From NCBI GenBank assembly GCA_020692325.1, contig JAIMKR010000007.1, positions 1 through 64,000 of the forward strand: 64,000 nt of DNA. Reading direction: 5' to 3'. The position numbers and the translations under genes were made by a program. Positions 1 to 64,000 of this stretch are shown one piece after another. The stretch's first letter is position 1, and the number at the start of each line of letters is the position of its first letter. The notes beneath the pieces are model-generated. The model worked only from the letters and a program-made list of their open reading frames with translations, did no database searches and had not been told where the DNA came from. Source of the DNA: Desulfocurvus sp. (GTDB taxonomy: Bacteria > Desulfobacterota > Desulfovibrionia > Desulfovibrionales > Desulfovibrionaceae).

Positions 1-32
1 AACCGAGTGAACAACCTCCTATAACTTCACAG

Positions 33-992
33 CTAGACGACCCAGACGTTGAGCTGTTTGCCCTCGTGCACCACCGCGTGGCTGACGCGCCCCATGAAGA
101 AGGATTCCACACGCGAGAGTCCCCGCCGCCCCATGACGATGGTGCCGAAGCCCCCGTCCTGGGCCTCCTTGACAATGGCGGCGGCCCGACTGTTGGTGCC
201 GGCGGAAACCTTCACGCTGATGCGACGCGGATCGAAGCCGCCGGCCACGAGCCGGTCGCGCACGGCCAGCAGCAAGCGGCCGACCTTGCACTTGTAAACG
301 TCGATGCAGTCGTCGTCGACATCCTCACCGGGCTGGGGCGTGCGCGCGGCGTCCGCGACAGGGTCGAAGGAAATGGCGCCCAGACCGACGACGGCGTGAT
401 AGACGCAGATTTCATAGTCGGCGTGGCCGGCGAGCGAGTCGATGACGAAATCCACCGCCCGCAGGGAGTTGGTCGAGGCGTCCACGGCCAGAAGCAGCCG
501 TTTCACGTTCTTGGCGCGCCCCAGAAGAATGATGGGGATAAAGGTGAGCGACTGCAGCAGTTTGAAGGCGACGCTGCCGAGGATGACGTTTTGCAGCGTG
601 CCCAGACCCCGCCGGCGCATCACCACAGCGGCGTACCCCTTCCGCGCCTCCTCGATGATGTCGCGGGCAACGCCGTTTTTGGCGCGCTGCACCTTGATCT
701 CGATTGACCGCTCGGGCACGCCGCCTGCCATCAGGAGCTTCTTGGACTGCTCCAGGGCCTGGATGATCGTACGTTGAGCCTCGTTGGCCTGCCGCTTGGC
801 CTGTTCCAACAGGCCGGAGCAGTCAGGACACTCCTCCAGCTCCCGCAGTTCCTCAGGCAGCTCGCTGGCCACATGGAACAGCACGATGCGCCGAATCATC
901 TTGTCGGGCATGTACTCCTTGAGGTGATCGGCGGTCATGAGCGTCCGCTCGGATCCGTCGGCCAGCACCAAAAGCTTTTCGTTCGCGTTCAT
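33..992 (-). CDS. Tandem universal stress protein (two UspA domains)
   Basis: The 319-residue product holds two successive Usp folds, roughly residues 5-160 and 163-319. Each ends in a form of the nucleotide-binding signature: RRRGLGTLQNVILGSVA in the first half and GRRGLSRVESFFMGRVS in the second, which is the G-x2-G-x9-G-(S/T) pattern of ATP-binding Usp proteins. Such proteins are cytosolic stress-survival factors of unclear chemistry. The start codon overlaps the stop of the upstream RND pump gene by four bases (ATGA), so the two are translationally coupled and co-transcribed. That pairing suggests a stress response tied to envelope or efflux stress, which is an inference. The family call is firm; the role is open. 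Confidence 0.9.
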   Translation of the reverse strand: MNANEKLLVLADGSERTLMTADHLKEYMPDKMIRRIVLFHVASELPEELRELEECPDCSGLLEQAKRQANEAQRTIIQALEQSKKLLMAGGVPERSIEIKVQRAKNGVARDIIEEARKGYAAVVMRRRGLGTLQNVILGSVAFKLLQSLTFIPIILLGRAKNVKRLLLAVDASTNSLRAVDFVIDSLAGHADYEICVYHAVVGLGAISFDPVADAARTPQPGEDVDDDCIDVYKCKVGRLLLAVRDRLVAGGFDPRRISVKVSAGTNSRAAAIVKEAQDGGFGTIVMGRRGLSRVESFFMGRVSHAVVHEGKQLNVWVV

Positions 993-3900
993 GCCGCGCC
1001 TTCCTCCTTCGCCTTCGCCGCCGCTGACGGTTCCGGCGGGTTGTCCCCGTCATGGCCACCGGTGCCGCCGTCGGGGCCGTGCCCGCCGCCCTTCTTCCTG
1101 CCATGCTTGCTGAACAGCTGCGAGACGATGACGAAGAACAACGGGATAAAGATGAGGTCGATGAACGTGGCGGAGACCATGCCGCCGCACACCGCGGTGC
1201 CGATGGCGCTCATGGCGCCGGCGCCGGCGCCCCGGGCTATGGCCAGGGGCAGCACGCCGAAGAAGAAGGCCAGCGAGGTCATCATGACCGGCCGGAACCT
1301 AGTGCGTACCGCGCCGATGGTCGCGTCGATGAGGCCATCGCCATGCGCCATGCGTTCCTTGATGAACTGAATGATCAGGATGGCGTTCTTGGTCGAGAGG
1401 CCCAGGGTGGTGAGGAACCCGATCTGGAAGTACACGTCGTTGGCCATGCCTCGCATGCTTGTGGCGAGAATGGCGCCGAGCACGCCCAACGGCAGCATGA
1501 GCAGGTTGACGAAGGGAATGGTCCAACTTTCGTACAGGGCCGCCACGCACAGGAAGATGACGAAGATGGAGAAGGCGTAGAGGATGGGTCCCTGCTGAGT
1601 GGAGATGCGCTCCTGATAGGACAGGCCGGTCCAGTCGTAACCAATGCCATGGGGCAGTTTCTTGGACAATTCCTCCATGGCGGCCATGGCCTCGCCGGTG
1701 CTGTGTCCCGGCGTGGCCTCACCCATGATGTCGATGGAGGGGAAGCCGTTGTAGCGTTCCAGCTGCGGCGATCCGGAGGCCCAGCTGCCGGTGGCCAGCG
1801 AGGAAAGCGGCACCATCGAGCCGGATTTATTGCGGATGAAGAGCTTGTCCAGATCCTGCGGGGCCATGCGGTAGGGCGCGTCGGCCTGCACATAGACCTG
1901 CTTCACGCGGCCGCTCTGGATGAAGTTGTTCACGTAGTCGCTGCCGAAGGCCGCGGACACGGTGTTGTGGATGTTGCTGATGGGCACGCCGAGCGCTCCG
2001 GCCTTGTCCCAGTCCACATTCAAATGGTACTCGGCGACGTCGTCAAGACCGTTGGGACGCACGCGCACCAGGCGCGGATCGGTGTTGGCCATGCCGAGCA
2101 GCTGGTTGCGCGCGGCCATGAGCTTATCGTGGCCCACGCCGCCCAGATCCTGCAATTCGAACTCGAAACCGGTGGCCATGCCCAGCTCGACCACGGGCGG
2201 GGGCGGGAAGGCGAAGATCATGGCCCCCTTGATCTGCGAGAAGACCATCATGGCGCGCATGGCCATGGCTTTCACGCGCATGTCTGGCCGGGTGCGCTGC
2301 TCCCAGTCCTTGAGCTTGACGAAGCCCATCGCCATATTCTGGCCCTGCCCGCCGAAGCCGACGCCGCTGACGGTCATGAACGACGTCACGGAGTCCTTTT
2401 CCTGGGTGAGGAAGTAATCCCGCACCTTGGCCATCACCTGCTGGGTTTGCTCCAGGGAGGAGCCGGACGGCAGGTTGGCCTGGACCATCAAAACACCCTG
2501 ATCCTCGTCCGGGAGGTAGGACGTTGGCAGGCGGTGGAAGCCATAGGCCACCACCACCAGCAGCAGCCCGTAGAAGAGGAGAAAAGGCGTCCGCTTCGAG
2601 AGCGAGAATCCAACCAGCTTCACGTACTTTTCGCGCGTGGTGAAAAACGCGCGGTCAAACCAGCGGAAGAAGGGCCGCAGGAAGAACACCGCGCTGTCCG
2701 AGGGCTCGTGGCCTCTGGGCACGGGTTTGAGGAACGTGGCGCAGAGCACCGGGGTCAAAATCAACGCCACCAGCACCGAAAGCATCATGGAGGCGATGAT
2801 GGTGACGGAGAACTGACGGTAGAGCACACCGGTGGAGCCCTGGAAGAAGGCCATGGGACCGAACACCGCCGAGAGCACCAGGCCGATGCCCACCAGCGCG
2901 CTGGTGATCTCGTCCATGGATTTCGCCGTGGCTTCCCGAGGAGGCAGCCCCTCCTCGGACATTATTCGTTCCACGTTCTCCACCACGACGATGGCGTCAT
3001 CGACCAATAGGCCGATGGCCAGCACCATGGCGAACATGGTGAGCATGTTGATGGAATAGCCCGAAAAGCCCAGCACGGCGAACGTGCCGAGCAGAACCAC
3101 GGGCACAGCGATGGTCGGAATCATGGTGGCGCGGATGTTGCCCATGAACAGATACATGATGACGAACACCAGGAAGATGGCCTCCACCAGCGTCTTGGCC
3201 ACCTCGTGGATGGCCACCTTGGTGAAGGGGGTGGTGTCGTAGGGGTAGACCACCTTCAACCCGTGGGGGAAGTAGTGGCTCATCTCCGTCAGCTTGTCCT
3301 TGATGTTCTGGGCTGTTTCAAGGGCGTTGGCTCCGGAGGCCTGACGGATGGCCATGCCGGCGGAAGGCATCCCGTTGTAGTCGGCCACCACGTCGTAGCG
3401 TTCCGTGCCCAGATCCGTGCGGCCGATGTCCTTGATGCGCACCACCGAGCCGTCGGGATTGGAGCGGATGGGGATGTTGGCGAACTCCTCGGGCGTTTGC
3501 AGCAGGTGCTGCACCACGATGGACGTGTTCATGCGCGTGCCGGGCACCGCGGGCGCGCCGCCGAACTGGCCGGCGGAGACCTCGACGTTGTAGGCGTTGA
3601 GCGCGCTCACCACGTCGTCCATGGTCAGACCGTAGTTGTTCAAGGCGTCCGGGTTCACCCACACACGCATGGCGTACTGGCTGCCGAACTCGTTCACCTC
3701 GCCCACGCCTGGCACACGGGAGAGGATCTTCTCCAGCTTGGACTGGGCGAAGTCGCGCAGATCGTCGCCGGTCATGCTGCCATCGGTGGAAATGAGGCCG
3801 ATGACGAGAAGATAGTTGCGGGTGGACTTGCTGACCGTGACACCGGACCGCTGCACCGTGTCGGGCAGGCTGGCCATGGCCAATTGCAGCTTGTTCTGAA

Positions 3901-4222
3901 CCTTGGACCAGGCCACGTCCGGGTCGGTGCCGGCGGTGAAGGTCATTTCCAGACGCGCCTGGCCCGAGGACGAACTCGTGCCCGTGAGGTAGAGCATTCC
4001 ATCCAGGCCGGTCATCTTCTGCTCGATAACCTGGGTGACGGTGTTCTCCACCGTCTCGGCCGAGGCGCCCGGATAGTAGGCGGTGATGGATATGGAGGGG
4101 GGCGCGATGGGCGGATACTGCGAGATGGGCATTTTGTAGATGGCCAGTATGCCGAGCGCCATCATGATGATGGCGATGACCCAGGCGAAAACCGGGCGAT
4201 TCAGGAAAAATCTGGACAGCAT
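989..4222 (-). CDS. RND multidrug efflux pump, inner-membrane AcrB/MexB-type subunit (HAE1 family)
   Basis: This 1077-residue protein has the standard length and layout of AcrB-type pumps: the N-terminal helix after RFFLNRPVFAWVIA, two large periplasmic loops and twelve membrane helices. The proton-relay Asp pair is present in GLLVDDAIVVVENVE (helix 4). Such pumps form trimers that export hydrophobic drugs, dyes or detergents through a periplasmic adaptor and an outer-membrane channel. No adaptor (AcrA-like) or TolC-like gene adjoins it here, which is unusual; they must lie elsewhere or beyond the window. The ATG is preceded by GGAG, and a well-formed sigma-70 promoter lies about 70 bases upstream. 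The substrate cannot be told from sequence. It is coupled to the downstream stress protein by a 4-base overlap. Confidence 0.93.
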   Translation of the reverse strand: MLSRFFLNRPVFAWVIAIIMMALGILAIYKMPISQYPPIAPPSISITAYYPGASAETVENTVTQVIEQKMTGLDGMLYLTGTSSSSGQARLEMTFTAGTDPDVAWSKVQNKLQLAMASLPDTVQRSGVTVSKSTRNYLLVIGLISTDGSMTGDDLRDFAQSKLEKILSRVPGVGEVNEFGSQYAMRVWVNPDALNNYGLTMDDVVSALNAYNVEVSAGQFGGAPAVPGTRMNTSIVVQHLLQTPEEFANIPIRSNPDGSVVRIKDIGRTDLGTERYDVVADYNGMPSAGMAIRQASGANALETAQNIKDKLTEMSHYFPHGLKVVYPYDTTPFTKVAIHEVAKTLVEAIFLVFVIMYLFMGNIRATMIPTIAVPVVLLGTFAVLGFSGYSINMLTMFAMVLAIGLLVDDAIVVVENVERIMSEEGLPPREATAKSMDEITSALVGIGLVLSAVFGPMAFFQGSTGVLYRQFSVTIIASMMLSVLVALILTPVLCATFLKPVPRGHEPSDSAVFFLRPFFRWFDRAFFTTREKYVKLVGFSLSKRTPFLLFYGLLLVVVAYGFHRLPTSYLPDEDQGVLMVQANLPSGSSLEQTQQVMAKVRDYFLTQEKDSVTSFMTVSGVGFGGQGQNMAMGFVKLKDWEQRTRPDMRVKAMAMRAMMVFSQIKGAMIFAFPPPPVVELGMATGFEFELQDLGGVGHDKLMAARNQLLGMANTDPRLVRVRPNGLDDVAEYHLNVDWDKAGALGVPISNIHNTVSAAFGSDYVNNFIQSGRVKQVYVQADAPYRMAPQDLDKLFIRNKSGSMVPLSSLATGSWASGSPQLERYNGFPSIDIMGEATPGHSTGEAMAAMEELSKKLPHGIGYDWTGLSYQERISTQQGPILYAFSIFVIFLCVAALYESWTIPFVNLLMLPLGVLGAILATSMRGMANDVYFQIGFLTTLGLSTKNAILIIQFIKERMAHGDGLIDATIGAVRTRFRPVMMTSLAFFFGVLPLAIARGAGAGAMSAIGTAVCGGMVSATFIDLIFIPLFFVIVSQLFSKHGRKKGGGHGPDGGTGGHDGDNPPEPSAAAKAKEEGAA

Positions 4223-4266
4223 GCTCCGTCTCCTCGAGCGCGGGGGCGCGTGGTGTCAAACTCAAG

Positions 4267-4285
4267 ATTAAAACAAATTTTGAAT
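4267..4285. promoter_or_regulatory. Candidate operator of the efflux pump promoter (AT-rich imperfect palindrome)
   Basis: Here lies ATTAAAACAAATTTTGAAT, an imperfect inverted repeat (ATTAAAA / TTTTGAAT) in otherwise GC-rich DNA. It overlaps the expected transcription start of the pump promoter. Position and symmetry suit a repressor site, but no regulator gene adjoins it, so this is an inference. Confidence 0.35.
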
Positions 4286-4289
4286 CGTC

Positions 4290-4318
4290 GTTTTACCGCG
4301 CGATGTGGCCCTTGTCAA
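4290..4318 (-). promoter_or_regulatory. Sigma-70 promoter of the RND pump / Usp operon
   Basis: On the minus strand TTGACA (4318-4313), a 17-base spacer and TAAAAC (4295-4290) form a good sigma-70 promoter. The predicted start is near 4283, giving a leader of about 60 bases before the pump ATG. Confidence 0.6.
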
Positions 4319-4385
4319 TATGGGGCATACGCCACGTCCCGACCGTCGTGCAACACCCGGACCGAAAGCCCGCGCGGACGGCGCG

Positions 4386-5024
4386 CTATTTGCGGGCCAA
4401 CAGCTGAAGCACCCGCGCGGAGTGGCCGCCCAGCGTGGTCACCTCCAGCTCGCGCCGCCATATGGGCGTGAAGCCAGAGAGCATCGCCGTCATGCGCTGC
4501 GGGGGAAAGTGGCGGAAGACCGCCGCGCCTGCGCGGAACACACCGCGCAGGCCGAACTCGGCCTCGCCTGCGTCGTAGCGGGCGACGTTGCGCGCGTCGG
4601 TTTGCAGGGGATAGTCGCTGATGAACAGCAGCCCGCCGGGCGCGAGGAGGCGCTTGACCTCGGCCAGCACGGCGTCGACGCCGGTGTCGGAGGGAATGCA
4701 GGTGAGCAAGGCCACGAGCAGGCAGCAGTCGAAGGAGGCGTCGGGGAAGGGCAACGGCGGCGCGTCGACGACGCGCAGATCGAGATCCAGCCGGGCGGCC
4801 AGCCCGCGTTCAACAAGCGCCCGCGAGGCGTCCGCCCCGACGACGTTCGTGAAGCCGGCGTCGACCAGCAGGGCGCACACGCGGCCATAGCCGCAGCCAT
4901 AGTCCAGCACGCGCGCGCCCGGCCCGACGAGATCGAGAAGTTCCTCCACGGGCACGGGATGGGTGAATTTTTTACCCGCGCCCTCGCCGTTCCAGTAGTC
5001 CAGCTGAACGTCCAGGCTCCGCAT
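4386..5024 (-). CDS. Class I SAM-dependent methyltransferase
   Basis: The 212-residue protein has the Rossmann motif I of SAM methyltransferases, VLDYGCGYGRV (about residues 52-62), then an acidic motif II region (VVGADAS) and the PDASFDCCLLVALLTCI segment typical of the Methyltransf_11 group. It lacks any extra substrate domain, so the substrate is unknown. The ATG at 5024 follows GGGAGGGG; an upstream GTG at 5036 is possible but has no ribosome site. It lies 31 bases after proS on the same strand and may be read with it. Downstream, the efflux operon has its own promoter. The family call is safe, the function is not. Confidence 0.85.
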   Translation of the reverse strand: MRSLDVQLDYWNGEGAGKKFTHPVPVEELLDLVGPGARVLDYGCGYGRVCALLVDAGFTNVVGADASRALVERGLAARLDLDLRVVDAPPLPFPDASFDCCLLVALLTCIPSDTGVDAVLAEVKRLLAPGGLLFISDYPLQTDARNVARYDAGEAEFGLRGVFRAGAAVFRHFPPQRMTAMLSGFTPIWRRELEVTTLGGHSARVLQLLARK

Positions 5025-5055
5025 CACCCCTCCCACGCGCCGTGGCGTCGTCGTT

Positions 5056-6798
5056 TTAGATGTCCAGGCCCCAGCCCTGGCGCACGGCCCGCCGCCAGGC
5101 GTCGAACTCGGACGCGAAATCGGCGAGCTTCAGTTCGCGCTTTTCGCCGGTGCGGCGGTCCTTGGCCTCGACCACGCCGTTCTTGAGCCCCTTGCCGCCC
5201 AGCACCAGCTGCATGGGCATTCCCAGCAGGTCGGCGTCCTTGAACTTCACGCCCGGGCGTTCGCCGCGGTCGTCGTAAAGCACCTCGACGCCCTTGGCTG
5301 AGAGATCGGCGTAGATTTTGTCCGCGGCCTCGGCCACGTCCTTGTCCTTGCCGGCCAGGGAGAGCAGCGAGACCTCGTAGGGCGCGATGGAGGGCGGGAA
5401 CTTGATGCCATCGTCGTCGTGGTTCTGCTCGATGGCGGCGGCCACGATGCGCGACACGCCGATGCCGTAGCAGCCCATGACCATGACCTGCTCCCTGCCA
5501 TTCTCGTCCAGGAAGGTGGCGTTCATGGCCTTGGAATACTTGAGGCCCAGCTTGAACACGTGGCCCACCTCGATGCCGCGGCGCAGTCGGATGGCCCCGC
5601 CGCAACGCGGGCACTTGTCCGCCTCGGTGATGTTGCGCAGATCGGCGTGGGCGTCGATTTTGACGTCGCGGCGCAGGTCCACGTTCTTGAGATGCGTCTC
5701 GGCCTTGTTGGCGCCAACGAACCAACCGCAGTCAAAATCCAGCTCGCGGTCGGCCACGATGCGGATTCCCGGGGCCTTGAGACCCACCGGCCCGGCGAAC
5801 CCCACGGGCGCGCCGGTCCAGGCGGTCACCTGCTCGGGCGTGGCCAGCTTCACGTCCTTGGCGTCCAGCAGATTCTTGAGCTTGATCTCGTTGAGCTCGC
5901 GATCGCCGCGCACCAGCGCGGCCACAGGCTTGCCATCGACATCGAAAAGCAGGGTCTTGACGACGCTGCGCGCCTCGATGCCGAGGAATTCGCACAGCTC
6001 CTCGACGGTGTGCGCGCCGGGCGTGGGCACCTCGGAAGGCGGCGGGCAGTCGTGGCCACAGTCGCAGCGGTCCACGGGGGCGACCACCTCGGCCTTCTCC
6101 AGGTTGGCGGCGTAATCGCAGGCCTGGCAGGTGGCGATGGTGTCCTCGCCAGTTTCGGCCAGCACCATGAACTCGTGGCTGAAGTTGCCGCCAATGGTCC
6201 CGCTGTCCGCCTCGACCGGGCGAAACTCCAGGCCCAGGCGGCGGAACACGGCGCAATAGGCGTCGTACATGGCGTGGTAGCTCGCGTCGGCCCCGGCGTC
6301 GTCGCGGTCGAAGGAGTATCCGTCCTTCATGATGAACTCGCGGCCGCGCATGAGGCCGAAACGCGGGCGGATCTCGTCGCGGAACTTTGTCTGGATCTGA
6401 TAGAGGTTCAGCGGCAGCTGCCGGTAGGAGCGCACCTCGCCGCGCACGAGGTCGGTGACGACCTCCTCGTGGGTGGGGCCCAGGCAGAAGTCGCGATCCA
6501 GCCGGTCCTTGAAGCGCAACAGCTCGCGGCCGTAGAACTCCCAGCGCCCGGTCTCGCGCCAGAGGTCGCCCGGCTGCACCATGGGCATGAGCACCTCCTG
6601 CGCGCCGGCCCGGTCCATCTCCTGGCGGATGATGTCCGCCACCTTGTTCACCGCCCGCAGGCCAAGCGGCAGATAGGTGTACACGCCGCGGGTGAGCTGG
6701 CGCACGAAGCCGCCGCGCAGAAGCAGCCGGTGGCTCACCACCTCGGCTTCGGCGGGGACTTCCTTCAGGGTCGGGACATAGGCTTTGGAAAGACGCAT
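5056..6798 (-). CDS. proS: Prolyl-tRNA synthetase, bacterial type
   Basis: This 580-residue class II aminoacyl-tRNA synthetase charges tRNA-Pro. The N-terminus ([20 protein letters not shown]) and the class II core match bacterial ProS. The middle region, roughly residues 220-410, is the YbaK-like editing insertion that removes mischarged alanine, and the C-terminal anticodon-binding domain follows. Length agrees with the E. coli enzyme (572). The frame stays open upstream to 6915, but the ATG at 6798 has GGAG at the right distance and matches family N-termini, so I start there. It follows nrdG after a 395-base gap and precedes a methyltransferase gene. Confidence 0.97.
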
Positions 6799-7193
6799 CG
6801 GGGATTCTCCAACTCTCGAAAATGGTTGAACATCGGGCGGGAGGGGCCACGCCTCCCCCGCTTCCTTCCATACCGGACGCGCGCGCCGGCGGAAAGCGCC
6901 AGAAAGATGGGGCACACCTCACCCTTTCGGGCAAAGGCTGTCAACAGGGAAATTGCGCAGGCCGCCCGGACCGGACGCCCCCGATGGACCGGGCGGACCA
7001 GAGGGATGGGCGGACGGCAACCTGAAAAGCCTAGCAAGCGACGCTTCGACCCCGGACGACACGCAAGGCGAGGCTCCGGCGGATCGGGCGAAGCCCGATG
7101 CGACGGCACGCGGGTCCAGGGGATGCATATCCCCTGGCCGCCGGAGGCGGATTCCATGCCGCAAGCTCGTGGCTGGAGGGATTGTTCCGCGCC
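6799..7193. other. Intergenic region proS-nrdG with several hairpins, no gene
   Basis: These 395 bases carry no supportable gene. The proS-proximal part has a GC-rich hairpin near 6837-6861 (GGGAGG pairing with GCCTCCC), which could be a leader structure of proS. The nrdG-proximal part holds the inverted-repeat block annotated at 7083-7137. I see no T-box signature for proS. Confidence 0.6.
7083..7137. repeat. Paired intergenic hairpins after nrdG
   Basis: Two perfect hairpins stand close together: ATCGGGC-GAA-GCCCGAT (7083-7099) and a 9-bp stem of CCAGGGGAT around the loop GCAT (7116-7137). The flanks (CTCCGGCGG before, CCGCCGGAGGCGG after) are also complementary, so a larger cruciform or RNA fold is possible. 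From memory, hairpin blocks followed by CCGCCGGAGGC recur behind genes in Desulfovibrio genomes. No T-run follows, so it is not a standard terminator. A genome-wide search for the block would settle whether it is a repeat family. Confidence 0.5.
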
Positions 7194-7949
7194 CTATTCG
7201 CGGATTTCCAGCCGAACCGCGCCGCCAAGCGCCGCGCGCAACGCCTCGGCGAGGTCCGTCGGCACGTGCGCCCGGCCGTGCGCCGCAAGGGCCGCGTCGG
7301 CGCAGCCGTCCGGCTGAAAGGCCTGCACGGCCCAGGTCGCGGGCGCGCCGCCGTCGGCGAAGGCTCCCCCGATCTCGTCGGCCAGAAGCAGCAGCTCGTC
7401 CCGGGAAAGCACGTCCGGGTGCCACGTGGTGCGCAGCTCGAAGTCCACACGGGCCCGGCGCAACATGTCCACCCCGCGCCAAGCCGCATCCGCAGAGCCG
7501 GCGACGCCGGTCACGCGGTCATAGGCCGCGCGTGGGGCCTTGAGGTCCAGGCCCACCCAGCCGCACAGGGGCAGGACATCGGCGAGAACCTCCGGCCGCA
7601 TGGCGCTGGTGTGCAGGCCGATGGCGAATTCCAGACCGCGCGCGTCCGCCATGGCACCGGCCAGAGCTGGCTGGAGCAGTGGCTCCCCGCCGGAGAAGAC
7701 CACGGCGTCCAGCAGACCCCGACGCGTTTCCAGCCAGGCGAGCACGTCCCGCCAGTCGCGGTTTTCCGCATTTGGCCCCGGGGTGAATGGGCGCAGGCCG
7801 GCGTTGTGGCAGTAGGGGCAGTTCCAGGCGCAGCCGCGGCAGAAGACCACGGCGGCAAGCATTCCCGGCCAGTCGGCCGAACTCAGGGGGGTGAGGCCGC
7901 CGACGTTCAGGCCGGCCGCCAGCCCCCCGCCTTCCTTCGGATCGCTCAC
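7194..7949 (-). CDS. nrdG: Anaerobic ribonucleoside-triphosphate reductase activase (radical SAM)
   Basis: The 251-residue protein carries the radical-SAM cluster motif CAWNCPYC (CX3CX2C) and a following FSGGEPLLQ, the GGE motif that positions SAM. It uses a [4Fe-4S] cluster and SAM to make the glycyl radical on NrdD. The GTG start overlaps the nrdD stop as GTGA, so translation is coupled. The frame is open further upstream, but that part only repeats the antisense of the nrdD C-terminus. Under the riboswitch in front of nrdD, both genes should be expressed together. Length is normal for NrdG-type activases of this lineage. Confidence 0.93.
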   Translation of the reverse strand: MSDPKEGGGLAAGLNVGGLTPLSSADWPGMLAAVVFCRGCAWNCPYCHNAGLRPFTPGPNAENRDWRDVLAWLETRRGLLDAVVFSGGEPLLQPALAGAMADARGLEFAIGLHTSAMRPEVLADVLPLCGWVGLDLKAPRAAYDRVTGVAGSADAAWRGVDMLRRARVDFELRTTWHPDVLSRDELLLLADEIGGAFADGGAPATWAVQAFQPDGCADAALAAHGRAHVPTDLAEALRAALGGAVRLEIRE

Positions 7950-10129
7950 GCGAGCTCGGCGCGCGCCGGCTCGTGGAAGCACACGCGCTCGTCGTACTCG
8001 CCCTTCTTGCCGATGTTGAAGGCCGAGCGCGGGCGGTAGTAGCCCATCACGCGCGTCCAGATTTCGCAAACCTGCTCGCGTCCCTGCTCAGCGCAGGTGG
8101 GACAGGTCTTCTGCTCGCCCACGAGATAGCCGTGCGTGGGGCAGACGGAGAAGGTGGGCGTGATGGTGATGTACGGCAGGGCGAAGCGCGAAAGCGCCTT
8201 GCGCACCAGCGACTGGCAGGCCTTGGCGCTGGAGATGCGCTCGCCCATGTACAGATGCAGCACGGTGCCGCCGGTGTACTTGCGCTGCAGCTGCTCCTGC
8301 CGGGAAAGGGCCTCGAAGGGATCGTCGGTGAAGCCCACGGGCAGCTGGCTGGAGTTGGTGTAGTAGGGTTGATCGGTGGTGCCGGCCTGCAGGATGTCCG
8401 GAAAGCGCCGGCGGTCCTCCTTGGCGAAGCGGTAGGTGGTGCCCTCGGCCGGGGTGGCCTCCAGATTGTACAGGTGGCCGGTCTCCTCCTGGTAGCCGGT
8501 GATGCGCGCGCGCACGTGGTCCAGGAAGCGCACGGCGATCTCGTAGCCGGCGGGGGTGGTGATGTTCTCCGCGTCGTTCGTGAAGTTGCGGATCATCTCG
8601 TTGACGCCGTTGACGCCGATGGTGGAGAAGTGATTGCGCAGGGTGCCCAGGTAGCGCTTGGTGTAGGGGAACAGCCCGCCGTCCATGCGGCGCTGGATTT
8701 CCTTGCGCTTGATCTCCAGGCTGGTGCGGGCGGTGTCGAGCAGGGCGTCGAGCCGGGCGTACAGGCCGCGCGCGTCGCCGCGGCACACATAGCCCAGGCG
8801 CGCGCAGTTGATGGTCACCACACCCACCGAGCCGGTCTGCTCCGCGCTGCCGAACAGCCCGTTGCCGCGCTTGAGCAGCTCGCGCAGGTCCAGCTGCAAC
8901 CGGCAGCACATGGAGCGCACCATGTTCGGCTCCAGGTCGGAGTTCACGAAGTTCTGGAAGTACGGCAGACCGTACTTGGCGGTCATCTCGAAGAGCCGGT
9001 CCACGTTGGGGCCGTCCCAGGGGAAATCCTTGGTGATGTTGTAGGTCGGGATGGGGAAGGTGAACACGCGGCCCCTGGCGTCGCCAGTGGTCATCACCTC
9101 GATGTAGGCCCGGTTGATCATATCCATCTCCGGCCCGAGGTCGCCGTAGGTGAAGGGCATCTCCTCCCCGCCGATGACGGGATGCTGCCCCTTGAGGTCG
9201 TCCGGGCAGGTCCAATCGAAGGTGAGGTTGGTGAAAGGCGTCTGCGTGCCCCAGCGCGAGGGCACGTTGAGGTTGTAGATGAGCTCCTGGATGCTCTGCT
9301 GCACCTCCTCGTAGCCCAGCTTGTCCTTGCGCAGGAAGGGGGCCATGTAGGTGTCGAAGGAGCTGAACGCCTGCGCGCCGGCCCACTCGTTCTGCAGCGT
9401 GCCCAGGAAGTTCACGATCTGCCCCACGGCGCTGGTGAGGTGCTTGGGCGGATCGGCCTCGACCTTGCCGGGCACGCCGTTGAGTCCCTCGGTGAGCAGG
9501 GTGCGCAGGGACCAGCCCGCGCAGTAGCCGGAGAGCATGTCCAGATCGTGGATGTGCAGGTCGCCCTCGCGATGGGCGCGGCCCACCTCGGCCGGGTAGA
9601 TGTGGTTCAGCCAGTAGTTGGCCGTCACCTTGCCGGACACGTTCAGAATGAGGCCGCCCAGCGAATAGCCCTGGTTGGCGTTGGCGTTCACGCGCCAGTC
9701 GTGACGGTCCAGGTACTCGTTGATGCTCGCGGCCACATCGACCACGGTTTTTTTGTCCTGGCGCAGCTTGGCGCGCTGCTCGCGGTACACGCTGTAGGCG
9801 CGCATGGTCTTGAAATGGTTGGCGGAGATGAGCGCCTGCTCCACCGTGTCCTGAATGTGCTCGATGTCGGGCACGCGGCCGGAGAAACGGTGCGAGAGCA
9901 CCTTGACCACCTGGGCGGTGAGCAGCCGGGCCTCGTCGTCGTCGAACTCGCCCGTGGCCGCGCCCGCCCGTCGGACGGCCGAGCGGATCTTGCCGGCGTC
10001 GAAGGCGATGACCTCACCGCTGCGCTTGCGCACTTGCGCCGGCGGCGCGATGGGACGCAAAGGCACCAGGATCGGGACTTCGGCGGGTTCGGTGACGGGT
10101 GGAACGAGACTTTCAGCGGGCTGCGGCAT
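7946..10129 (-). CDS. nrdD: Class III anaerobic ribonucleoside-triphosphate reductase
   Basis: This 727-residue enzyme makes deoxyribonucleotides without oxygen or cobalamin. An ATP-cone allosteric domain lies at about residues 33-130 (VRKRSGEVIAFDAGKI). The catalytic barrel follows. Near the C-terminus are the zinc-site residues CPTH...CPTC (663-679) and the glycyl-radical loop RVMGYY (Gly696). The ATG at 10129 is preceded by GGAG at 8 bases. The 5' untranslated region holds a cobalamin riboswitch, so expression should fall when B12 is plentiful. nrdG is coupled directly downstream. Confidence 0.97.
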   Translation of the reverse strand: MPQPAESLVPPVTEPAEVPILVPLRPIAPPAQVRKRSGEVIAFDAGKIRSAVRRAGAATGEFDDDEARLLTAQVVKVLSHRFSGRVPDIEHIQDTVEQALISANHFKTMRAYSVYREQRAKLRQDKKTVVDVAASINEYLDRHDWRVNANANQGYSLGGLILNVSGKVTANYWLNHIYPAEVGRAHREGDLHIHDLDMLSGYCAGWSLRTLLTEGLNGVPGKVEADPPKHLTSAVGQIVNFLGTLQNEWAGAQAFSSFDTYMAPFLRKDKLGYEEVQQSIQELIYNLNVPSRWGTQTPFTNLTFDWTCPDDLKGQHPVIGGEEMPFTYGDLGPEMDMINRAYIEVMTTGDARGRVFTFPIPTYNITKDFPWDGPNVDRLFEMTAKYGLPYFQNFVNSDLEPNMVRSMCCRLQLDLRELLKRGNGLFGSAEQTGSVGVVTINCARLGYVCRGDARGLYARLDALLDTARTSLEIKRKEIQRRMDGGLFPYTKRYLGTLRNHFSTIGVNGVNEMIRNFTNDAENITTPAGYEIAVRFLDHVRARITGYQEETGHLYNLEATPAEGTTYRFAKEDRRRFPDILQAGTTDQPYYTNSSQLPVGFTDDPFEALSRQEQLQRKYTGGTVLHLYMGERISSAKACQSLVRKALSRFALPYITITPTFSVCPTHGYLVGEQKTCPTCAEQGREQVCEIWTRVMGYYRPRSAFNIGKKGEYDERVCFHEPARAELA

Positions 10130-10270
10130 TTGGCTATCTCCGGTGATCTTAAGGTTGATGACCCGGGGGAGGACGATGCACGCGGCCGGCGGAAAATCAT
10201 CCGTCGGTTTTCACCGCATCGGCCTCCCGCGAGGCGCTCGCGTGGTCGCCGTCCGGCCTTGGGCGCGGAC

Positions 10271-10470
10271 GAGGGCTGGCAGGTCTTCGGACTTTCGGGC
10301 GTGTGCGGCGCGCGCCGCCCTCCTCGCCCCCCGACTTCCCGGCGCGGGGCCAGTGTCGTTCACGTGGGGGGCTCGTTCCCTTTCACCGCTGCGGGGCAGT
10401 TCCGGAATCACACCGGCATTCCCTTTTGGCCCGGACGCGGCCGGGCACCAGCACACCGGCGTTATGTGCC
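10271..10470 (-). promoter_or_regulatory. Cobalamin (AdoCbl) riboswitch upstream of nrdDG
   Basis: Read on the minus strand, the conserved core appears in order: GGTGCCC near 10445, AAAAGGGAATGCCGGTGTGA near 10417-10436, then TTCCGG, CTGCCCCGCAGCGG (the B12-box region with CCCGC), GAAAGGGAAC, a GC-rich variable arm, and the 3' element AGTCCGAAGACCTGCC (about 10280-10295) that closes P1. This is the full consensus order of the B12 element. About 140 bases lie between its 3' end and the nrdD start and contain a short GCCTC/GAGGC hairpin that may serve as the expression platform. Known B12 riboswitches of this kind turn genes off when cobalamin is bound. Confidence 0.92.
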
Positions 10471-10520
10471 GAGCAGTGTTTGAAGTCAAGCAGGATGTTC
10501 TGATTTAACTATTTGGCATT

Positions 10521-10526
10521 ATTATA
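10521..10526 (-). promoter_or_regulatory. Candidate -10 element for the nrdDG transcript
   Basis: A perfect TATAAT on the minus strand lies about 50 bases upstream of the riboswitch, in a locally AT-rich stretch. I see no good -35 at 16-18 bases, so the promoter is only a candidate. The rest of the gap up to ispG (10530-10687) shows nothing further. Confidence 0.4.
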
Positions 10527-10687
10527 CTAAGTGAGTCCATACCCCGTCTCAATTACGGTCTAACCCGGCAGGATTGCGGGATAAATCGCCGTCATAACCG
10601 ATAATCTTTCCTAGCTAGAAATTTTAGAAAATATCCAGACTCCGTTCCGTCGAACGCGACGCAGCCACCCTTGGCGTTGGGAAGGAA

Positions 10688-11803
10688 ATGGGCTATCCGC
10701 ACGGCATGGACACCATCATTCCCCGCAAGAAAACACGCGAGGTGCGCATCGGGACCGTCGGCGTCGGCGGCGACAACCCGATCCGCGTGCAGAGCATGAC
10801 CAACGTGGACACGCGCGACGCCGACGCAGCCATCGGCCAGGTGCGAGAGCTGGCCCGGGCCGGATGCGAGATCGTGCGCCTGGCCGTGCCGGACGAGGCC
10901 GCCGCCCACGCGCTGACGCGAATCCGCGCCGAATCGCCCGTGCCGCTGGTGGCGGACATCCACTTCGACCACCGCCTGGCCCTCATGGCGCTGGAGGCCG
11001 GCGTGGACGCCCTGCGCATCAACCCCGGCAACATCGGCGGAGAACAAAAGGTGGACGCCGTGGTCCGCGCGGCGGCCGAGCGCGGCGCGCCCATCCGCAT
11101 CGGCGTCAACAGCGGCTCCGTGGAGAAGGACCTCCTCGCCCGCTTCGGCGGCCCCACGCCCGAGGCCATGGTGGAAAGCGCCCTGCGCCACGTGGCCATG
11201 CTGGAGCGCCGGGACTTCCACGACATCAAGATCTCACTCAAATCCTCCAGCGTGCGCGACACCATCGCCGCCTACACCCTGCTCGCCAGCCGCGTGGACT
11301 ATCCCCTGCACATCGGCGTCACCGAGGCCGGCACACTGCTGCCCGGCGCGGTCAAAAGCGCCGTGGGCCTCGGCGTGCTGCTGTACAACGGCATTGGCGA
11401 CACCCTGCGCGTCTCCCTCACCCACGACCCTGTGGCCGAGGTCGGCGTGGCCTATGAAATTCTGCGAGCGCTCGGTCTGCGCGAGCGTGGTCCCGAGGTC
11501 ATCAGCTGCCCCACCTGCGGCCGCACCGAGATCGGCCTCATCCCGCTGGCCGAGGAGGTGCAAAAACGCCTGTGCGACGTGCCCGAGGTCTTCAAGGTCG
11601 CCGTCATGGGCTGCGTCGTCAATGGTCCCGGCGAGGCCCGCGAGGCCGACATCGGCATTGCCGGCGGCCGGGGCGTGGGCATCGTTTTCCGCAAGGGCGA
11701 GGTCGTGCGCAAAATCCGTGGCGAGGAAAACCTGCTGCCAGAATTCATGAAGGAGCTCGACCGCTTTCTGGCCGAACGCCGCGCGCCGGGCGCAAAGGCC
11801 TAG
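10688..11803 (+). CDS. ispG: 4-hydroxy-3-methylbut-2-enyl diphosphate synthase (MEP pathway)
   Basis: The 371-residue protein matches IspG (GcpE), which reductively converts MEcPP to HMBPP in isoprenoid synthesis. The TIM-barrel part begins RKKTREVRIGTVGVGG with VQSMTN and LRINPGNIGG. The C-terminal iron-sulfur domain carries CPTCGR and VMGCVVNGPGEA, which give the three Cys ligands and the Glu of the [4Fe-4S] cluster. The start at 10688 has GGAAGG very close by; a second ATG at 10706 is also possible. It stands alone between the divergent nrdD operon and a gene-poor region. Confidence 0.96.
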   Translation: MGYPHGMDTIIPRKKTREVRIGTVGVGGDNPIRVQSMTNVDTRDADAAIGQVRELARAGCEIVRLAVPDEAAAHALTRIRAESPVPLVADIHFDHRLALMALEAGVDALRINPGNIGGEQKVDAVVRAAAERGAPIRIGVNSGSVEKDLLARFGGPTPEAMVESALRHVAMLERRDFHDIKISLKSSSVRDTIAAYTLLASRVDYPLHIGVTEAGTLLPGAVKSAVGLGVLLYNGIGDTLRVSLTHDPVAEVGVAYEILRALGLRERGPEVISCPTCGRTEIGLIPLAEEVQKRLCDVPEVFKVAVMGCVVNGPGEAREADIGIAGGRGVGIVFRKGEVVRKIRGEENLLPEFMKELDRFLAERRAPGAKA

Positions 11804-12276
11804 GGCGGGGGAACTTCTCCGCCGGAACGCGCCATTCCCGCTGAGGGACCGCCACGCGCATCCTCCCCGCCACCGCCAGACCGTCGGGACGCCCTATCCA
11901 TCCCCGTCGTCCCGGACAAAAGGTCGAGCGGATGCAAAAGGGGATTTGGCGACTCCCGGATGATTCCGTCCCCTACCTTCCGCCGCGCCTGGACGCGGTT
12001 CCCTCCCACATTCGCCGCTACGCATAATGCCGGGCGAAGGAAAACCTCGCCCTCCGGTCACAGCTGCCTGAACCGTCATGCTCACTCTCCTATCCGCATT
12101 TCGGCTTCGCCTACGCGCGCTCTCTCTCCATCTTTTGGTCGCCCAAGCATTTGCCAAAGCCTTGCGGTGCGATGAAACGATTCCATGGATTTTACAGTCA
12201 TGCCTGAAAGTGACATCTGCCTTTATCTACTGATAATTAACTAATAACATGATTTTATTGAATAGTGTAATATTAC
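11804..12276. other. Gene-free region with a sharp GC drop
   Basis: No gene is supportable here. Just after ispG, GGCGG and CCGCC can pair around a 10-base loop, but no T-run follows. Composition stays GC-rich to about 12170 and then turns AT-rich (for example ATTTTATTGAATAGTG), which leads into the autotransporter relic. The AT-rich tail may hold the relic's old promoter. Confidence 0.5.
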
Positions 12277-13720
12277 ATGAAACGCTTTCTCACTGCGAAT
12301 GCTCAACTGAAAGGCGGAAAGAACACATATTCATTAACGTCCAATGGTATGCGACACATTGCGAAGGCATGTTTCCTCGCTACTTTGCTGTTTGTGCTCC
12401 TGGTCTTCTCCGTTGCGTATGCCGCGAATGATTACAACAATACTGTGTATATCAATAATTTTATTAAAACATCGTTAATTGTGATTATGCGAATGCCACA
12501 ATAGAGGATAATACAGCATATTAAAAACAATATCACCGTACGATATAGCTCGGCCATCGCATTGGATTCATTCTGCGGTCATGCCGAAAGCAATTCAGGT
12601 GATGCGACGACAAATTAAAATACTCTCAGTATAATTTTAGGAAGTATTTGATGTAACATGTTTATATTATTTGAAGATTTTTACATGTAAGCGACATCCA
12701 CGATAGCTAAGTGAATAGGACTAGCTGGACACTTCATCTTACATTTTGTGGTTACGCTGAGTGTACAGCAATGTCTTGTGCGGATACTGCGACGACCGCA
12801 AAAATATGGTTACTATATCCGTAGGGACAGTAGATAGTATATTTTGCGGCGATGCGAGCAATGAAACATGTACAGCCACGGCTACAGCGACGGCGAACAC
12901 GGTCAACATAAGCGGTGGAGTAATCTCATGCTTCGTTAAAGGCGGGTATTCTTACGCTGGAAACAACGCAGCCACCGACATAGCCACTGGCAATGCCGTG
13001 TCCATCAGCAGCGGCTCCGTCAATGACAGCATCTTCGGTGGTGATGCATACAACTTTTGCGGTGCGACTTCCGCCACCGGCAACACCGTGACCATCAGCG
13101 GCCCCCCCACGTTCAACACCGCCTCCGAGCTGGTAGGCGGGGAAGGTTTTGGGCTCCTGGGCGCTGACGCTGACTTTTTCAGCGGCAACCACCTGAACAT
13201 TTCGAATTACACCGGCGGGGCGGTCTCCAACGTCAAGAATTTCAAGTAGTTCAATTTCCTTCTCCCCGCCTCGTTCACCCCAGGAAGCGGCGCGGCCCTG
13301 AACATCGTCAACACGCTATCCCTCATCGACACCAACAGGACAAAGTCCTCCACCATCGAAGCCGTCAATTTCCAGGGTGGAGGACCGACGCTGCGGGTGG
13401 GCGACGTATACACGCTCGTGCAGGCCGGCGGCGGCATCACCGGCACCCTCACCAATGATGGACAGCGCATCTCCGGCAGAAAGGGAGTGGCCCTTTCCTA
13501 CACATTTCTGCTCAGCCAGGGCACCAACACCATCACGGCCAGGGTGCTGAACGGCTCCGGCTCCCTGAATCCGCAGATGAAGGCCATGAGCGAGGGGCGG
13601 GCCGCAGGCGTCACCGCCATCAACGAAGGGGCCAACCTCGTGGCCGAACAGGGCATCGCGGCGGCAGCCGCCCGGTTCTCCCTTGGCCTATTCTCGCGAT
13701 CGCAATCCAACCGATGCGGA
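12277..13720 (+). pseudogene. Degraded autotransporter / repeat-rich adhesin
   Basis: A signal peptide (LATLLFVLLVFSVAYAA) opens the reading frame, which then stops at 12504. Past several stops and frame changes, passenger-type repeats return: HAESNSGDATTN near 12574, then from 12761 a clean run with SISSGSVNDSIFGGDA and TGNTVTISG. An in-frame TAG at 13247 follows VKNFK; beyond it the same frame continues with FNFLLPASFTPGSGAALNIV and VGDVYTLVQAGGG, the pre-barrel region of Desulfovibrio-type autotransporters. The frame then loses similarity at about 13690, so the beta-barrel is missing. The 5' half is AT-rich. It is a clear relic, not a sequencing slip, because there are many separate lesions. 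Confidence 0.8.
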
Positions 13721-13750
13721 CCGGGTGAACGCCCCACCGTGACTTCACTG

Positions 13751-14251
13751 CTACCGGTGGCCGCTGGCCGCCGGCGAGTAGAGGAGGTCGATGTCCGGAC
13801 ACTTGACGCCGAACAGGCCGAGCATGGCGTGCAGCTGTCCGCGATGGTGCGTCTGGTGGTTGAAAAAATGCGCCACGCACAGATCGAAGGGGGTGGCCCT
13901 GGGCTGGCCATCCGTGGTGGTGTAGCGCAGGGTGGTGGTGAGCCGCGCGGCGTCCAGCCCCTCGGCGAAGGCGATGACGCGCTCGTCCACGCCACGGCGC
14001 TCGTGGCGCAGGGCCTCCAGGGTGACGAAGGGAGTGGCGTCCACGCTGACGGGGGCCGGTCCCTCGCCGGTGAAGCGGCGCAGCCAGAGCAGGTCGGCCA
14101 GCAGCAGATGGTTGGCTATGCCGCGCATGCTGCCGAAGTTGACGGCGCTCTCGGCGGTCCACTGGGCCTCGGTGAGCTTGGCCATTTCGTCGAAAAGAAC
14201 TTCATTGGCCCAGCGGGCGGCCTGGGCCATGGTGTGGAAAAGAGCCTTCAC
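13751..14251 (-). CDS. DinB family protein (four-helix metal-binding fold)
   Basis: The 166-residue protein has the DinB/YfiT layout: a four-helix bundle with three histidines that bind a divalent metal, here in NHLLLADLLW and HFFNHQTHHRGQ. Family members include thiol S-transferases and damage-inducible proteins, and the exact reaction cannot be told. It lies 86 bases downstream of dsrC behind a terminator, so it is probably expressed on its own or by weak read-through. It is convergent with the autotransporter relic, whose missing 3' end falls right at this gene's end. Confidence 0.85.
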   Translation of the reverse strand: MKALFHTMAQAARWANEVLFDEMAKLTEAQWTAESAVNFGSMRGIANHLLLADLLWLRRFTGEGPAPVSVDATPFVTLEALRHERRGVDERVIAFAEGLDAARLTTTLRYTTTDGQPRATPFDLCVAHFFNHQTHHRGQLHAMLGLFGVKCPDIDLLYSPAASGHR

Positions 14252-14277
14252 GTCGATCTCCTGTGCATCAAAAGGAA

Positions 14278-14310
14278 AAGGGGCGGCGAGCCGGAAAGCC
14301 GCCGCCCCTT
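14278..14310 (-). terminator. Intrinsic terminator of dsrC
   Basis: An 11-bp perfect stem (AAGGGGCGGCG with CGCCGCCCCTT) encloses an 11-base loop. On the minus strand it is followed by TTCCTTTTGA. It stands 26 bases after the dsrC stop. Confidence 0.8.
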
Positions 14311-14336
14311 GGGGTCGTCAGTCGGCGATGATCGGA

Positions 14337-14654
14337 CTACACGCAGCCGGTGGGTTTGGGCAGGCCGGCCATTTTGCAGGCTCCCTTGCCGGGACCGGAG
14401 GGGAACAGTTCGTAGATCTCTTTCAGCTTGTAGCCGGTGATCTTCGAGAGAATGCGCACCATGGGGGCGATGCCGTTCTTCTTGTAGTAGTCCTGCAGGA
14501 ACTCGATGACCTTCTGGTGGTTCTCGGTGATGGTGGGAATGCCTTCGCTTTCCTTCATGTACTCGACCCATTCGGGGCACCAGTCCTCGAACTTCAGCAG
14601 GAAGCCGTCCTCATCCACTTCGAATTTTTTGCCTTTGTACTCGAGAATAGCCAT
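14337..14654 (-). CDS. dsrC: DsrC, sulfur-trafficking partner of dissimilatory sulfite reductase
   Basis: The protein is 105 residues, the exact length of DsrC in Desulfovibrio. It begins MAILEYKGKKFEVDEDGFL and ends in the mobile arm with both redox cysteines: GACKMAG and the penultimate Cys of PTGCV. DsrC takes the sulfur from DsrAB as a trisulfide between these cysteines and hands it to the DsrMKJOP membrane complex in sulfate respiration. Having both Cys separates it from TusE and RspA relatives. The strong GAGGAGG site fixes the start. It is monocistronic with its own terminator, away from dsrAB, as is usual in this group. It is the best marker that the host is a sulfate or sulfite reducer. 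Confidence 0.96.
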   Translation of the reverse strand: MAILEYKGKKFEVDEDGFLLKFEDWCPEWVEYMKESEGIPTITENHQKVIEFLQDYYKKNGIAPMVRILSKITGYKLKEIYELFPSGPGKGACKMAGLPKPTGCV

Positions 14655-14923
14655 TGGGTATCCTCCTCGGTATAAATTGCACAACGCGCCAGCGGCCAAC
14701 GTCTCCGGCACGACGGGCTACCCGTCGCGTCCTTCTGCTTCCAACTTCCCGCCTAGCCCGGCGGCGAAAAAATTTCAAGAGGCAAATGCGATGTCGCGCG
14801 ACCTCCGCCGGGCGGCCGCTTTATTTTTGGCCCGGCACCTGCTAATCTAGAATTCCGCGCGGATCGCCCGCGCCCGGCCGGCGTTCCCGACCGAAACCTC
14901 TAGGCAGACGAGATGACGTTCCC

Positions 14924-15562
14924 ATGCGTCCGGAAATTCCAATCCCCCCGCTCTGGCCGAAACTGCCGGCCCCACCCGCGTCCTCCGGCACGGCGGACCC
15001 GTCCTGGCGCATCCCCTCGGACGCGCGTTGCCGCGCCCTGTGGGACCGCTACGAAATGCCGGCGCACATCCGCGCCCATAGCGAGCAGGTGGCGCTGGTG
15101 GCCACCCAGGTGGCCGAGGCCGGCTTCGCCGCCGGCGTCCCGGTGGAAGTGCGCGTGGTGCGCGCCTCGGCGCTGCTGCACGACCTGGCCAAAATCTACT
15201 GCATCCACCACGGCGGCAGCCACAGCCAGCTGGGCGGGGCGTGGGTCATGGCGCTCACGGGCAACCCGCTCATCGCCCAGGGCGTCATCCACCACGTGTC
15301 CTGGCCCTTCGAACTCGACGCGCGCCGTTTTTTCGCGCCCCTGTGCGTGCTCTACGCCGACAAGCGCGTGGCCCACGACAGGATCGTCCCCCTCGAATCG
15401 CGTTTCGACGACCTCATCGATCGCTACGGCAAGACCGAGGAGATCCGCGGCCGCATCCGCAGCACCAACCGTCAGGCCAAGGAGATCGAGGATGCCCTGG
15501 CCCGGCTAGTGGAGAAAAACCTCAATGCGCATGATTTTAATCGCGGGCGGCTGGTCGACTGA
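14924..15562 (+). CDS. HD-domain phosphohydrolase
   Basis: The 212-residue protein has the HD superfamily metal ligands in order: His52 (RAHSEQVA), His86-Asp87 (LLHDLAK), His123-His124 and Asp146 (LYADKR). These enzymes hydrolyse phosphate mono- or diesters, often nucleotides; the substrate is unknown. The first 30 residues are a Pro-rich tail. The 3' end overlaps ddl by 38 bases, so it is the first gene of a plus-strand unit for cell-wall and LPS precursors. The frame has no strong ribosome site, so the start is approximate. Confidence 0.82.
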   Translation: MRPEIPIPPLWPKLPAPPASSGTADPSWRIPSDARCRALWDRYEMPAHIRAHSEQVALVATQVAEAGFAAGVPVEVRVVRASALLHDLAKIYCIHHGGSHSQLGGAWVMALTGNPLIAQGVIHHVSWPFELDARRFFAPLCVLYADKRVAHDRIVPLESRFDDLIDRYGKTEEIRGRIRSTNRQAKEIEDALARLVEKNLNAHDFNRGRLVD

Positions 15563-16463
15563 ACGCGCCGTCTCCCTTTCCGGCGCGGTGGGCATCGGCG
15601 AGGCGCTGAAACGCCTCGGACACGAGGTGCGCCAACTGGACCCGGCCCTGGAGTTCGAACGCATCGTGCCGCTGGCGGCCGAGGCCGACTTCGCCTTTCT
15701 GAACCTGCACGGCGCGCCCGGCGAGGATGGTCTCATCCAGGCCATGCTCGAGGAAGCGGGCTGCCCGTATCAGGGCGGCGGCCCCAAGGCCTCGTTTTTG
15801 GCGCTGAACAAGGCGGCGGCCAAGGCCGTCTACGAGAGGCACGGCCTGCGCACGCCCGCCTGGCGGCTGTACACCGATGTGGATGGCGCCTCGCGCGAGC
15901 TTTCCGGCCTGTCCCTGCCCGTGTTCGTCAAACCCAACGCCGGCGGCTCCAGTGTGGGTATGAGCATGGTGGAGCGCACCGAGGAATTCGGCCCCGCGCT
16001 GGACAAGGTGTTCGCCCTGGGCGAGGCCGCGCTGGTCGAGACCTGCGTGCCCGGCCTGGAGCTGACCTGCGCCGTGCTGGGCGGACGCCCTCTGCCCGTC
16101 ATCATGATCCGCCCGCGTCCGGGCTCGGCGTTCTTCGACTACGCCAACAAGTACGACGCCGATGGGGCCGAGGAAATCTGCCCCGCCCCGGTGGACGGGA
16201 AAATCGCCGCCGAGGTGCAGGCCATGTCGCTGGCCGCGCACAAGGCGCTGGGCATCGACGGCTACAGCCGCTCGGACTTCATGATCGACGCCGGGGGCCA
16301 CGCGCACATTCTGGAGACCAACACCCTGCCCGGCATGACGGCCACCAGCCTGCTCCCCCGCGCCGCCCGCGTGGCCGGCATGGACTTCGACGCACTGGTG
16401 GCCGAGCTCATCCGTCTGGGCCTGGAGGCCCACGCGGCCCGCGCCGCCAAGGCCGGGAAATGA
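15525..16463 (+). CDS. ddl: D-alanine--D-alanine ligase
   Basis: This 312-residue ATP-grasp enzyme joins two D-Ala for peptidoglycan. The N-terminal domain holds LNLHGAPGEDGLIQ (substrate Glu region). The ATP-grasp part shows KPNAGGSSVGMS, and the C-terminal metal and product site reads RSDFMIDAGGHAHILETNT followed by LPGMT. Length is that of DdlB (306). It overlaps the HD gene by 38 bases and waaA by four (ATGA), which marks an operon of envelope genes. Confidence 0.96.
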   Translation: MRMILIAGGWSTERAVSLSGAVGIGEALKRLGHEVRQLDPALEFERIVPLAAEADFAFLNLHGAPGEDGLIQAMLEEAGCPYQGGGPKASFLALNKAAAKAVYERHGLRTPAWRLYTDVDGASRELSGLSLPVFVKPNAGGSSVGMSMVERTEEFGPALDKVFALGEAALVETCVPGLELTCAVLGGRPLPVIMIRPRPGSAFFDYANKYDADGAEEICPAPVDGKIAAEVQAMSLAAHKALGIDGYSRSDFMIDAGGHAHILETNTLPGMTATSLLPRAARVAGMDFDALVAELIRLGLEAHAARAAKAGK

Positions 16464-17773
16464 GACAGTCCCTCGGCGCGCGGCTGATGCTCGGCATCTA
16501 CGGTCTGGCCTGGCGGGCCGCCCTGCCGGGACTCCGGCGCAACAAGCGTCTGCGTCAGGGCTGGAGGCAGCGCACGCTGGCCGCCGGACCGCTTCCCAAA
16601 GCGGACGTGTGGATCCAGGCCGCGTCCGGCGGGGAGGCCTATCTGGCCTGGGAACTGCTGTCCGCTCTTTCGCACCGGGACGACGTGGAGCCGTTTTCCG
16701 CCCTATGCACCACCTTCACCAGCCAGGGGCTGGGCATTCTGGAGCGCGCCGCGACCGCTCTGGCCGGCCGCGTGGCCCTGACCTCCGCCTACGTGCCCTT
16801 CGACCTGCCCGGCCACATGACCCGGGCGCTGTCGTCCATCGATCCCCGCGCGGTGGTGCTGCTGGAGACGGAGCTCTGGCCCGGTCTGCTCAGCGCCTGC
16901 CAGCGGCGCGGCGTGCCGGCGATGGTGATCAACGCCCGCATGACCGAGAAGAGCCTGGCCGGCTACATGCGCCTGCCCGGATTCTGGCGCTCGTTCTCGC
17001 CCACGCGCGTGCTCGCCGTGTCCGAGGCGGACGCCGCGCGCTTCACCACGCTCTTTCCCGAGACGAAGGTCGAGCGCATGTCGAACATCAAGTTCGACCG
17101 CCTGAACTTCACGCCCGGCGCGGGCAAGGAGCCGGAGGCGGCGCTGGCCGGACTGCTGCCGGAAGGCGCACCCTTCATCGTGCTGGGCAGCGTGCGCCGG
17201 CGGGAGGAGACGCAGGCCCTGCGCATCGTCGGAAAGCTGCTGGAGCGCCTGCCCGGAGCGGTCATCGGACTGTTCCCCCGGCACATGGAGCGCGTCCACG
17301 CCTGGCGCACCATGCTGACCGACGCGGGCGTGCCCTTCTCCATGCGTGGGGAGGGCCAGCCAGCCACGCCCGGCTCCGTGGTGCTGTGGGACGTGTTCGG
17401 CGAGCAGGCCGCGGCCTTCGCCCTGTGCCGCGCGTGCTTCGTGGGCGGCAGTCTGGCCGATCTGGGAGGGCAGAACTTCCTGGAACCGCTGGCCCATGGC
17501 GTCACGCCGGTCATCGGCCCCTCGTGGTCCAACTTCACCTGGGTGGGCGAGGAGATTTTCGAGGCCGGCATCGTCCGCCGCGAACAGGACGGGCAAGGCG
17601 TGCTCGACGCGCTGTGCGCGCTGGCGTCCGACGCGCCCGACCGCGAAGCCGTGCGGGAACGCGCGCGGGCCTATGCCGCCACGCGCCGGGGCGGCTCGGA
17701 CGCCGCCGCCGCGGTCCTGGCAGCGGGGGGGCTGGGCGCCTCGCCTGTTGCCGAACGGCCCGTTTGCGGGTAA
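16460..17773 (+). CDS. waaA: 3-deoxy-D-manno-octulosonic acid (Kdo) transferase
   Basis: The 437-residue glycosyltransferase of family GT30 adds Kdo from CMP-Kdo to lipid A precursor at the inner membrane. An N-terminal hydrophobic segment ([16 protein letters not shown]) anchors it. [16 protein letters not shown] contains the conserved Glu taken to be the catalytic base. Later motifs are [20 protein letters not shown] and [20 protein letters not shown]. The start overlaps the ddl stop. kdsB, which makes the CMP-Kdo donor, follows after 13 bases, so the two act in consecutive steps. Confidence 0.95.
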
Positions 17774-17786
17774 GCTGTTCCTCTTG

Positions 17787-18560
17787 ATGAAACGCACAAA
17801 CGCCCTGCCCCCCTGTTACGCAATCATCCCGGCAAGGTATGAATCCTCGCGGTTTCCGGGAAAACCGCTGGCGGAAATCCTGGGCGTGCCCATGTGCGTG
17901 CGCGTGCACCGTCGCGCCGCCCTGTGCGCCAGCTTCTCCAAGGTCGTTCTCGCCACGGACGACGCCCGCATCATGGATGCGGCCGCCAAGTGGGATGTCC
18001 CGGCCGTGATGACCGCGAGGAGCCATCAAAGCGGCACCGACCGCGTGCTCGAAGCCGCGCGGAAGCTTGGCGCGCCGGACGACGCCGTGGTGGTCAACGT
18101 GCAGGGCGACGAGCCCGCGCTGGACCCGGCCATGCTCGACGAGCTGCTGGCCCCCTTCGCGGGACCGGATGGCGCGGAGGTGCTCGCCGCCACCCTGGCC
18201 ACCCCCATGACCCGCGCCGAGGCCGAGAGCCCGGACCGCGTGAAGGTGGTGCTGGACGCGCGCGGCCGCGCGCTTTATTTCTCACGGGCGGGCATTCCCT
18301 TCCGACGCGACGAAAACGCGCGGGACGCCGCCGGGCCGTTGCTGCACCTGGGGCTGTACGCCTTCCGCATGTCCACGCTGCAACGCTTCGCCGCGCTGCC
18401 GCAAGGGGTGCTGGAGCGCACGGAGAGTCTGGAGCAGCTGCGCCTGCTGGAAAACGGCATTCCCATCCACGTGGCCGTGACCAGCCGCAAATGTCACGGC
18501 GTGGACCGCCCGGAAGACATCGCCCACATCGAAAAAATCCTGCGGGAGCAAGACATATGA
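17787..18560 (+). CDS. kdsB: 3-deoxy-manno-octulosonate cytidylyltransferase (CMP-Kdo synthetase)
   Basis: The 257-residue enzyme activates Kdo with CTP. Its nucleotide-binding N-terminus reads [17 protein letters not shown], and [14 protein letters not shown] and [17 protein letters not shown] follow the KdsB pattern. I start at the ATG at 17787, since earlier codons in this frame run antisense-like through waaA. The end overlaps carA as ATGA. It forms the donor for WaaA just upstream. Confidence 0.96.
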
Positions 18561-19675
18561 AAGCTATTCTGGCCCTTGAGGACGGCACCTGGTTCGAGGG
18601 TTCCTCGTTCACCGGCCCCGGCGAAACCGGCGGCGAGGCCATCTTTAACACCGGCATGACCGGCTATCAGGAGATCCTCACCGACCCCTCCTACGTGGGG
18701 CAGATGGTCTGCATGACCTACCCGCTCATCGGCAACTACGGCGTCAACGCCGAGGACGTGGAGTCCCACAAGGTCGGCGTCGAGGCGCTCATCGTCAAGG
18801 AGTGCTGCAAGGTCCCCTCCAACTGGCGCGCCACCATGTCCCTGCCGGAATACCTGCAGAAGGCCGGCGTCATGGGCATCGAGGGCATAGACACCCGCGC
18901 GCTCACCCGCCACCTGCGCATCAACGGGGCCATGCGCGGTGTCATCTCCACCGAGGGATCGCCCAAATTCCTCGTCGAGAAGGCCAAGAGGCTGCCGAGC
19001 ATGGAGGGTCTGAACCTGGCCGACAGGGTGAGCGCCAAGCATCCCTACGTGTGGACCGGCACAGGCACCCGCGACGTGGACCTGCGCGACTTTTCCTGGT
19101 CGGGCAAGGGGCCCCGCGTGGTGGCCTATGATTTCGGCATCAAGTGGAACATCCTGCGCCAGCTCACGGCCCAGGGCTTCGACCTGCTGGTGGTGCCCTC
19201 GAACTTCACCCATGAGCAGGTGACGGAACTCGCCCCCGACGCCGTGTTCCTGTCCAACGGTCCCGGCGACCCGGCGGTGGTGAAAAACGCCATCGAGGCC
19301 ACGCGCGTCTTCGCCGACAAGTACCCCATGGCCGGCATCTGCCTGGGCCATCAGATCATGGGGCTGGCGCTGGGCGGCCGCACGTACAAGCTCAAGTTCG
19401 GCCACCACGGCTGCAACCATCCGGTCATGGACATGGAGACGGGCAAGATCGAGATCTCGTCCCAGAACCATGGTTTCTGCGTGGACGTGGACCATCTGCC
19501 CGAGCTGAAGGTGACCCACCGCAATCTCAACGATGACACGCTGGAGGGCTTCGCCCACCGCGACAAACCGCTCATCGCTATCCAGTTCCACCCCGAGGCC
19601 GCGCCGGGCCCCCACGACAGCGCGTACTTCTTCCGCCGCTTCCGCGACCTGGTGCGCCAGGCCACGGGCAAATAG
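18557..19675 (+). CDS. carA: Carbamoyl-phosphate synthase small (glutaminase) subunit
   Basis: The 372-residue protein starts [20 protein letters not shown] as CarA does. The class I glutamine amidotransferase triad is intact: Cys in [11 protein letters not shown], and His and Glu in [13 protein letters not shown]. It releases ammonia from glutamine for CarB, which makes carbamoyl phosphate for pyrimidines and arginine. carB is not in the window. The 4-base overlap with kdsB puts a nucleotide and amino-acid gene inside a Kdo operon. Confidence 0.96.
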
Positions 19676-19711
19676 GACCACCGCGCATCGCGGGGTCCGG
19701 GAGGATAGACC

Positions 19712-20515
19712 ATGTCAGGCGAACTCACCAAGGCGCGTCAGCGACTCACCAGCATCAATGCGAGTCTCAAGATGGGCAAATACATGGCCGCCGCCCAGGC
19801 CCTCAACGACGCGCTGATCATCATGCTCTCCGCCTCGTTGCTCAAGAACGAACGAGAGGAGTTCACCCAGCTCATCGACACCACTGTGTACTCGCTGAAC
19901 AACAACAAGGAGCTGCGCAAGGTCTACCCGCTGGTGCTGCACTATGCGCCCGGCGAGGAGAAAAAGCTCCTCGGCGAACTCTTCGAAATGCGCAAGGTCC
20001 TGCAGGAGGACGTGAACGAGAACGCCCAGCGCGACCTGAACGCGCTGGAGGCCAAAAAACGCGAGGGCTTGGAACGCGGCCAGCTCCACCTGGACGGCAA
20101 GGAGTACGACGAGGCCCGGCAGGTGTTCGACAAGCTCTCCGGCGAATTCCCGGGCGACGCCGAACTCAAGGCCGACATCGCCGACCGCTACCACAAGGCC
20201 GGCCTCAACCAGGACGCCCTGGGGCATCTGACCCAGGCCATCAACGAGTCGCCGGAGTCGCTGTTCCTGTACAACCGCATCGGCATAGTGCTGCGCAAGA
20301 TGCAGGACTACGCCAGTGCCGAGAACTACTACCTGCGCGCCCTGGCCATGACCCAGAAGGACGAGTACCTGTACTTCAATTTGGGGCGGCTGTACTACGA
20401 CTGGCAGAAGTGGGACAAAGTGGCCGCCGCCGCGGAAAAGGCCGTGGCCATCAATCCCGACTTCGCCGAGGCCCGCAAGCTGCTCGCCTTCGCCAAAAAG
20501 AAGCTCGGCGCGTAA
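19712..20515 (+). CDS. Cytosolic tetratricopeptide-repeat protein
   Basis: The 267-residue product has no signal peptide or membrane segment. The N-terminal 120 residues are charged helices (NENAQRDLNALEAKKREGLE) and may form a coiled coil. From about 125 on come TPR units: GQLHLDGKEYDEARQVFDKL, YHKAGLNQDALGHLTQAI, LRKMQDYASAENYYLRAL and LYYDWQKWDKVAAAAEKA. TPRs bind partner proteins. It sits 36 bases after carA with a good GGGAGG site and 22 bases before the flavoprotein gene. The partner is unknown. Confidence 0.8.
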   Translation: MSGELTKARQRLTSINASLKMGKYMAAAQALNDALIIMLSASLLKNEREEFTQLIDTTVYSLNNNKELRKVYPLVLHYAPGEEKKLLGELFEMRKVLQEDVNENAQRDLNALEAKKREGLERGQLHLDGKEYDEARQVFDKLSGEFPGDAELKADIADRYHKAGLNQDALGHLTQAINESPESLFLYNRIGIVLRKMQDYASAENYYLRALAMTQKDEYLYFNLGRLYYDWQKWDKVAAAAEKAVAINPDFAEARKLLAFAKKKLGA

Positions 20516-20537
20516 CGCGCCACCGGGGAGGCCCGCC

Positions 20538-22001
20538 ATGTCCGCCTCCGCCTTTTCCACCTCCTCCATCGCCAGCGACGTGCTGGTGCTGGGCGCCGGG
20601 CTCGCCGGAATGCGTGCCGCCTGGGCCGCCAAACAAGCCGCACCGAGCGCGCGCGTTCTGTTCGTCAGTCCCCGCCGCCGGCCCTCCGGCTCCTCCTTCG
20701 CCAACCGCAACGACGCGTTGGGCGTGCAGGCTCCGGCCACCCCGGCCGAAGCCGACGCCTTCGTAGCCGAAGCGCTGCGTCTGGCCCCGCCGGGCGAAAT
20801 CGACGAAGCGCTCGTCCGCGCCTTGGCCGCCGACGCCCCGGCCCGCATCAGGGAGCTCGCCGGCCTCGGCATGCCGTTCCGCGCCGACGCGCCGGGCGTG
20901 CCGTTACGCTTCGCCGGCTGTTTCAGCGCCATGCCGCGCGCCGTCATCGTGGACGGTTTGTCGCGTCTGCACGCGGTCATCACAGCCCATTTGTCCAGCC
21001 TCGGGGTGGAAACGCTTTGCGGCTTCGAGGCGCTCGGCCTGCCGCGCGACGAATCGGGACGGGTGCTGGGCGCTCGGCTGGCGGCGATCCGGGGTGGGAA
21101 ACGGCTCGACGTGCGGGCCCGCGCGGTCGTCGCCGCCATGGGCGGGCCGGCCCCGCTGTTCGCCCGGCGCATGTGCGGCCCCGGAGGCTCCGGCCTGGGG
21201 TTCGGTCTGCTCGCCACGGCCGGGACGGCGCTCGTCAACACGCGTTTTCTGCAATTTTTCTGGCTGCGCGAGCCCGACCGCGCCTTCGTCAATCCCGGCT
21301 GCCTCGACTGGCCGCCCGACATGGCCGGTCTGGCCGCCGCGCGGCGTGCGCACTGCCCCGTTTCCTTCGGTCTGCCCGACGCGGAGCTGGATGCGCGCCT
21401 GTTGGCCCTGCGCGGGCCGGACGGCGTCGCGCGGCCCGAAGGCGGTCCGGCGCTGGCGCTGTACGCCCATGCGGGCAACGGCGGCGCGCGCATCAACGAA
21501 AACGGCCGCACCACCACGCCGGGGCTGTTCGCCTGTGGCGAGTGCGCGGGCGGGATGCACGGGGCCAACCGCCTGGGCGGGGCCATGACGCTTTCCTGCC
21601 TGGTCTTCGGCGCACGCGCGGGAGCGGCGGCGGCCAAGGAAGCGGAGACCGCGTCGCGCGAGACCGTGGCCACACCGGGGCGCACCCATTCCAGCGCTTT
21701 CCGCACCCCGTCGGCTCCGCCGAATCCACCGGATTCACAGACCGACCTTCCGGGCTCCCCTCCGGCCGGTTCTCCCGCCGGTCCCGCGCGCGACGACCAC
21801 AGCGCAACCTTCCTGCGCCGCCTGCGCCGGGGCATGGACAGACACGCCACGCCGGGCGGATCGCCGGATCCGGTCTTCAACGCCTGGCTGCGCGCCGTCG
21901 CGGAGCGAACCGGCGGAGGGAACGACTTCGGCGACGCCTCGGCCGCAGTCCAACGCCGCCGGCTGCTCGCGCGCTCGGCCCTGGCCGTGCTGGAAGGCTG
22001 A
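20538..22001 (+). CDS. FAD-dependent oxidoreductase of the fumarate reductase / L-aspartate oxidase superfamily
   Basis: The 487-residue flavoprotein begins with the dinucleotide-binding motif VLVLGAGLAGMRAA (about residues 15-28). GLFACGECAGGMHGANRLGG near residue 340 is the second FAD segment of the SdhA/FrdA/NadB group. The middle capping domain is shorter than in those enzymes, and a Pro/Ser-rich stretch of about 60 residues (near 390-430) separates the FAD part from a short helical tail. The substrate is unknown and no iron-sulfur or membrane partner adjoins it. It ends the plus-strand unit. NadB is possible but the capping domain argues against it. Confidence 0.75.
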   Translation: MSASAFSTSSIASDVLVLGAGLAGMRAAWAAKQAAPSARVLFVSPRRRPSGSSFANRNDALGVQAPATPAEADAFVAEALRLAPPGEIDEALVRALAADAPARIRELAGLGMPFRADAPGVPLRFAGCFSAMPRAVIVDGLSRLHAVITAHLSSLGVETLCGFEALGLPRDESGRVLGARLAAIRGGKRLDVRARAVVAAMGGPAPLFARRMCGPGGSGLGFGLLATAGTALVNTRFLQFFWLREPDRAFVNPGCLDWPPDMAGLAAARRAHCPVSFGLPDAELDARLLALRGPDGVARPEGGPALALYAHAGNGGARINENGRTTTPGLFACGECAGGMHGANRLGGAMTLSCLVFGARAGAAAAKEAETASRETVATPGRTHSSAFRTPSAPPNPPDSQTDLPGSPPAGSPAGPARDDHSATFLRRLRRGMDRHATPGGSPDPVFNAWLRAVAERTGGGNDFGDASAAVQRRRLLARSALAVLEG

Positions 22002-22105
22002 AGGCCCGCCATGTTTTCCAAGGTCCGCAACCGCACCTATGTCCACGCCCGTCCCACCATGAATATTCACGGCCGCGCGGGCGTATGGCGAAGGGGAATC
22101 CCGGC

Positions 22106-23296
22106 TCAGCCGAACTGCCGGCGGAAACGCCACAGGCTCAGTCCAAGCACCGGCGCGCCCAGGGCGCAGATGCCGAGCAGCTCACGCCACAACTCGCCGA
22201 GGCCCTGTCCCTTGAGCAGCACGCCGAAGCCGGCGTCGAGCATGTAGTGCATGGGCAGGCAGTCCATGAGCAGGCGCATCCACGAGGGCATGGCCTCGGG
22301 CGGGGTCCACGCGCCGGAGAGGAAAATCATGGGCGCGAACACCAGCACCGTGAGCATGCCCACCTGCGCCATGTTGCGGGCGATGGTGGCGATGAGCAAA
22401 CCGATGCCGGCGGTGAAGGCGATGTACAGGGCGCTCACCGCGAAGAACAGCGGCAGGCTGCCGCGCACGGGCACGTGGAACACGCCGATGATGACGCCGA
22501 ACACGCCAAAGGCCAGTCCGGCCAGAATCACGCTGCCCATGGCCAGAATCTTCGGGGCGAGTATCTGCACCGGGGACAGCGGCGAGACCATGAGCTGCTC
22601 CACGGTGCCGCGCTCCTTCTCGCGCGCCAGCGCCGCCGCGGGCAGCAGGATGGAGAGCAGCGTCATGTTGCTGATGATCTCGGCCAACGCCATGAACCAG
22701 GGGTCCTCCTGATTCTGGTTGTACCAGGCCCGCGTCTCGTCGATGATGAACGGCACCCCGTGGATCTTGTCCATGTCGAGCTCGGGCACGTTCAGCGCCC
22801 GCTCCAGGCCGTAGCGTCCCACGATCTCGCCGCCGTAGCTGGTGGCCAGACTGCCGATGGCCGAATTGGCCGTGTCCACCTGCATCTGCACGGAGGTCTG
22901 CCGGCCGCGCAGAATGTCCGCGCCAAAGCGCGGCGGAAAGTCCAGCACCACCATGAGCCGCCCCTGATCGAGCAGGCGCTGGCCCTCCTCCACCGTGGAC
23001 ACGGAGCCCTCGTTGCGGAAGTACGGCGCGCGGAAGCGGCCCGCCACCTCGCGCGAGGCCCAGGTCTTGTCCGAGTCGTGCACGGCCAGCCCGGCGTTGT
23101 TCAGCTGCCAGTTCACGCCCACGCCGGCCACGTAGATATCCAGGGTGAAGGCATAGGCCATGAACAACACGAGGATCGTGTCGCGAAAAAGCTGGATGTA
23201 CTCCTTCACCGTGAGAGCCCAGGCCCGCCGCAGCCACACGCGCAGCCGCGCCGCCCGGTCCGCGCCGAGGACGTTGCCGAGGGACGCCGCGCTCAT
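22106..23296 (-). CDS. ABC-2 type exporter permease (YbhR-like)
   Basis: The 396-residue protein has an ABC-2 permease layout: one N-terminal helix (LFRDTILVLFMAYAFTL), a large extracytoplasmic domain to about residue 200, then five helices ending in LGICALGAPVLGLSLW. EKERGTVEQLMVSPL is the conserved cytoplasmic coupling stretch. It pairs with the similar upstream permease (4-base overlap) to form a heterodimeric channel driven by the double ATPase. The E. coli relatives YbhSR export hydrophobic compounds such as some antibiotics. It is convergent with the flavoprotein gene. Confidence 0.88.
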   Translation of the reverse strand: MSAASLGNVLGADRAARLRVWLRRAWALTVKEYIQLFRDTILVLFMAYAFTLDIYVAGVGVNWQLNNAGLAVHDSDKTWASREVAGRFRAPYFRNEGSVSTVEEGQRLLDQGRLMVVLDFPPRFGADILRGRQTSVQMQVDTANSAIGSLATSYGGEIVGRYGLERALNVPELDMDKIHGVPFIIDETRAWYNQNQEDPWFMALAEIISNMTLLSILLPAAALAREKERGTVEQLMVSPLSPVQILAPKILAMGSVILAGLAFGVFGVIIGVFHVPVRGSLPLFFAVSALYIAFTAGIGLLIATIARNMAQVGMLTVLVFAPMIFLSGAWTPPEAMPSWMRLLMDCLPMHYMLDAGFGVLLKGQGLGELWRELLGICALGAPVLGLSLWRFRRQFG

Positions 23297-24447
23297 GCCG
23301 CGCCCCGCTTATGGAACATGGCGTAGCCCACGGCGAACAGCGCCGCGCCATAGCCGGCGAGCACCAGCATGTCGCCCCAGGCGTTGGCCCAGCCCAGCCC
23401 CTTCAGAAAGCACGACTCGATGATCCGGCCGTAGTACATGGACGGGAACACCGCCGCCACGACGCGCGCCGCCCAGTTCATGGAGGCCACCGGCGTGAGC
23501 AGGCCGGAATAAAGCATGGACGGCATGGCCGTCACCACGGCGGTGATGATCATGGCCGCCACCTGGCTGCCCACCAGGATGGAGATGAGCAGACCAATGC
23601 CCGTGGAACACAGCACGTAGAGCACGGTGGCGAAGAGATACGCCGTGACCGAGCCCTTGAACGGCGCGCCGAACAGGAAGCAGGCCATGCCCCACAGCAC
23701 CATGGCGTTGATGAAGGCGATGCAGAAGTACGGGTTCAGCTTGCCCACCAGGAACTCCGCCCGCGAGGCGTTGGAGGCGTAGATGTTGTAGATAGCGCCG
23801 GACTCCTTCTCGCGCACCACGCCGAGGGCCGTCAGAAACGGCGGGCACATGAGCAACAGCGCCATGATGAGCTTGCTGGCCACGCCCCAGGAGCTCTTGA
23901 GACCCTGGTTGTACAGGTAGCGCACCTCCAGGCGCACGGGATCGACGTAGGTCTGCGCGCGCGAGGGCGAAAGCCCCTTCACGCGGACCATGTAGCCGGC
24001 CAGCAGCTCGCGCGTCACCGCCGTGTTGATGGCCTCGACGTAGCCCTTGGTCACCTGCGTGCGGTAGGGGAAGGTGCCATCGAGCAGCGTCTGCACATGC
24101 GCGGGCCTGTCGCTGCTCAGCTCGCGTCCGAAGCCGTGGCCGATGACGATGACCGCGCGCACGGTGCCGCGCCCCAGCAGCTCCGCCGCCTGCGACTCGT
24201 CCGTCACATAGCCCTTGAAGTCGAAATAGCGCGAGTGGATGAAACGGTAGGCGTAGTCGCGGCTCTGCGGCGTGCGGTCCAGGTCGTGGATGGCCACGGG
24301 GATATTCTCCACGTCCAGCGAAAGCCCGTAGCCGAAGAGCAGCATGAGCAGCGCCGGCACCACGAAGGACAGGGCGAAGAAAAGCCGGTCGCGCAGGATC
24401 TCGCGCCATTCCTTCTGCGCCAGAGCCACGATGCGCGTCATGTTCAC
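23293..24447 (-). CDS. ABC-2 type exporter permease (YbhS-like)
   Basis: This 384-residue protein mirrors its neighbour: N-terminal helix (FALSFVVPALLMLLFGYGLS), large external domain, then five helices, with VVREKESGAIYNIYASN as the coupling helix. It starts at a GTG that overlaps the ATPase stop (GTGA); an ATG two codons on is also possible. Together with the next gene it forms the membrane part of a YbhGFSR-like exporter. The substrate is not evident. Confidence 0.88.
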   Translation of the reverse strand: MNMTRIVALAQKEWREILRDRLFFALSFVVPALLMLLFGYGLSLDVENIPVAIHDLDRTPQSRDYAYRFIHSRYFDFKGYVTDESQAAELLGRGTVRAVIVIGHGFGRELSSDRPAHVQTLLDGTFPYRTQVTKGYVEAINTAVTRELLAGYMVRVKGLSPSRAQTYVDPVRLEVRYLYNQGLKSSWGVASKLIMALLLMCPPFLTALGVVREKESGAIYNIYASNASRAEFLVGKLNPYFCIAFINAMVLWGMACFLFGAPFKGSVTAYLFATVLYVLCSTGIGLLISILVGSQVAAMIITAVVTAMPSMLYSGLLTPVASMNWAARVVAAVFPSMYYGRIIESCFLKGLGWANAWGDMLVLAGYGAALFAVGYAMFHKRGAA

Positions 24448-27098
24448 GCGGCCGCCCCCTTTGCCGACGCGGCGGCGCGATCGGCCGCCTCGAGGGCCAG
24501 CACCCGGTGCACGAACACATCCTCCATGGACAGCCGCGCCTCCACCACGGAGGTCATGGCGACGCCGGCGGCGGAGAGCGCCCCGGCCACCGCGCGGCCG
24601 CGCTCCGCCGCGTCACCCGGGCCGGCCTGCACATGCACGCTGCTCCCGTGCAGGGCGGCGTCGGCGTACCCGGCGGCGGAAAGCGCCACCACGGCCCGGT
24701 GCGGATCGTCCGCGCGCACCTCCAGCATGGGGCCGGCCTCGGCCAGCAGGGCGTCCTTCATGGCGGTCGGGGTGGCGTCGGCCACCACGCGGCCGGCGTA
24801 CATCAGGGCCAGATGGTCGCAGTACTCGGCCTCGCTCATGTAGTGGGTAGTGATGAGCACGGCCACGCCGGCCCGGCGGGACAAATGGCGCAGAATGTCC
24901 CAGAACAGCCGGCGGCCCAGCGGATCCACGCCGCTGGTTGGCTCGTCGAGGAACAGGATGCGCGGCCGATGCAAAAGCGCGCAGGAAAGCGCAAGGCGCT
25001 GGCTCAACCCCATGGGCAGGCTGCCGGCCTGGGCGTTCTCCCGGCCGGAAAGGCCGGAGAGCCGCACGGCCCAGGCCACGCGCTCAGCCGCCAGGGCGCG
25101 CGGCAGGCCATACACGCCGGCGTACAGACGCAGGTTCTCCAGCACCGTGAGATCGGAATACAGCGAGAACGCCTGCGACATGTAGCCGATGCGCTCCTTG
25201 ATGATCCGGCCGCCGCGCAGCATGTCCGCCCCGGCCACGCTGCCCGCGCCGCCGGTGGGCGGCAGAATGCCGGTGAGCATCTTGATGACCGTGGTCTTGC
25301 CCGCGCCATTGGCTCCGAGCAGACCAAAAATCTCCCCTGGCCGCACGGAAAAGCTCACGTGGTCCACCGCGCGGAACTTGCCGAAATCGCGCACGAGTTC
25401 GCGGGCGCTGATGGCCAGCCGCGAGGCGTCCGCCTCCGGTCCAGCCGCTTCGACGGGATTGGCGGCGTTGCGTTTGTTTCCGGCCGTGGCCGAGGCGGCG
25501 GGGGTGGCGGAATCGGCCATGGCCGCCGCATCGACGGGGCTGAATGACCCGAAAAAACTGGAACGACCGGCCGCGCCAGCCGTCTTGTCGGCCGCACCGG
25601 CGTCGTTCGTGGTGGCTGTTTCGGCCGGACGCTCCCACCCCCCCAAATCCACGATCTCGCCGGCGGATCGGCCACCCGGCCCCTCGCGCTTGTCCACGCG
25701 GCAGACGAACACGTCCTCCAGGTCCGGCTCCTCGCGGCCGGTGACAGTGAAATTCAGCCCGGCCGGACCGAGCAGCGCCCGCAGCTCGGCCTCGGCGGCG
25801 GCCCGCTCCGACGTGGAACCAGCCGCCGTCCCCATTGCGCCGACCTCCGCCGCATCGGCCCCGCTCATGATCGATGGGGATGGGGCGGGCGCGACGGGGC
25901 CCCGAGGCCTGGGCACGAACACGCGCACCTCGCGGCCCAGACCGCGCACCGAGGCGTAATGCGCGCCGAGCAGCTCCAAGGGATCAGGCCCATCGGGCGA
26001 GGCGAATGAAGGGGACGCGGAAGACGAACCGGCCGGAGTGGATGGCGCGGATGAGGGCGAGGAATCGAACGCCACGGGGGACGCCTCCCCCCCACGGATC
26101 GATGTGGAAGCGGCGGAGGGCGGCGGGGGCGCGGACGGCTCGGAGCAAGCGGCCCCGGACGGCTGTCCCCCGGGCCGAATGGCCACGGGGCGGATGGCCT
26201 CGGGGCGGATGCGCAGCACCACGCCGGGGGTGGCCGCCGTGACATCGCGCGCGGGGCCGATGGCCAGCGCCCGGCCCAGGTGCAGCAGGGCCACGCGGTC
26301 GAAACGGCTGGCCTCGTCCATGTATGCCGTGCTGATGATCGCGGTGACGCCGCCCTCGGCCAGAATCTCGTGCAGGATGGTCCAGAAGTCCCGCCGCGAC
26401 ACAGGGTCCACACCCGTTGTCGGCTCGTCGAGCAGAATGAGCCGGGGCTCGTGGATGAGCGTGCACACCAGCCCGAGCTTCTGCTTCATGCCGCCGGAAA
26501 GCTGCTTCATGGGCCGCGCGCGGAAGCGGTCCAGCCGCGTCATGGCCAACAAACGCTCCTTGCGCGCCTTGAGCACGTCCGCCGGGACAAGGCGCAGCTT
26601 GGCGAAAAAGTCGATGTTCTCCTCGATGGACAGATCGCCATAGAGGTTGCGGCCCAGCCCCTGCGGCATGAAGCCCAGGTGCGCCTTGGCCTCCTCCGCC
26701 CCGGCCTCGCTCGTCACCGGCCGGCCGAACACGCGCACCTCGCCGCCCTCGTAGGACAAAACGCCGGCGACGGCCTTGAGCAGACTGCTCTTGCCGGCCC
26801 CGTCCGGTCCGATGAGCCCGAACAGCTCGCCCCGGCGCACGGACAAGTCCAGCCCGCGAACGGCCTCCACCTTGCCATAGCGCTTGACGAACCCGACGGC
26901 CTCCACGGCGGGCGGCGCGGTGCCGGAAATTTCAGTGGGGGAGATGGTGGAGGGGGGAGCGGCCGGCGTCGCGGAGACAACCGCGGGGGCCGATGCGCCG
27001 TCAGCGTTCGCGAGGGCGGCCGGATCATTCCGGTCGTTATGGTTGGGCCGTCTGGGCCCCTCTCGCGGCGGCTCCGCTACCACTTGGGCCGCTTCCAC
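24444..27098 (-). CDS. Fused double ABC ATPase of a YbhF-type exporter
   Basis: The 884-residue protein carries two ATPase domains. The first (about 65-300) has Walker A GPDGAGKSS, signature LSGGMKQKLGL and Walker B LILLDEPTTGVDP. The second (about 560-790) has GANGAGKTTV, a degenerate signature LPMGLSQRLALS and ILFLDEPTSGVDP. Between them lies a linker of about 200 residues rich in Ala, Pro and Ser, partly built from 15-bp repeats. It powers the two ABC-2 permeases encoded next. The GTG start at 27098 overlaps the HlyD gene by 22 bases and lacks a clear ribosome site, so the exact N-terminus is uncertain. Confidence 0.9.
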   Translation of the reverse strand: MEAAQVVAEPPREGPRRPNHNDRNDPAALANADGASAPAVVSATPAAPPSTISPTEISGTAPPAVEAVGFVKRYGKVEAVRGLDLSVRRGELFGLIGPDGAGKSSLLKAVAGVLSYEGGEVRVFGRPVTSEAGAEEAKAHLGFMPQGLGRNLYGDLSIEENIDFFAKLRLVPADVLKARKERLLAMTRLDRFRARPMKQLSGGMKQKLGLVCTLIHEPRLILLDEPTTGVDPVSRRDFWTILHEILAEGGVTAIISTAYMDEASRFDRVALLHLGRALAIGPARDVTAATPGVVLRIRPEAIRPVAIRPGGQPSGAACSEPSAPPPPSAASTSIRGGEASPVAFDSSPSSAPSTPAGSSSASPSFASPDGPDPLELLGAHYASVRGLGREVRVFVPRPRGPVAPAPSPSIMSGADAAEVGAMGTAAGSTSERAAAEAELRALLGPAGLNFTVTGREEPDLEDVFVCRVDKREGPGGRSAGEIVDLGGWERPAETATTNDAGAADKTAGAAGRSSFFGSFSPVDAAAMADSATPAASATAGNKRNAANPVEAAGPEADASRLAISARELVRDFGKFRAVDHVSFSVRPGEIFGLLGANGAGKTTVIKMLTGILPPTGGAGSVAGADMLRGGRIIKERIGYMSQAFSLYSDLTVLENLRLYAGVYGLPRALAAERVAWAVRLSGLSGRENAQAGSLPMGLSQRLALSCALLHRPRILFLDEPTSGVDPLGRRLFWDILRHLSRRAGVAVLITTHYMSEAEYCDHLALMYAGRVVADATPTAMKDALLAEAGPMLEVRADDPHRAVVALSAAGYADAALHGSSVHVQAGPGDAAERGRAVAGALSAAGVAMTSVVEARLSMEDVFVHRVLALEAADRAAASAKGAAA
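26172..26216 (-). repeat. Three 15-bp tandem repeats inside the ATPase linker
   Basis: Three successive 15-bp units (GGGGCGGATGGCCTC type) encode the protein pattern RPEAI / RPVAI / RPGG. They start the low-complexity linker after the first ATPase domain and suggest that the linker grew by slippage. Confidence 0.7.
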
Positions 27099-28207
27099 GA
27101 CGCGGCGGGGTCCACGCGGATGGCGGCGTCGGCCGGCAGGCCGGGAGTCATGGCGTGGCCGGGGTTCTCATCCAGGTACAGCTTGACGGCGAACACGAGC
27201 TTCACGCGCTCGTCGCGGGTCTGCACCTCCTTGGGGGTGAACTCCGCCTGGGAAGCGATGTACCCGACCTTGGCGGCAAGCGGCTTGCCGGACAGCGCAT
27301 CGGCGTAGATCATGGCCGGCTGATTCAGACGCACGCGGCCGATCTCCTTCTCCGGCACGTAGACCTTGAGGTAGAGATGATCCAGATCGACGAGGTCGAA
27401 CAGCGCCCCGCCGGCGGAAAGCACCTCGCCCAGCTGGGTCAGCTTGGTCTTGACCACTCCGTCGGACGGCGCGGTGATGGTCAGATCGGAAAGATTGCTC
27501 CTCGCCTCGTCCAGGGCAGCCTGGGCCTGATCGCGCTGGGCCTCGAGGGCGGCGAGCTGGTCCTCGCTGGCGCGCACGCGGTCCGGGCCGAGTTGCGCGT
27601 TCAACAACTGTTCGCGCGCGGCGGCCCGTGTCGCCGTCGCCGCCTCGCGGGCGCGCACGGCCTCGACATGCGCCAGATCATACTGCTCGGCGCGCTGTGG
27701 CTCCACCACCTGCTGGCGCGCCAGCTCGCGGTAACGGCCGGCGTCGCGCTTCGCCTGATCCTCCTGGGATCTGGCCTTGGAGAGCCCGGCCTCGGCCTCG
27801 GCCAGCGAGGCCCTGGCGCTGTTGACCTCCAGCGGCACCTGCCGGCGCTGCGTCGCGACCGTGGTCCGCGAGGCGCGCACCTGGGCGTTCAGCGTGGCCA
27901 GGGCCTGCTCGGCCTGGCGCACGCGGGCGCGCATCTGGGCGTCGTCCAGTCTGGCCAGCACCTGCCCGGCCTTGACCACCGAGCCCTCGTCCACCAGCAA
28001 TTTGACAACGCGGCCGGCCACCTTGGTCGCCACCACCACGTCGTCGCCCTCCATGCGGCCCTGCGCCGCAACGAGGCCCGGATCCTCCCGGCCGAGATAG
28101 CGCAGCGCCAGCCAGGCCGCCGCCCCGAGGACCACCACGACAACAGCCACGATCCGCCAGCGGCGCGGCAACGCCGCCAATCGACCGCGCGCCTCACCCG
28201 CGTTCAT
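27077..28207 (-). CDS. HlyD-family periplasmic adaptor (YbhG-like)
   Basis: The 376-residue membrane fusion protein has one N-terminal membrane helix (WRIVAVVVVVLGAAAWLAL), a lipoyl half-motif around VVVATKVAGRVVKLLVDEG, a long Ala/Arg/Gln-rich coiled-coil hairpin (about 100-235), the second lipoyl half (DLTITAPSDGVVKTKL) and a beta-barrel. It links the ABC-2 exporter to an outer-membrane channel. Gene order TetR-HlyD-ATPase-permease-permease equals E. coli ybiH-ybhGFSR. The start overlaps the regulator's stop as ATGA. Confidence 0.93.
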   Translation of the reverse strand: MNAGEARGRLAALPRRWRIVAVVVVVLGAAAWLALRYLGREDPGLVAAQGRMEGDDVVVATKVAGRVVKLLVDEGSVVKAGQVLARLDDAQMRARVRQAEQALATLNAQVRASRTTVATQRRQVPLEVNSARASLAEAEAGLSKARSQEDQAKRDAGRYRELARQQVVEPQRAEQYDLAHVEAVRAREAATATRAAAREQLLNAQLGPDRVRASEDQLAALEAQRDQAQAALDEARSNLSDLTITAPSDGVVKTKLTQLGEVLSAGGALFDLVDLDHLYLKVYVPEKEIGRVRLNQPAMIYADALSGKPLAAKVGYIASQAEFTPKEVQTRDERVKLVFAVKLYLDENPGHAMTPGLPADAAIRVDPAASWKRPKW

Positions 28208-29031
28208 CGCAGCCCCTCCTTGTCGTCTGGCCTTTCCGGTCCCTCGGGTCCTTCGGGCTCTTCGGGTCCCTCGGACGTATCGGAAACCTGGGCCTCGCCG
28301 CAGCGATCGCCCGCCCCGGCCAGCGCGCCGCGCACCAACACGTCGATGACGGTGCCCAGAAACGCCTCGTCGGTGACGCTGTCCGCCGCGCCGCTCGCGC
28401 CAAGCGCCTGCGAGAGCCGGTGGGTCAGCCGGCGCGACGAGGTGAACCAGTGCTCCACCACGCAGAGGATGGCGGCCAGCAAGGCCACGGGATCCACGCC
28501 CGGGCGCAAGCGACCCAGCTCCTTCATGCGCCGCAGCCGGTCCAGTGCCACGCGGATCAGATGCAGGGAGCTCATCTCCCGGCCGTCGTCACCAATTTCG
28601 CCCAGGCTGGCAAGCAGTTCGGGGTCGCTATGCAGCGAGAGGTCGAGGATGCGGTAAAGCCGCACGCACTGCTCGTTGCCGGAGAGGAAGCGGAAGTAGC
28701 CGCGCACGGCCTCGGCGATGAAGGCGGCGCAGTCGTCCGGGTCATCGCCGTCCGTGGCGTTCAGCGCCGGCCGCACGATGCCTTGCAAATCCTCGTCGAG
28801 TTCCGACAGGAATGCGTGCATGGTGGCCACATACAGCCCTTTCTTGGAGCCGAAGTGGTGGTGGATGAGGCTCTGCGTCACCCCCGCGCGCGCGGCGATG
28901 TCGCTTAACGCGGCCTGGTGGTAGTCGCCGCGGATGAAGACCTCGCGGGCGGCCTGCAGAATGGCCGCGCGGGTGCGCTCCGCATCGCGACGCCGCGGCA
29001 GGCTGGAACGGGACGGGGCAATGCGCGGCAT
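28204..29031 (-). CDS. TetR-family repressor of the exporter operon
   Basis: The 275-residue protein has a TetR helix-turn-helix at about 20-66: TRAAILQAAREVFIRGDYHQ, then ITQSLIHHHFGSKKGLY-like residues. The remainder is the ligand and dimer domain, with an extra acidic tail (EGPEEPEGPEGPERPDD) of low complexity. GGAGG precedes the ATG at 29031; the frame is open to 29091 but through the promoter. It is the first gene of the exporter operon. An inverted repeat at the operon's promoter makes self-repression likely, relieved by an exporter substrate. Confidence 0.9.
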   Translation of the reverse strand: MPRIAPSRSSLPRRRDAERTRAAILQAAREVFIRGDYHQAALSDIAARAGVTQSLIHHHFGSKKGLYVATMHAFLSELDEDLQGIVRPALNATDGDDPDDCAAFIAEAVRGYFRFLSGNEQCVRLYRILDLSLHSDPELLASLGEIGDDGREMSSLHLIRVALDRLRRMKELGRLRPGVDPVALLAAILCVVEHWFTSSRRLTHRLSQALGASGAADSVTDEAFLGTVIDVLVRGALAGAGDRCGEAQVSDTSEGPEEPEGPEGPERPDDKEGLR

Positions 29032-29051
29032 GGCGACCTCCAAACAATGGT

Positions 29052-29065
29052 ATTGATCGGTCAAT
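29052..29065. promoter_or_regulatory. Probable TetR operator
   Basis: ATTGATCGGTCAAT is a perfect 5-bp inverted repeat (ATTGA/TCAAT) with a 4-base centre. It covers the downstream edge of the -10 box and the start site of the exporter promoter, where a bound repressor would block polymerase. Confidence 0.65.
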
Positions 29066-29091
29066 CTATTCACACCGTAAGGATGCGTCAA
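29063..29091 (-). promoter_or_regulatory. Sigma-70 promoter of the TetR-exporter operon
   Basis: On the minus strand TTGACG (29091-29086), exactly 17 bases and TAGATT (29068-29063) form a good sigma-70 promoter. The leader to the regulator ATG is about 25 bases with GGAGG in it. Confidence 0.7.
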
Positions 29092-29429
29092 GGCATTCCG
29101 GCGCGGTGCGAATCGCGCCGTTCCTGCGGATGAATTTCATGGAACGACGGTGTCAGCCCCTCTCCCGGCGCGAGTCCCCCATTCGCTGCGTCCAGTGAGC
29201 CCAGCGCGGCGGATGTAATGGATGCGCCAATGCGACGACGGCGCGGGAGAATCGGAAAACGCCACGCTAGCATTCCGAGAAATACCGGAAAACGTGAAGG
29301 ATCGCACGCACGGTCCCGCCAAGGCGGCGGGATAACCTGGGACGTCGAGGTGGGGACGACACGAAACATCGGGGGACGCTGACGCGCCAACACGCCGACG
29401 GACGGAAAGGGGGGGGGACGCGATCGGAA
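29092..29429. other. Intergenic region without a gene
   Basis: These 338 bases between the TetR promoter and the nadD stop hold no supportable gene or RNA. A short hairpin (CCCGCC-AAGG-CGGCGGG type, near 29321) and a run of nine G near 29410 stand out, but neither is a convincing terminator. Confidence 0.5.
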
Positions 29430-30098
29430 CTACACGGCCACGCGGTGGCCCCAGGCCTGCTCGTAGGCGGTGCCGCCGCGCTCGAGGATCTCCTCGGCGG
29501 CGGGTGGCACGAGCATGGCCAGACAGCGGCGCTGCCGCCAGCGCTCGCGCACGTCCGTGGCGCAGACCTCGAACACGGGCAGGGGCACGATACGCAGGGT
29601 GTTGCCCGAGGGGAAACGCAAAAAATCGTGGTCCAGGCGCTCGCAGCCCGGCCAGTTGGCCTCGGCGTGATCGACGATGCGTTCCTCATCGACGCCCTTG
29701 CGCAGGGCCACGGCCAAGTGGCACAGGCCGGGAATCTCCACGCCCCGCCGCCAGCCGGGAAGGGCCAGGAAGGACTCGCTGCCAAGGATGAAGGTGAACT
29801 CGTCCCCGGGCTTTTTCCCGCGCAGGGCGGTGAGGGTGTCCACGGTGTAGGACGGGCCGGGACGCAGGCCCTCCATGCCGCTGGCGGTGACGCCCGGCAC
29901 CCCGCGCACGGCCAGCTCCACCAGCCGCAGCCGGTGGGCGAAAGGCAACATGCCGTCGCCGGGTTTGTGCGGCGGCTGGGCGGCGGGCATGAGCAGCACG
30001 CGCGCGAGGCTCAGCTGCTCGCGCATTTCCACGGCCATGCGCATGTGCCCCGCGTGGATGGGATTGAAACTGCCGCCGAGGATGCCGATCCTGCTCAC
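29430..30098 (-). CDS. nadD: Nicotinate-nucleotide adenylyltransferase
   Basis: The 222-residue enzyme makes deamido-NAD from nicotinate mononucleotide and ATP. The nucleotidyltransferase signature GILGGSFNPIHAGHMRMA is at the N-terminus, with both the GxFNPxHxGH core and a later ATDVRERWR (ISSTxIR-like site). I start at GTG 30098, seven bases after GAGG, because the residues before it have no family match. It follows proA by 49 bases; proA-nadD is a common bacterial pairing. Confidence 0.93.
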   Translation of the reverse strand: MSRIGILGGSFNPIHAGHMRMAVEMREQLSLARVLLMPAAQPPHKPGDGMLPFAHRLRLVELAVRGVPGVTASGMEGLRPGPSYTVDTLTALRGKKPGDEFTFILGSESFLALPGWRRGVEIPGLCHLAVALRKGVDEERIVDHAEANWPGCERLDHDFLRFPSGNTLRIVPLPVFEVCATDVRERWRQRRCLAMLVPPAAEEILERGGTAYEQAWGHRVAV

Positions 30099-30147
30099 GA
30101 AAAACCTCGCATTGAAGCCGTCACAGCCCCGTCGCGGCCCGGGGCGA

Positions 30148-31413
30148 CTATTCCCGAATCTGCCCCTGGCCCAGCACCACGAACTTGGCGCTGGTGAGTT
30201 CGAGAATTCCCATGGGGCCGTAAGCGTGCAGTTTGGTGGTGGAGATGCCGATCTCCGCGCCGAGCCCCAGCTCGCCGCCATCGTTGAGGCGCGTGCTGGC
30301 GTTCACCCCCACCATGCTCGCGTCGGCCTCGCGGGTGAAGCGCATGGCGTTGGCGTGGTCGTTGGTGAGAATGATCTCGGTGTGGTTGCTGCCGTATTCC
30401 GCGATGTGCTCCAGCGCCTCGTCCAGGCCGTCCACCACGCGCACGGCCAGCGTGAGGGCCAGGAACTCCCGGCCCCAGTCATCCGGCGCGGCGGGCTCGG
30501 CCCGCATTCCGCCGGCCATGAGCGGCAGGGAGCGCTCGCAGCACTTGCACGTCACGCCGGCCTTGTCCAGGGCCACGGCCAGCTTGGGCAAAAAGGATTC
30601 CGCCACGTTTTTGTGGACCAGCAGGCACTCCAGCGCGTTGCAGGTGCCGGGGCGCTGGGCCTTGGCGTTGAGCACGATGTCCACGGCGCGGTCGAGATCG
30701 GCGCTCTCATCCACGAAGGTGTGGCACACGCCCTTGTAGTGCTTCAGCACGGGCATCCTGGCCTGCTCCACCACGGTGCGGATGAGCCCCTCGCCACCGC
30801 GCGGGATGACCACGTCGATGAACTCGTCGAGCTGAAGCAGGGCGGAAACCGCCGCGCGGTCGGCCGTGGGCGGGGTCTGCACGCAGGCCTCCGGCAGGCC
30901 GGCCCCGGCCAGGGCGGCGTGGATGCAGTCCATGAGCGCGGCGATGGAGTGGAAGGCCTCGCTGCCGCCGCGCAGAATGGCCGCGTTGCCGCTTTTGACG
31001 CACAGGGCGGCGGCGTCCACCGCCGCGTTGGGCCGCGACTCGAAAATCATGGCCACCACGCCGAGGGGCACGCGCATGCGCCCCACCAACATGCCGTTGG
31101 GGCGCTTCTTCATGGAGATTATCTCGCCCACGGGGTCGCTCATGGCCGCCACCTCGCGGCAGCCGCGCACCATGGCGTCGAGCACCTTGTCGGTGATGGT
31201 CAGGCGGTCCAGCCGGGCCTGGTCGAGCCCGCGGACCTTGGCGGCCTCCACGTCGCGCACATTGGCGGCCTTGACCTCGGGGGCGCGCTCGGTCAAAAGC
31301 CGGGCCAGATTCTCCAGCGCCTGCCGCCGGGCCGAGCCCTCGGCGGCGGCGAGCCTGCGGGAGGCGGCGCGCGCGTCCCGGGCGATGCGGCGCATTTGCG
31401 CGGCGATGTCCAT
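30148..31413 (-). CDS. proA: Gamma-glutamyl phosphate reductase
   Basis: The 421-residue aldehyde-dehydrogenase-fold enzyme reduces gamma-glutamyl phosphate with NADPH in proline synthesis. RPNAAVDAAALCVKSGNA and RPGTCNALECLLVH (catalytic Cys in the latter) are diagnostic, as is the C-terminal GLGAEIGISTTKLHAYGPMG. Length is the family norm (417 in E. coli). proB is not adjacent. Confidence 0.97.
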   Translation of the reverse strand: MDIAAQMRRIARDARAASRRLAAAEGSARRQALENLARLLTERAPEVKAANVRDVEAAKVRGLDQARLDRLTITDKVLDAMVRGCREVAAMSDPVGEIISMKKRPNGMLVGRMRVPLGVVAMIFESRPNAAVDAAALCVKSGNAAILRGGSEAFHSIAALMDCIHAALAGAGLPEACVQTPPTADRAAVSALLQLDEFIDVVIPRGGEGLIRTVVEQARMPVLKHYKGVCHTFVDESADLDRAVDIVLNAKAQRPGTCNALECLLVHKNVAESFLPKLAVALDKAGVTCKCCERSLPLMAGGMRAEPAAPDDWGREFLALTLAVRVVDGLDEALEHIAEYGSNHTEIILTNDHANAMRFTREADASMVGVNASTRLNDGGELGLGAEIGISTTKLHAYGPMGILELTSAKFVVLGQGQIRE

Positions 31414-31704
31414 GCGAGTGCCCTCCTGCGAAAAAGGTTCGCCCCGCGCCGATGCCGCAAGGCCCCTAAATTGTTACCCTCGAAGGCCCCTCAAGTCAAC
31501 GCGGCCGCTTTCACGTCCGCGTGCATTCCGCAATTTTGTCAGATTTTTCCCCGGCTTTTCAGGAATTTGCGGTGGCGGATGTGCGCGTTGCGCACGACGC
31601 GGGATTGTCCTTTGACCTGATTGACATTTTTGATTAAACCTCTCTCGTTCGTTCGCGGACGCGTCGCGTCCGACCAAGCCGCATTTTCCAAGGAGTCCTC
31701 CCGC

Positions 31705-32406
31705 ATGGATGAGAACACGCCGCAAGGCAAGAAAGATCCCTTCGCCATCAATCCCAACATCGCCGCGCAGCTGGATCAGATCAAGAACACCATTCCCGAC
31801 ACGTCCCAGCCGATTCTGGAGTTCCTCACGGCGCACATGAAGGTCATTGGCATCGGTTGCGCCGCCGTCATTCTGGCCGTGATCGCCTATGAGGGCGTGA
31901 ACCACTATCGCGCCAGCGTCGCCGCCAAGGCGTCCGAGGACCTCGGGGTCATTCTGCTGGAGAAGACCGAACCCGCCGCCCGCGTGACCGCGCTGGAAGG
32001 CTTCCTCAAGGATGCCCCCTCCCGCCTCAAGCCCACGGTGGAGATGGAGCTCGCCTCCGCCGCCATGGTGGCCAAGCAGTACGACAAGGCCGAGAAGGCC
32101 TGGGCCGACCTCGCAAGCTCCACCTCCGACGAGGACCTCAAGGTCATCGCCGGCATCGGCCACGCCAAAAGCCTGCTCTTCGAGGGCAAGGCCAAGGACG
32201 CCCAGGCGCTGCTGAGCCAGCTCAAGGCCAAGGCTCCGGCCGCCTACAAGCCCGTGGTCGACCGCCAGCTGGCCGTGGCCGCCGAGGCCGCCGGCGACAA
32301 CAAGACCGCCGCCGCCGCCTACGCCGAGCTCACCGCCAATGGCACCGACAATCCCGGCAAACCCTATTTCGAGTTCAAGGCCAATCAGCTGAAAACCAAA
32401 AGCTAA
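31705..32406 (+). CDS. Membrane-anchored TPR protein (YfgM-like)
   Basis: The 233-residue protein has a cytosolic N-terminus of about 45 residues, one membrane helix (VIGIGCAAVILAVIAYEGV) and a periplasmic Ala/Lys-rich helical repeat domain. The layout matches the YfgM / tetratricopeptide-like group that works with periplasmic chaperones and the translocon. The start at 31705 has AAGGAG. iorA follows 12 bases later, yet the two functions have no evident link. The 291 bases before it, up to proA, hold only the two divergent promoter regions. Confidence 0.7.
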   Translation: MDENTPQGKKDPFAINPNIAAQLDQIKNTIPDTSQPILEFLTAHMKVIGIGCAAVILAVIAYEGVNHYRASVAAKASEDLGVILLEKTEPAARVTALEGFLKDAPSRLKPTVEMELASAAMVAKQYDKAEKAWADLASSTSDEDLKVIAGIGHAKSLLFEGKAKDAQALLSQLKAKAPAAYKPVVDRQLAVAAEAAGDNKTAAAAYAELTANGTDNPGKPYFEFKANQLKTKS

Positions 32407-32418
32407 AGGAAGCCCCCA

Positions 32419-34293
32419 ATGGCGAGTCCTCTCTTGAGCGGCGCTCCCGGCGAAACGCACCTGTTTCTCGGCAACGAGGCCATCGTGCGCGGCGCCATCG
32501 AGGCCGGTATCCAGTTCGTGACGTGCTATCCCGGCACTCCCTCCTCCGAGGTGCCGGACACCTTCTACCGCCTCTCACCCGGGGGCTCGTACACCTTCGA
32601 GTACTCGACCAACGAGAAGGTGGCCCTGGAGGTCGCCGGCGGCGCGACCTTGGCCGGCGCCCTGTGCCTCACCACCATGAAGCACGTGGGCGTGAACGTG
32701 GCGGCCGATCCGCTGCTCACCCTGACCTACACCGGCGCGCCCGGCGGGCTGGTGCTGCTCTCGGCCGACGATCCCGGCTGCCACTCCAGCCAGAACGAGC
32801 AGGACAACCGCATTTACGCCCGTCTGGCCGGGCTGCCCTGTTTCGAGCCCAGCAGCGCCCAGGAGGCCAAGGACATGACCCGGGCGGCCCTCGCGACCTC
32901 TCGCGAGGTCGGCCACCCCGCGCTGCTGCGCACCACCACCCGCGTGAACCACCTGCGCGGCCCCGTGACCCTGGCCGAACCCACCGTGCTGCCCAAACCC
33001 GCCGGGTTCCAAAAGAATCCCTCGCGTTTCGTACCCATTCCGGCCTTCTCGCGGCCCATGCACCTGCGTCAGCTGGAGCGCATCGAGCAGCTGCGCGAGC
33101 TGGCCGAGAAATCGCCCTTCAACGTCGTCTCCGGCGGGGGCGAGGTCGGCGTCGTGGCCTCGGGCATCGGCCGGGCCTATCTTTCCGACGCGCTCGACGA
33201 GATGGGCCTCGTCGGCAAGGTCAAGGTGCTGGACCTCGGCTTCACCTATCCCTTGCCGGAGAAGCTCATCACCGGGTTCATGACCGGCCTCAAAACGCTG
33301 CTGGTGGTGGAGGAGCTTGAGCCCGTGCTGGAGACCGAAATCCGCGCCCTGGCGCAGAAGCTCGGCCTCACGCTGAACATTCTCGGCAAGACTCCCGGCC
33401 CGCTGCCGCGCAACGACGAGTACGACACGGCCATGGTCGCCGCCGCCCTGCGCCAGGTTCTTGGCCTGCCCGAACCCGAGGCCACCTGCGCCTGCGGGAC
33501 CGATCCCGTGGTGAAGCTGCCCAACCGGCCGCCCAACCTCTGCGCCGGTTGCCCCCACCGCGCGGCCTACGCCGCCGTGCGCAAAATCTTCGGCGACTCC
33601 GCCGTGTACTCCTCGGACATCGGCTGCTACACGCTCGGCATTCTGCCGCCGCTCAAGGCCGCGGACTTCCTCATCTGCATGGGGTCGAGCATCTCCGCCG
33701 GCTGCGGCGCGGCCAAGGCGGCGGGACAGACGGTGGTCGGCTTCATCGGCGACTCCACCTTCTTCCACTCCGGCATGACCGGGCTGGTCAACGCCGTCTA
33801 CAACCAGCACGAGATCCTGGTGGTCATCCTGGACAACCGCACCACGGCCATGACCGGCCACCAGCCGAACCCCGGCGTGGACAAGACCATTCTGGGCGAC
33901 AACGAGTCCAAGGTGGACATCGAGGCGGTGGTTCGCGGCATCGGCGTCACACAGGTGCGCAAGGTCAACCCGCTCAATCAGAAGGCCACGCTCAAGGCCA
34001 TCGAGGAGTTGAAGGACCTTTCCGGCGTGCGCGTGCTCATCGCCGAGGAGCCCTGCCCGCTTTTCGCCCGGCGCACGCTGGGCAAGAAGCGCGTCCAGGT
34101 GGCCTATGTGGACGGCGACTGCGCGAGCGCCGCGGCCGACGGTTCGTGCGGCGATTGCCTGAACACCCTGGCCTGCCCGGCGTTCCTCGTCGAGAACGGC
34201 CGGATGGCCATCGACCCGCTGCTGTGCTCCGGCTGCATGCTCTGCCTGCAATTCTGCAAAAACATCAAGGCCCGCAAGGGGGACGCCAAATGA
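32419..34293 (+). CDS. iorA: Indolepyruvate:ferredoxin oxidoreductase alpha subunit
   Basis: The 624-residue subunit oxidatively decarboxylates aryl pyruvates to aryl-CoA with ferredoxin as acceptor. The pyrimidine-binding half is N-terminal (FVTCYPGTPSSEVPDTFY). The thiamine-diphosphate site lies in FIGDSTFFHSGMTGLVNA with the GDS...NN-type spacing to ILDNRTTAM. The C-terminus has cysteine clusters (CPLF, CGDCLNTLAC, LLCSGCMLCLQFC) for iron-sulfur centres. It overlaps iorB as ATGA. The pair serves amino-acid catabolism or, in reverse, synthesis of aromatic amino acids. Confidence 0.96.
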   Translation: MASPLLSGAPGETHLFLGNEAIVRGAIEAGIQFVTCYPGTPSSEVPDTFYRLSPGGSYTFEYSTNEKVALEVAGGATLAGALCLTTMKHVGVNVAADPLLTLTYTGAPGGLVLLSADDPGCHSSQNEQDNRIYARLAGLPCFEPSSAQEAKDMTRAALATSREVGHPALLRTTTRVNHLRGPVTLAEPTVLPKPAGFQKNPSRFVPIPAFSRPMHLRQLERIEQLRELAEKSPFNVVSGGGEVGVVASGIGRAYLSDALDEMGLVGKVKVLDLGFTYPLPEKLITGFMTGLKTLLVVEELEPVLETEIRALAQKLGLTLNILGKTPGPLPRNDEYDTAMVAAALRQVLGLPEPEATCACGTDPVVKLPNRPPNLCAGCPHRAAYAAVRKIFGDSAVYSSDIGCYTLGILPPLKAADFLICMGSSISAGCGAAKAAGQTVVGFIGDSTFFHSGMTGLVNAVYNQHEILVVILDNRTTAMTGHQPNPGVDKTILGDNESKVDIEAVVRGIGVTQVRKVNPLNQKATLKAIEELKDLSGVRVLIAEEPCPLFARRTLGKKRVQVAYVDGDCASAAADGSCGDCLNTLACPAFLVENGRMAIDPLLCSGCMLCLQFCKNIKARKGDAK

Positions 34294-34877
34294 GCACTCG
34301 TCTGCGCATCTTCATGACCGGCGTGGGCGGCCAGGGCACCCTCACCGCCACCACGCTGCTCGCCCGCGCGGCGCTGGCCGCCGGACTGCCCGTCACCTCG
34401 GGCGAGATTCACGGCATGGCCCAACGCGGCGGCGTGGTCGAATCCACGCTGCTCATCGGCTGCAAGAGCCCCAAGATCGGCCCGGGCGAGGCGGACATCC
34501 TCCTCGGTTTCGAGCCGCTGGAGACCCTGCGCGCCCTGCCTTACCTCAAGCCCGGCGGAGTGGTGCTCTCCAGCAGCGAAACCATGCCGCCGCCTTCGGT
34601 GGCCACAGGTAAGGAGTCCGCGCCCACGGTGGACGACATCCGGGCCAAGGTGACCGCGCGGTGCGGCAGGTCCTGCTTCATGCCCGTGCGCAGCCTGGGC
34701 GTTCAGGCCGGCGCGGTGCAGAGCGGCAACATCGCCATGCTGGGGGCGCTCTGCGCCATGGGCGCGCTGCCCTTCGGCCGCGACGTGCTGGCGAAAACGA
34801 TCAGCGCCACCATGAAGCCCAAGGTGGCCGAAATCAACCTCAAGGCGCTGGATCTCGGCGCGGCCTGCCTCGCGTAA
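34290..34877 (+). CDS. iorB: Indolepyruvate:ferredoxin oxidoreductase beta subunit
   Basis: The 195-residue gamma-type domain of 2-oxoacid:acceptor oxidoreductases starts RLRIFMTGVGGQGTLTATTL and contains SGEIHGMAQRGGVVESTLLI, both diagnostic of IorB. It forms the heterodimer with IorA. The ATG overlaps the iorA stop. A sigma-54 activator gene follows after 33 bases. Confidence 0.95.
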   Translation: MSTRLRIFMTGVGGQGTLTATTLLARAALAAGLPVTSGEIHGMAQRGGVVESTLLIGCKSPKIGPGEADILLGFEPLETLRALPYLKPGGVVLSSSETMPPPSVATGKESAPTVDDIRAKVTARCGRSCFMPVRSLGVQAGAVQSGNIAMLGALCAMGALPFGRDVLAKTISATMKPKVAEINLKALDLGAACLA

Positions 34878-34910
34878 ACACGGCGGCAAAACGTCGAAGG
34901 ATCATCCCTC

Positions 34911-36506
<1,596 letters not shown>

Positions 36507-36526
36507 CCGCCCGCCAAGGCCAATAA

Positions 36527-36561
36527 AAAGGGGCCGCATCCGCGATGGATGTGGCCCCTTT
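36527..36561. terminator. Bidirectional intrinsic terminator
   Basis: A 15-bp stem (AAAGGGGCCGCATCC pairing with GGATGTGGCCCCTTT, one G-U) has a 5-base loop. Read on the minus strand it is followed by TTTTTATT, a classic terminator for hisA; on the plus strand it ends the sigma-54 activator gene. Confidence 0.88.
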
Positions 36562-36589
36562 CGTTTGGTGGGATGGAATCGCGTGTGCG

Positions 36590-37330
36590 CTACGCAGCGC
36601 CCTGAACGCCCTTGGTGAAGGCGAGGCCCTCGGTGAAGTCCAGGCTGCTGGCGTAGATGGCGCGGCCGCTGATGGCCCCCTGCAGGCCTTTTTCGCACAG
36701 CGGGGCGAGGGCCTTCAGGTCATCCAGGCTGGTGACGCCGCCTGCGGCGACCACGGGGAGCTTGGTGGCCTCGCACAGCGCCGTGAGCGCCGGGATGTTC
36801 ACGCCGCTCTGCATGCCGTCGCGGCTGATGTCCGTGTACACGATGAAGGCCGCGCCGGCGCTTTCGATGCGCGGCAGCATGTCCATGACGGCGAGCCCGG
36901 CATCGGCCACCCAGCCTCGGCTTTTCAACCGGCCGTCCACAGCGTCCAGACTCACGCCGATCTTGCCGGGGAATTTGGCGCACAGTTCGGCGAAAAGGTC
37001 AGGATCCTCGAGCGCCACGGTGCCAATGATGAGCCGGGTGACACCGGCCTGCAGATAGGCCGTGGCAGTGCCCAGATCGCGTACGCCGCCGCCCAGCTGC
37101 ACGGGGATTCCAGCCTCGGCGCAGATGCGCCGCACCAGGCCGAAGTTGCGCGGCTGGCCGCTGAACGCGCCGTCCAGGTCCACGATATGCAGCCACTGCG
37201 CGCCGAGCCTCGCCCAGCCGAGCGCGCACTCGGCGGGATCGTCGCCGAACACGGTGACTGCGTCCGCGCGGCCCTGCTCCAGGCGCACGCAGCGGCCGTC
37301 CTTGATATCGACCGCCGGGAACAGAATCAC
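36590..37330 (-). CDS. hisA: Phosphoribosylformimino-5-aminoimidazole carboxamide ribotide isomerase
   Basis: The 246-residue TIM barrel isomerises ProFAR in histidine synthesis. ILFPAVDIKDGRCVRLEQG at the start and VDLDGAFSGQPRN, QLGGGVRDL and YTDISRDGMQSG are HisA motifs. The GTG start overlaps the stop of the upstream lipoprotein gene (GTGA). Family length and match fix this start. The transcript ends at the terminator 30 bases on. Confidence 0.96.
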   Translation of the reverse strand: MILFPAVDIKDGRCVRLEQGRADAVTVFGDDPAECALGWARLGAQWLHIVDLDGAFSGQPRNFGLVRRICAEAGIPVQLGGGVRDLGTATAYLQAGVTRLIIGTVALEDPDLFAELCAKFPGKIGVSLDAVDGRLKSRGWVADAGLAVMDMLPRIESAGAAFIVYTDISRDGMQSGVNIPALTALCEATKLPVVAAGGVTSLDDLKALAPLCEKGLQGAISGRAIYASSLDFTEGLAFTKGVQGAA

Positions 37331-37962
37331 AGGCCGATCTCCTTCAGACCGGTTTCCAACCCCTCGCGGGCCAAATCCGCCGCCGGCACCCACTGCCCCT
37401 TGCGGTGCATGTACTTGCCGATGTCCAGCAGGTTGTCCGTCAGGGCCTTCTGGGTCTCGTCGTAGTGGTAGCGCGACACGAGCCGCTTCCCCTTCACGTC
37501 GATGAGATAGAGGTCAATGACCACGGAAGCCGGATTGCCGCCGCCCTCGAACTCCTTCCAGCGCAGCACCTGCGGCACGAGCAGGAAGTCAGTCGGCACG
37601 CAGTCGCCCACGGTCAGCCAATAGGTCCAGGCGGATTCGCGCGACTTGCCGGTGTTCTCGGAGGTCACAATCTCCTGACACTGATGCACGGCCGCCGGAG
37701 AGGAGGTCACACTGACGCCATGGGCGTGCACGATCTGGCCCAGGGCCTCGTCGAGTTTGGTCAGCGTGGCGGCGGGCACGACCTTGCCCTCATCGGGGAG
37801 GTAGCCGGCCAGCAGCTCCCAATTATACTGCGGTGCGGAGAACGGCGCCACGGCGATGCTGCCCAGCGGGCGCGGCTGCGGCGGAATGGGCTTGGGCGAG
37901 CAAGCGGCCAGGCCGATCAACGCGCACAGGACGAGGGTCGAAAAAAGATTGCGTAAACGCAT
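37327..37962 (-). CDS. Lipoprotein of unknown function between hisB and hisA
   Basis: The 211-residue protein starts with a lipoprotein signal (LFSTLVLCALIGLAAC, lipidated Cys21). The mature part begins with a Pro-rich stretch and IAVAPFSAP, a pattern seen at the start of CsgG- and GNA1162-like lipoprotein domains, though I cannot assign it. It overlaps hisB by one base and hisA by four, so it is translationally coupled inside the histidine genes. Its likely place is the periplasmic face of a membrane, which does not fit histidine synthesis. Confidence 0.75.
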   Translation of the reverse strand: MRLRNLFSTLVLCALIGLAACSPKPIPPQPRPLGSIAVAPFSAPQYNWELLAGYLPDEGKVVPAATLTKLDEALGQIVHAHGVSVTSSPAAVHQCQEIVTSENTGKSRESAWTYWLTVGDCVPTDFLLVPQVLRWKEFEGGGNPASVVIDLYLIDVKGKRLVSRYHYDETQKALTDNLLDIGKYMHRKGQWVPAADLAREGLETGLKEIGL

Positions 37963-38549
37963 CAGTCCACACTCCCCTTGGTGCTGGAGACGCCCGCCCG
38001 GCAGACCACGATGGCCTGGCGCAACGCCAAACCAAGGGCCTTGAAGGCGGCCTCCAGCAAATGGTGGCCATTTTTGCCGTATTCGTAACGGATGTGCAGG
38101 TTCATTCCCGCGCGCTGCGCGAAGGATTTGAAAAATTCGCGCCAGACGTCCTTTTCCTCGCCGGCGATGACAGCTGGCAGCACGTCGTCGGCGTAGACGA
38201 GATACGGCCGGCCGGAAAGATCGACGACAACGTCGGCCAGAGCCTCATCCATGGGCACGCGGGCGCTGGCCACGCGTGCGATGCCGGCCTTGTCGCCCAG
38301 GGCCTCGGCGAAGACCTGGCCCAGGCACAGGCCGATGTCCTCCAGGCTGTGGTGCGCGTCCACCTGCAAATCGCCCCGGCAGGTGAGGGTCAGGTCGAAC
38401 CCGGCCCAGAATCCCAGCAACGTCAGCATATGGTCGGCAAAGCCGTAGCCGGTCTCGATGCGGCATTCGCCAGCGCCCTGCAGACGCAGGGTCACGCCGA
38501 TGTCCGTTTCCTTGGTGGTGCGCGTCAGCCGCGCGGTGCGCTCGCCCAC
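37962..38549 (-). CDS. hisB: Imidazoleglycerol-phosphate dehydratase
   Basis: The 195-residue monofunctional HisB removes water from IGP. Its two manganese-binding repeats show [18 protein letters not shown] with [11 protein letters not shown] and, in the second half, [17 protein letters not shown] choose GTG at 38549 because GGGAG stands 8 bases before it and the length then equals the family norm; the ATG at 38576 lacks a ribosome site. It lies 124 bases after the tat fusion gene. Confidence 0.95.
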
Positions 38550-38673
38550 TGTGCCGCTCCCTCTGCGCCGTTGCATGTCGTCGTCATGACGGAAAATCCC
38601 GTCCTGATCGCATTTCTAGACCGGAAGCGCAGGGCCTTGTCAAGCGGGCCGGCGCTTCCGCGGTCCCGTGCCG

Positions 38674-40485
38674 TCAGGCGGCCGGGGCCTCCTCCTCGGG
38701 CTGGGGCTTCTTCTTGCCGAAGAAGTAGGCCAGCCAAATGCCAACCTCGTACAGCAGCACCAGCGGCACGGCCATCATGGTCTGGCTCACCGCGTCCGGA
38801 GGGGTGAGCGCGGCGGCGAGCACGAAGGCCCCCAGAACGGCGTACTTACGCTTCTTGCGCAAGCCTTTGTAGGTGACGAGGCCCAGCCGCGCCAGAAAAA
38901 ACAGGAACAACGGCAGCTCGAACACGATGCCGAAGGCCACCAACAACTTCATCACGAAGTCGAAATAGTCGTCGAGTTTTGGAGTGAAGGTCAAGATGTC
39001 GTTGGAATAGCTGGCGAAGAATTCGAAGCCGTAGGGGAAGACCACAAAATAGCCGAACAGCGCGCCGGCGGTGAAGCACAGGGCGGAGAAAAAGGCGATG
39101 GGCGCGATCCAGCGGCGCTCGTGCGAGTAAAGCCCGGGCGCGATGAACTGATAGATCTGATAGAAAATGTACGGGCTGGCCAAGAAAATGCCGGCCACAA
39201 AGGCCACCTTCATCTCAGTGAAGAAGGCTTCGGTGGGCACGGTGTAGATGAAATGGCTCTGCTTGAGCGCGTTGAGCATGGGCTGCATCAGGATTTTAAG
39301 CATCTGGCCGGCGTAGGCGTAGCAGACCAGGAATCCCACCACCATGGCGATGGCGCTGCGGGTGAGCCGCTTACGCAAGTCCTGCAAGTGGCCGAACAAA
39401 CTCATGCGGCCGGCCTGCCCCTCGCCGACGGCGTCATCGCCCGCTGGGGGCGGGGGAGGCGGGGGAGGAGGCGTGGCGCCCCCCTCTGCCGGCGCGGCGG
39501 CCGGCTCGACGGCGGCTGGCGCTGCGGGCTCCCCGACGTTCGCCGGAGCCTGCGGTTCGTCGGCATTGGCCGGAGCCTGCGGCTCCTCGACGTTCGCCGG
39601 AGCGGAAGGAGCTTCCTCCGTTCCCGGCGCGGCGGAATCGGCGGACGGCGCGGGCGCTTCACCCGCCGGTGCCCGGGGCTCGTCCGCATGGGCCGGAGCC
39701 TGCGCTTCCTCGACATTCTCCGGGGCTGGCGGCGACGTCTCTGCGCCGCTCGAACCGGACTTGCCGGACTCGGCTGCGGCCGTCGCGGCCTGGGGGACTT
39801 CAAAATTCCCGCTCGCGGCGGGCTCGACGTGTTGTTCGGATGGCCCGGCCGTTCCGGCGGACTCGGCCGCCGGAGCTTCCGGTTCCTCGGCTTGAGCCGG
39901 GGTATGCGGCGTTTCGACGGGGGTGGAGGCGTTCGCGCCGGAACCGGCGGCGGCGGACGCGGTTTCGCCCGGACTTTCGGACTTGGATGCGGCAGGTTCG
40001 GAGGGGGTGGAAACGACGGGCGCGGACGGCGCTTCGGTCGGCTGTGGCGCTTGGCTCCCAGCGGATTCCTTGGGCTCTTTCGGCTCGCTCGGCTCTTTGG
40101 CTGCGGGCTCATGGGGAGCCTCCGCCCCTCCGGGCGCGGCCTCTTCCTTGTCGCGCTTTTCCGATGCGGCCCCGGCCTGTTCCTGGGCATCCTCGGCAAT
40201 GGAGCCGGACTCCTCGCCAGGCTTTTTCGCCGTGGGCTCACTGGACGCGCCGGCGGCCTCGCCCTCCGTCTTGTCGCCGAAGAGCTTCTGCTCCGCTTCG
40301 GCCTTGCGCTTTTCGAAATCGGCGGCCTCGGTCTCGCGCTCGATGGTGCGCTTGAACTCCCCGCTCATCTGCTTGAACTCGCCAAGAGCCTTGCCCAGGC
40401 TCTTCATGAGGTCGGGCAGCTTCTTGGGGTCAACCACGATGATCGCCACAAGGGCGATGACGAGCATTTCTCCGGTTCCGAACAT
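38674..40485 (-). CDS. TatB-TatC fusion protein of the twin-arginine translocase
   Basis: One uninterrupted frame of 603 residues joins two Tat parts. Residues 1-55 are a TatA/B-type unit: Glu6, the helix MLVIALVAIIVV, the hinge DPKKLP and an amphipathic helix (DLMKSLGKALGEFKQ). Residues 361-603 are a full TatC: GHLQDLRKRLTRSAIAMVVG, YTVPTEAFFTEMKVAF, ASPYIFYQIYQFIAPGLY and six membrane helices. Between them about 280 residues are rich in Ala, Pro, Glu and Ser, with 9-residue repeats and nine prolines (339-347). TatB and TatC are normally separate; TatA must be encoded elsewhere. TAGGAG precedes the ATG. A separate TatC could start at Met361 (39405), where only a weak GAGG site stands upstream. 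Confidence 0.92.
   Translation of the reverse strand: MFGTGEMLVIALVAIIVVDPKKLPDLMKSLGKALGEFKQMSGEFKRTIERETEAADFEKRKAEAEQKLFGDKTEGEAAGASSEPTAKKPGEESGSIAEDAQEQAGAASEKRDKEEAAPGGAEAPHEPAAKEPSEPKEPKESAGSQAPQPTEAPSAPVVSTPSEPAASKSESPGETASAAAGSGANASTPVETPHTPAQAEEPEAPAAESAGTAGPSEQHVEPAASGNFEVPQAATAAAESGKSGSSGAETSPPAPENVEEAQAPAHADEPRAPAGEAPAPSADSAAPGTEEAPSAPANVEEPQAPANADEPQAPANVGEPAAPAAVEPAAAPAEGGATPPPPPPPPPAGDDAVGEGQAGRMSLFGHLQDLRKRLTRSAIAMVVGFLVCYAYAGQMLKILMQPMLNALKQSHFIYTVPTEAFFTEMKVAFVAGIFLASPYIFYQIYQFIAPGLYSHERRWIAPIAFFSALCFTAGALFGYFVVFPYGFEFFASYSNDILTFTPKLDDYFDFVMKLLVAFGIVFELPLFLFFLARLGLVTYKGLRKKRKYAVLGAFVLAAALTPPDAVSQTMMAVPLVLLYEVGIWLAYFFGKKKPQPEEEAPAA
39535..39615 (-). repeat. 27-bp tandem repeats encoding the Tat linker
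   Basis: Three adjacent 27-bp units (39535-39561, 39562-39588, 39589-39615) share the core GCCGGAGCCTGCGG on the plus strand and encode the 9-residue motif APANVEEPQ / APANADEPQ. Two more diverged copies (APAHADEPR, APENVEEAQ) lie at about 39679-39730. They point to linker growth by slippage or recombination. Confidence 0.8.
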
Positions 40486-40553
40486 ACGCTCCTATCCTGA
40501 GAATCTTGCGGTGCGGGGCGGGTGCGCCTTGGGGTCGGCCTGCGCCGTCCCGC

Positions 40554-42095
40554 CTATTCCCACTCGATGGTGCTGGGCGGCTTGCTCGAAATATCGAACA
40601 CCACCCGGTTGACGCCCTTGACCTCGTTGATGATGCGGCTGGACATGCGCGCCAGGATGTCCGCCGGAAGGCGGGTCCAGTCGGCCGTCATGGCATCGAG
40701 GCTGTCCACGATGCGCAGGGCGATGACATGCTCGTAGGTACGGTCGTCGCCCATGACGCCCACGGTCTTGAGAGGAAGGAGCACGGCGAAGCCCTGCCAG
40801 ACCTTGCGGTACCAGCCGCTCGCGCGCAGCTCCTGCTGCACGACCATATCAGCATGGCGCAGGATGTCGAGCCGGGGCTCGGTGATTTCGCCGATGACGC
40901 GGATGGCCAGCCCGGGGCCGGGGAACGGGTGCCGCCAGATGATGTTCTCGGGCATCCCGAGCTCGGCGGCGACCTTGCGCACCTCGTCCTTGAACAGCTC
41001 GCGCAGGGGCTCCACGAGCTTCAGATTCATGTGCTCCGGCAGGCCGCCCACGTTGTGGTGGCTCTTGATGACCGCGCTGGGCCCCTTGAAGGACACGGAC
41101 TCGATGACGTCCGGGTACAGGGTGCCCTGGCCGAGGAAGCCCACGCCCTCGATGGCCTTGGCCTCGCGGTCGAAGACCTCGATGAAGGTGTGGCCGATGA
41201 TCTTGCGCTTCTTCTCGGGATCGTCCACGCCGGTCAGGCGCTCCAGGAAGATCTTCTGGGCGTCCACGCACTTCATGTTGAGGTCGAAGTGCTCCCGCAG
41301 GAAGCCGATGACCTCCTCGCGCTCGCCCATGCGCAGCAGGCCGTTATCGACGAAGATGCAGTAAAGCCGCTTGCCGATGGCCCGGTGCAGCAGCACGGCG
41401 GCCACGGTGGAGTCGATGCCGCCGGAAAGGCCGAGGACGACCTTGCCGTCGCCGACCTGCTCGGCCAAACGCTTCACGCTGGAGTCGACGAAGGACGACA
41501 TGCTCCAACCCGGCTTGAGTCCGGCGATCTTGAACAGGAAGTTCGACAGGATGCGCGCGCCCTGCTCGGTGTGCGCCACCTCCGGGTGGAACTGCACGGC
41601 GTAGATTTTCCGCGCCGGGTCGCACATGGCGGCGTTCTCCACCTTGCCCGTGGAACCGATGCGGGAGAACCCGTCCGGCAGCCGGCCCACGTGGTCGCCG
41701 TGGCTCATCCAGACCTTCAGCCGGTCCTTGTGCTCCACGCCGTCGAAGAGCGGGCAGTCGCCCAGGGCGGAGAACACCGCCGGGCCGTACTCGCGGTCCG
41801 TTGCGCGGCTCACCTCGCCGCCCAGGGTGTGCGCCAGAATCTGCATGCCGTAGCAGATGCCGAGGATGGGCACGCCCCACTCCAGGTAGGCCTTGGGCAG
41901 AGGGGGCGCGCCGGCGTCATGCACGCTGGAGGGCCCGCCGGAAAGCACAAGCGCGCCGGGGTTCATGGCCTTGATGGCCGCCGGATCGCTGGTGCAGGGA
42001 TGGATTTCGGAATACACGCCGGCCTCGCGGATGCGTCGCGCGATGAGCTGCGTGACCTGCGAACCGAAGTCGATGATGATGACCTTGTCTTGCAT
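40554..42095 (-). CDS. guaA: GMP synthase (glutamine-hydrolysing)
   Basis: The 513-residue enzyme converts XMP to GMP. The amidotransferase domain has its Cys in [17 protein letters not shown]; the ATP-pyrophosphatase P-loop is [15 protein letters not shown]; the C-terminus is the dimerisation domain ending IEWE. I start at ATG 42095, 9 bases after GGAGG, not at the ATG directly behind the guaB stop. It is the second gene of guaBA, consecutive steps from IMP to GMP. Confidence 0.97.
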
Positions 42096-42119
42096 GGGGG
42101 CGTCCCTCCGCTGGTCCAT

Positions 42120-43577
42120 CTAGGACTCGATGCGGTAGTTGGGGGATTCCTTGGTGATGATGACGTCGTGCACGTGGCTCTCGCGCAGACCCGAGGCGCT
42201 GATCTCCACGAACCGGGCCTTCTCGGCCAGCTCGGCCACGGTGCCGCAGCCCAGGTAGCCCATGCCGCTGCGCAGGCCGCCCACCAGCTGGTACAGGCTG
42301 TCCATCACCCCGCCGCGATAGGGCACGCGGCCCACGATTCCCTCGGGCACCAGCTTCTTGCTGCGGTCCTGGAAGTAACGGTCGGAGCTGCCCGCGTTCA
42401 TGGCGTCGATGGAGCCCATGCCCCGATAGATCTTGTAGGTGCGGCCCTGATAGAGGATGGTCTCGCCGGGGCTCTCCTCCGTGCCGGCGAAGAGCGAGCC
42501 CATCATGCAGGTGTTGGCTCCGGCGGCCAGCGCCTTCACCACGTCGCCGGAGAATTTGATGCCGCCGTCGGCGATGATGCACTTGCCGGCCTCGCGGCAG
42601 GCCCGCCCGGCCTCGAAAATGGCGGTGACCTGCGGCATGCCCACGCCGGCCACAATGCGCGTGGTGCAGATGCTGCCCGGCCCGATGCCGACCTTCACCG
42701 TGTCCACGCCGCTTTCGATGAGCGCCTTCGCGCCCTCGTAGGTGGCCACGTTGCCACCGATGATCTGCGCGTCCGGGAAGGCGTCGCGCAGGGCCCGGCA
42801 GGCGTTGAGAATGTTGCGCGAATGGCCGTGCGCGGAATCGAGGACGACGAAGTCGCACCCGGTGCGCAGAAGCGCCTCGGCCCGGGCGATGCCGTCCTGG
42901 TCCACGCCGACAGCGGCGCCCACGCGCAGGCGGCCCTTCTCGTCCTTGCAGGCGTTGGGGTACTTCTTGACCTTCTCGATGTCCTTGATGGTGATGAGGC
43001 CCTTGAGCTTGTTCTCGTCGTCCACCACAAGCAGCTTTTCGATGCGGTTCTGATGCAGGTGGCGCTTGGCCTCCTCGTCGCTGATGCCCTCGGGCACGGT
43101 GATGAGGTTGCGGCTGGTCATCACCTCGGAGACGGGAGTGTTGTTGTCGGTGACGAAGCGCACGTCGCGATTGGTGACGATGCCCACGAGCTTGTCGCCG
43201 CGGACGACCGGCAGGCCGGAAATTCGGAACTCGCTCATGAGCGCGAGCACTTTGGCCACGTTGTCGTCGGGATGCACGGTCACGGGGTCGTGGATCATGC
43301 CCGACTCGCTTTTTTTGACCTTGTCGACCTCGCGCACCTGATCACGGATGCTCATGTTCTTGTGGATGACGCCGACGCCGCCCGCGCGCGCCATGCTGAT
43401 GGCCATGCGCGCCTCGGTCACGGTGTCCATGGCGGCGGACATGAGCGGAATGTTCAGCCGGATCTGAGGGGTGAGCTGGGTGGAGACGTCGACGCTGTCG
43501 GGGAGGACCTCGGAGTAGTCGGGGACGAGCAGCACGTCGTCGAAGGTTAGCGCTTTTCCGATGATTTTATCCTGCAT
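42120..43577 (-). CDS. guaB: IMP dehydrogenase
   Basis: The 485-residue enzyme oxidises IMP to XMP, the first step to guanine nucleotides. [19 protein letters not shown] starts the barrel, two CBS domains are inserted at about 95-205 ([20 protein letters not shown]), and [15 protein letters not shown] holds the catalytic Cys. GGGAGG six bases before ATG 43577 fixes the start. It lies 66 bases after livF and 24 before guaA, so guaBA may get transcription from the liv operon as well. Confidence 0.97.
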
Positions 43578-43643
43578 CTTGGTCCTCCCGTCGGCCCCCT
43601 GGCCCATGTGGTTTGTCGTCGCTTCGTCCAACCCGAACCTCCG

Positions 43644-44351
43644 TTACAGGCCCAGATATGCCTTTTTGACCGCGTCGTTGGCAAGCAGCTTGTCGCAGGC
43701 GTCCTCAAGGGTGATGCGCCCATTCTCCATGACGTAGCCACGGTTGGCCACTTTGAGGGCCTGATTCGCGTTCTGCTCCACCAGGAAGATGGTGGTGTTG
43801 CTCTCGCGGTTGATCTGTTTGATGATGTCGAAAATCTGCCGGATGATGAGCGGGGCGAGCCCCAGGGAGGGCTCGTCGAGGAGCAGCACCTTGGGCCGGG
43901 CCATGAGCGCGCGGGAAATGGCCAGCATTTGCTGCTCGCCGCCGGAAAGCGTTCCGCCCAGCTGCCTGCGCCGCTCCTTGAGGATGGGGAACAGGGTGAA
44001 GACCTGCTCCAGGTCGCTGTCCACGCCAGACTTGTCATCGCGCAGGAAGGCGCCCATGTCCAGGTTCTCGCGCACGGTCAGGTCGGGGAAGATGAGCCGG
44101 CCCTCGGGCACCTGGCAAATGCCCATGCGCACGATCTTATCGGCCGAGAGCCGGGTGATGGGCTTGCCCTGGAAGAGCACCTCGCCGTTGCGTGCGGGCA
44201 CCACGCCGCAGATGGTCATGAGCGTGGTGGTCTTGCCCGCGCCGTTGGCCCCGATGAGCGTGATGATCTCGCCCTCGCGCACGGTGATGTTCACGTCGCG
44301 CAGGGCCTGGATGTTGCCGTAGTAGGTGTCGATGTTCTTCAGCTCAAGCAT
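43644..44351 (-). CDS. livF: Branched-chain amino acid ABC transporter ATPase LivF
   Basis: The 235-residue ATPase has Walker A GANGAGKTT, signature LSGGEQQMLAISRA and Walker B VLLLDEPSLGLAP, the last typical for LivF. MLELKNIDTYYGNIQALRDV is the usual start. ATG 44351 lies within the livG end and follows GAGGA. It pairs with LivG beneath the LivHM permease. Confidence 0.95.
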   Translation of the reverse strand: MLELKNIDTYYGNIQALRDVNITVREGEIITLIGANGAGKTTTLMTICGVVPARNGEVLFQGKPITRLSADKIVRMGICQVPEGRLIFPDLTVRENLDMGAFLRDDKSGVDSDLEQVFTLFPILKERRRQLGGTLSGGEQQMLAISRALMARPKVLLLDEPSLGLAPLIIRQIFDIIKQINRESNTTIFLVEQNANQALKVANRGYVMENGRITLEDACDKLLANDAVKKAYLGL

Positions 44352-45143
44352 CGGATTCCTCGCCAAGGTAGGCCCGGATGACCTCCGGGTCGGCGCTGAC
44401 CTCCGCCGGAGTGCCGGTGGCGATGACGCGGCCGTACTCCATGACGTAGATCCTGTCGGACAGGCTCATGACCATTTTCATATCGTGCTCGATGAGCAGC
44501 ACGGAGACGTCGAATTCGTGGCGGATCTGGATGACCATTTCCTTGAGTTCCAGGGTCTCCTGCGGATTCATGCCGGCGGCCGGCTCGTCGAGCAGCAGGA
44601 GAAAAGGCTCAGTGGCCAGGGCGCGGGCGATCTCCAGCCGGCGCTGCGCGCCATAGGGCAGGTTGCTCGCGTACTCGTTGGCCACGTTCTCCAGGCCCAC
44701 CTTCTGCAGCAGGCGGTAGCTTTTGTCCACCACCTCCTGCTCCTCGCGGCGGGTGCCGGGCCCACGGAAGATGGCCCCGAAAAGCCCCTCCCTGGTGCGG
44801 CAGTGGCGGCCGATCATGACGTTCTCCAGCGCCGTCATGGAGGCGAAAAGCCGGATGTTCTGGAAGGTGCGCGCCATGCCCAGCTCGCACACGAGGTTGG
44901 TGCGCATGCCGTTGATGCGACGCGTCTTGCCGTCGCGCGCCGTGGCCAGGACCTCGCCCTCCGTCGGGGCATAGATGCCGGTGATGCAGTTGAAGAAGGT
45001 GGTCTTGCCCGCGCCATTGGGGCCGATGAGCGCAACCACCTCGCCCTTGCGCACCTCGAAGTCCACTTCGGACAGGGCGCGCAGCCCGCCGAAGTTCATG
45101 CTCATGTTGCGGACCGAGAGGACCGCGTCGCGCCGTGTCTCGC

Positions 45144-45147
<4 letters not shown>
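44344..45147 (-). CDS. livG: Branched-chain amino acid ABC transporter ATPase LivG
   Basis: The 267-residue ATPase has Walker A GPNGAGKTTFFNCITG, LPYGAQRRLEIARAL as signature and LLLDEPAAGMNPQE, all characteristic of LivG. The C-terminus VIATGTPAEV...VIRAYLGEE is also typical. It overlaps livM by four bases (ATGA) and livF by eight. Confidence 0.95.
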
Positions 45148-46373
<1,226 letters not shown>

Positions 46374-46376
46374 GGC

Positions 46377-47279
46377 TTACACCTTTTGCGCCCGCTGCTT
46401 GCCCAGCAGGCCCGCGGGCCGGAAAATCAGAATCAACACGAGCAACAGGAACGCGAACACGTCCTCGTAGTCGCTGGAGACGTAGCCCGTGGCGAAGCTC
46501 TCGGTCCAACCAAGCACCAGCCCGCCGAGCATGGCGCCCGGAATGCTGCCGATGCCGCCGAGCACCGCCGCCGTGAAGGCCTTCAACCCGGCGATGAAGC
46601 CGATGTAGAAGTTGATCTGCCCCATGTGCGAGGCGATGAGCACGCCGCCCACGGCCGCCAGCGAGGAGCCGATGATGAAGGTCATGCTGATGACGTGATC
46701 GACGTTGACGCCGACGAGCAAGGCCATCTTGCGGTTCTGGGCCGTGGCCCGCATGGCCTTGCCCATGCGCGTGAACTTGATGAACAGGTTCAACGCCGCC
46801 ATGACCACGATGGAGGCCACGATGATGAACAGATCCGAGGTGCCCAGAAACGACTTGAACGGCTGCATGAACGCGAAGTCCGGCACAAGATTCGGAAACG
46901 GCAGAAAGTCCGGCGTCTGGGCCAGCATCACGTAGTTCTGCAGGAAGATGGACATGCCGATGGCCGAGATGAGCGGCGCCAGCCGGGGCGCGTTGCGCAG
47001 CGGCTTGTAGGCGATCTTCTCCACCGTGTAGCCATAGGCCCCGGAGTAGAACATGGCCACCACGATGGCGATGGCCAGGATGGCCAGCACCGGCCAGCCC
47101 AGCGCCGTGAGCAGCCCGGCCACGATGAGGCCGGTGAACGCGCCGATCATGTAGATCTCGCCATGGGCGAAATTGATGAGCTCGATGATGCCGTAAACCA
47201 TCGTGTAGCCCAGGGCGATGAGCGCGTAAACGCTGCCTTTGGAAAGGCCGCTGAAGAAAAGCTGGAGGAAATATTCCAT
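46377..47279 (-). CDS. livH: Branched-chain amino acid ABC permease LivH
   Basis: The 300-residue protein begins LQLFFSGLSKGSVYALIALG and has GYTMVYGIIELINFAHGEIYM, the LivH hallmark, and about eight membrane helices. AAVLGGIGSIPGAMLGG is the cytoplasmic coupling region. It follows livK after a hairpin and precedes livM by three bases. Confidence 0.95.
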   Translation of the reverse strand: MEYFLQLFFSGLSKGSVYALIALGYTMVYGIIELINFAHGEIYMIGAFTGLIVAGLLTALGWPVLAILAIAIVVAMFYSGAYGYTVEKIAYKPLRNAPRLAPLISAIGMSIFLQNYVMLAQTPDFLPFPNLVPDFAFMQPFKSFLGTSDLFIIVASIVVMAALNLFIKFTRMGKAMRATAQNRKMALLVGVNVDHVISMTFIIGSSLAAVGGVLIASHMGQINFYIGFIAGLKAFTAAVLGGIGSIPGAMLGGLVLGWTESFATGYVSSDYEDVFAFLLLVLILIFRPAGLLGKQRAQKV

Positions 47280-47329
47280 ACGATTCGTCCCACCGGGCGC
47301 GCGAACGCCGCGGCCGTCTCTTTACGGAG

Positions 47330-47365
47330 CCAGGGGACGGGCGCTTGCACGCCCCCGCCCCCTGG
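47330..47365 (-). terminator. Hairpin between livK and livH (partial terminator or RNA stabiliser)
   Basis: CCAGGGG-rich and CCCCTGG-rich arms form a long GC stem around a 6-base loop. No T-run follows, so it probably lets some transcripts through and protects the livK message. That would favour binding protein over permease, as is common for such operons. Confidence 0.6.
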
Positions 47366-47402
47366 TTCGTTTGACGCCTGCCCGGATTCCGGGCGGCGGA
47401 AG

Positions 47403-48557
47403 CTACTTCACCAGTTCGTACTTGCCGCTCTTCACCTGGTACACAGAGAAGCTCGCGCCCTCCGCGTCACCCTTGGCGTCGAACTTGATCTTGCCGACCG
47501 GGGTCTCGACGTACTCGGACCGCAGCGCGGCCGCGACCTTGTCGAAATCGGTGCTGCCGGCCTTGGCCACGGCGTTGGTCAGGGCCAGGGCGGCGGCGTA
47601 GGCCTGCGGGAAGAAGGCGCCGGGCTCGGTGCCGAATTCCTTCTTGTGATCCGCGAAGGCCTTCTTGTAGATGGCGTTGTCGGCCAGGATCTGCGGGCCG
47701 GTGGCGTACACGCCCTCGGCGTCCTTGCCAGCGGTCTTGATGAAGGTGTCGTCCTTCACGCCGTCATCGGAAACGAAGGGAATCATCAGGCCCTTCTGAT
47801 GCATCTGAATGATGATCTTGCTGGCCTCGGGATGGTAGCCGCCGAACAGCACGCAGTCCGCGCCGGAATTCTTGATCTTCTGCACCACGGCGGAGTAGTC
47901 CACACCGCCGGGGGTGACGCCTTCGAACATGGCCACCTGGGCGACCTTGCCATCCTCGAGGGCCTTCTTGGCGCTCTCGGCGAAGCCCTTGCCGTAGTCG
48001 CCCTTGTCGTGGATGATGGCGACCTTCTTGACGTGCAGGGTGCTCACCGCGAACTCGGCGCCGGCCTTGCCCTGAACCAAGTCATAGGAAATGGTGCGGA
48101 AGAAATTGGGGTACTCGCCGTTCTGGGTCAGCTCGGTGCTGGTGGCCGAGGGCGAGATCACGATGATCTTGGCGTCCTTGTAGATGGGCAGGGCGGCCTT
48201 GGTGGCGCCGGAGCAGATGTGCCCGATGACCAAATTCACCTTTTCGCTCACCAGCTTGGTGGCGGCGTTGGTGGCCAGCTCGGGCTTGCACTGGTCGTCC
48301 ATGGGCTCGATGACGACCTGCTTGCCGTTGATGCCACCCTTGGCGTTGAGATCCTTGGCCACCAGCTTGGCGGCGTTCAAGGTGGGCAGGCCATAGGAGG
48401 CCAGGTCGCCCGAATGCGCGCCGGCCACGCCGATGACGATCTTGTCGGACGACGCGGTGGCGTTGGCGTTTTTGTCCTCGTCCTTCTTGCCGCAGCCGAC
48501 CAAAAGCAGGCCGGCCATGGCCATGCCGGCCACGGTCATGATCCATCTCGACTTCAT
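47403..48557 (-). CDS. livK: Branched-chain amino acid ABC transporter binding lipoprotein
   Basis: The 384-residue protein has a lipoprotein signal (GMAMAGLLLVGCGKK) and a periplasmic type I binding fold: IVIGVAGAHSGDLASYGLP, GAKAL-like helices, IVISPSATSTELT and VAIIHDKGDYGKGFAES. It delivers Leu/Ile/Val or a related compound to LivHMGF; the exact ligand cannot be fixed. It is the first gene of the liv operon, with its own promoter. Confidence 0.93.
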   Translation of the reverse strand: MKSRWIMTVAGMAMAGLLLVGCGKKDEDKNANATASSDKIVIGVAGAHSGDLASYGLPTLNAAKLVAKDLNAKGGINGKQVVIEPMDDQCKPELATNAATKLVSEKVNLVIGHICSGATKAALPIYKDAKIIVISPSATSTELTQNGEYPNFFRTISYDLVQGKAGAEFAVSTLHVKKVAIIHDKGDYGKGFAESAKKALEDGKVAQVAMFEGVTPGGVDYSAVVQKIKNSGADCVLFGGYHPEASKIIIQMHQKGLMIPFVSDDGVKDDTFIKTAGKDAEGVYATGPQILADNAIYKKAFADHKKEFGTEPGAFFPQAYAAALALTNAVAKAGSTDFDKVAAALRSEYVETPVGKIKFDAKGDAEGASFSVYQVKSGKYELVK

Positions 48558-48658
48558 GTCCCTTCTCCTCGAAAAAAGTTCGATGCCAAAAACCCCAGAG
48601 ATCCCGAAACGCCGACCGGACCCAGAACCCCGCCGACGGTACCACCATGAAGGCGATG

Positions 48659-48686
48659 AACTTAGTTAAATATCCAACTTTGTCAA
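48659..48686 (-). promoter_or_regulatory. Candidate promoter of livK
   Basis: In an AT-rich patch TTGACA (48686-48681) is followed after 16 bases by TAAGTT (48664-48659) on the minus strand. The -35 is perfect, the -10 only fair. The leader would be about 95 bases. Confidence 0.5.
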
Positions 48687-48714
48687 TACGCCATTACTTC
48701 GGCAACGTTCCGCG

Positions 48715-49329
48715 CTATTTGCCGGCAGTGCCTCCGGCAAGCTCCTCCTGGGCGCTCTTGAGCACGTCGGCGTCCTGGGGGTTCAGCTGCACCACCCGCC
48801 GGAAGTGCTTGTCGCCCTCGGCCGGCTTGCGCAGATAGTACTTGAGCAGAATGCCCATGTTGTAGTGGCCCAGCACGTCGTCGGGGGCCAGCTTCAGCAC
48901 GGTCTCGAAGGACTTCTCGGCGAGCGGGTATTCCTTGCGCTGATAGCGCACCATGCCCAAGGCCCGATTGGCCTCCACGCTGTCCGGCGCGATCTTCACG
49001 GCCTTGTCCACCAGCGTGAGCGCCCGGTCCCAGGCCTGCATCATCATGAAGGTGTTGGCCAGCTCCAACAGCACGGAGGGGTCGTTGGGACGCTGCTTCA
49101 TCTCGGTCATGAGCTGCTGCATGCGGTTGACGTCGATGCCGCCCATTCCCATGGCTCCCATGCCGCCGCCCATGCCGCCCGCCTGCTCCTGCTGCACCGG
49201 CACGACCAGCCCCTGGCCCTTCATGCGGTAGGCGAAGGAGCCCAGGAACATGACGATGACGGCGCCGACCAGCGCGGCCAGAATGATCCTCTGCGCGCCG
49301 CTCGGGCCCGCGGTTTTCGTCTCAGTCAC
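48715..49329 (-). CDS. Membrane-anchored TPR protein ending the ccm cluster (CcmI-like role)
   Basis: The 204-residue protein has one membrane helix (RIILAALVGAVIVMFLGSFAY), a Gly/Met-rich patch (GGMGGGMGAMGMGG) and then TPRs (about 80-190: NDPSVLLELANTFMMMQAWD, YPLAEKSFETVLKLAP). The layout resembles the TPR half of CcmI/CycH, which presents apocytochrome c. The GTG start overlaps the ccmD stop by eight bases (GTGACTGA). Since no ccmG or ccmH is present, this may be the apocytochrome-handling part of the reduced system, an inference. Confidence 0.72.
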   Translation of the reverse strand: MTETKTAGPSGAQRIILAALVGAVIVMFLGSFAYRMKGQGLVVPVQQEQAGGMGGGMGAMGMGGIDVNRMQQLMTEMKQRPNDPSVLLELANTFMMMQAWDRALTLVDKAVKIAPDSVEANRALGMVRYQRKEYPLAEKSFETVLKLAPDDVLGHYNMGILLKYYLRKPAEGDKHFRRVVQLNPQDADVLKSAQEELAGGTAGK

Positions 49330-49450
49330 GCAGTTTCTCCAGTTGTTGCAGTCGCTTGCCGATAGCTCGTCCCCGCAGATACAGGGAGAGCGCATACGCC
49401 GAAAGCGAAATCCAGATGATGGCGTTGGCCGCCAGGACATAACCGTTCAT
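49322..49450 (-). CDS. ccmD: CcmD, small heme-exporter subunit
   Basis: This 42-residue reading frame (MNGYVLAANAIIWISLSAYA, then LSLYLRGRAIGKRLQQLEKL and RD) has the CcmD layout: one membrane helix followed by a basic, amphipathic tail. GGAGG stands six bases before the ATG. It lies between ccmC and the TPR gene, where ccmD is expected. CcmD holds CcmC, CcmE and CcmAB together for release of heme-loaded CcmE. Confidence 0.85.
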   Translation of the reverse strand: MNGYVLAANAIIWISLSAYALSLYLRGRAIGKRLQQLEKLRD

Positions 49451-49468
49451 CGTCCGCCTCCTTGCCCG

Positions 49469-50128
49469 CTAGTGCGAGAGCATGAGCGCCCGGGCGCGCT
49501 CCTGCGCGCGACCGATGCGCACGCGGAACAGCAGCAGGCTCAGCCACAGCAGCCCGAAGGCCCCCAGATTGACGAACAGCGCGTGGAGCATTTCCGGTTC
49601 CAGCCCGCCGCCCTTGCTCGCCAGCACCGCCGGATGCACGCTGCGCCAGATGCGCGCGGAGATGAACACCAGCGGCACGTCGAGAAAGGCCACGACGCCG
49701 AGCACGGCGCACACCAGCGCCCGGCGCTCGCCGCCCAGGTCCGACCCGCGCAGCACCAGATAGCCCGCGTAGACGAACCACATGATGAGCGTGGTGGTCA
49801 GCCGCGGGTCCCAGGTCCACCACACGCCCCAGGCCGAGCGTCCCCAGATGGAGCCGGAGACCAGCGCCAGGCCGCTCATGAGCACGCCGATCTCGGCGGC
49901 CGCGCCGGCCACGATGTCCGAGCCGACATCACGCTTGACGAGATGCCGGATGCTGGCGGCGAAGACCACGAGGAAACTGACGAAGCTCCACCAGGCCAGC
50001 GGCATGTGGATGTAGAAGATCTTCTGCACCACGCCCATGGTTTCCTCCAGGGGCGCGTAAGCCCAAATGAACCACTGCCCCACGGCCAGGGCGGCGATGG
50101 ACAGGGCGGCCAGAATGCGGATACGCAT
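49469..50128 (-). CDS. ccmC: Heme exporter CcmC
   Basis: The 219-residue membrane protein has six helices and the tryptophan-rich WWD motif GVWWTWDPRLTT, with His in IFYIHMPLAWWS and SVHPAVL as heme ligands. It transfers heme to CcmE. ATG 50128 follows GGAG by eight bases; an ATG two codons earlier is too close to that site. Confidence 0.95.
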   Translation of the reverse strand: MRIRILAALSIAALAVGQWFIWAYAPLEETMGVVQKIFYIHMPLAWWSFVSFLVVFAASIRHLVKRDVGSDIVAGAAAEIGVLMSGLALVSGSIWGRSAWGVWWTWDPRLTTTLIMWFVYAGYLVLRGSDLGGERRALVCAVLGVVAFLDVPLVFISARIWRSVHPAVLASKGGGLEPEMLHALFVNLGAFGLLWLSLLLFRVRIGRAQERARALMLSH

Positions 50129-50158
50129 GAGCATGTCTCCAAACGGCGTTCGCCGCCG

Positions 50159-50836
50159 TCATTCCTCACCGGTATACAAAAACGGGAAAAGAAACGCTCC
50201 GGCGGCGGTGAACACCGCGTCGAAGGCCACGATGACGCCGGACCAGAGCTGCTGGTCGATGGCCGGTTCGCCCGAGAGGCACCCCGCGAAAATGCGGATG
50301 CCGCCGAGCAGCACGGGCAAAAGCAACGGAAAAAGGATCACGGAAAAGAGCGATTCGCGCGCGCCCTGGCCCTGCGCCAACGCGCCCAGCAGCGCGCCGA
50401 GCGCGGCCAGCCCCCAGTCCACGCCGATGAGCGTGAGCAGCAGGACGCCCCAGTCGCCCTTCACGTCCTGTCCCAGGAACACCACCGCCGCCGGCAGGAA
50501 CACCGCCTGCGAAACGACCAGCAGCGCCACGCCGGCCACTCCCTTGCCCAGCCACACGGAGTGCTCCGGCGCGGGCGAGGACAAAAGCCCCAGCCGGCAG
50601 CCCTGCGCCTCCTCGATGCTGAACAGGTCGTTGAACACCAGCACCAAACCGAAGGACGAGGCCAGCCAGAAGATGGCCGCGCAGGCCTGCGGGGACACGA
50701 GCTCCGTGGTCGGCCGTGAGAGCGAGAACAGGAAGATGAGCAGCAGTCCCAGCAGGACCGCCTGCACCAGCCCCTGCCCGCCGCCCATGGACAGACGCAG
50801 ATCCTTGGCCGCGATGAACCAGGCGCGCCTCAGCAT
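50159..50836 (-). CDS. ccmB: Heme exporter permease CcmB
   Basis: The 225-residue protein has six predicted helices and the CcmB-type start AWFIAAKDLRLSM followed by VFNDLFSIEEAQGCRLGLL. With CcmA it forms the ABC unit that frees holo-CcmE. The ATG overlaps the ccmA stop (ATGCTGA). Confidence 0.92.
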   Translation of the reverse strand: MLRRAWFIAAKDLRLSMGGGQGLVQAVLLGLLLIFLFSLSRPTTELVSPQACAAIFWLASSFGLVLVFNDLFSIEEAQGCRLGLLSSPAPEHSVWLGKGVAGVALLVVSQAVFLPAAVVFLGQDVKGDWGVLLLTLIGVDWGLAALGALLGALAQGQGARESLFSVILFPLLLPVLLGGIRIFAGCLSGEPAIDQQLWSGVIVAFDAVFTAAGAFLFPFLYTGEE

Positions 50837-51519
50837 GTGAGCGCCCCCGCGTCGAAGTCGCCCGCCGGGCCCAGATAGACCGTCCGGGTGTCCTTCAAAT
50901 GCAGCACCCGCTCGGCCAGCGGCAGGTCCGCAGCCAGATGGTGGCTCACCCAGACCACGGCCGCGCCGGAATCCTTGAACGCGCCGATCTCCCGGCGCAA
51001 AAGCTCCTGCGAGGCCGGATCGAGCCCGGTGCCCGGCTCGTCCAGAAACACCAGCCGTGGCGAGATGAGGAACACCCACGCCAGGTTCAACCGCTGGGCC
51101 ATCCCGCGCGAGAAGGTGCCGGCGGGTTCATCGGCCGCGCGCGAAAGCCCCACGCGGTCGAGCACGGCCTCGATGGCCCCGTCGTCGGGGGCGAGCCCGT
51201 ACATGCGGCCCCAGAACAGCAGATTGGCCCGGGCGGACAGGCGCGGGTACAGGAATGTGGCGTGGCCGAGATAGGCGCAGCGTTCCGGCTCCACAAGGCA
51301 TTCCACCTCGCCCGCCGAGGGCCGCGAGAGCCCGGCCATGATCTTGAGCAGGGTGCTTTTGCCCGCGCCGTTTTCGCCGACCACGAGCAGGGCCTCGCCC
51401 GCGCGCGCCTCCACATTCACGTCGCGCAGGACGAGATGCGAGCCGAAGAACTTGCCCACGCCGCGCGCGGACAGGCGCACGTCCGCGCCCGCCGGGGAGG
51501 ATGTTGCGGCCGCGCCCAT
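50830..51519 (-). CDS. ccmA: Heme exporter ATPase CcmA
   Basis: The 229-residue ATPase has Walker A GENGAGKSTLLKI, signature FSRGMAQRLNLAW and Walker B LVFLDEPGTGLDP. GGAG precedes ATG 51519. It drives release of heme-bound CcmE. Five bases separate it from ccmF. Confidence 0.93.
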   Translation of the reverse strand: MGAAATSSPAGADVRLSARGVGKFFGSHLVLRDVNVEARAGEALLVVGENGAGKSTLLKIMAGLSRPSAGEVECLVEPERCAYLGHATFLYPRLSARANLLFWGRMYGLAPDDGAIEAVLDRVGLSRAADEPAGTFSRGMAQRLNLAWVFLISPRLVFLDEPGTGLDPASQELLRREIGAFKDSGAAVVWVSHHLAADLPLAERVLHLKDTRTVYLGPAGDFDAGALTC

Positions 51520-51524
51520 GGCGG

Positions 51525-53408
51525 CTACTCCGCCGTCGCCCCGCGCCGGTAGCGCAGGATCAGGAACGGGGCGAGGCAAAAGATAACGCCGCCGATCCAG
51601 ATCCAGTTGACCAGCGGATTCACGTTGACCTTGAGGGTCACGCCGCCGTCGTCGTTCTGTCCCAGCAGAACGGTGAAGATCTCGTTGCCCAGGCTCGGCA
51701 GCACCTCCACCTCGGCGAAGGCCTGCTCATAGCCGCGGTACATGCGCCGCTCGGGCGCGACGACGCCGAGCACGCGGTCGCCCTTTTTGATCTCCAGAGT
51801 GGCGATGAGCCGCTGCATGTCCGGCCCGTCGGCCTCGCGCACATTCTTCACGGTCACGGTGTAGCCGCCGGCGTCGAAGCTCTGGCCCACGGCGGCGTCG
51901 CGCTCCACGGAGAGCTGGTACGGGCCGGAGAAGGCCACGCCCAGCGCCATGACGCCGAGCCCCAGGTGGATGGCGTAGGTTCCGACGGCGTGGCGGTTGC
52001 GCGCCTCGGGCAGCAGGCCCATGGCCAGCAGCGCGGTGGTTATGCAGGAGACGGACCCGGCCGCGCCCACCAAAGCCAGCGGCAGGCGGTAGCCCAGGGC
52101 GAAGAAGACCGCGCCGGCGATGAGGAAGATCGCGCCGGCGGCCACGAGCCCGCGCTTGTCGCGCACGCCCCGCTTCCAGCCCAGCCAGGGGCAGGCGGAG
52201 AAGATCAGCACGAGCAGGGCGAACAGCGGCAGGCACACGCGGTTGTAGAAACGCGCGTCGAGCCCCACGGACTTGGCGCTCCACAGCTTGCTGATCACCG
52301 GCCACATGGTGCCCAGCAGCACGACGAGTCCAAGGGCGATGAGCGTCCAGGCCACGATGACGAGCAGCCCCTCGCGGCTGGCCAGCTCGCCCAGGCGGCG
52401 CTGCTCGCCGGTCTTGGCGAAGAACGCGGCGGCGAAGGAGACGATGGTCAAAAACAGGATGAACAGCAGAAGCGGCGTGGCCACCCCGCCGGCGTCGAAG
52501 GCGTGCAGGCTCTCCACCACGCCGCTGCGCACCAGATAGGTGCCGAACACGCACATGATGAAAGTGACGGCCATGAGGACGATGTTGGTTCTGGCCAGCG
52601 CGTTGCGGCGGCGGCCCACGATGGCCGTGTGCAGAAACGCCGTGCCCGTGCACCAGGGGATCAGCGAGGCGTTCTCCACCGGATCCCAGGCCCAGTAGCC
52701 GCCCCAGCCCAACTCCATGTACGACCACCAGCACCCCAGGATGATGCCGGCCGAGAGCATGGTCCAGGAAAGCACGCTCCAGTTGCGCGTGGCTTCCATC
52801 CACTTGCGCGTCTCGCCGGAGAGGGCCCCGGCCAACGCCGCGCAGCCGGGAATGGCGTACATGGCGTAGCCCAGCAGCAGCAGCGGCGGGTGGAAGATCA
52901 TACCGGGATTGCGCAGCAGCGGGTTCATGCCATGGCCGTTGCGCGGGGTGGGGCTGGCGATGTGGAACGGATTCACCCAGCAAGTGAGCATGAGCAGGAA
53001 GAACCCGTTGACCACGAAAAAGCAGACCCAGAAATAGGCTCGCGTGCGCTCGGAGAGCGACTTGTACCCCGGCGTGAACATGAAGATGGCCGCGCACAGC
53101 GCCATGGCGAACTCCCAGAACAGCAGCGAGCCCTCGCTGCCGGCCCAGAAGGCCGTGATGACGTAGGCCAGCTCGAGCCCGTTGTCCACGTGGTTGAACA
53201 CGGAGAGGAAGCCGTAGTTGCGCGTGACGAGCGCCACGAGCATGACGCCCGAGGCCAGCAACACGAACAGGGTGACGAAGAGCTGTCCCCGCTCGGAGAA
53301 GACGAGGCGCTCGTCCTTGCCGGTCAGGATGGCCCCGCCGGTCCAGCCTCCCAGGAACAGGGAGCCGAGCAGGGCGAAAAGCATGAAGATGTATGCGGTC
53401 ATTTGCAT
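51525..53408 (-). CDS. ccmF: Cytochrome c heme lyase subunit CcmF
   Basis: The 627-residue membrane protein has the WWD heme motif GGYWAWDPVENASLIPW and conserved His residues (NPFHIASPTPRNGHG, FHPPLLLLGY, HTAIV). It has about 14-15 helices and a periplasmic domain near the C-terminus. In systems lacking CcmH it must act alone in attaching heme to the CXXCH motif. It lies between ccmE and ccmA. Confidence 0.95.
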   Translation of the reverse strand: MQMTAYIFMLFALLGSLFLGGWTGGAILTGKDERLVFSERGQLFVTLFVLLASGVMLVALVTRNYGFLSVFNHVDNGLELAYVITAFWAGSEGSLLFWEFAMALCAAIFMFTPGYKSLSERTRAYFWVCFFVVNGFFLLMLTCWVNPFHIASPTPRNGHGMNPLLRNPGMIFHPPLLLLGYAMYAIPGCAALAGALSGETRKWMEATRNWSVLSWTMLSAGIILGCWWSYMELGWGGYWAWDPVENASLIPWCTGTAFLHTAIVGRRRNALARTNIVLMAVTFIMCVFGTYLVRSGVVESLHAFDAGGVATPLLLFILFLTIVSFAAAFFAKTGEQRRLGELASREGLLVIVAWTLIALGLVVLLGTMWPVISKLWSAKSVGLDARFYNRVCLPLFALLVLIFSACPWLGWKRGVRDKRGLVAAGAIFLIAGAVFFALGYRLPLALVGAAGSVSCITTALLAMGLLPEARNRHAVGTYAIHLGLGVMALGVAFSGPYQLSVERDAAVGQSFDAGGYTVTVKNVREADGPDMQRLIATLEIKKGDRVLGVVAPERRMYRGYEQAFAEVEVLPSLGNEIFTVLLGQNDDGGVTLKVNVNPLVNWIWIGGVIFCLAPFLILRYRRGATAE

Positions 53409-53481
53409 GGCGGTCGGCGCTCCTTGGCGCGGCGGACGCGGCGATGCGCGGACGGCCGTATGCCGCCGGCGCGGGCCGGGT

Positions 53482-53895
53482 CTACCCCCTGTTCTGCTTC
53501 TGGTACTTGGAGGGGCACTTGGTGATGAGGGTGCTCGCCATGAAGGTCTGGCCAGCGGGATCGATGCCGCCCTCGACGATGACCTCGGCCCCCGCCTTGA
53601 AGGCGTCGGGCACGGCGCCGCGATAGCGCACGCGCATGGTCTTGGCCGGATTGTCCTTGTCGAGCAGGGTGAAGCTCACCCCCGGGCCGGGACGCATGGG
53701 CTCGATGTCCTGGGCCGCCACGTTGCCGAACAGCCGTGCCTGCTTCAGATGCGAGCTGTCGGTGGCGAGGGCCTCGCCCACGTTGAGGAAATAGACGCTG
53801 TCCTTGGTCACGCCGGTGGCCACGAGGTAGCCCACTTCGCCGAGAAACAGCACAAGCGCCGCGATGTAGATGGTCTTGCCGCCTTTCCTGGCCAT
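53482..53895 (-). CDS. ccmE: Heme chaperone CcmE, Cys-type variant
   Basis: The 137-residue protein has an N-terminal anchor (GKTIYIAALVLFLGEVGYLV) and the OB-fold of CcmE (RVRYRGAVPDAFKAGAEVIV). Where ordinary CcmE has the heme-binding His of HxxxY, this one reads TKCPSKYQ, that is CxxxY. This form is known from Desulfovibrio (the variant often called system I*), which also lacks CcmG and CcmH, as here. The ATG at 53895 is chosen by family match; upstream TTG/GTG starts are possible. Confidence 0.93.
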   Translation of the reverse strand: MARKGGKTIYIAALVLFLGEVGYLVATGVTKDSVYFLNVGEALATDSSHLKQARLFGNVAAQDIEPMRPGPGVSFTLLDKDNPAKTMRVRYRGAVPDAFKAGAEVIVEGGIDPAGQTFMASTLITKCPSKYQKQNRG

Positions 53896-53962
53896 GATCT
53901 TCCCGCTGTAGGTCCGTTGTTGGCTCTTCACTTCCAAAACAACGCGCGCAGACTCTTACACG

Positions 53963-55024
53963 TCATGCGCCCCGCTGTCCACCGCCGCCACGTTTGCCGA
54001 GGGCGAGTTCGCTTCTGCGCCGCCGCGCCAGTTCGCGCATGTCCACCACCTCGTCGGTCTCGTCGACGATCTCGCTGCCGAGCAACTCCTCCAACACGTC
54101 CTCCAGGCTTACCACCCCGGCCATGCCGCCGTATTCGTCGAGCACGACGAAAAGGTGCATGTGGCTTTCCAAAAAGCCGCGCAGAGCGCGATCCAGCGTC
54201 AGATTCTCCAGCACGAAACGCACCGGCCGCATCAGGTCGCCCAGCGTGAGCCCGCCATGATCGTCGGCCGCGGCCTCGAAAACCTGCCGCCGGTACACCA
54301 CGCCCACGATGTCCTCCGCGTCCTCGCCCTCGTACACGGGCACGCGCGTGTGCGACCAGGAGCGGTACCGGGCCATGGCCTCGTCCACGGTCATCTCCGC
54401 CGGCAGGGAGAAGACCACCGTGCGCGGCGTCATGATCTCGGCCACGCGCTTGCTGTCCAGCGCGAGCACGTTCTTGATGGCCGATTCCTCGTAAGGCTTG
54501 AGCACGCCCTCCTGCCGGGTGAGGGTGACCAGCGCGCGAATGTCGTCCTCGTCGGCCTCCGGGGTTTTGCTACGGCGGCGGATGAACCTGACGAGGCTGC
54601 CCAGCAACCAGATGATCGGCAGGCACACGCACACCAGCCACTTGAGCGGTTTGGCCAGGAACGGGGCCAGCTGCCGGGCGTAGGCCACGCCGGTGGTCTT
54701 GGGCATGATTTCGCCGATGATGAGCACGAGCAGCGTGAAAACGACCGTGAACCAGCCGAGGGACTCGCCGCCGAAAACCTTCACCGCGGCCGCGCCGGCC
54801 ACGGCCGCGCCGGCGGTGGCGGCGGCTGTGTTGAAGGTGAGGATGGCCGTTATGGGCTTTTCCACGTCGCGGCGCAGATCGGCCAGAATGGCGCCGCTCT
54901 TCTTGCCCTCGCGTTTCAACTGCTCCACGCGGCTCAGGGGAATGGAATAGAACGCCGCCTCGGCCAGCGAGCAGAGGAAAGAGACCAGCAGGGCCAGTCC
55001 GACGGCGAGGAAAAGTTCGAGCAT
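53963..55024 (-). CDS. CNNM/CBS membrane protein (hemolysin C / CorC-like)
   Basis: The 353-residue protein has a CNNM membrane domain (about 1-150: SFLCSLAEAAFYSIPLSRVE, IIGEIMPKTTGVAYA) and a CBS pair (about 190-330: MTPRTVVFSLPAEMTVDEA, MRPVRFVLENLTLDRAL, LDEYGGMAGVVSLEDVLEE). It lacks the C-terminal CorC/HlyC domain. Relatives move or sense divalent cations, often Mg2+. The ATG at 55024 has no strong ribosome site. It stands alone before the ccm genes. Confidence 0.88.
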   Translation of the reverse strand: MLELFLAVGLALLVSFLCSLAEAAFYSIPLSRVEQLKREGKKSGAILADLRRDVEKPITAILTFNTAAATAGAAVAGAAAVKVFGGESLGWFTVVFTLLVLIIGEIMPKTTGVAYARQLAPFLAKPLKWLVCVCLPIIWLLGSLVRFIRRRSKTPEADEDDIRALVTLTRQEGVLKPYEESAIKNVLALDSKRVAEIMTPRTVVFSLPAEMTVDEAMARYRSWSHTRVPVYEGEDAEDIVGVVYRRQVFEAAADDHGGLTLGDLMRPVRFVLENLTLDRALRGFLESHMHLFVVLDEYGGMAGVVSLEDVLEELLGSEIVDETDEVVDMRELARRRRSELALGKRGGGGQRGA

Positions 55025-55200
55025 AGTTTGCGGCACCAACGCGCCCAGCCCCGGCAAGCACGGAACGGCGTGTAAGAATTCCTACCAGTTTCCACGATGC
55101 CGCGCAACAGCCATATTTCTTGACTTGCGGCGCGTTCCACGCCATGTTTCACGGGTTCAACATAAATTTCACCAATGTGTCTTTGGGGGAGCGAAGGAGC

Positions 55201-56223
55201 ATGGGCAGGGATTTTCCTGATAGGTGGGTCGTGTTCCGCGCCAGCGCCATGGGCGACGTGGCGCTGATCACCGGTCCACTTGCCTGGTGGAACCGCACCC
55301 GCGACCTGCGCTTCACGGTGGTGACGCGCGCCGGGCTGGCCCCGCTCATCACCGGGCATCCGGCCGTCGATGAGGTCATCGCCGTCACCCAGGACGAGAT
55401 CGACGGCAGCGCGTGGTGGGCCAAGGCCGGCAGAATCGCCACAGACTGCGCCGGGATGGGCTTTCTCGACCTGCACCGCTCGCTCAGGTCCATCGCCCTC
55501 ACCCTTCGCTGGGACGGCCCCGTGCGCGTCTACCCGAAATTCGGCCTCACGCGGCGGTTGTACAACATCATGCCCCTCGGCCCGCTGGAGCACCGTCTGC
55601 TCGCCCTCAACGTGCCGCAGCGCTATACGCTGGCCCTGGACGCGACCCCGCCGCCGAAAGAAGAGGTGCGCCCTGTCATCCACCTCACGGAGTCCGAAAC
55701 CGCCGGCGCGCGCCAACACCTTGACCACATCGGCATCCGCCGGCCTTTCGTGGCCCTGCACCCCTTCGCCACGCATCCCGACAAGGTCTGGCCCATGGGT
55801 TACTGGCTCTCGCTCATTCCGCTCATCGAACGCCAGGGCCTCGACTGGATCATCGTGGGCAAGAACCCCGATCATCTGGAGGCGCTGGACGATCCCCGCA
55901 ACCTGACGGCCAAGACCGCCCTGCGCGAGACCTGCGCCCTCATCGCCCAGGCCAGCGCGCTGGTCACGGCCGATTCCGGCCCCATGCACCTGGCCACGGC
56001 CGTGGGCACGCCGGTGGTGGCGCTCTTCGGCCCCACAGCGCGGGTCTGGGGATTTTTCCCCAGCGGCCCACACGACACCGTGCTGGAGCAGCAGCTGTCC
56101 TGTCGGCCCTGCTCGCTCCATGGGGACACGCGCTGCAGGAACGGCCGGGAGTGCCTCACCTCCATCGAGCCCGAAGTCGTCGCCGCCCGGCTCTTCGAGA
56201 CCCTGGAAAACGCCGGCCGCTGA
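55201..56223 (+). CDS. Family 9 glycosyltransferase (ADP-heptose:LPS heptosyltransferase-like)
   Basis: The 340-residue enzyme has the GT9 layout: VVFRASAMGDVALITGPL at the N-terminus, FVALHPFATHPDKVWPMGYW and DSGPMHLATAVGTP at the nucleotide-sugar site, and CRPCSLHGDTRCRNGRECL as the usual cysteine-rich end. It probably adds a heptose to the LPS core. ATG 55201 is preceded by GGGGAG and AAGGAG. The preceding AT-richer stretch may hold its promoter. Confidence 0.9.
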   Translation: MGRDFPDRWVVFRASAMGDVALITGPLAWWNRTRDLRFTVVTRAGLAPLITGHPAVDEVIAVTQDEIDGSAWWAKAGRIATDCAGMGFLDLHRSLRSIALTLRWDGPVRVYPKFGLTRRLYNIMPLGPLEHRLLALNVPQRYTLALDATPPPKEEVRPVIHLTESETAGARQHLDHIGIRRPFVALHPFATHPDKVWPMGYWLSLIPLIERQGLDWIIVGKNPDHLEALDDPRNLTAKTALRETCALIAQASALVTADSGPMHLATAVGTPVVALFGPTARVWGFFPSGPHDTVLEQQLSCRPCSLHGDTRCRNGRECLTSIEPEVVAARLFETLENAGR

Positions 56224-56288
56224 CCACGCCCCGGAGTTCACCGCACCGGCCGCGCAAAGTGGCCATTCCCTCTCCCCGCCTCACGGAG

Positions 56289-56309
56289 AAACTGCCGAAA
56301 ACGGCGTTT
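56289..56309. terminator. Weak bidirectional terminator
   Basis: AAAC-T-GCCG and CGGC-GTTT pair around AAAA, followed by TTCC on the plus strand. It lies between two convergent genes. The stem has a bulge and is short. Confidence 0.45.
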
Positions 56310-56345
56310 TCCCTGCGTCATGGCGAACGAATGTCGCCACCATCC

Positions 56346-59111
56346 CTAATCCTGGTCTTTGACGTCCGGGGCGTCGGAACGGACGCGCGCGGCGTCCGCC
56401 GCCCCGGGGCTTTCGGCTGAGGGGTCCTCCGTGGTCGAAGCGCCACCGGTGGAACCATCCGTTGGGCCGATGGGGCACGATCCACCAAGCACGTATCGGC
56501 CGGAAAGAAAGCATTCAGCCATATCACGCACGCTCTTCTCGTCCACCATGAGCATGTCCGTCTGCCGCGTGAACTGCAACAGCTTGCCCATCACCCACAA
56601 TTTTTCCAGAATGACCGCGGTCTCGTGCTTTTGCAGCCGGCCGGCCACGGCGTCGCCGCGCACCTCGACCTTGAAGCCGTGTCCTTCCAGAATCAGCCCG
56701 ATGGCCCGGGCCCGACGCGCGCGCTTCACGTCGTCGGCCGCGCCGCCCTTGAAGGAGAAGCTGACATAGTTCTTGCTCACTGTGCGGCCGCAGTAGCAGT
56801 CGAGCACACCATAGTGGTACCCCACGCGCGAGCTGAAGTTGACGTACTTGTCGGAGATGATGGCGTAGCTCTTGTCGCCGAAGCGTTGACCCTCGGCCTC
56901 GGGATTGGTCATCATCTGCCGGCCCACCACGGAGAGCAGGCCGCGCATCTGCACCGGGCGCGGGGTGGTGAGCTGGGCGCGGTCCAGCGTGAGGCCGTCG
57001 ATGAGCGCTCGGAACGGTGCGGCGATGATGTCCTCCGGCGCGAGGTCCCGACGGCGGACGCCCTCGGGCGCGGGGGCGACGCCCCCACCCAGGTCGATGA
57101 CGTGGAGATCCAGTCCGGTCTGGGCGCGCAGACGCATGGCCACGCCGGACGATCCGGCGGCCATGTCGCCCAACTTGAACATCACGGCGTAGCAGCGCTC
57201 GTGCAGCAGCCGGGCCACGTCGTGCAGACTTCGGCAGCCGGCGGCGCGAAAGTCCGGCGACCGGGGATCGGTGAGATGCAACGGCGCGATGCGCTCGGCC
57301 ACGCGGCAGAGCGCATCGTGAACAGGGGTGCCGCGCATGTGCGACGCGCGGGGAGCCTTGAAGGCCAGCAGCTCGGGCACGGTTCCGGCGAGAACCCGAC
57401 CGGAGTAGGCGTCCACCGTGACGATCGCGCCGGCCGGGATGTCGCGCGTGGCGGTTTTGCAGCCCAACAGCGTGGGCACGTCGAATTCGCGTGAAAGCGA
57501 GGCCATGTGCCCGGTGATGCTGCCGAAATCCGTCACGATGGCCTGGGCCTCGTGCATGAGCACCATGAACCGGGGCGAAGAGTGAGAAGCCACCAGCACG
57601 CCGCCCGCCGGAAAGCCGGAAAGGTCGGCGTCCTCCGAGGTCACGACGAAGGCCGGCCCCGCGCCAACGCCCGGCTGAGCCGTCTCCCCGCCGGCCACGA
57701 GCGGGACCAGGTCCTGAACCGGCGGCAGCCCCGGCGGCGCGAGCTTGGTCTCCCCGGCGAGGCCGAGGGGCCGCGATTGCAGCACCAGCAGCCGTCCGTC
57801 CGGCGTCAGCGCCCACTCGACGTCCTGGGCGCGGCCGTAATGCGCCTCCAGCCGCAACGCCCACCCGGCCAGTTCGCGCGCGCGCTCCGGCGTCAGGCAG
57901 GGCGCGCCCCGGAGCTCGGGCGGCACAGGCAGCTCGCGCAGGGACCCGGCCGGGCCGCAGGTCAGCATCACCGACTTGTCGGCCACGCGCTCGTCCTGAA
58001 TCTCCAACCCCGCGCGGGTGACGGAAAGGCTGTCCGGCGTCACCACGCCATCCACCGCATACGGTCCCAGACCCCACACGGCGTCGATGCGCACGCGCTC
58101 GTCGGCCGCGTCGTAGGGATGGCGCGAGTACATGACCCCGCTTGCTGCGGAGTCGATCATCTCCAGACAGGCCACGCTCATGGAAAGGTCCCCGTCGGAG
58201 AGCCCCTTGAGCAGGCGGTAGGAGATGGCGCGCGGCGTGTACAGACTCGCCAGCACGTACCGGTAACTGGCGATCAGCCGGCCGCGCTCAACGTTGAGCA
58301 TGGAAAGATACTGCCCGGCGAAGGAGCAGTCGCCATCCTCGCCCACGGCGCTGCTGCGCAGGGCCACGCGCAGGTCCTCCGGCGCAAGTCCGCAGGCGTG
58401 GGCCAGAGCCGCGTGCGCTTCGAGGATGTCGCGCTCCAGCTCCGGGGGCGGTGGGGATTGCAGAATGGTCCGCTGGATCTCCTCGCCGGCGGTTTCGATG
58501 CTCTCCGGCGACTCCGCCGAGACGCCGCGCGCGAGGCGACGGATCTCCCCGCGCAGGCCGTCGTGGTCAAGAAACTCGTTGAAGGCGGCTGTGGTGATGG
58601 CGAAGCCGCGCGGCACGGGCAACCCCACGTGATTCATGATCTCACCAAGGTTGGCGCTCTTGCCGCCCACTGCGTCCACCATTTCCCGGTTGATCCGCGC
58701 ATACGGCAGCACGCGTGCGGTGACGACCGGCTTTTTGCGCGACTCCAGCTCGCCTTTTATCTCATCACGCAAGCTTTCCACCCGTTCACGCACGCGCGGC
58801 TGGGCCTCCCCGCACAATCCCTCGTAGCTGGCGACCATGCGCAGGGCGTGGAACACGGCGCGCGTGGCCTGAGCCTCCACGTAGGCCATGCCGAAAATCC
58901 GCTCGCCGCGCAGCTTCGTCTCCATGTCCGAGACGATCTTGAGCAACTCGGCGTTGGATTCGAGCAGTTCCTGGAACCGCTTGTACTTGCGACGAAAAAT
59001 TTCCTGCGCGGAAGGATCGCACTCCGATCCGCGCCGGCCGTGGCCGCCGCGCCGCAGGACCGACCGCAGCAATCCGCCAAGGTTGCACAAAATCTCGCTT
59101 TGAACCGCCAT
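56346..59111 (-). CDS. PEP-synthase-like phosphotransfer protein with an unfamiliar C-terminal half
   Basis: Of 921 residues, 1-130 are helical and charged. Residues about 140-455 are the ATP-binding PPDK_N domain (DAVGGKSANLGEIMNHVGLP, ALRSSAVGEDGDCSFAGQYLS, VMYSRHPYD). About 485-585 is the swivelling phosphohistidine domain with His535 in GSITGHMASLSREFDVP. The PEP/pyruvate TIM barrel of PpsA is not recognisable; residues 600-870 are instead a conserved-looking but unknown region (RFGDKSYAIISDKYVNFSSR, CYCGRTVSKNYVSFSFKGG). An acidic tail follows. It may move phosphate from ATP to a partner or product other than pyruvate. Three TCGCGCAA sites lie just upstream. Confidence 0.8.
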   Translation of the reverse strand: MAVQSEILCNLGGLLRSVLRRGGHGRRGSECDPSAQEIFRRKYKRFQELLESNAELLKIVSDMETKLRGERIFGMAYVEAQATRAVFHALRMVASYEGLCGEAQPRVRERVESLRDEIKGELESRKKPVVTARVLPYARINREMVDAVGGKSANLGEIMNHVGLPVPRGFAITTAAFNEFLDHDGLRGEIRRLARGVSAESPESIETAGEEIQRTILQSPPPPELERDILEAHAALAHACGLAPEDLRVALRSSAVGEDGDCSFAGQYLSMLNVERGRLIASYRYVLASLYTPRAISYRLLKGLSDGDLSMSVACLEMIDSAASGVMYSRHPYDAADERVRIDAVWGLGPYAVDGVVTPDSLSVTRAGLEIQDERVADKSVMLTCGPAGSLRELPVPPELRGAPCLTPERARELAGWALRLEAHYGRAQDVEWALTPDGRLLVLQSRPLGLAGETKLAPPGLPPVQDLVPLVAGGETAQPGVGAGPAFVVTSEDADLSGFPAGGVLVASHSSPRFMVLMHEAQAIVTDFGSITGHMASLSREFDVPTLLGCKTATRDIPAGAIVTVDAYSGRVLAGTVPELLAFKAPRASHMRGTPVHDALCRVAERIAPLHLTDPRSPDFRAAGCRSLHDVARLLHERCYAVMFKLGDMAAGSSGVAMRLRAQTGLDLHVIDLGGGVAPAPEGVRRRDLAPEDIIAAPFRALIDGLTLDRAQLTTPRPVQMRGLLSVVGRQMMTNPEAEGQRFGDKSYAIISDKYVNFSSRVGYHYGVLDCYCGRTVSKNYVSFSFKGGAADDVKRARRARAIGLILEGHGFKVEVRGDAVAGRLQKHETAVILEKLWVMGKLLQFTRQTDMLMVDEKSVRDMAECFLSGRYVLGGSCPIGPTDGSTGGASTTEDPSAESPGAADAARVRSDAPDVKDQD

Positions 59112-59158
59112 ACCCGCTCCCCGCCTTACGGCTTTTTCTCCGTCACAGGGCTCCGCTT

Positions 59159-59209
59159 TCGCGCAACGTCAGCGGAACATATCGCGCAACAACGTCTTTT
59201 TTCGCGCAA
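59159..59209. repeat. Three TCGCGCAA boxes before the PEP-synthase-like gene
   Basis: TCGCGCAA occurs at 59159-59166, 59182-59189 and 59202-59209, all in one direction and about two helix turns apart (23 and 20 bases). They fill the 99-base gap between the activator stop and the PEP-synthase-like start. A fourth copy is at 61921. They look like activator sites, but I found no -24/-12 promoter between them and the gene. Confidence 0.6.
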
Positions 59210-59210
59210 A

Positions 59211-61883
<2,673 letters not shown>

Positions 61884-61920
61884 GCCTTCCCCTCCTCTGC
61901 AAGCCGTTTCGCGTGTCTTA

Positions 61921-61963
61921 TCGCGCAAAAACTTGTGAAAAAAGGCGCAAGGCGCTTTGCGTG
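61921..61963. promoter_or_regulatory. Candidate activator sites between the regulator and the TauE cluster
   Basis: TCGCGCAA (61921-61928) matches the boxes at 59159-59209. A related pair, GGCGCAAGG and CTTTGCGTG, forms an imperfect inverted repeat at 61944-61963. They lie about 65-105 bases upstream of the sigma-54 promoter at 62027, a normal distance for an enhancer. Confidence 0.5.
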
Positions 61964-62026
61964 ATCTTCAGAAGTCTGATTGCATAATTACAGGAAAGGC
62001 AATGATTCCGTCAAGTTCATTTCGCG

Positions 62027-62043
62027 CGGCACAGGCCTTGCTT
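62027..62043 (+). promoter_or_regulatory. Sigma-54 (-24/-12) promoter of the TauE cluster
   Basis: CGGCACAGGCCTTGCTT fits the consensus TGGCAC-N5-TTGCT with one change, and the GG-N10-GC spacing is exact. The leader to the first gene is about 100 bases. A sigma-54 activator gene lies divergently just upstream. Confidence 0.8.
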
Positions 62044-62152
62044 AATGATTTCACGAAACGAGTGGATCATCCCGGCGGAGGTTGGACATCCCGGACGCCG
62101 CCGGACGTGTGGTTGGGGTTTCATGTTCCGAACACGTTTCGAGGAGGGACCC

Positions 62153-62446
62153 ATGAAAATTCGTCTCGCAAGGCTGTTCACATGGTGCTTGTTCCTTTGC
62201 CTCGCGGTGCCCGAGCTGGCGCTGGCGGCGTCGAAGGAAATCGCCAACGTCGTCATCGTGGCCGACACGCGCAAGTTCACCGGCTGGGAGGCCTGGTGGA
62301 CCAACCTGTACAACGAGAGCCACCTGTACTTCACGCTGCTGACCATCGTGCTCATTCCCACGGTCGGCGTCATCTTCGGCGTGATCGCCGACATGCTCAT
62401 GGGCCTGATCGGCATCGACCTGAAGCACCGCGAGCTCGCGGACTAA
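62153..62446 (+). CDS. Small membrane protein ahead of a TauE/SafE transporter
   Basis: The 97-residue protein has a signal peptide (LFLCLAVPELALAA), a short periplasmic segment with Trp residues (WEAWWTNLYNESHLY) and one membrane helix (FTLLTIVLIPTVGVIFGVIA). GAGGAGGG before the ATG gives strong translation. I do not recognise the family. Its place as first gene after a sigma-54 promoter and 30 bases before the transporter suggests an accessory subunit. Confidence 0.75.
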   Translation: MKIRLARLFTWCLFLCLAVPELALAASKEIANVVIVADTRKFTGWEAWWTNLYNESHLYFTLLTIVLIPTVGVIFGVIADMLMGLIGIDLKHRELAD

Positions 62447-62476
62447 ACAACCGGGCAAACCCACAGGAGAGACATC

Positions 62477-63529
62477 ATGGAATGGTTGTACATCCTCATG
62501 CCCATCTCGGGCGTGAAAATCCTCTGGCCCGGCCTCATCATCCTCGGAATCGGCGTGGGCGTCATCGGCGGATTCTTCGGAATGGGCGGCGCCTGGATGG
62601 TGACCCCCGGCCTGAACATCCTCGGCTTCCCCATGGCCTTCGCCATCGGAACCGACATCGCCCACATGGCCGGCAAGAGCCTCGTGTCCACCATGCGGCA
62701 CGGCAAGTTCGGAAACGTGGATTACAAGCTCGGCCTGATCATGCTCATCGGCACGGTGGTCGGCATGGAAATCGGCGCGCAAATGATCATGTGGCTGGAA
62801 CGACTAGGCAACGTCGAGAAGGTCGTGCGTTACCTGTACATCGTCCTGCTGCTGAGCATTGCCTGGATGGTCTTCCACGACATCAAGGTGAAGAAGCGCA
62901 AGGAGCGTGAGATGCGCGCCGCCGGCAAGGACGCCAGCGAAGCCACCGGCGTGCAGTGGCACAAGACCTTCCAGGCCATCCGCATTCCGCCCATGGTCCA
63001 CTTCAACGTGGCGGGCATCTACTGCTCCATGTGGTTGCCTGTCTTCGTGAGCTTCCTCACCGGCTGGCTGGCCGGCATCCTGGGCATCGGCGGCGGGCTC
63101 ATCCGCATGCCCTCGCTCATCTACCTCGTCGGCTGCCCGACCCACGTGGCCGTCGGCACCGACCTCTTCGAGGTCATGATCTCCGGCCTGTACGGCGCCG
63201 GCACATTCACCTACAAGGGCCGCGTTGAGCTCGTGGCCGCCGTCATCATGCTCATCGGCGCCGCCATCGGCGCGCAGGTCGGCTCCGTGGCCACCAAGTA
63301 CATCAAGGGATACGTCATCCGCTACGTGTTCGGTATGGCGGTCATCGGCTGCGCGCTGTCCATCGTGCTCAAGCTCATGGCCAAGGGCATGAGCCTGCCC
63401 CTGTTCGACAATCTGTCCACCGTGGTGGTGCTCGTGACGGTTTCCGGTCTGGCCTTGTACATCATCGTCCGGTTCATCCAGGGCTGCCGCAGGGAACTGG
63501 CCATGAAGGCGGCCAAGCAGCAGGGCTAG
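62477..63529 (+). CDS. TauE/SafE family membrane transporter (sulfite/sulfonate-type exporter)
   Basis: The 350-residue protein shows the two inverted TauE halves: GGFFGMGGAWMVTPGLNILG with GTDIAHMAGKSLVST, and AGILGIGGGLIRMPSLIYL with GTDLFEVMISGLYGAG. About eight to nine helices are seen, with a charged cytosolic loop (KVKKRKEREMRAAGKDASE) in the middle. Relatives export sulfite, sulfoacetate or other organic anions. In a sulfate reducer a sulfur anion is likely, yet the substrate is unproven. Confidence 0.9.
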   Translation: MEWLYILMPISGVKILWPGLIILGIGVGVIGGFFGMGGAWMVTPGLNILGFPMAFAIGTDIAHMAGKSLVSTMRHGKFGNVDYKLGLIMLIGTVVGMEIGAQMIMWLERLGNVEKVVRYLYIVLLLSIAWMVFHDIKVKKRKEREMRAAGKDASEATGVQWHKTFQAIRIPPMVHFNVAGIYCSMWLPVFVSFLTGWLAGILGIGGGLIRMPSLIYLVGCPTHVAVGTDLFEVMISGLYGAGTFTYKGRVELVAAVIMLIGAAIGAQVGSVATKYIKGYVIRYVFGMAVIGCALSIVLKLMAKGMSLPLFDNLSTVVVLVTVSGLALYIIVRFIQGCRRELAMKAAKQQG

Positions 63530-63564
63530 TCCCACAACGCAAAGCGAAACGAAGGAGACGCATC

Positions 63565-64000
63565 ATGATCCGCAAAAATCTGTGGCGCACCGTTCTCGTG
63601 GGTCTCGCCGCGACGCTGCTCCTCGGTTGCTCCGAGCATGGCAAGGTCGACCAGGGACGCGTCATCAAGTACGACGCGGCGACCAGAACCGTCACCATGA
63701 TCCGCGACAAGGCCGCCGACACGCAGAACCCCGACTACTCCGTTCTGCCGCCCGTGACCTACTCCCTGCCGACCAAGCCCGAGGAAACGGGCCCCGAGCC
63801 CAAGGCCGGCGGCCGCATGAAGATCGACAACAAGAAGAATCAGATCACCATCTTTGATCCCGAGACGCAAAGCTTCAAGACCATCGATTTCGTCATGATC
63901 GATTTCAAGGAGAACATCGACAAGAACCATCCGCTCGTTTACGACAAGGACGCGGACAAGCCCAAGAAGTTCCCCGTTGTGGACAAGCAGAAGAAGACCG
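63565..64000 (+). CDS. Lipoprotein, 3' end beyond the window
   Basis: The visible 145 residues start with a lipoprotein signal (TVLVGLAATLLLGCSEHGK). The mature part is Lys/Asp-rich and reads like a small beta-domain (GRVIKYDAATRTVTMIRDK, KKNQITIFDPETQSFKTIDF), with two similar segments that suggest an internal repeat. It may belong to a Desulfovibrio-specific lipoprotein family (possibly DUF4881), a recollection I cannot check. GAAGGAG precedes the ATG. It is the third gene of the sigma-54-driven cluster. The gene is cut by the window end. Confidence 0.75.
   Translation, partial: MIRKNLWRTVLVGLAATLLLGCSEHGKVDQGRVIKYDAATRTVTMIRDKAADTQNPDYSVLPPVTYSLPTKPEETGPEPKAGGRMKIDNKKNQITIFDPETQSFKTIDFVMIDFKENIDKNHPLVYDKDADKPKKFPVVDKQKKT

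Follow-up and report, generated by a model that had tools for sequence, protein, structure and literature searches.

A natural TatB-TatC fusion gene from one genus of Desulfovibrionaceae probably encodes a single-chain Tat receptor subunit

Does a gene of the window, the 64,000-nucleotide stretch of Desulfocurvus sp. DNA analysed here, encode the two Tat receptor components TatB and TatC as one polypeptide and, if so, would this polypeptide act as a receptor subunit? The gene (38674..40485, on the minus strand like all features given below) comprises 603 codons and a stop codon, runs from ATG (40485-40483) to a stop at 38676-38674 and has AGGAG (40489..40493), read off the sequence, as the likely ribosome-binding site of its full-length start. 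The TatB-type unit of the product (aa 1-69; 40279..40485), a transmembrane helix and an amphipathic helix, matches Pfam TatA_B_E (PF02416) over aa 3-51 (E 2.1e-11; 43.3 bits, above the gathering cut-off of 21). TatC (aa 361-603; 38677..39405) matches Pfam TatC (PF00902) over aa 366-574 (E 6.8e-77; 258.4 bits, above the cut-off of 25.1) and TIGR00945 over the whole domain (236.4 bits, above the cut-off of 132.7). These Pfam and NCBIfam profiles identify the C-terminal part as TatC and bear out the original prediction of TatB followed by a complete TatC in one 603-residue frame. The N-terminal part is identified as a TatA_B_E protein which by position and likeness is to be classed as TatB, although it fails two strict TatB tests. 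Among the NCBIfam TatA/B models tatB (TIGR01410) fits it best, with 54.1 bits against 39.1 for tatAE, a score slightly below the tatB cut-off of 56.5. It also holds the place of tatB between guaA and TatC, a sign of descent taken from synteny. The two domains are separated by a linker (aa 70-360; 39406..40278) rich in Ala, Pro, Glu and Ser, for which the predicted Ala/Pro/Glu-rich character was correct and the predicted length of about 280 residues becomes about 290.

The openness of this frame is weak evidence when taken alone, since the opposite strand of this GC-rich DNA is likewise open over 610 codons across the gene, and a second frame of the same strand is free of stops through the linker in 6 of the 12 genomes that carry the fusion. 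The reality of the fusion rests on its conservation. In a sample of 15 genomes of the genus, the window's own included, the same architecture, with the TatB unit and TatC in one stop-free frame, is found intact in 12. The locus is interrupted by contig ends or partly absent in the remaining three: in G153 the two frames lie at different contig ends, the TatB frame running off one while still open and the TatC frame entering likewise open from another; G175 has a TatB frame cut off, still open, by the end of a contig and lacks a TatC among the matches listed; and G189 has a TatC frame that begins at the edge of a contig and lacks a TatB unit among the matches listed. A frameshift in the linker, one of the two hazards named with the original prediction, was not found in any of the 12 genomes, all of which keep the frame without a stop. 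Moreover, both halves of the fusion are under purifying selection: mean dN/dS by NG86, over 66 related pairs, comes to 0.21 in the TatB unit and 0.20 in TatC. A sequencing or assembly error that joins two genes does have a precedent in the phylum sample: an apparent second fusion in G202 (L142/L156), from another family, is a run of N in the scaffold between TatB and TatC, and a relative of this genome, G326, has separate tatB and tatC genes. However, the gene of the window contains no N and the fusion is common to 12 genomes, and an artefact can for practical purposes be set aside.

How widely is the fusion distributed? It had been suggested that it might be general in the Desulfovibrionaceae; among the genomes sampled, those with the fusion all belong to a single genus. 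Among 72 TatC loci from other genera of the family (69 genomes, 42 genera) none is fused, one locus (L030) that reaches a contig end being undecidable. A search with the TatB unit in 288 genomes of the family gave matches in 274, and among the matches listed outside the genus the TatB-type frame is at most 241 aa long, with the sole exception of a 324-aa frame in G081, which was rejected as a fusion because TatC lies in a different frame. The long open frames found at TatC in other genera were also rejected: they represent N-terminal extensions of TatC, and any adjoining tatB is in another frame. At the level of the class, five of the eight genomes from other families in a sample of 120 were checked and none carries a fusion. 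At the level of the phylum, TatC is present in 151 of 158 genomes, and 39 loci outside the family, including all 11 frames of at least 316 aa among the matches listed, were checked: 38 are unfused and the remaining one is the run of N mentioned above. A contig scan returned seven loci, six from five members of the genus (one split over two contigs) and a single Rhodospirillales TatC, which is unfused. The survey covers the phylum as sampled and makes no claim of absence in other bacteria. In those parts of the open literature that were accessible, engineered or selected TatB-TatC fusions of E. coli are described and no natural one was found. Judged by its sequence, the whole protein can be classed as a TatBC receptor of a new, one-piece form.

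The origin of the fusion can be approached through its relatives. In a maximum-likelihood tree of 95 TatC domains the 12 fused proteins form one clade (100/99), whose sister is the unfused genus of G013 (99/91). The upstream neighbour of the fusion gene (40554..42119) is guaA and the downstream neighbour (37962..38576) is hisB; the order guaB-guaA-tat-hisB-hisA recurs unchanged at all loci inspected, two of them fused and four unfused. The unfused tatB-tatC pairs of the family share this neighbourhood in the loci inspected and mostly have a long TatC N-terminal extension, but differ from the fusion in that tatB and tatC lie in different frames, overlap in many cases and encode a TatB with a hinge glycine. 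An ATGA overlap between the stop of tatB and the start of tatC, which is in another frame, occurs at 11 close unfused loci, three from the sister genus and eight from other genera close to it. In 48 of 60 unfused loci tatB ends at the letters ATGA or GTGA. The distance between the TatB and TatC domains has a median of 196 codons in the fused genes (n=12; linkers of 163-301 codons between HMM borders) versus 196.5 in unfused relatives (n=60; 69-434 codons), in which it is divided between the tail of TatB and the N-terminal extension of TatC. Since unfused relatives already have the same interdomain distance, the linker is not a new invention and, given such junctions, a frameshift near the overlap would suffice to produce the fusion. 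These observations support the view that adjacent tatB and tatC genes were joined in place in an ancestor of the genus. We infer that the linker would consist mostly of two older tails, that of TatB and the old TatC extension, altered later by repeats; the order of these events is likewise as we infer it.

The linker sequence is variable among the 12 fused proteins. Its last stretch, the segment GDDAVGEGQAGR (aa 349-360; 39406..39441), directly before TatC, is conserved in all of them and follows the consensus of a proline run and then GD[DE]AV[GA]E[GS]x[SA][GA]R, abutting Met361. The description of the linker as built of repeats holds for a part of it, namely three tandem copies of a 27-bp unit (39522..39603; TRF score 106), and fails for the remainder. 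Several relatives within the genus carry larger repeat arrays in their linkers than the window does. The periods of the tandem repeats in the linkers are multiples of 3, with the exception of one array that scored as 21 and also as 22, and this regularity is a further sign that the frame is real. AlphaFold modelling with five fused proteins (those of the window, L001, L002, L003 and L005) gave a pLDDT of 44.1 and a pTM of 0.28, and in this low-confidence model neither helix nor strand is predicted for aa 70-360. A long and variable linker, with little structure predicted at low confidence, could be cleaved after translation, leaving mature TatB and TatC as separate proteins. However, both the frame (12/12) and the end of the linker before TatC are conserved, and processing of this kind is judged very improbable.

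The fused proteins also differ from their unfused relatives within the domains: ten alignment columns of TatC and fourteen of TatB have a residue that all or nearly all fused proteins share and that unfused ones seldom show. In TatB, the alignment places Asp19 (40429..40431) at the hinge position, G21 of E. coli TatB. The residue is Asp in 12/12 fused proteins versus Gly in 60/60 unfused ones; Asp is also found in the broken loci of G153 and G175, and all TatB rows listed from outside the family have the hinge glycine. Glu6 (40468..40470) is the counterpart in the alignments of the polar residue E8, and this Glu and the L-P of the amphipathic helix are present in 12/12 fused proteins, in which two residues are absent ahead of the polar Glu. 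According to the accessible text of PMC5201420, the marks of TatB are an X-G-P hinge, Glu8 and an L-P within the amphipathic helix; the hinge glycine is called invariant and sequences lacking it were filtered out. All 12 fused proteins have V-D-P or I-D-P in place of X-G-P, and such a filter, as described there, would exclude them because of the Asp.

The hinge Asp and the two-residue deletion could mean that the TatB half no longer plays its normal part, the work of TatB being done by a TatA paralogue. Most TatA paralogues of the genus among the matches listed carry an F-G-P motif, which the accessible text of PMC5201420 assigns to the TatA of two-component systems (TatAbasal). Nevertheless, the TatB unit is under purifying selection and has kept the polar Glu and L-P, so that a loss of this kind seems very improbable. 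In one member of the genus an additional TatA-like protein (L059 of G029, 1501-1650) reads FNWRKLPEL and is likewise without the hinge glycine.

Within TatC, where the register was taken from the PDB alignment, Asp369 (39379..39381) is the counterpart of E. coli E15. Asp occupies this position in 12/12 fused proteins and also in 4/72 unfused TatCs of the family; since the change is conservative and is seen in unfused proteins, membership of TatC is not in doubt. In the accessible part of PMC13323110, E15 is described as contacting the first arginine of the signal via a water. Ala559 (38809..38811) aligns with E. coli L206, adjoining the TatB-binding site, and is Ala in 12/12 fused proteins versus Ile, Val, Leu or Met in unfused ones. 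Other functional positions are kept in 12/12 fused TatCs each: F94 and E103 of the signal-binding site and T208 and Q215 of the polar site (E. coli numbers). Both Asp substitutions, the one in the TatB hinge and the one that replaces E15, are derived; it is a guess that they might compensate for the tether.

Is the fusion protein the only receptor available to its host? The genome of the window is listed as 100% complete and yields one TatC match and four TatA_B_E matches. The other three TatA_B_E paralogues score higher with tatAE than with tatB (67.1/30.2, 62.1/29.0 and 49.3/17.1 bits, respectively), and the genome's sole TatC and sole TatB-type protein is the fusion. The twin-arginine signal family gives eleven matches, all below the family cut-off; judged by eye, ten of them look plausible as signals and retain the RR, and the eleventh (L173) seems spurious. 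These ten candidate signals suggest that Tat export is in use, with the fusion protein as the only candidate found for both parts of the receptor. A 205-aa frame (L168, G000:C8:32871-32933) has a start resembling that of a Tat-exported formate dehydrogenase, and its early end may be a selenocysteine TGA.

The internal ATG of Met361 (39403..39405), the former TatC start, is kept in 12/12 fused genes. The second hazard named with the original prediction, proof that this ATG is the sole source of TatC, was not found either. If it is also used, one gene would yield two products, the cell making free TatC beside TatBC at a TatB:TatC ratio below 1:1, in line with the conservation of this codon. Moreover, a Met is found no more than seven residues before the HL..LR motif in 66/72 unfused TatCs, including 56/60 of those with an extension longer than 30 aa, and in the fused genes the DNA upstream of Met361 resembles a Shine-Dalgarno sequence more closely than the linker does (mean percentile 0.28, KS p 0.0013, n=12), with a p-value inflated by the relatedness of the 12 sequences. 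On the other hand, the purine stretch, GAGGG, stands some 12 bases away from the ATG, some genes have GAAGG or GAGAG in its place, and the Shine-Dalgarno signal is not significant at 58 unfused loci (mean percentile 0.41, p 0.08). Use of the internal start beside the full-length one is judged unlikely. It is slightly less probable still that TatBC, some free TatC and TatA would build an asymmetric TatA1B2C3 complex whose composition is set by translation and not by competition between TatA and TatB. Among the unfused TatCs of the family, a simple start-site rule gives N-terminal extensions longer than 30 aa in 60/72 (e.g. L069 and L023). Dual initiation across the whole family would be a possible explanation for the Met kept near the start of the domain in the extended proteins.

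The reading preferred here, to which a probability of roughly 0.78 is given, is that the gene encodes a working single-chain TatBC receptor subunit. It is favoured by the single frame, the 12 intact genomes, the signature of selection, the single clade, the synteny, the ATGA overlaps of close unfused loci, the lack of a second TatC in the genome beside three TatA-type paralogues, the ten plausible twin-arginine signals and the TatC residues that are kept, and is weakened by the internal ATG with its Shine-Dalgarno-like upstream sequence and by the missed tatB cut-off together with the loss of the hinge glycine. An engineered E. coli TatB-TatC fusion was reportedly described by Bolhuis et al. 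in 2001. The accessible part of PMC5102672 describes engineered E. coli fusions that support transport and are partly dominant negative beside the wild-type proteins, the former property being a further point for this reading and the latter one against it. The E. coli fusions of that report resemble the protein of the window in joining TatB and then TatC in one chain; they differ in being laboratory-made or selected and in having a TatB with a normal hinge, whereas the fusion of the window is natural and present as the sole copy. The (TatBC)3 core of E. coli, N. salsuginis and M. xanthus is composed of the same TatC and TatB-type families, although as separate chains in the structures presented in the accessible part of PMC13323110. 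The fusion matches the PDB entries 9dzz, 9e02 and 9e03, and no PDB match spans both halves of the query.

How would a single-chain receptor subunit work? Three fused chains would assemble into the known (TatBC)3 receptor, each contributing a TatC and a pair of TatB helices. The linker would lead from the TatB tail to the N-terminus of TatC, both cytoplasmic and neither resolved in the E. coli complex. This tether would hold TatB at 1:1 with TatC and near its site, and its length would allow a TatB helix to leave the site and a TatA to be admitted. Twin-arginine substrates would bind as usual, with TatA supplied by separate genes. The idea that folded substrates dock at the linker is not upheld by the 2026 structures in the accessible part of PMC13323110, which show binding to the core complex via the signal peptide.

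The fusion can fairly be expected to fix the TatB:TatC ratio, a quantity that is still argued. A strict 1:1 ratio is denied in the accessible part of PMC11178869, and that of PMC13323110 (2026) proposes TatA1B2C3, with one TatB place taken by TatA. With its only TatB-type protein tied to its only TatC, this bacterium provides a natural test of whether exchange between TatA and TatB is needed, and it keeps a Tat system in which Asp replaces a supposedly invariant hinge glycine.

Other departures from the usual tat gene set were seen. No tatB was found beside tatC in genera g6, g10, g26, g31 and g41 (L029, L064, L075, L104, L103, L107, L115 and L116), and the two g41 genomes inspected (G041 and G069) have two TatCs each. 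Beside an ordinary TatC, G035 has a second, highly divergent one (L117), whose end branch in the tree of 95 TatC domains measures 4.09.
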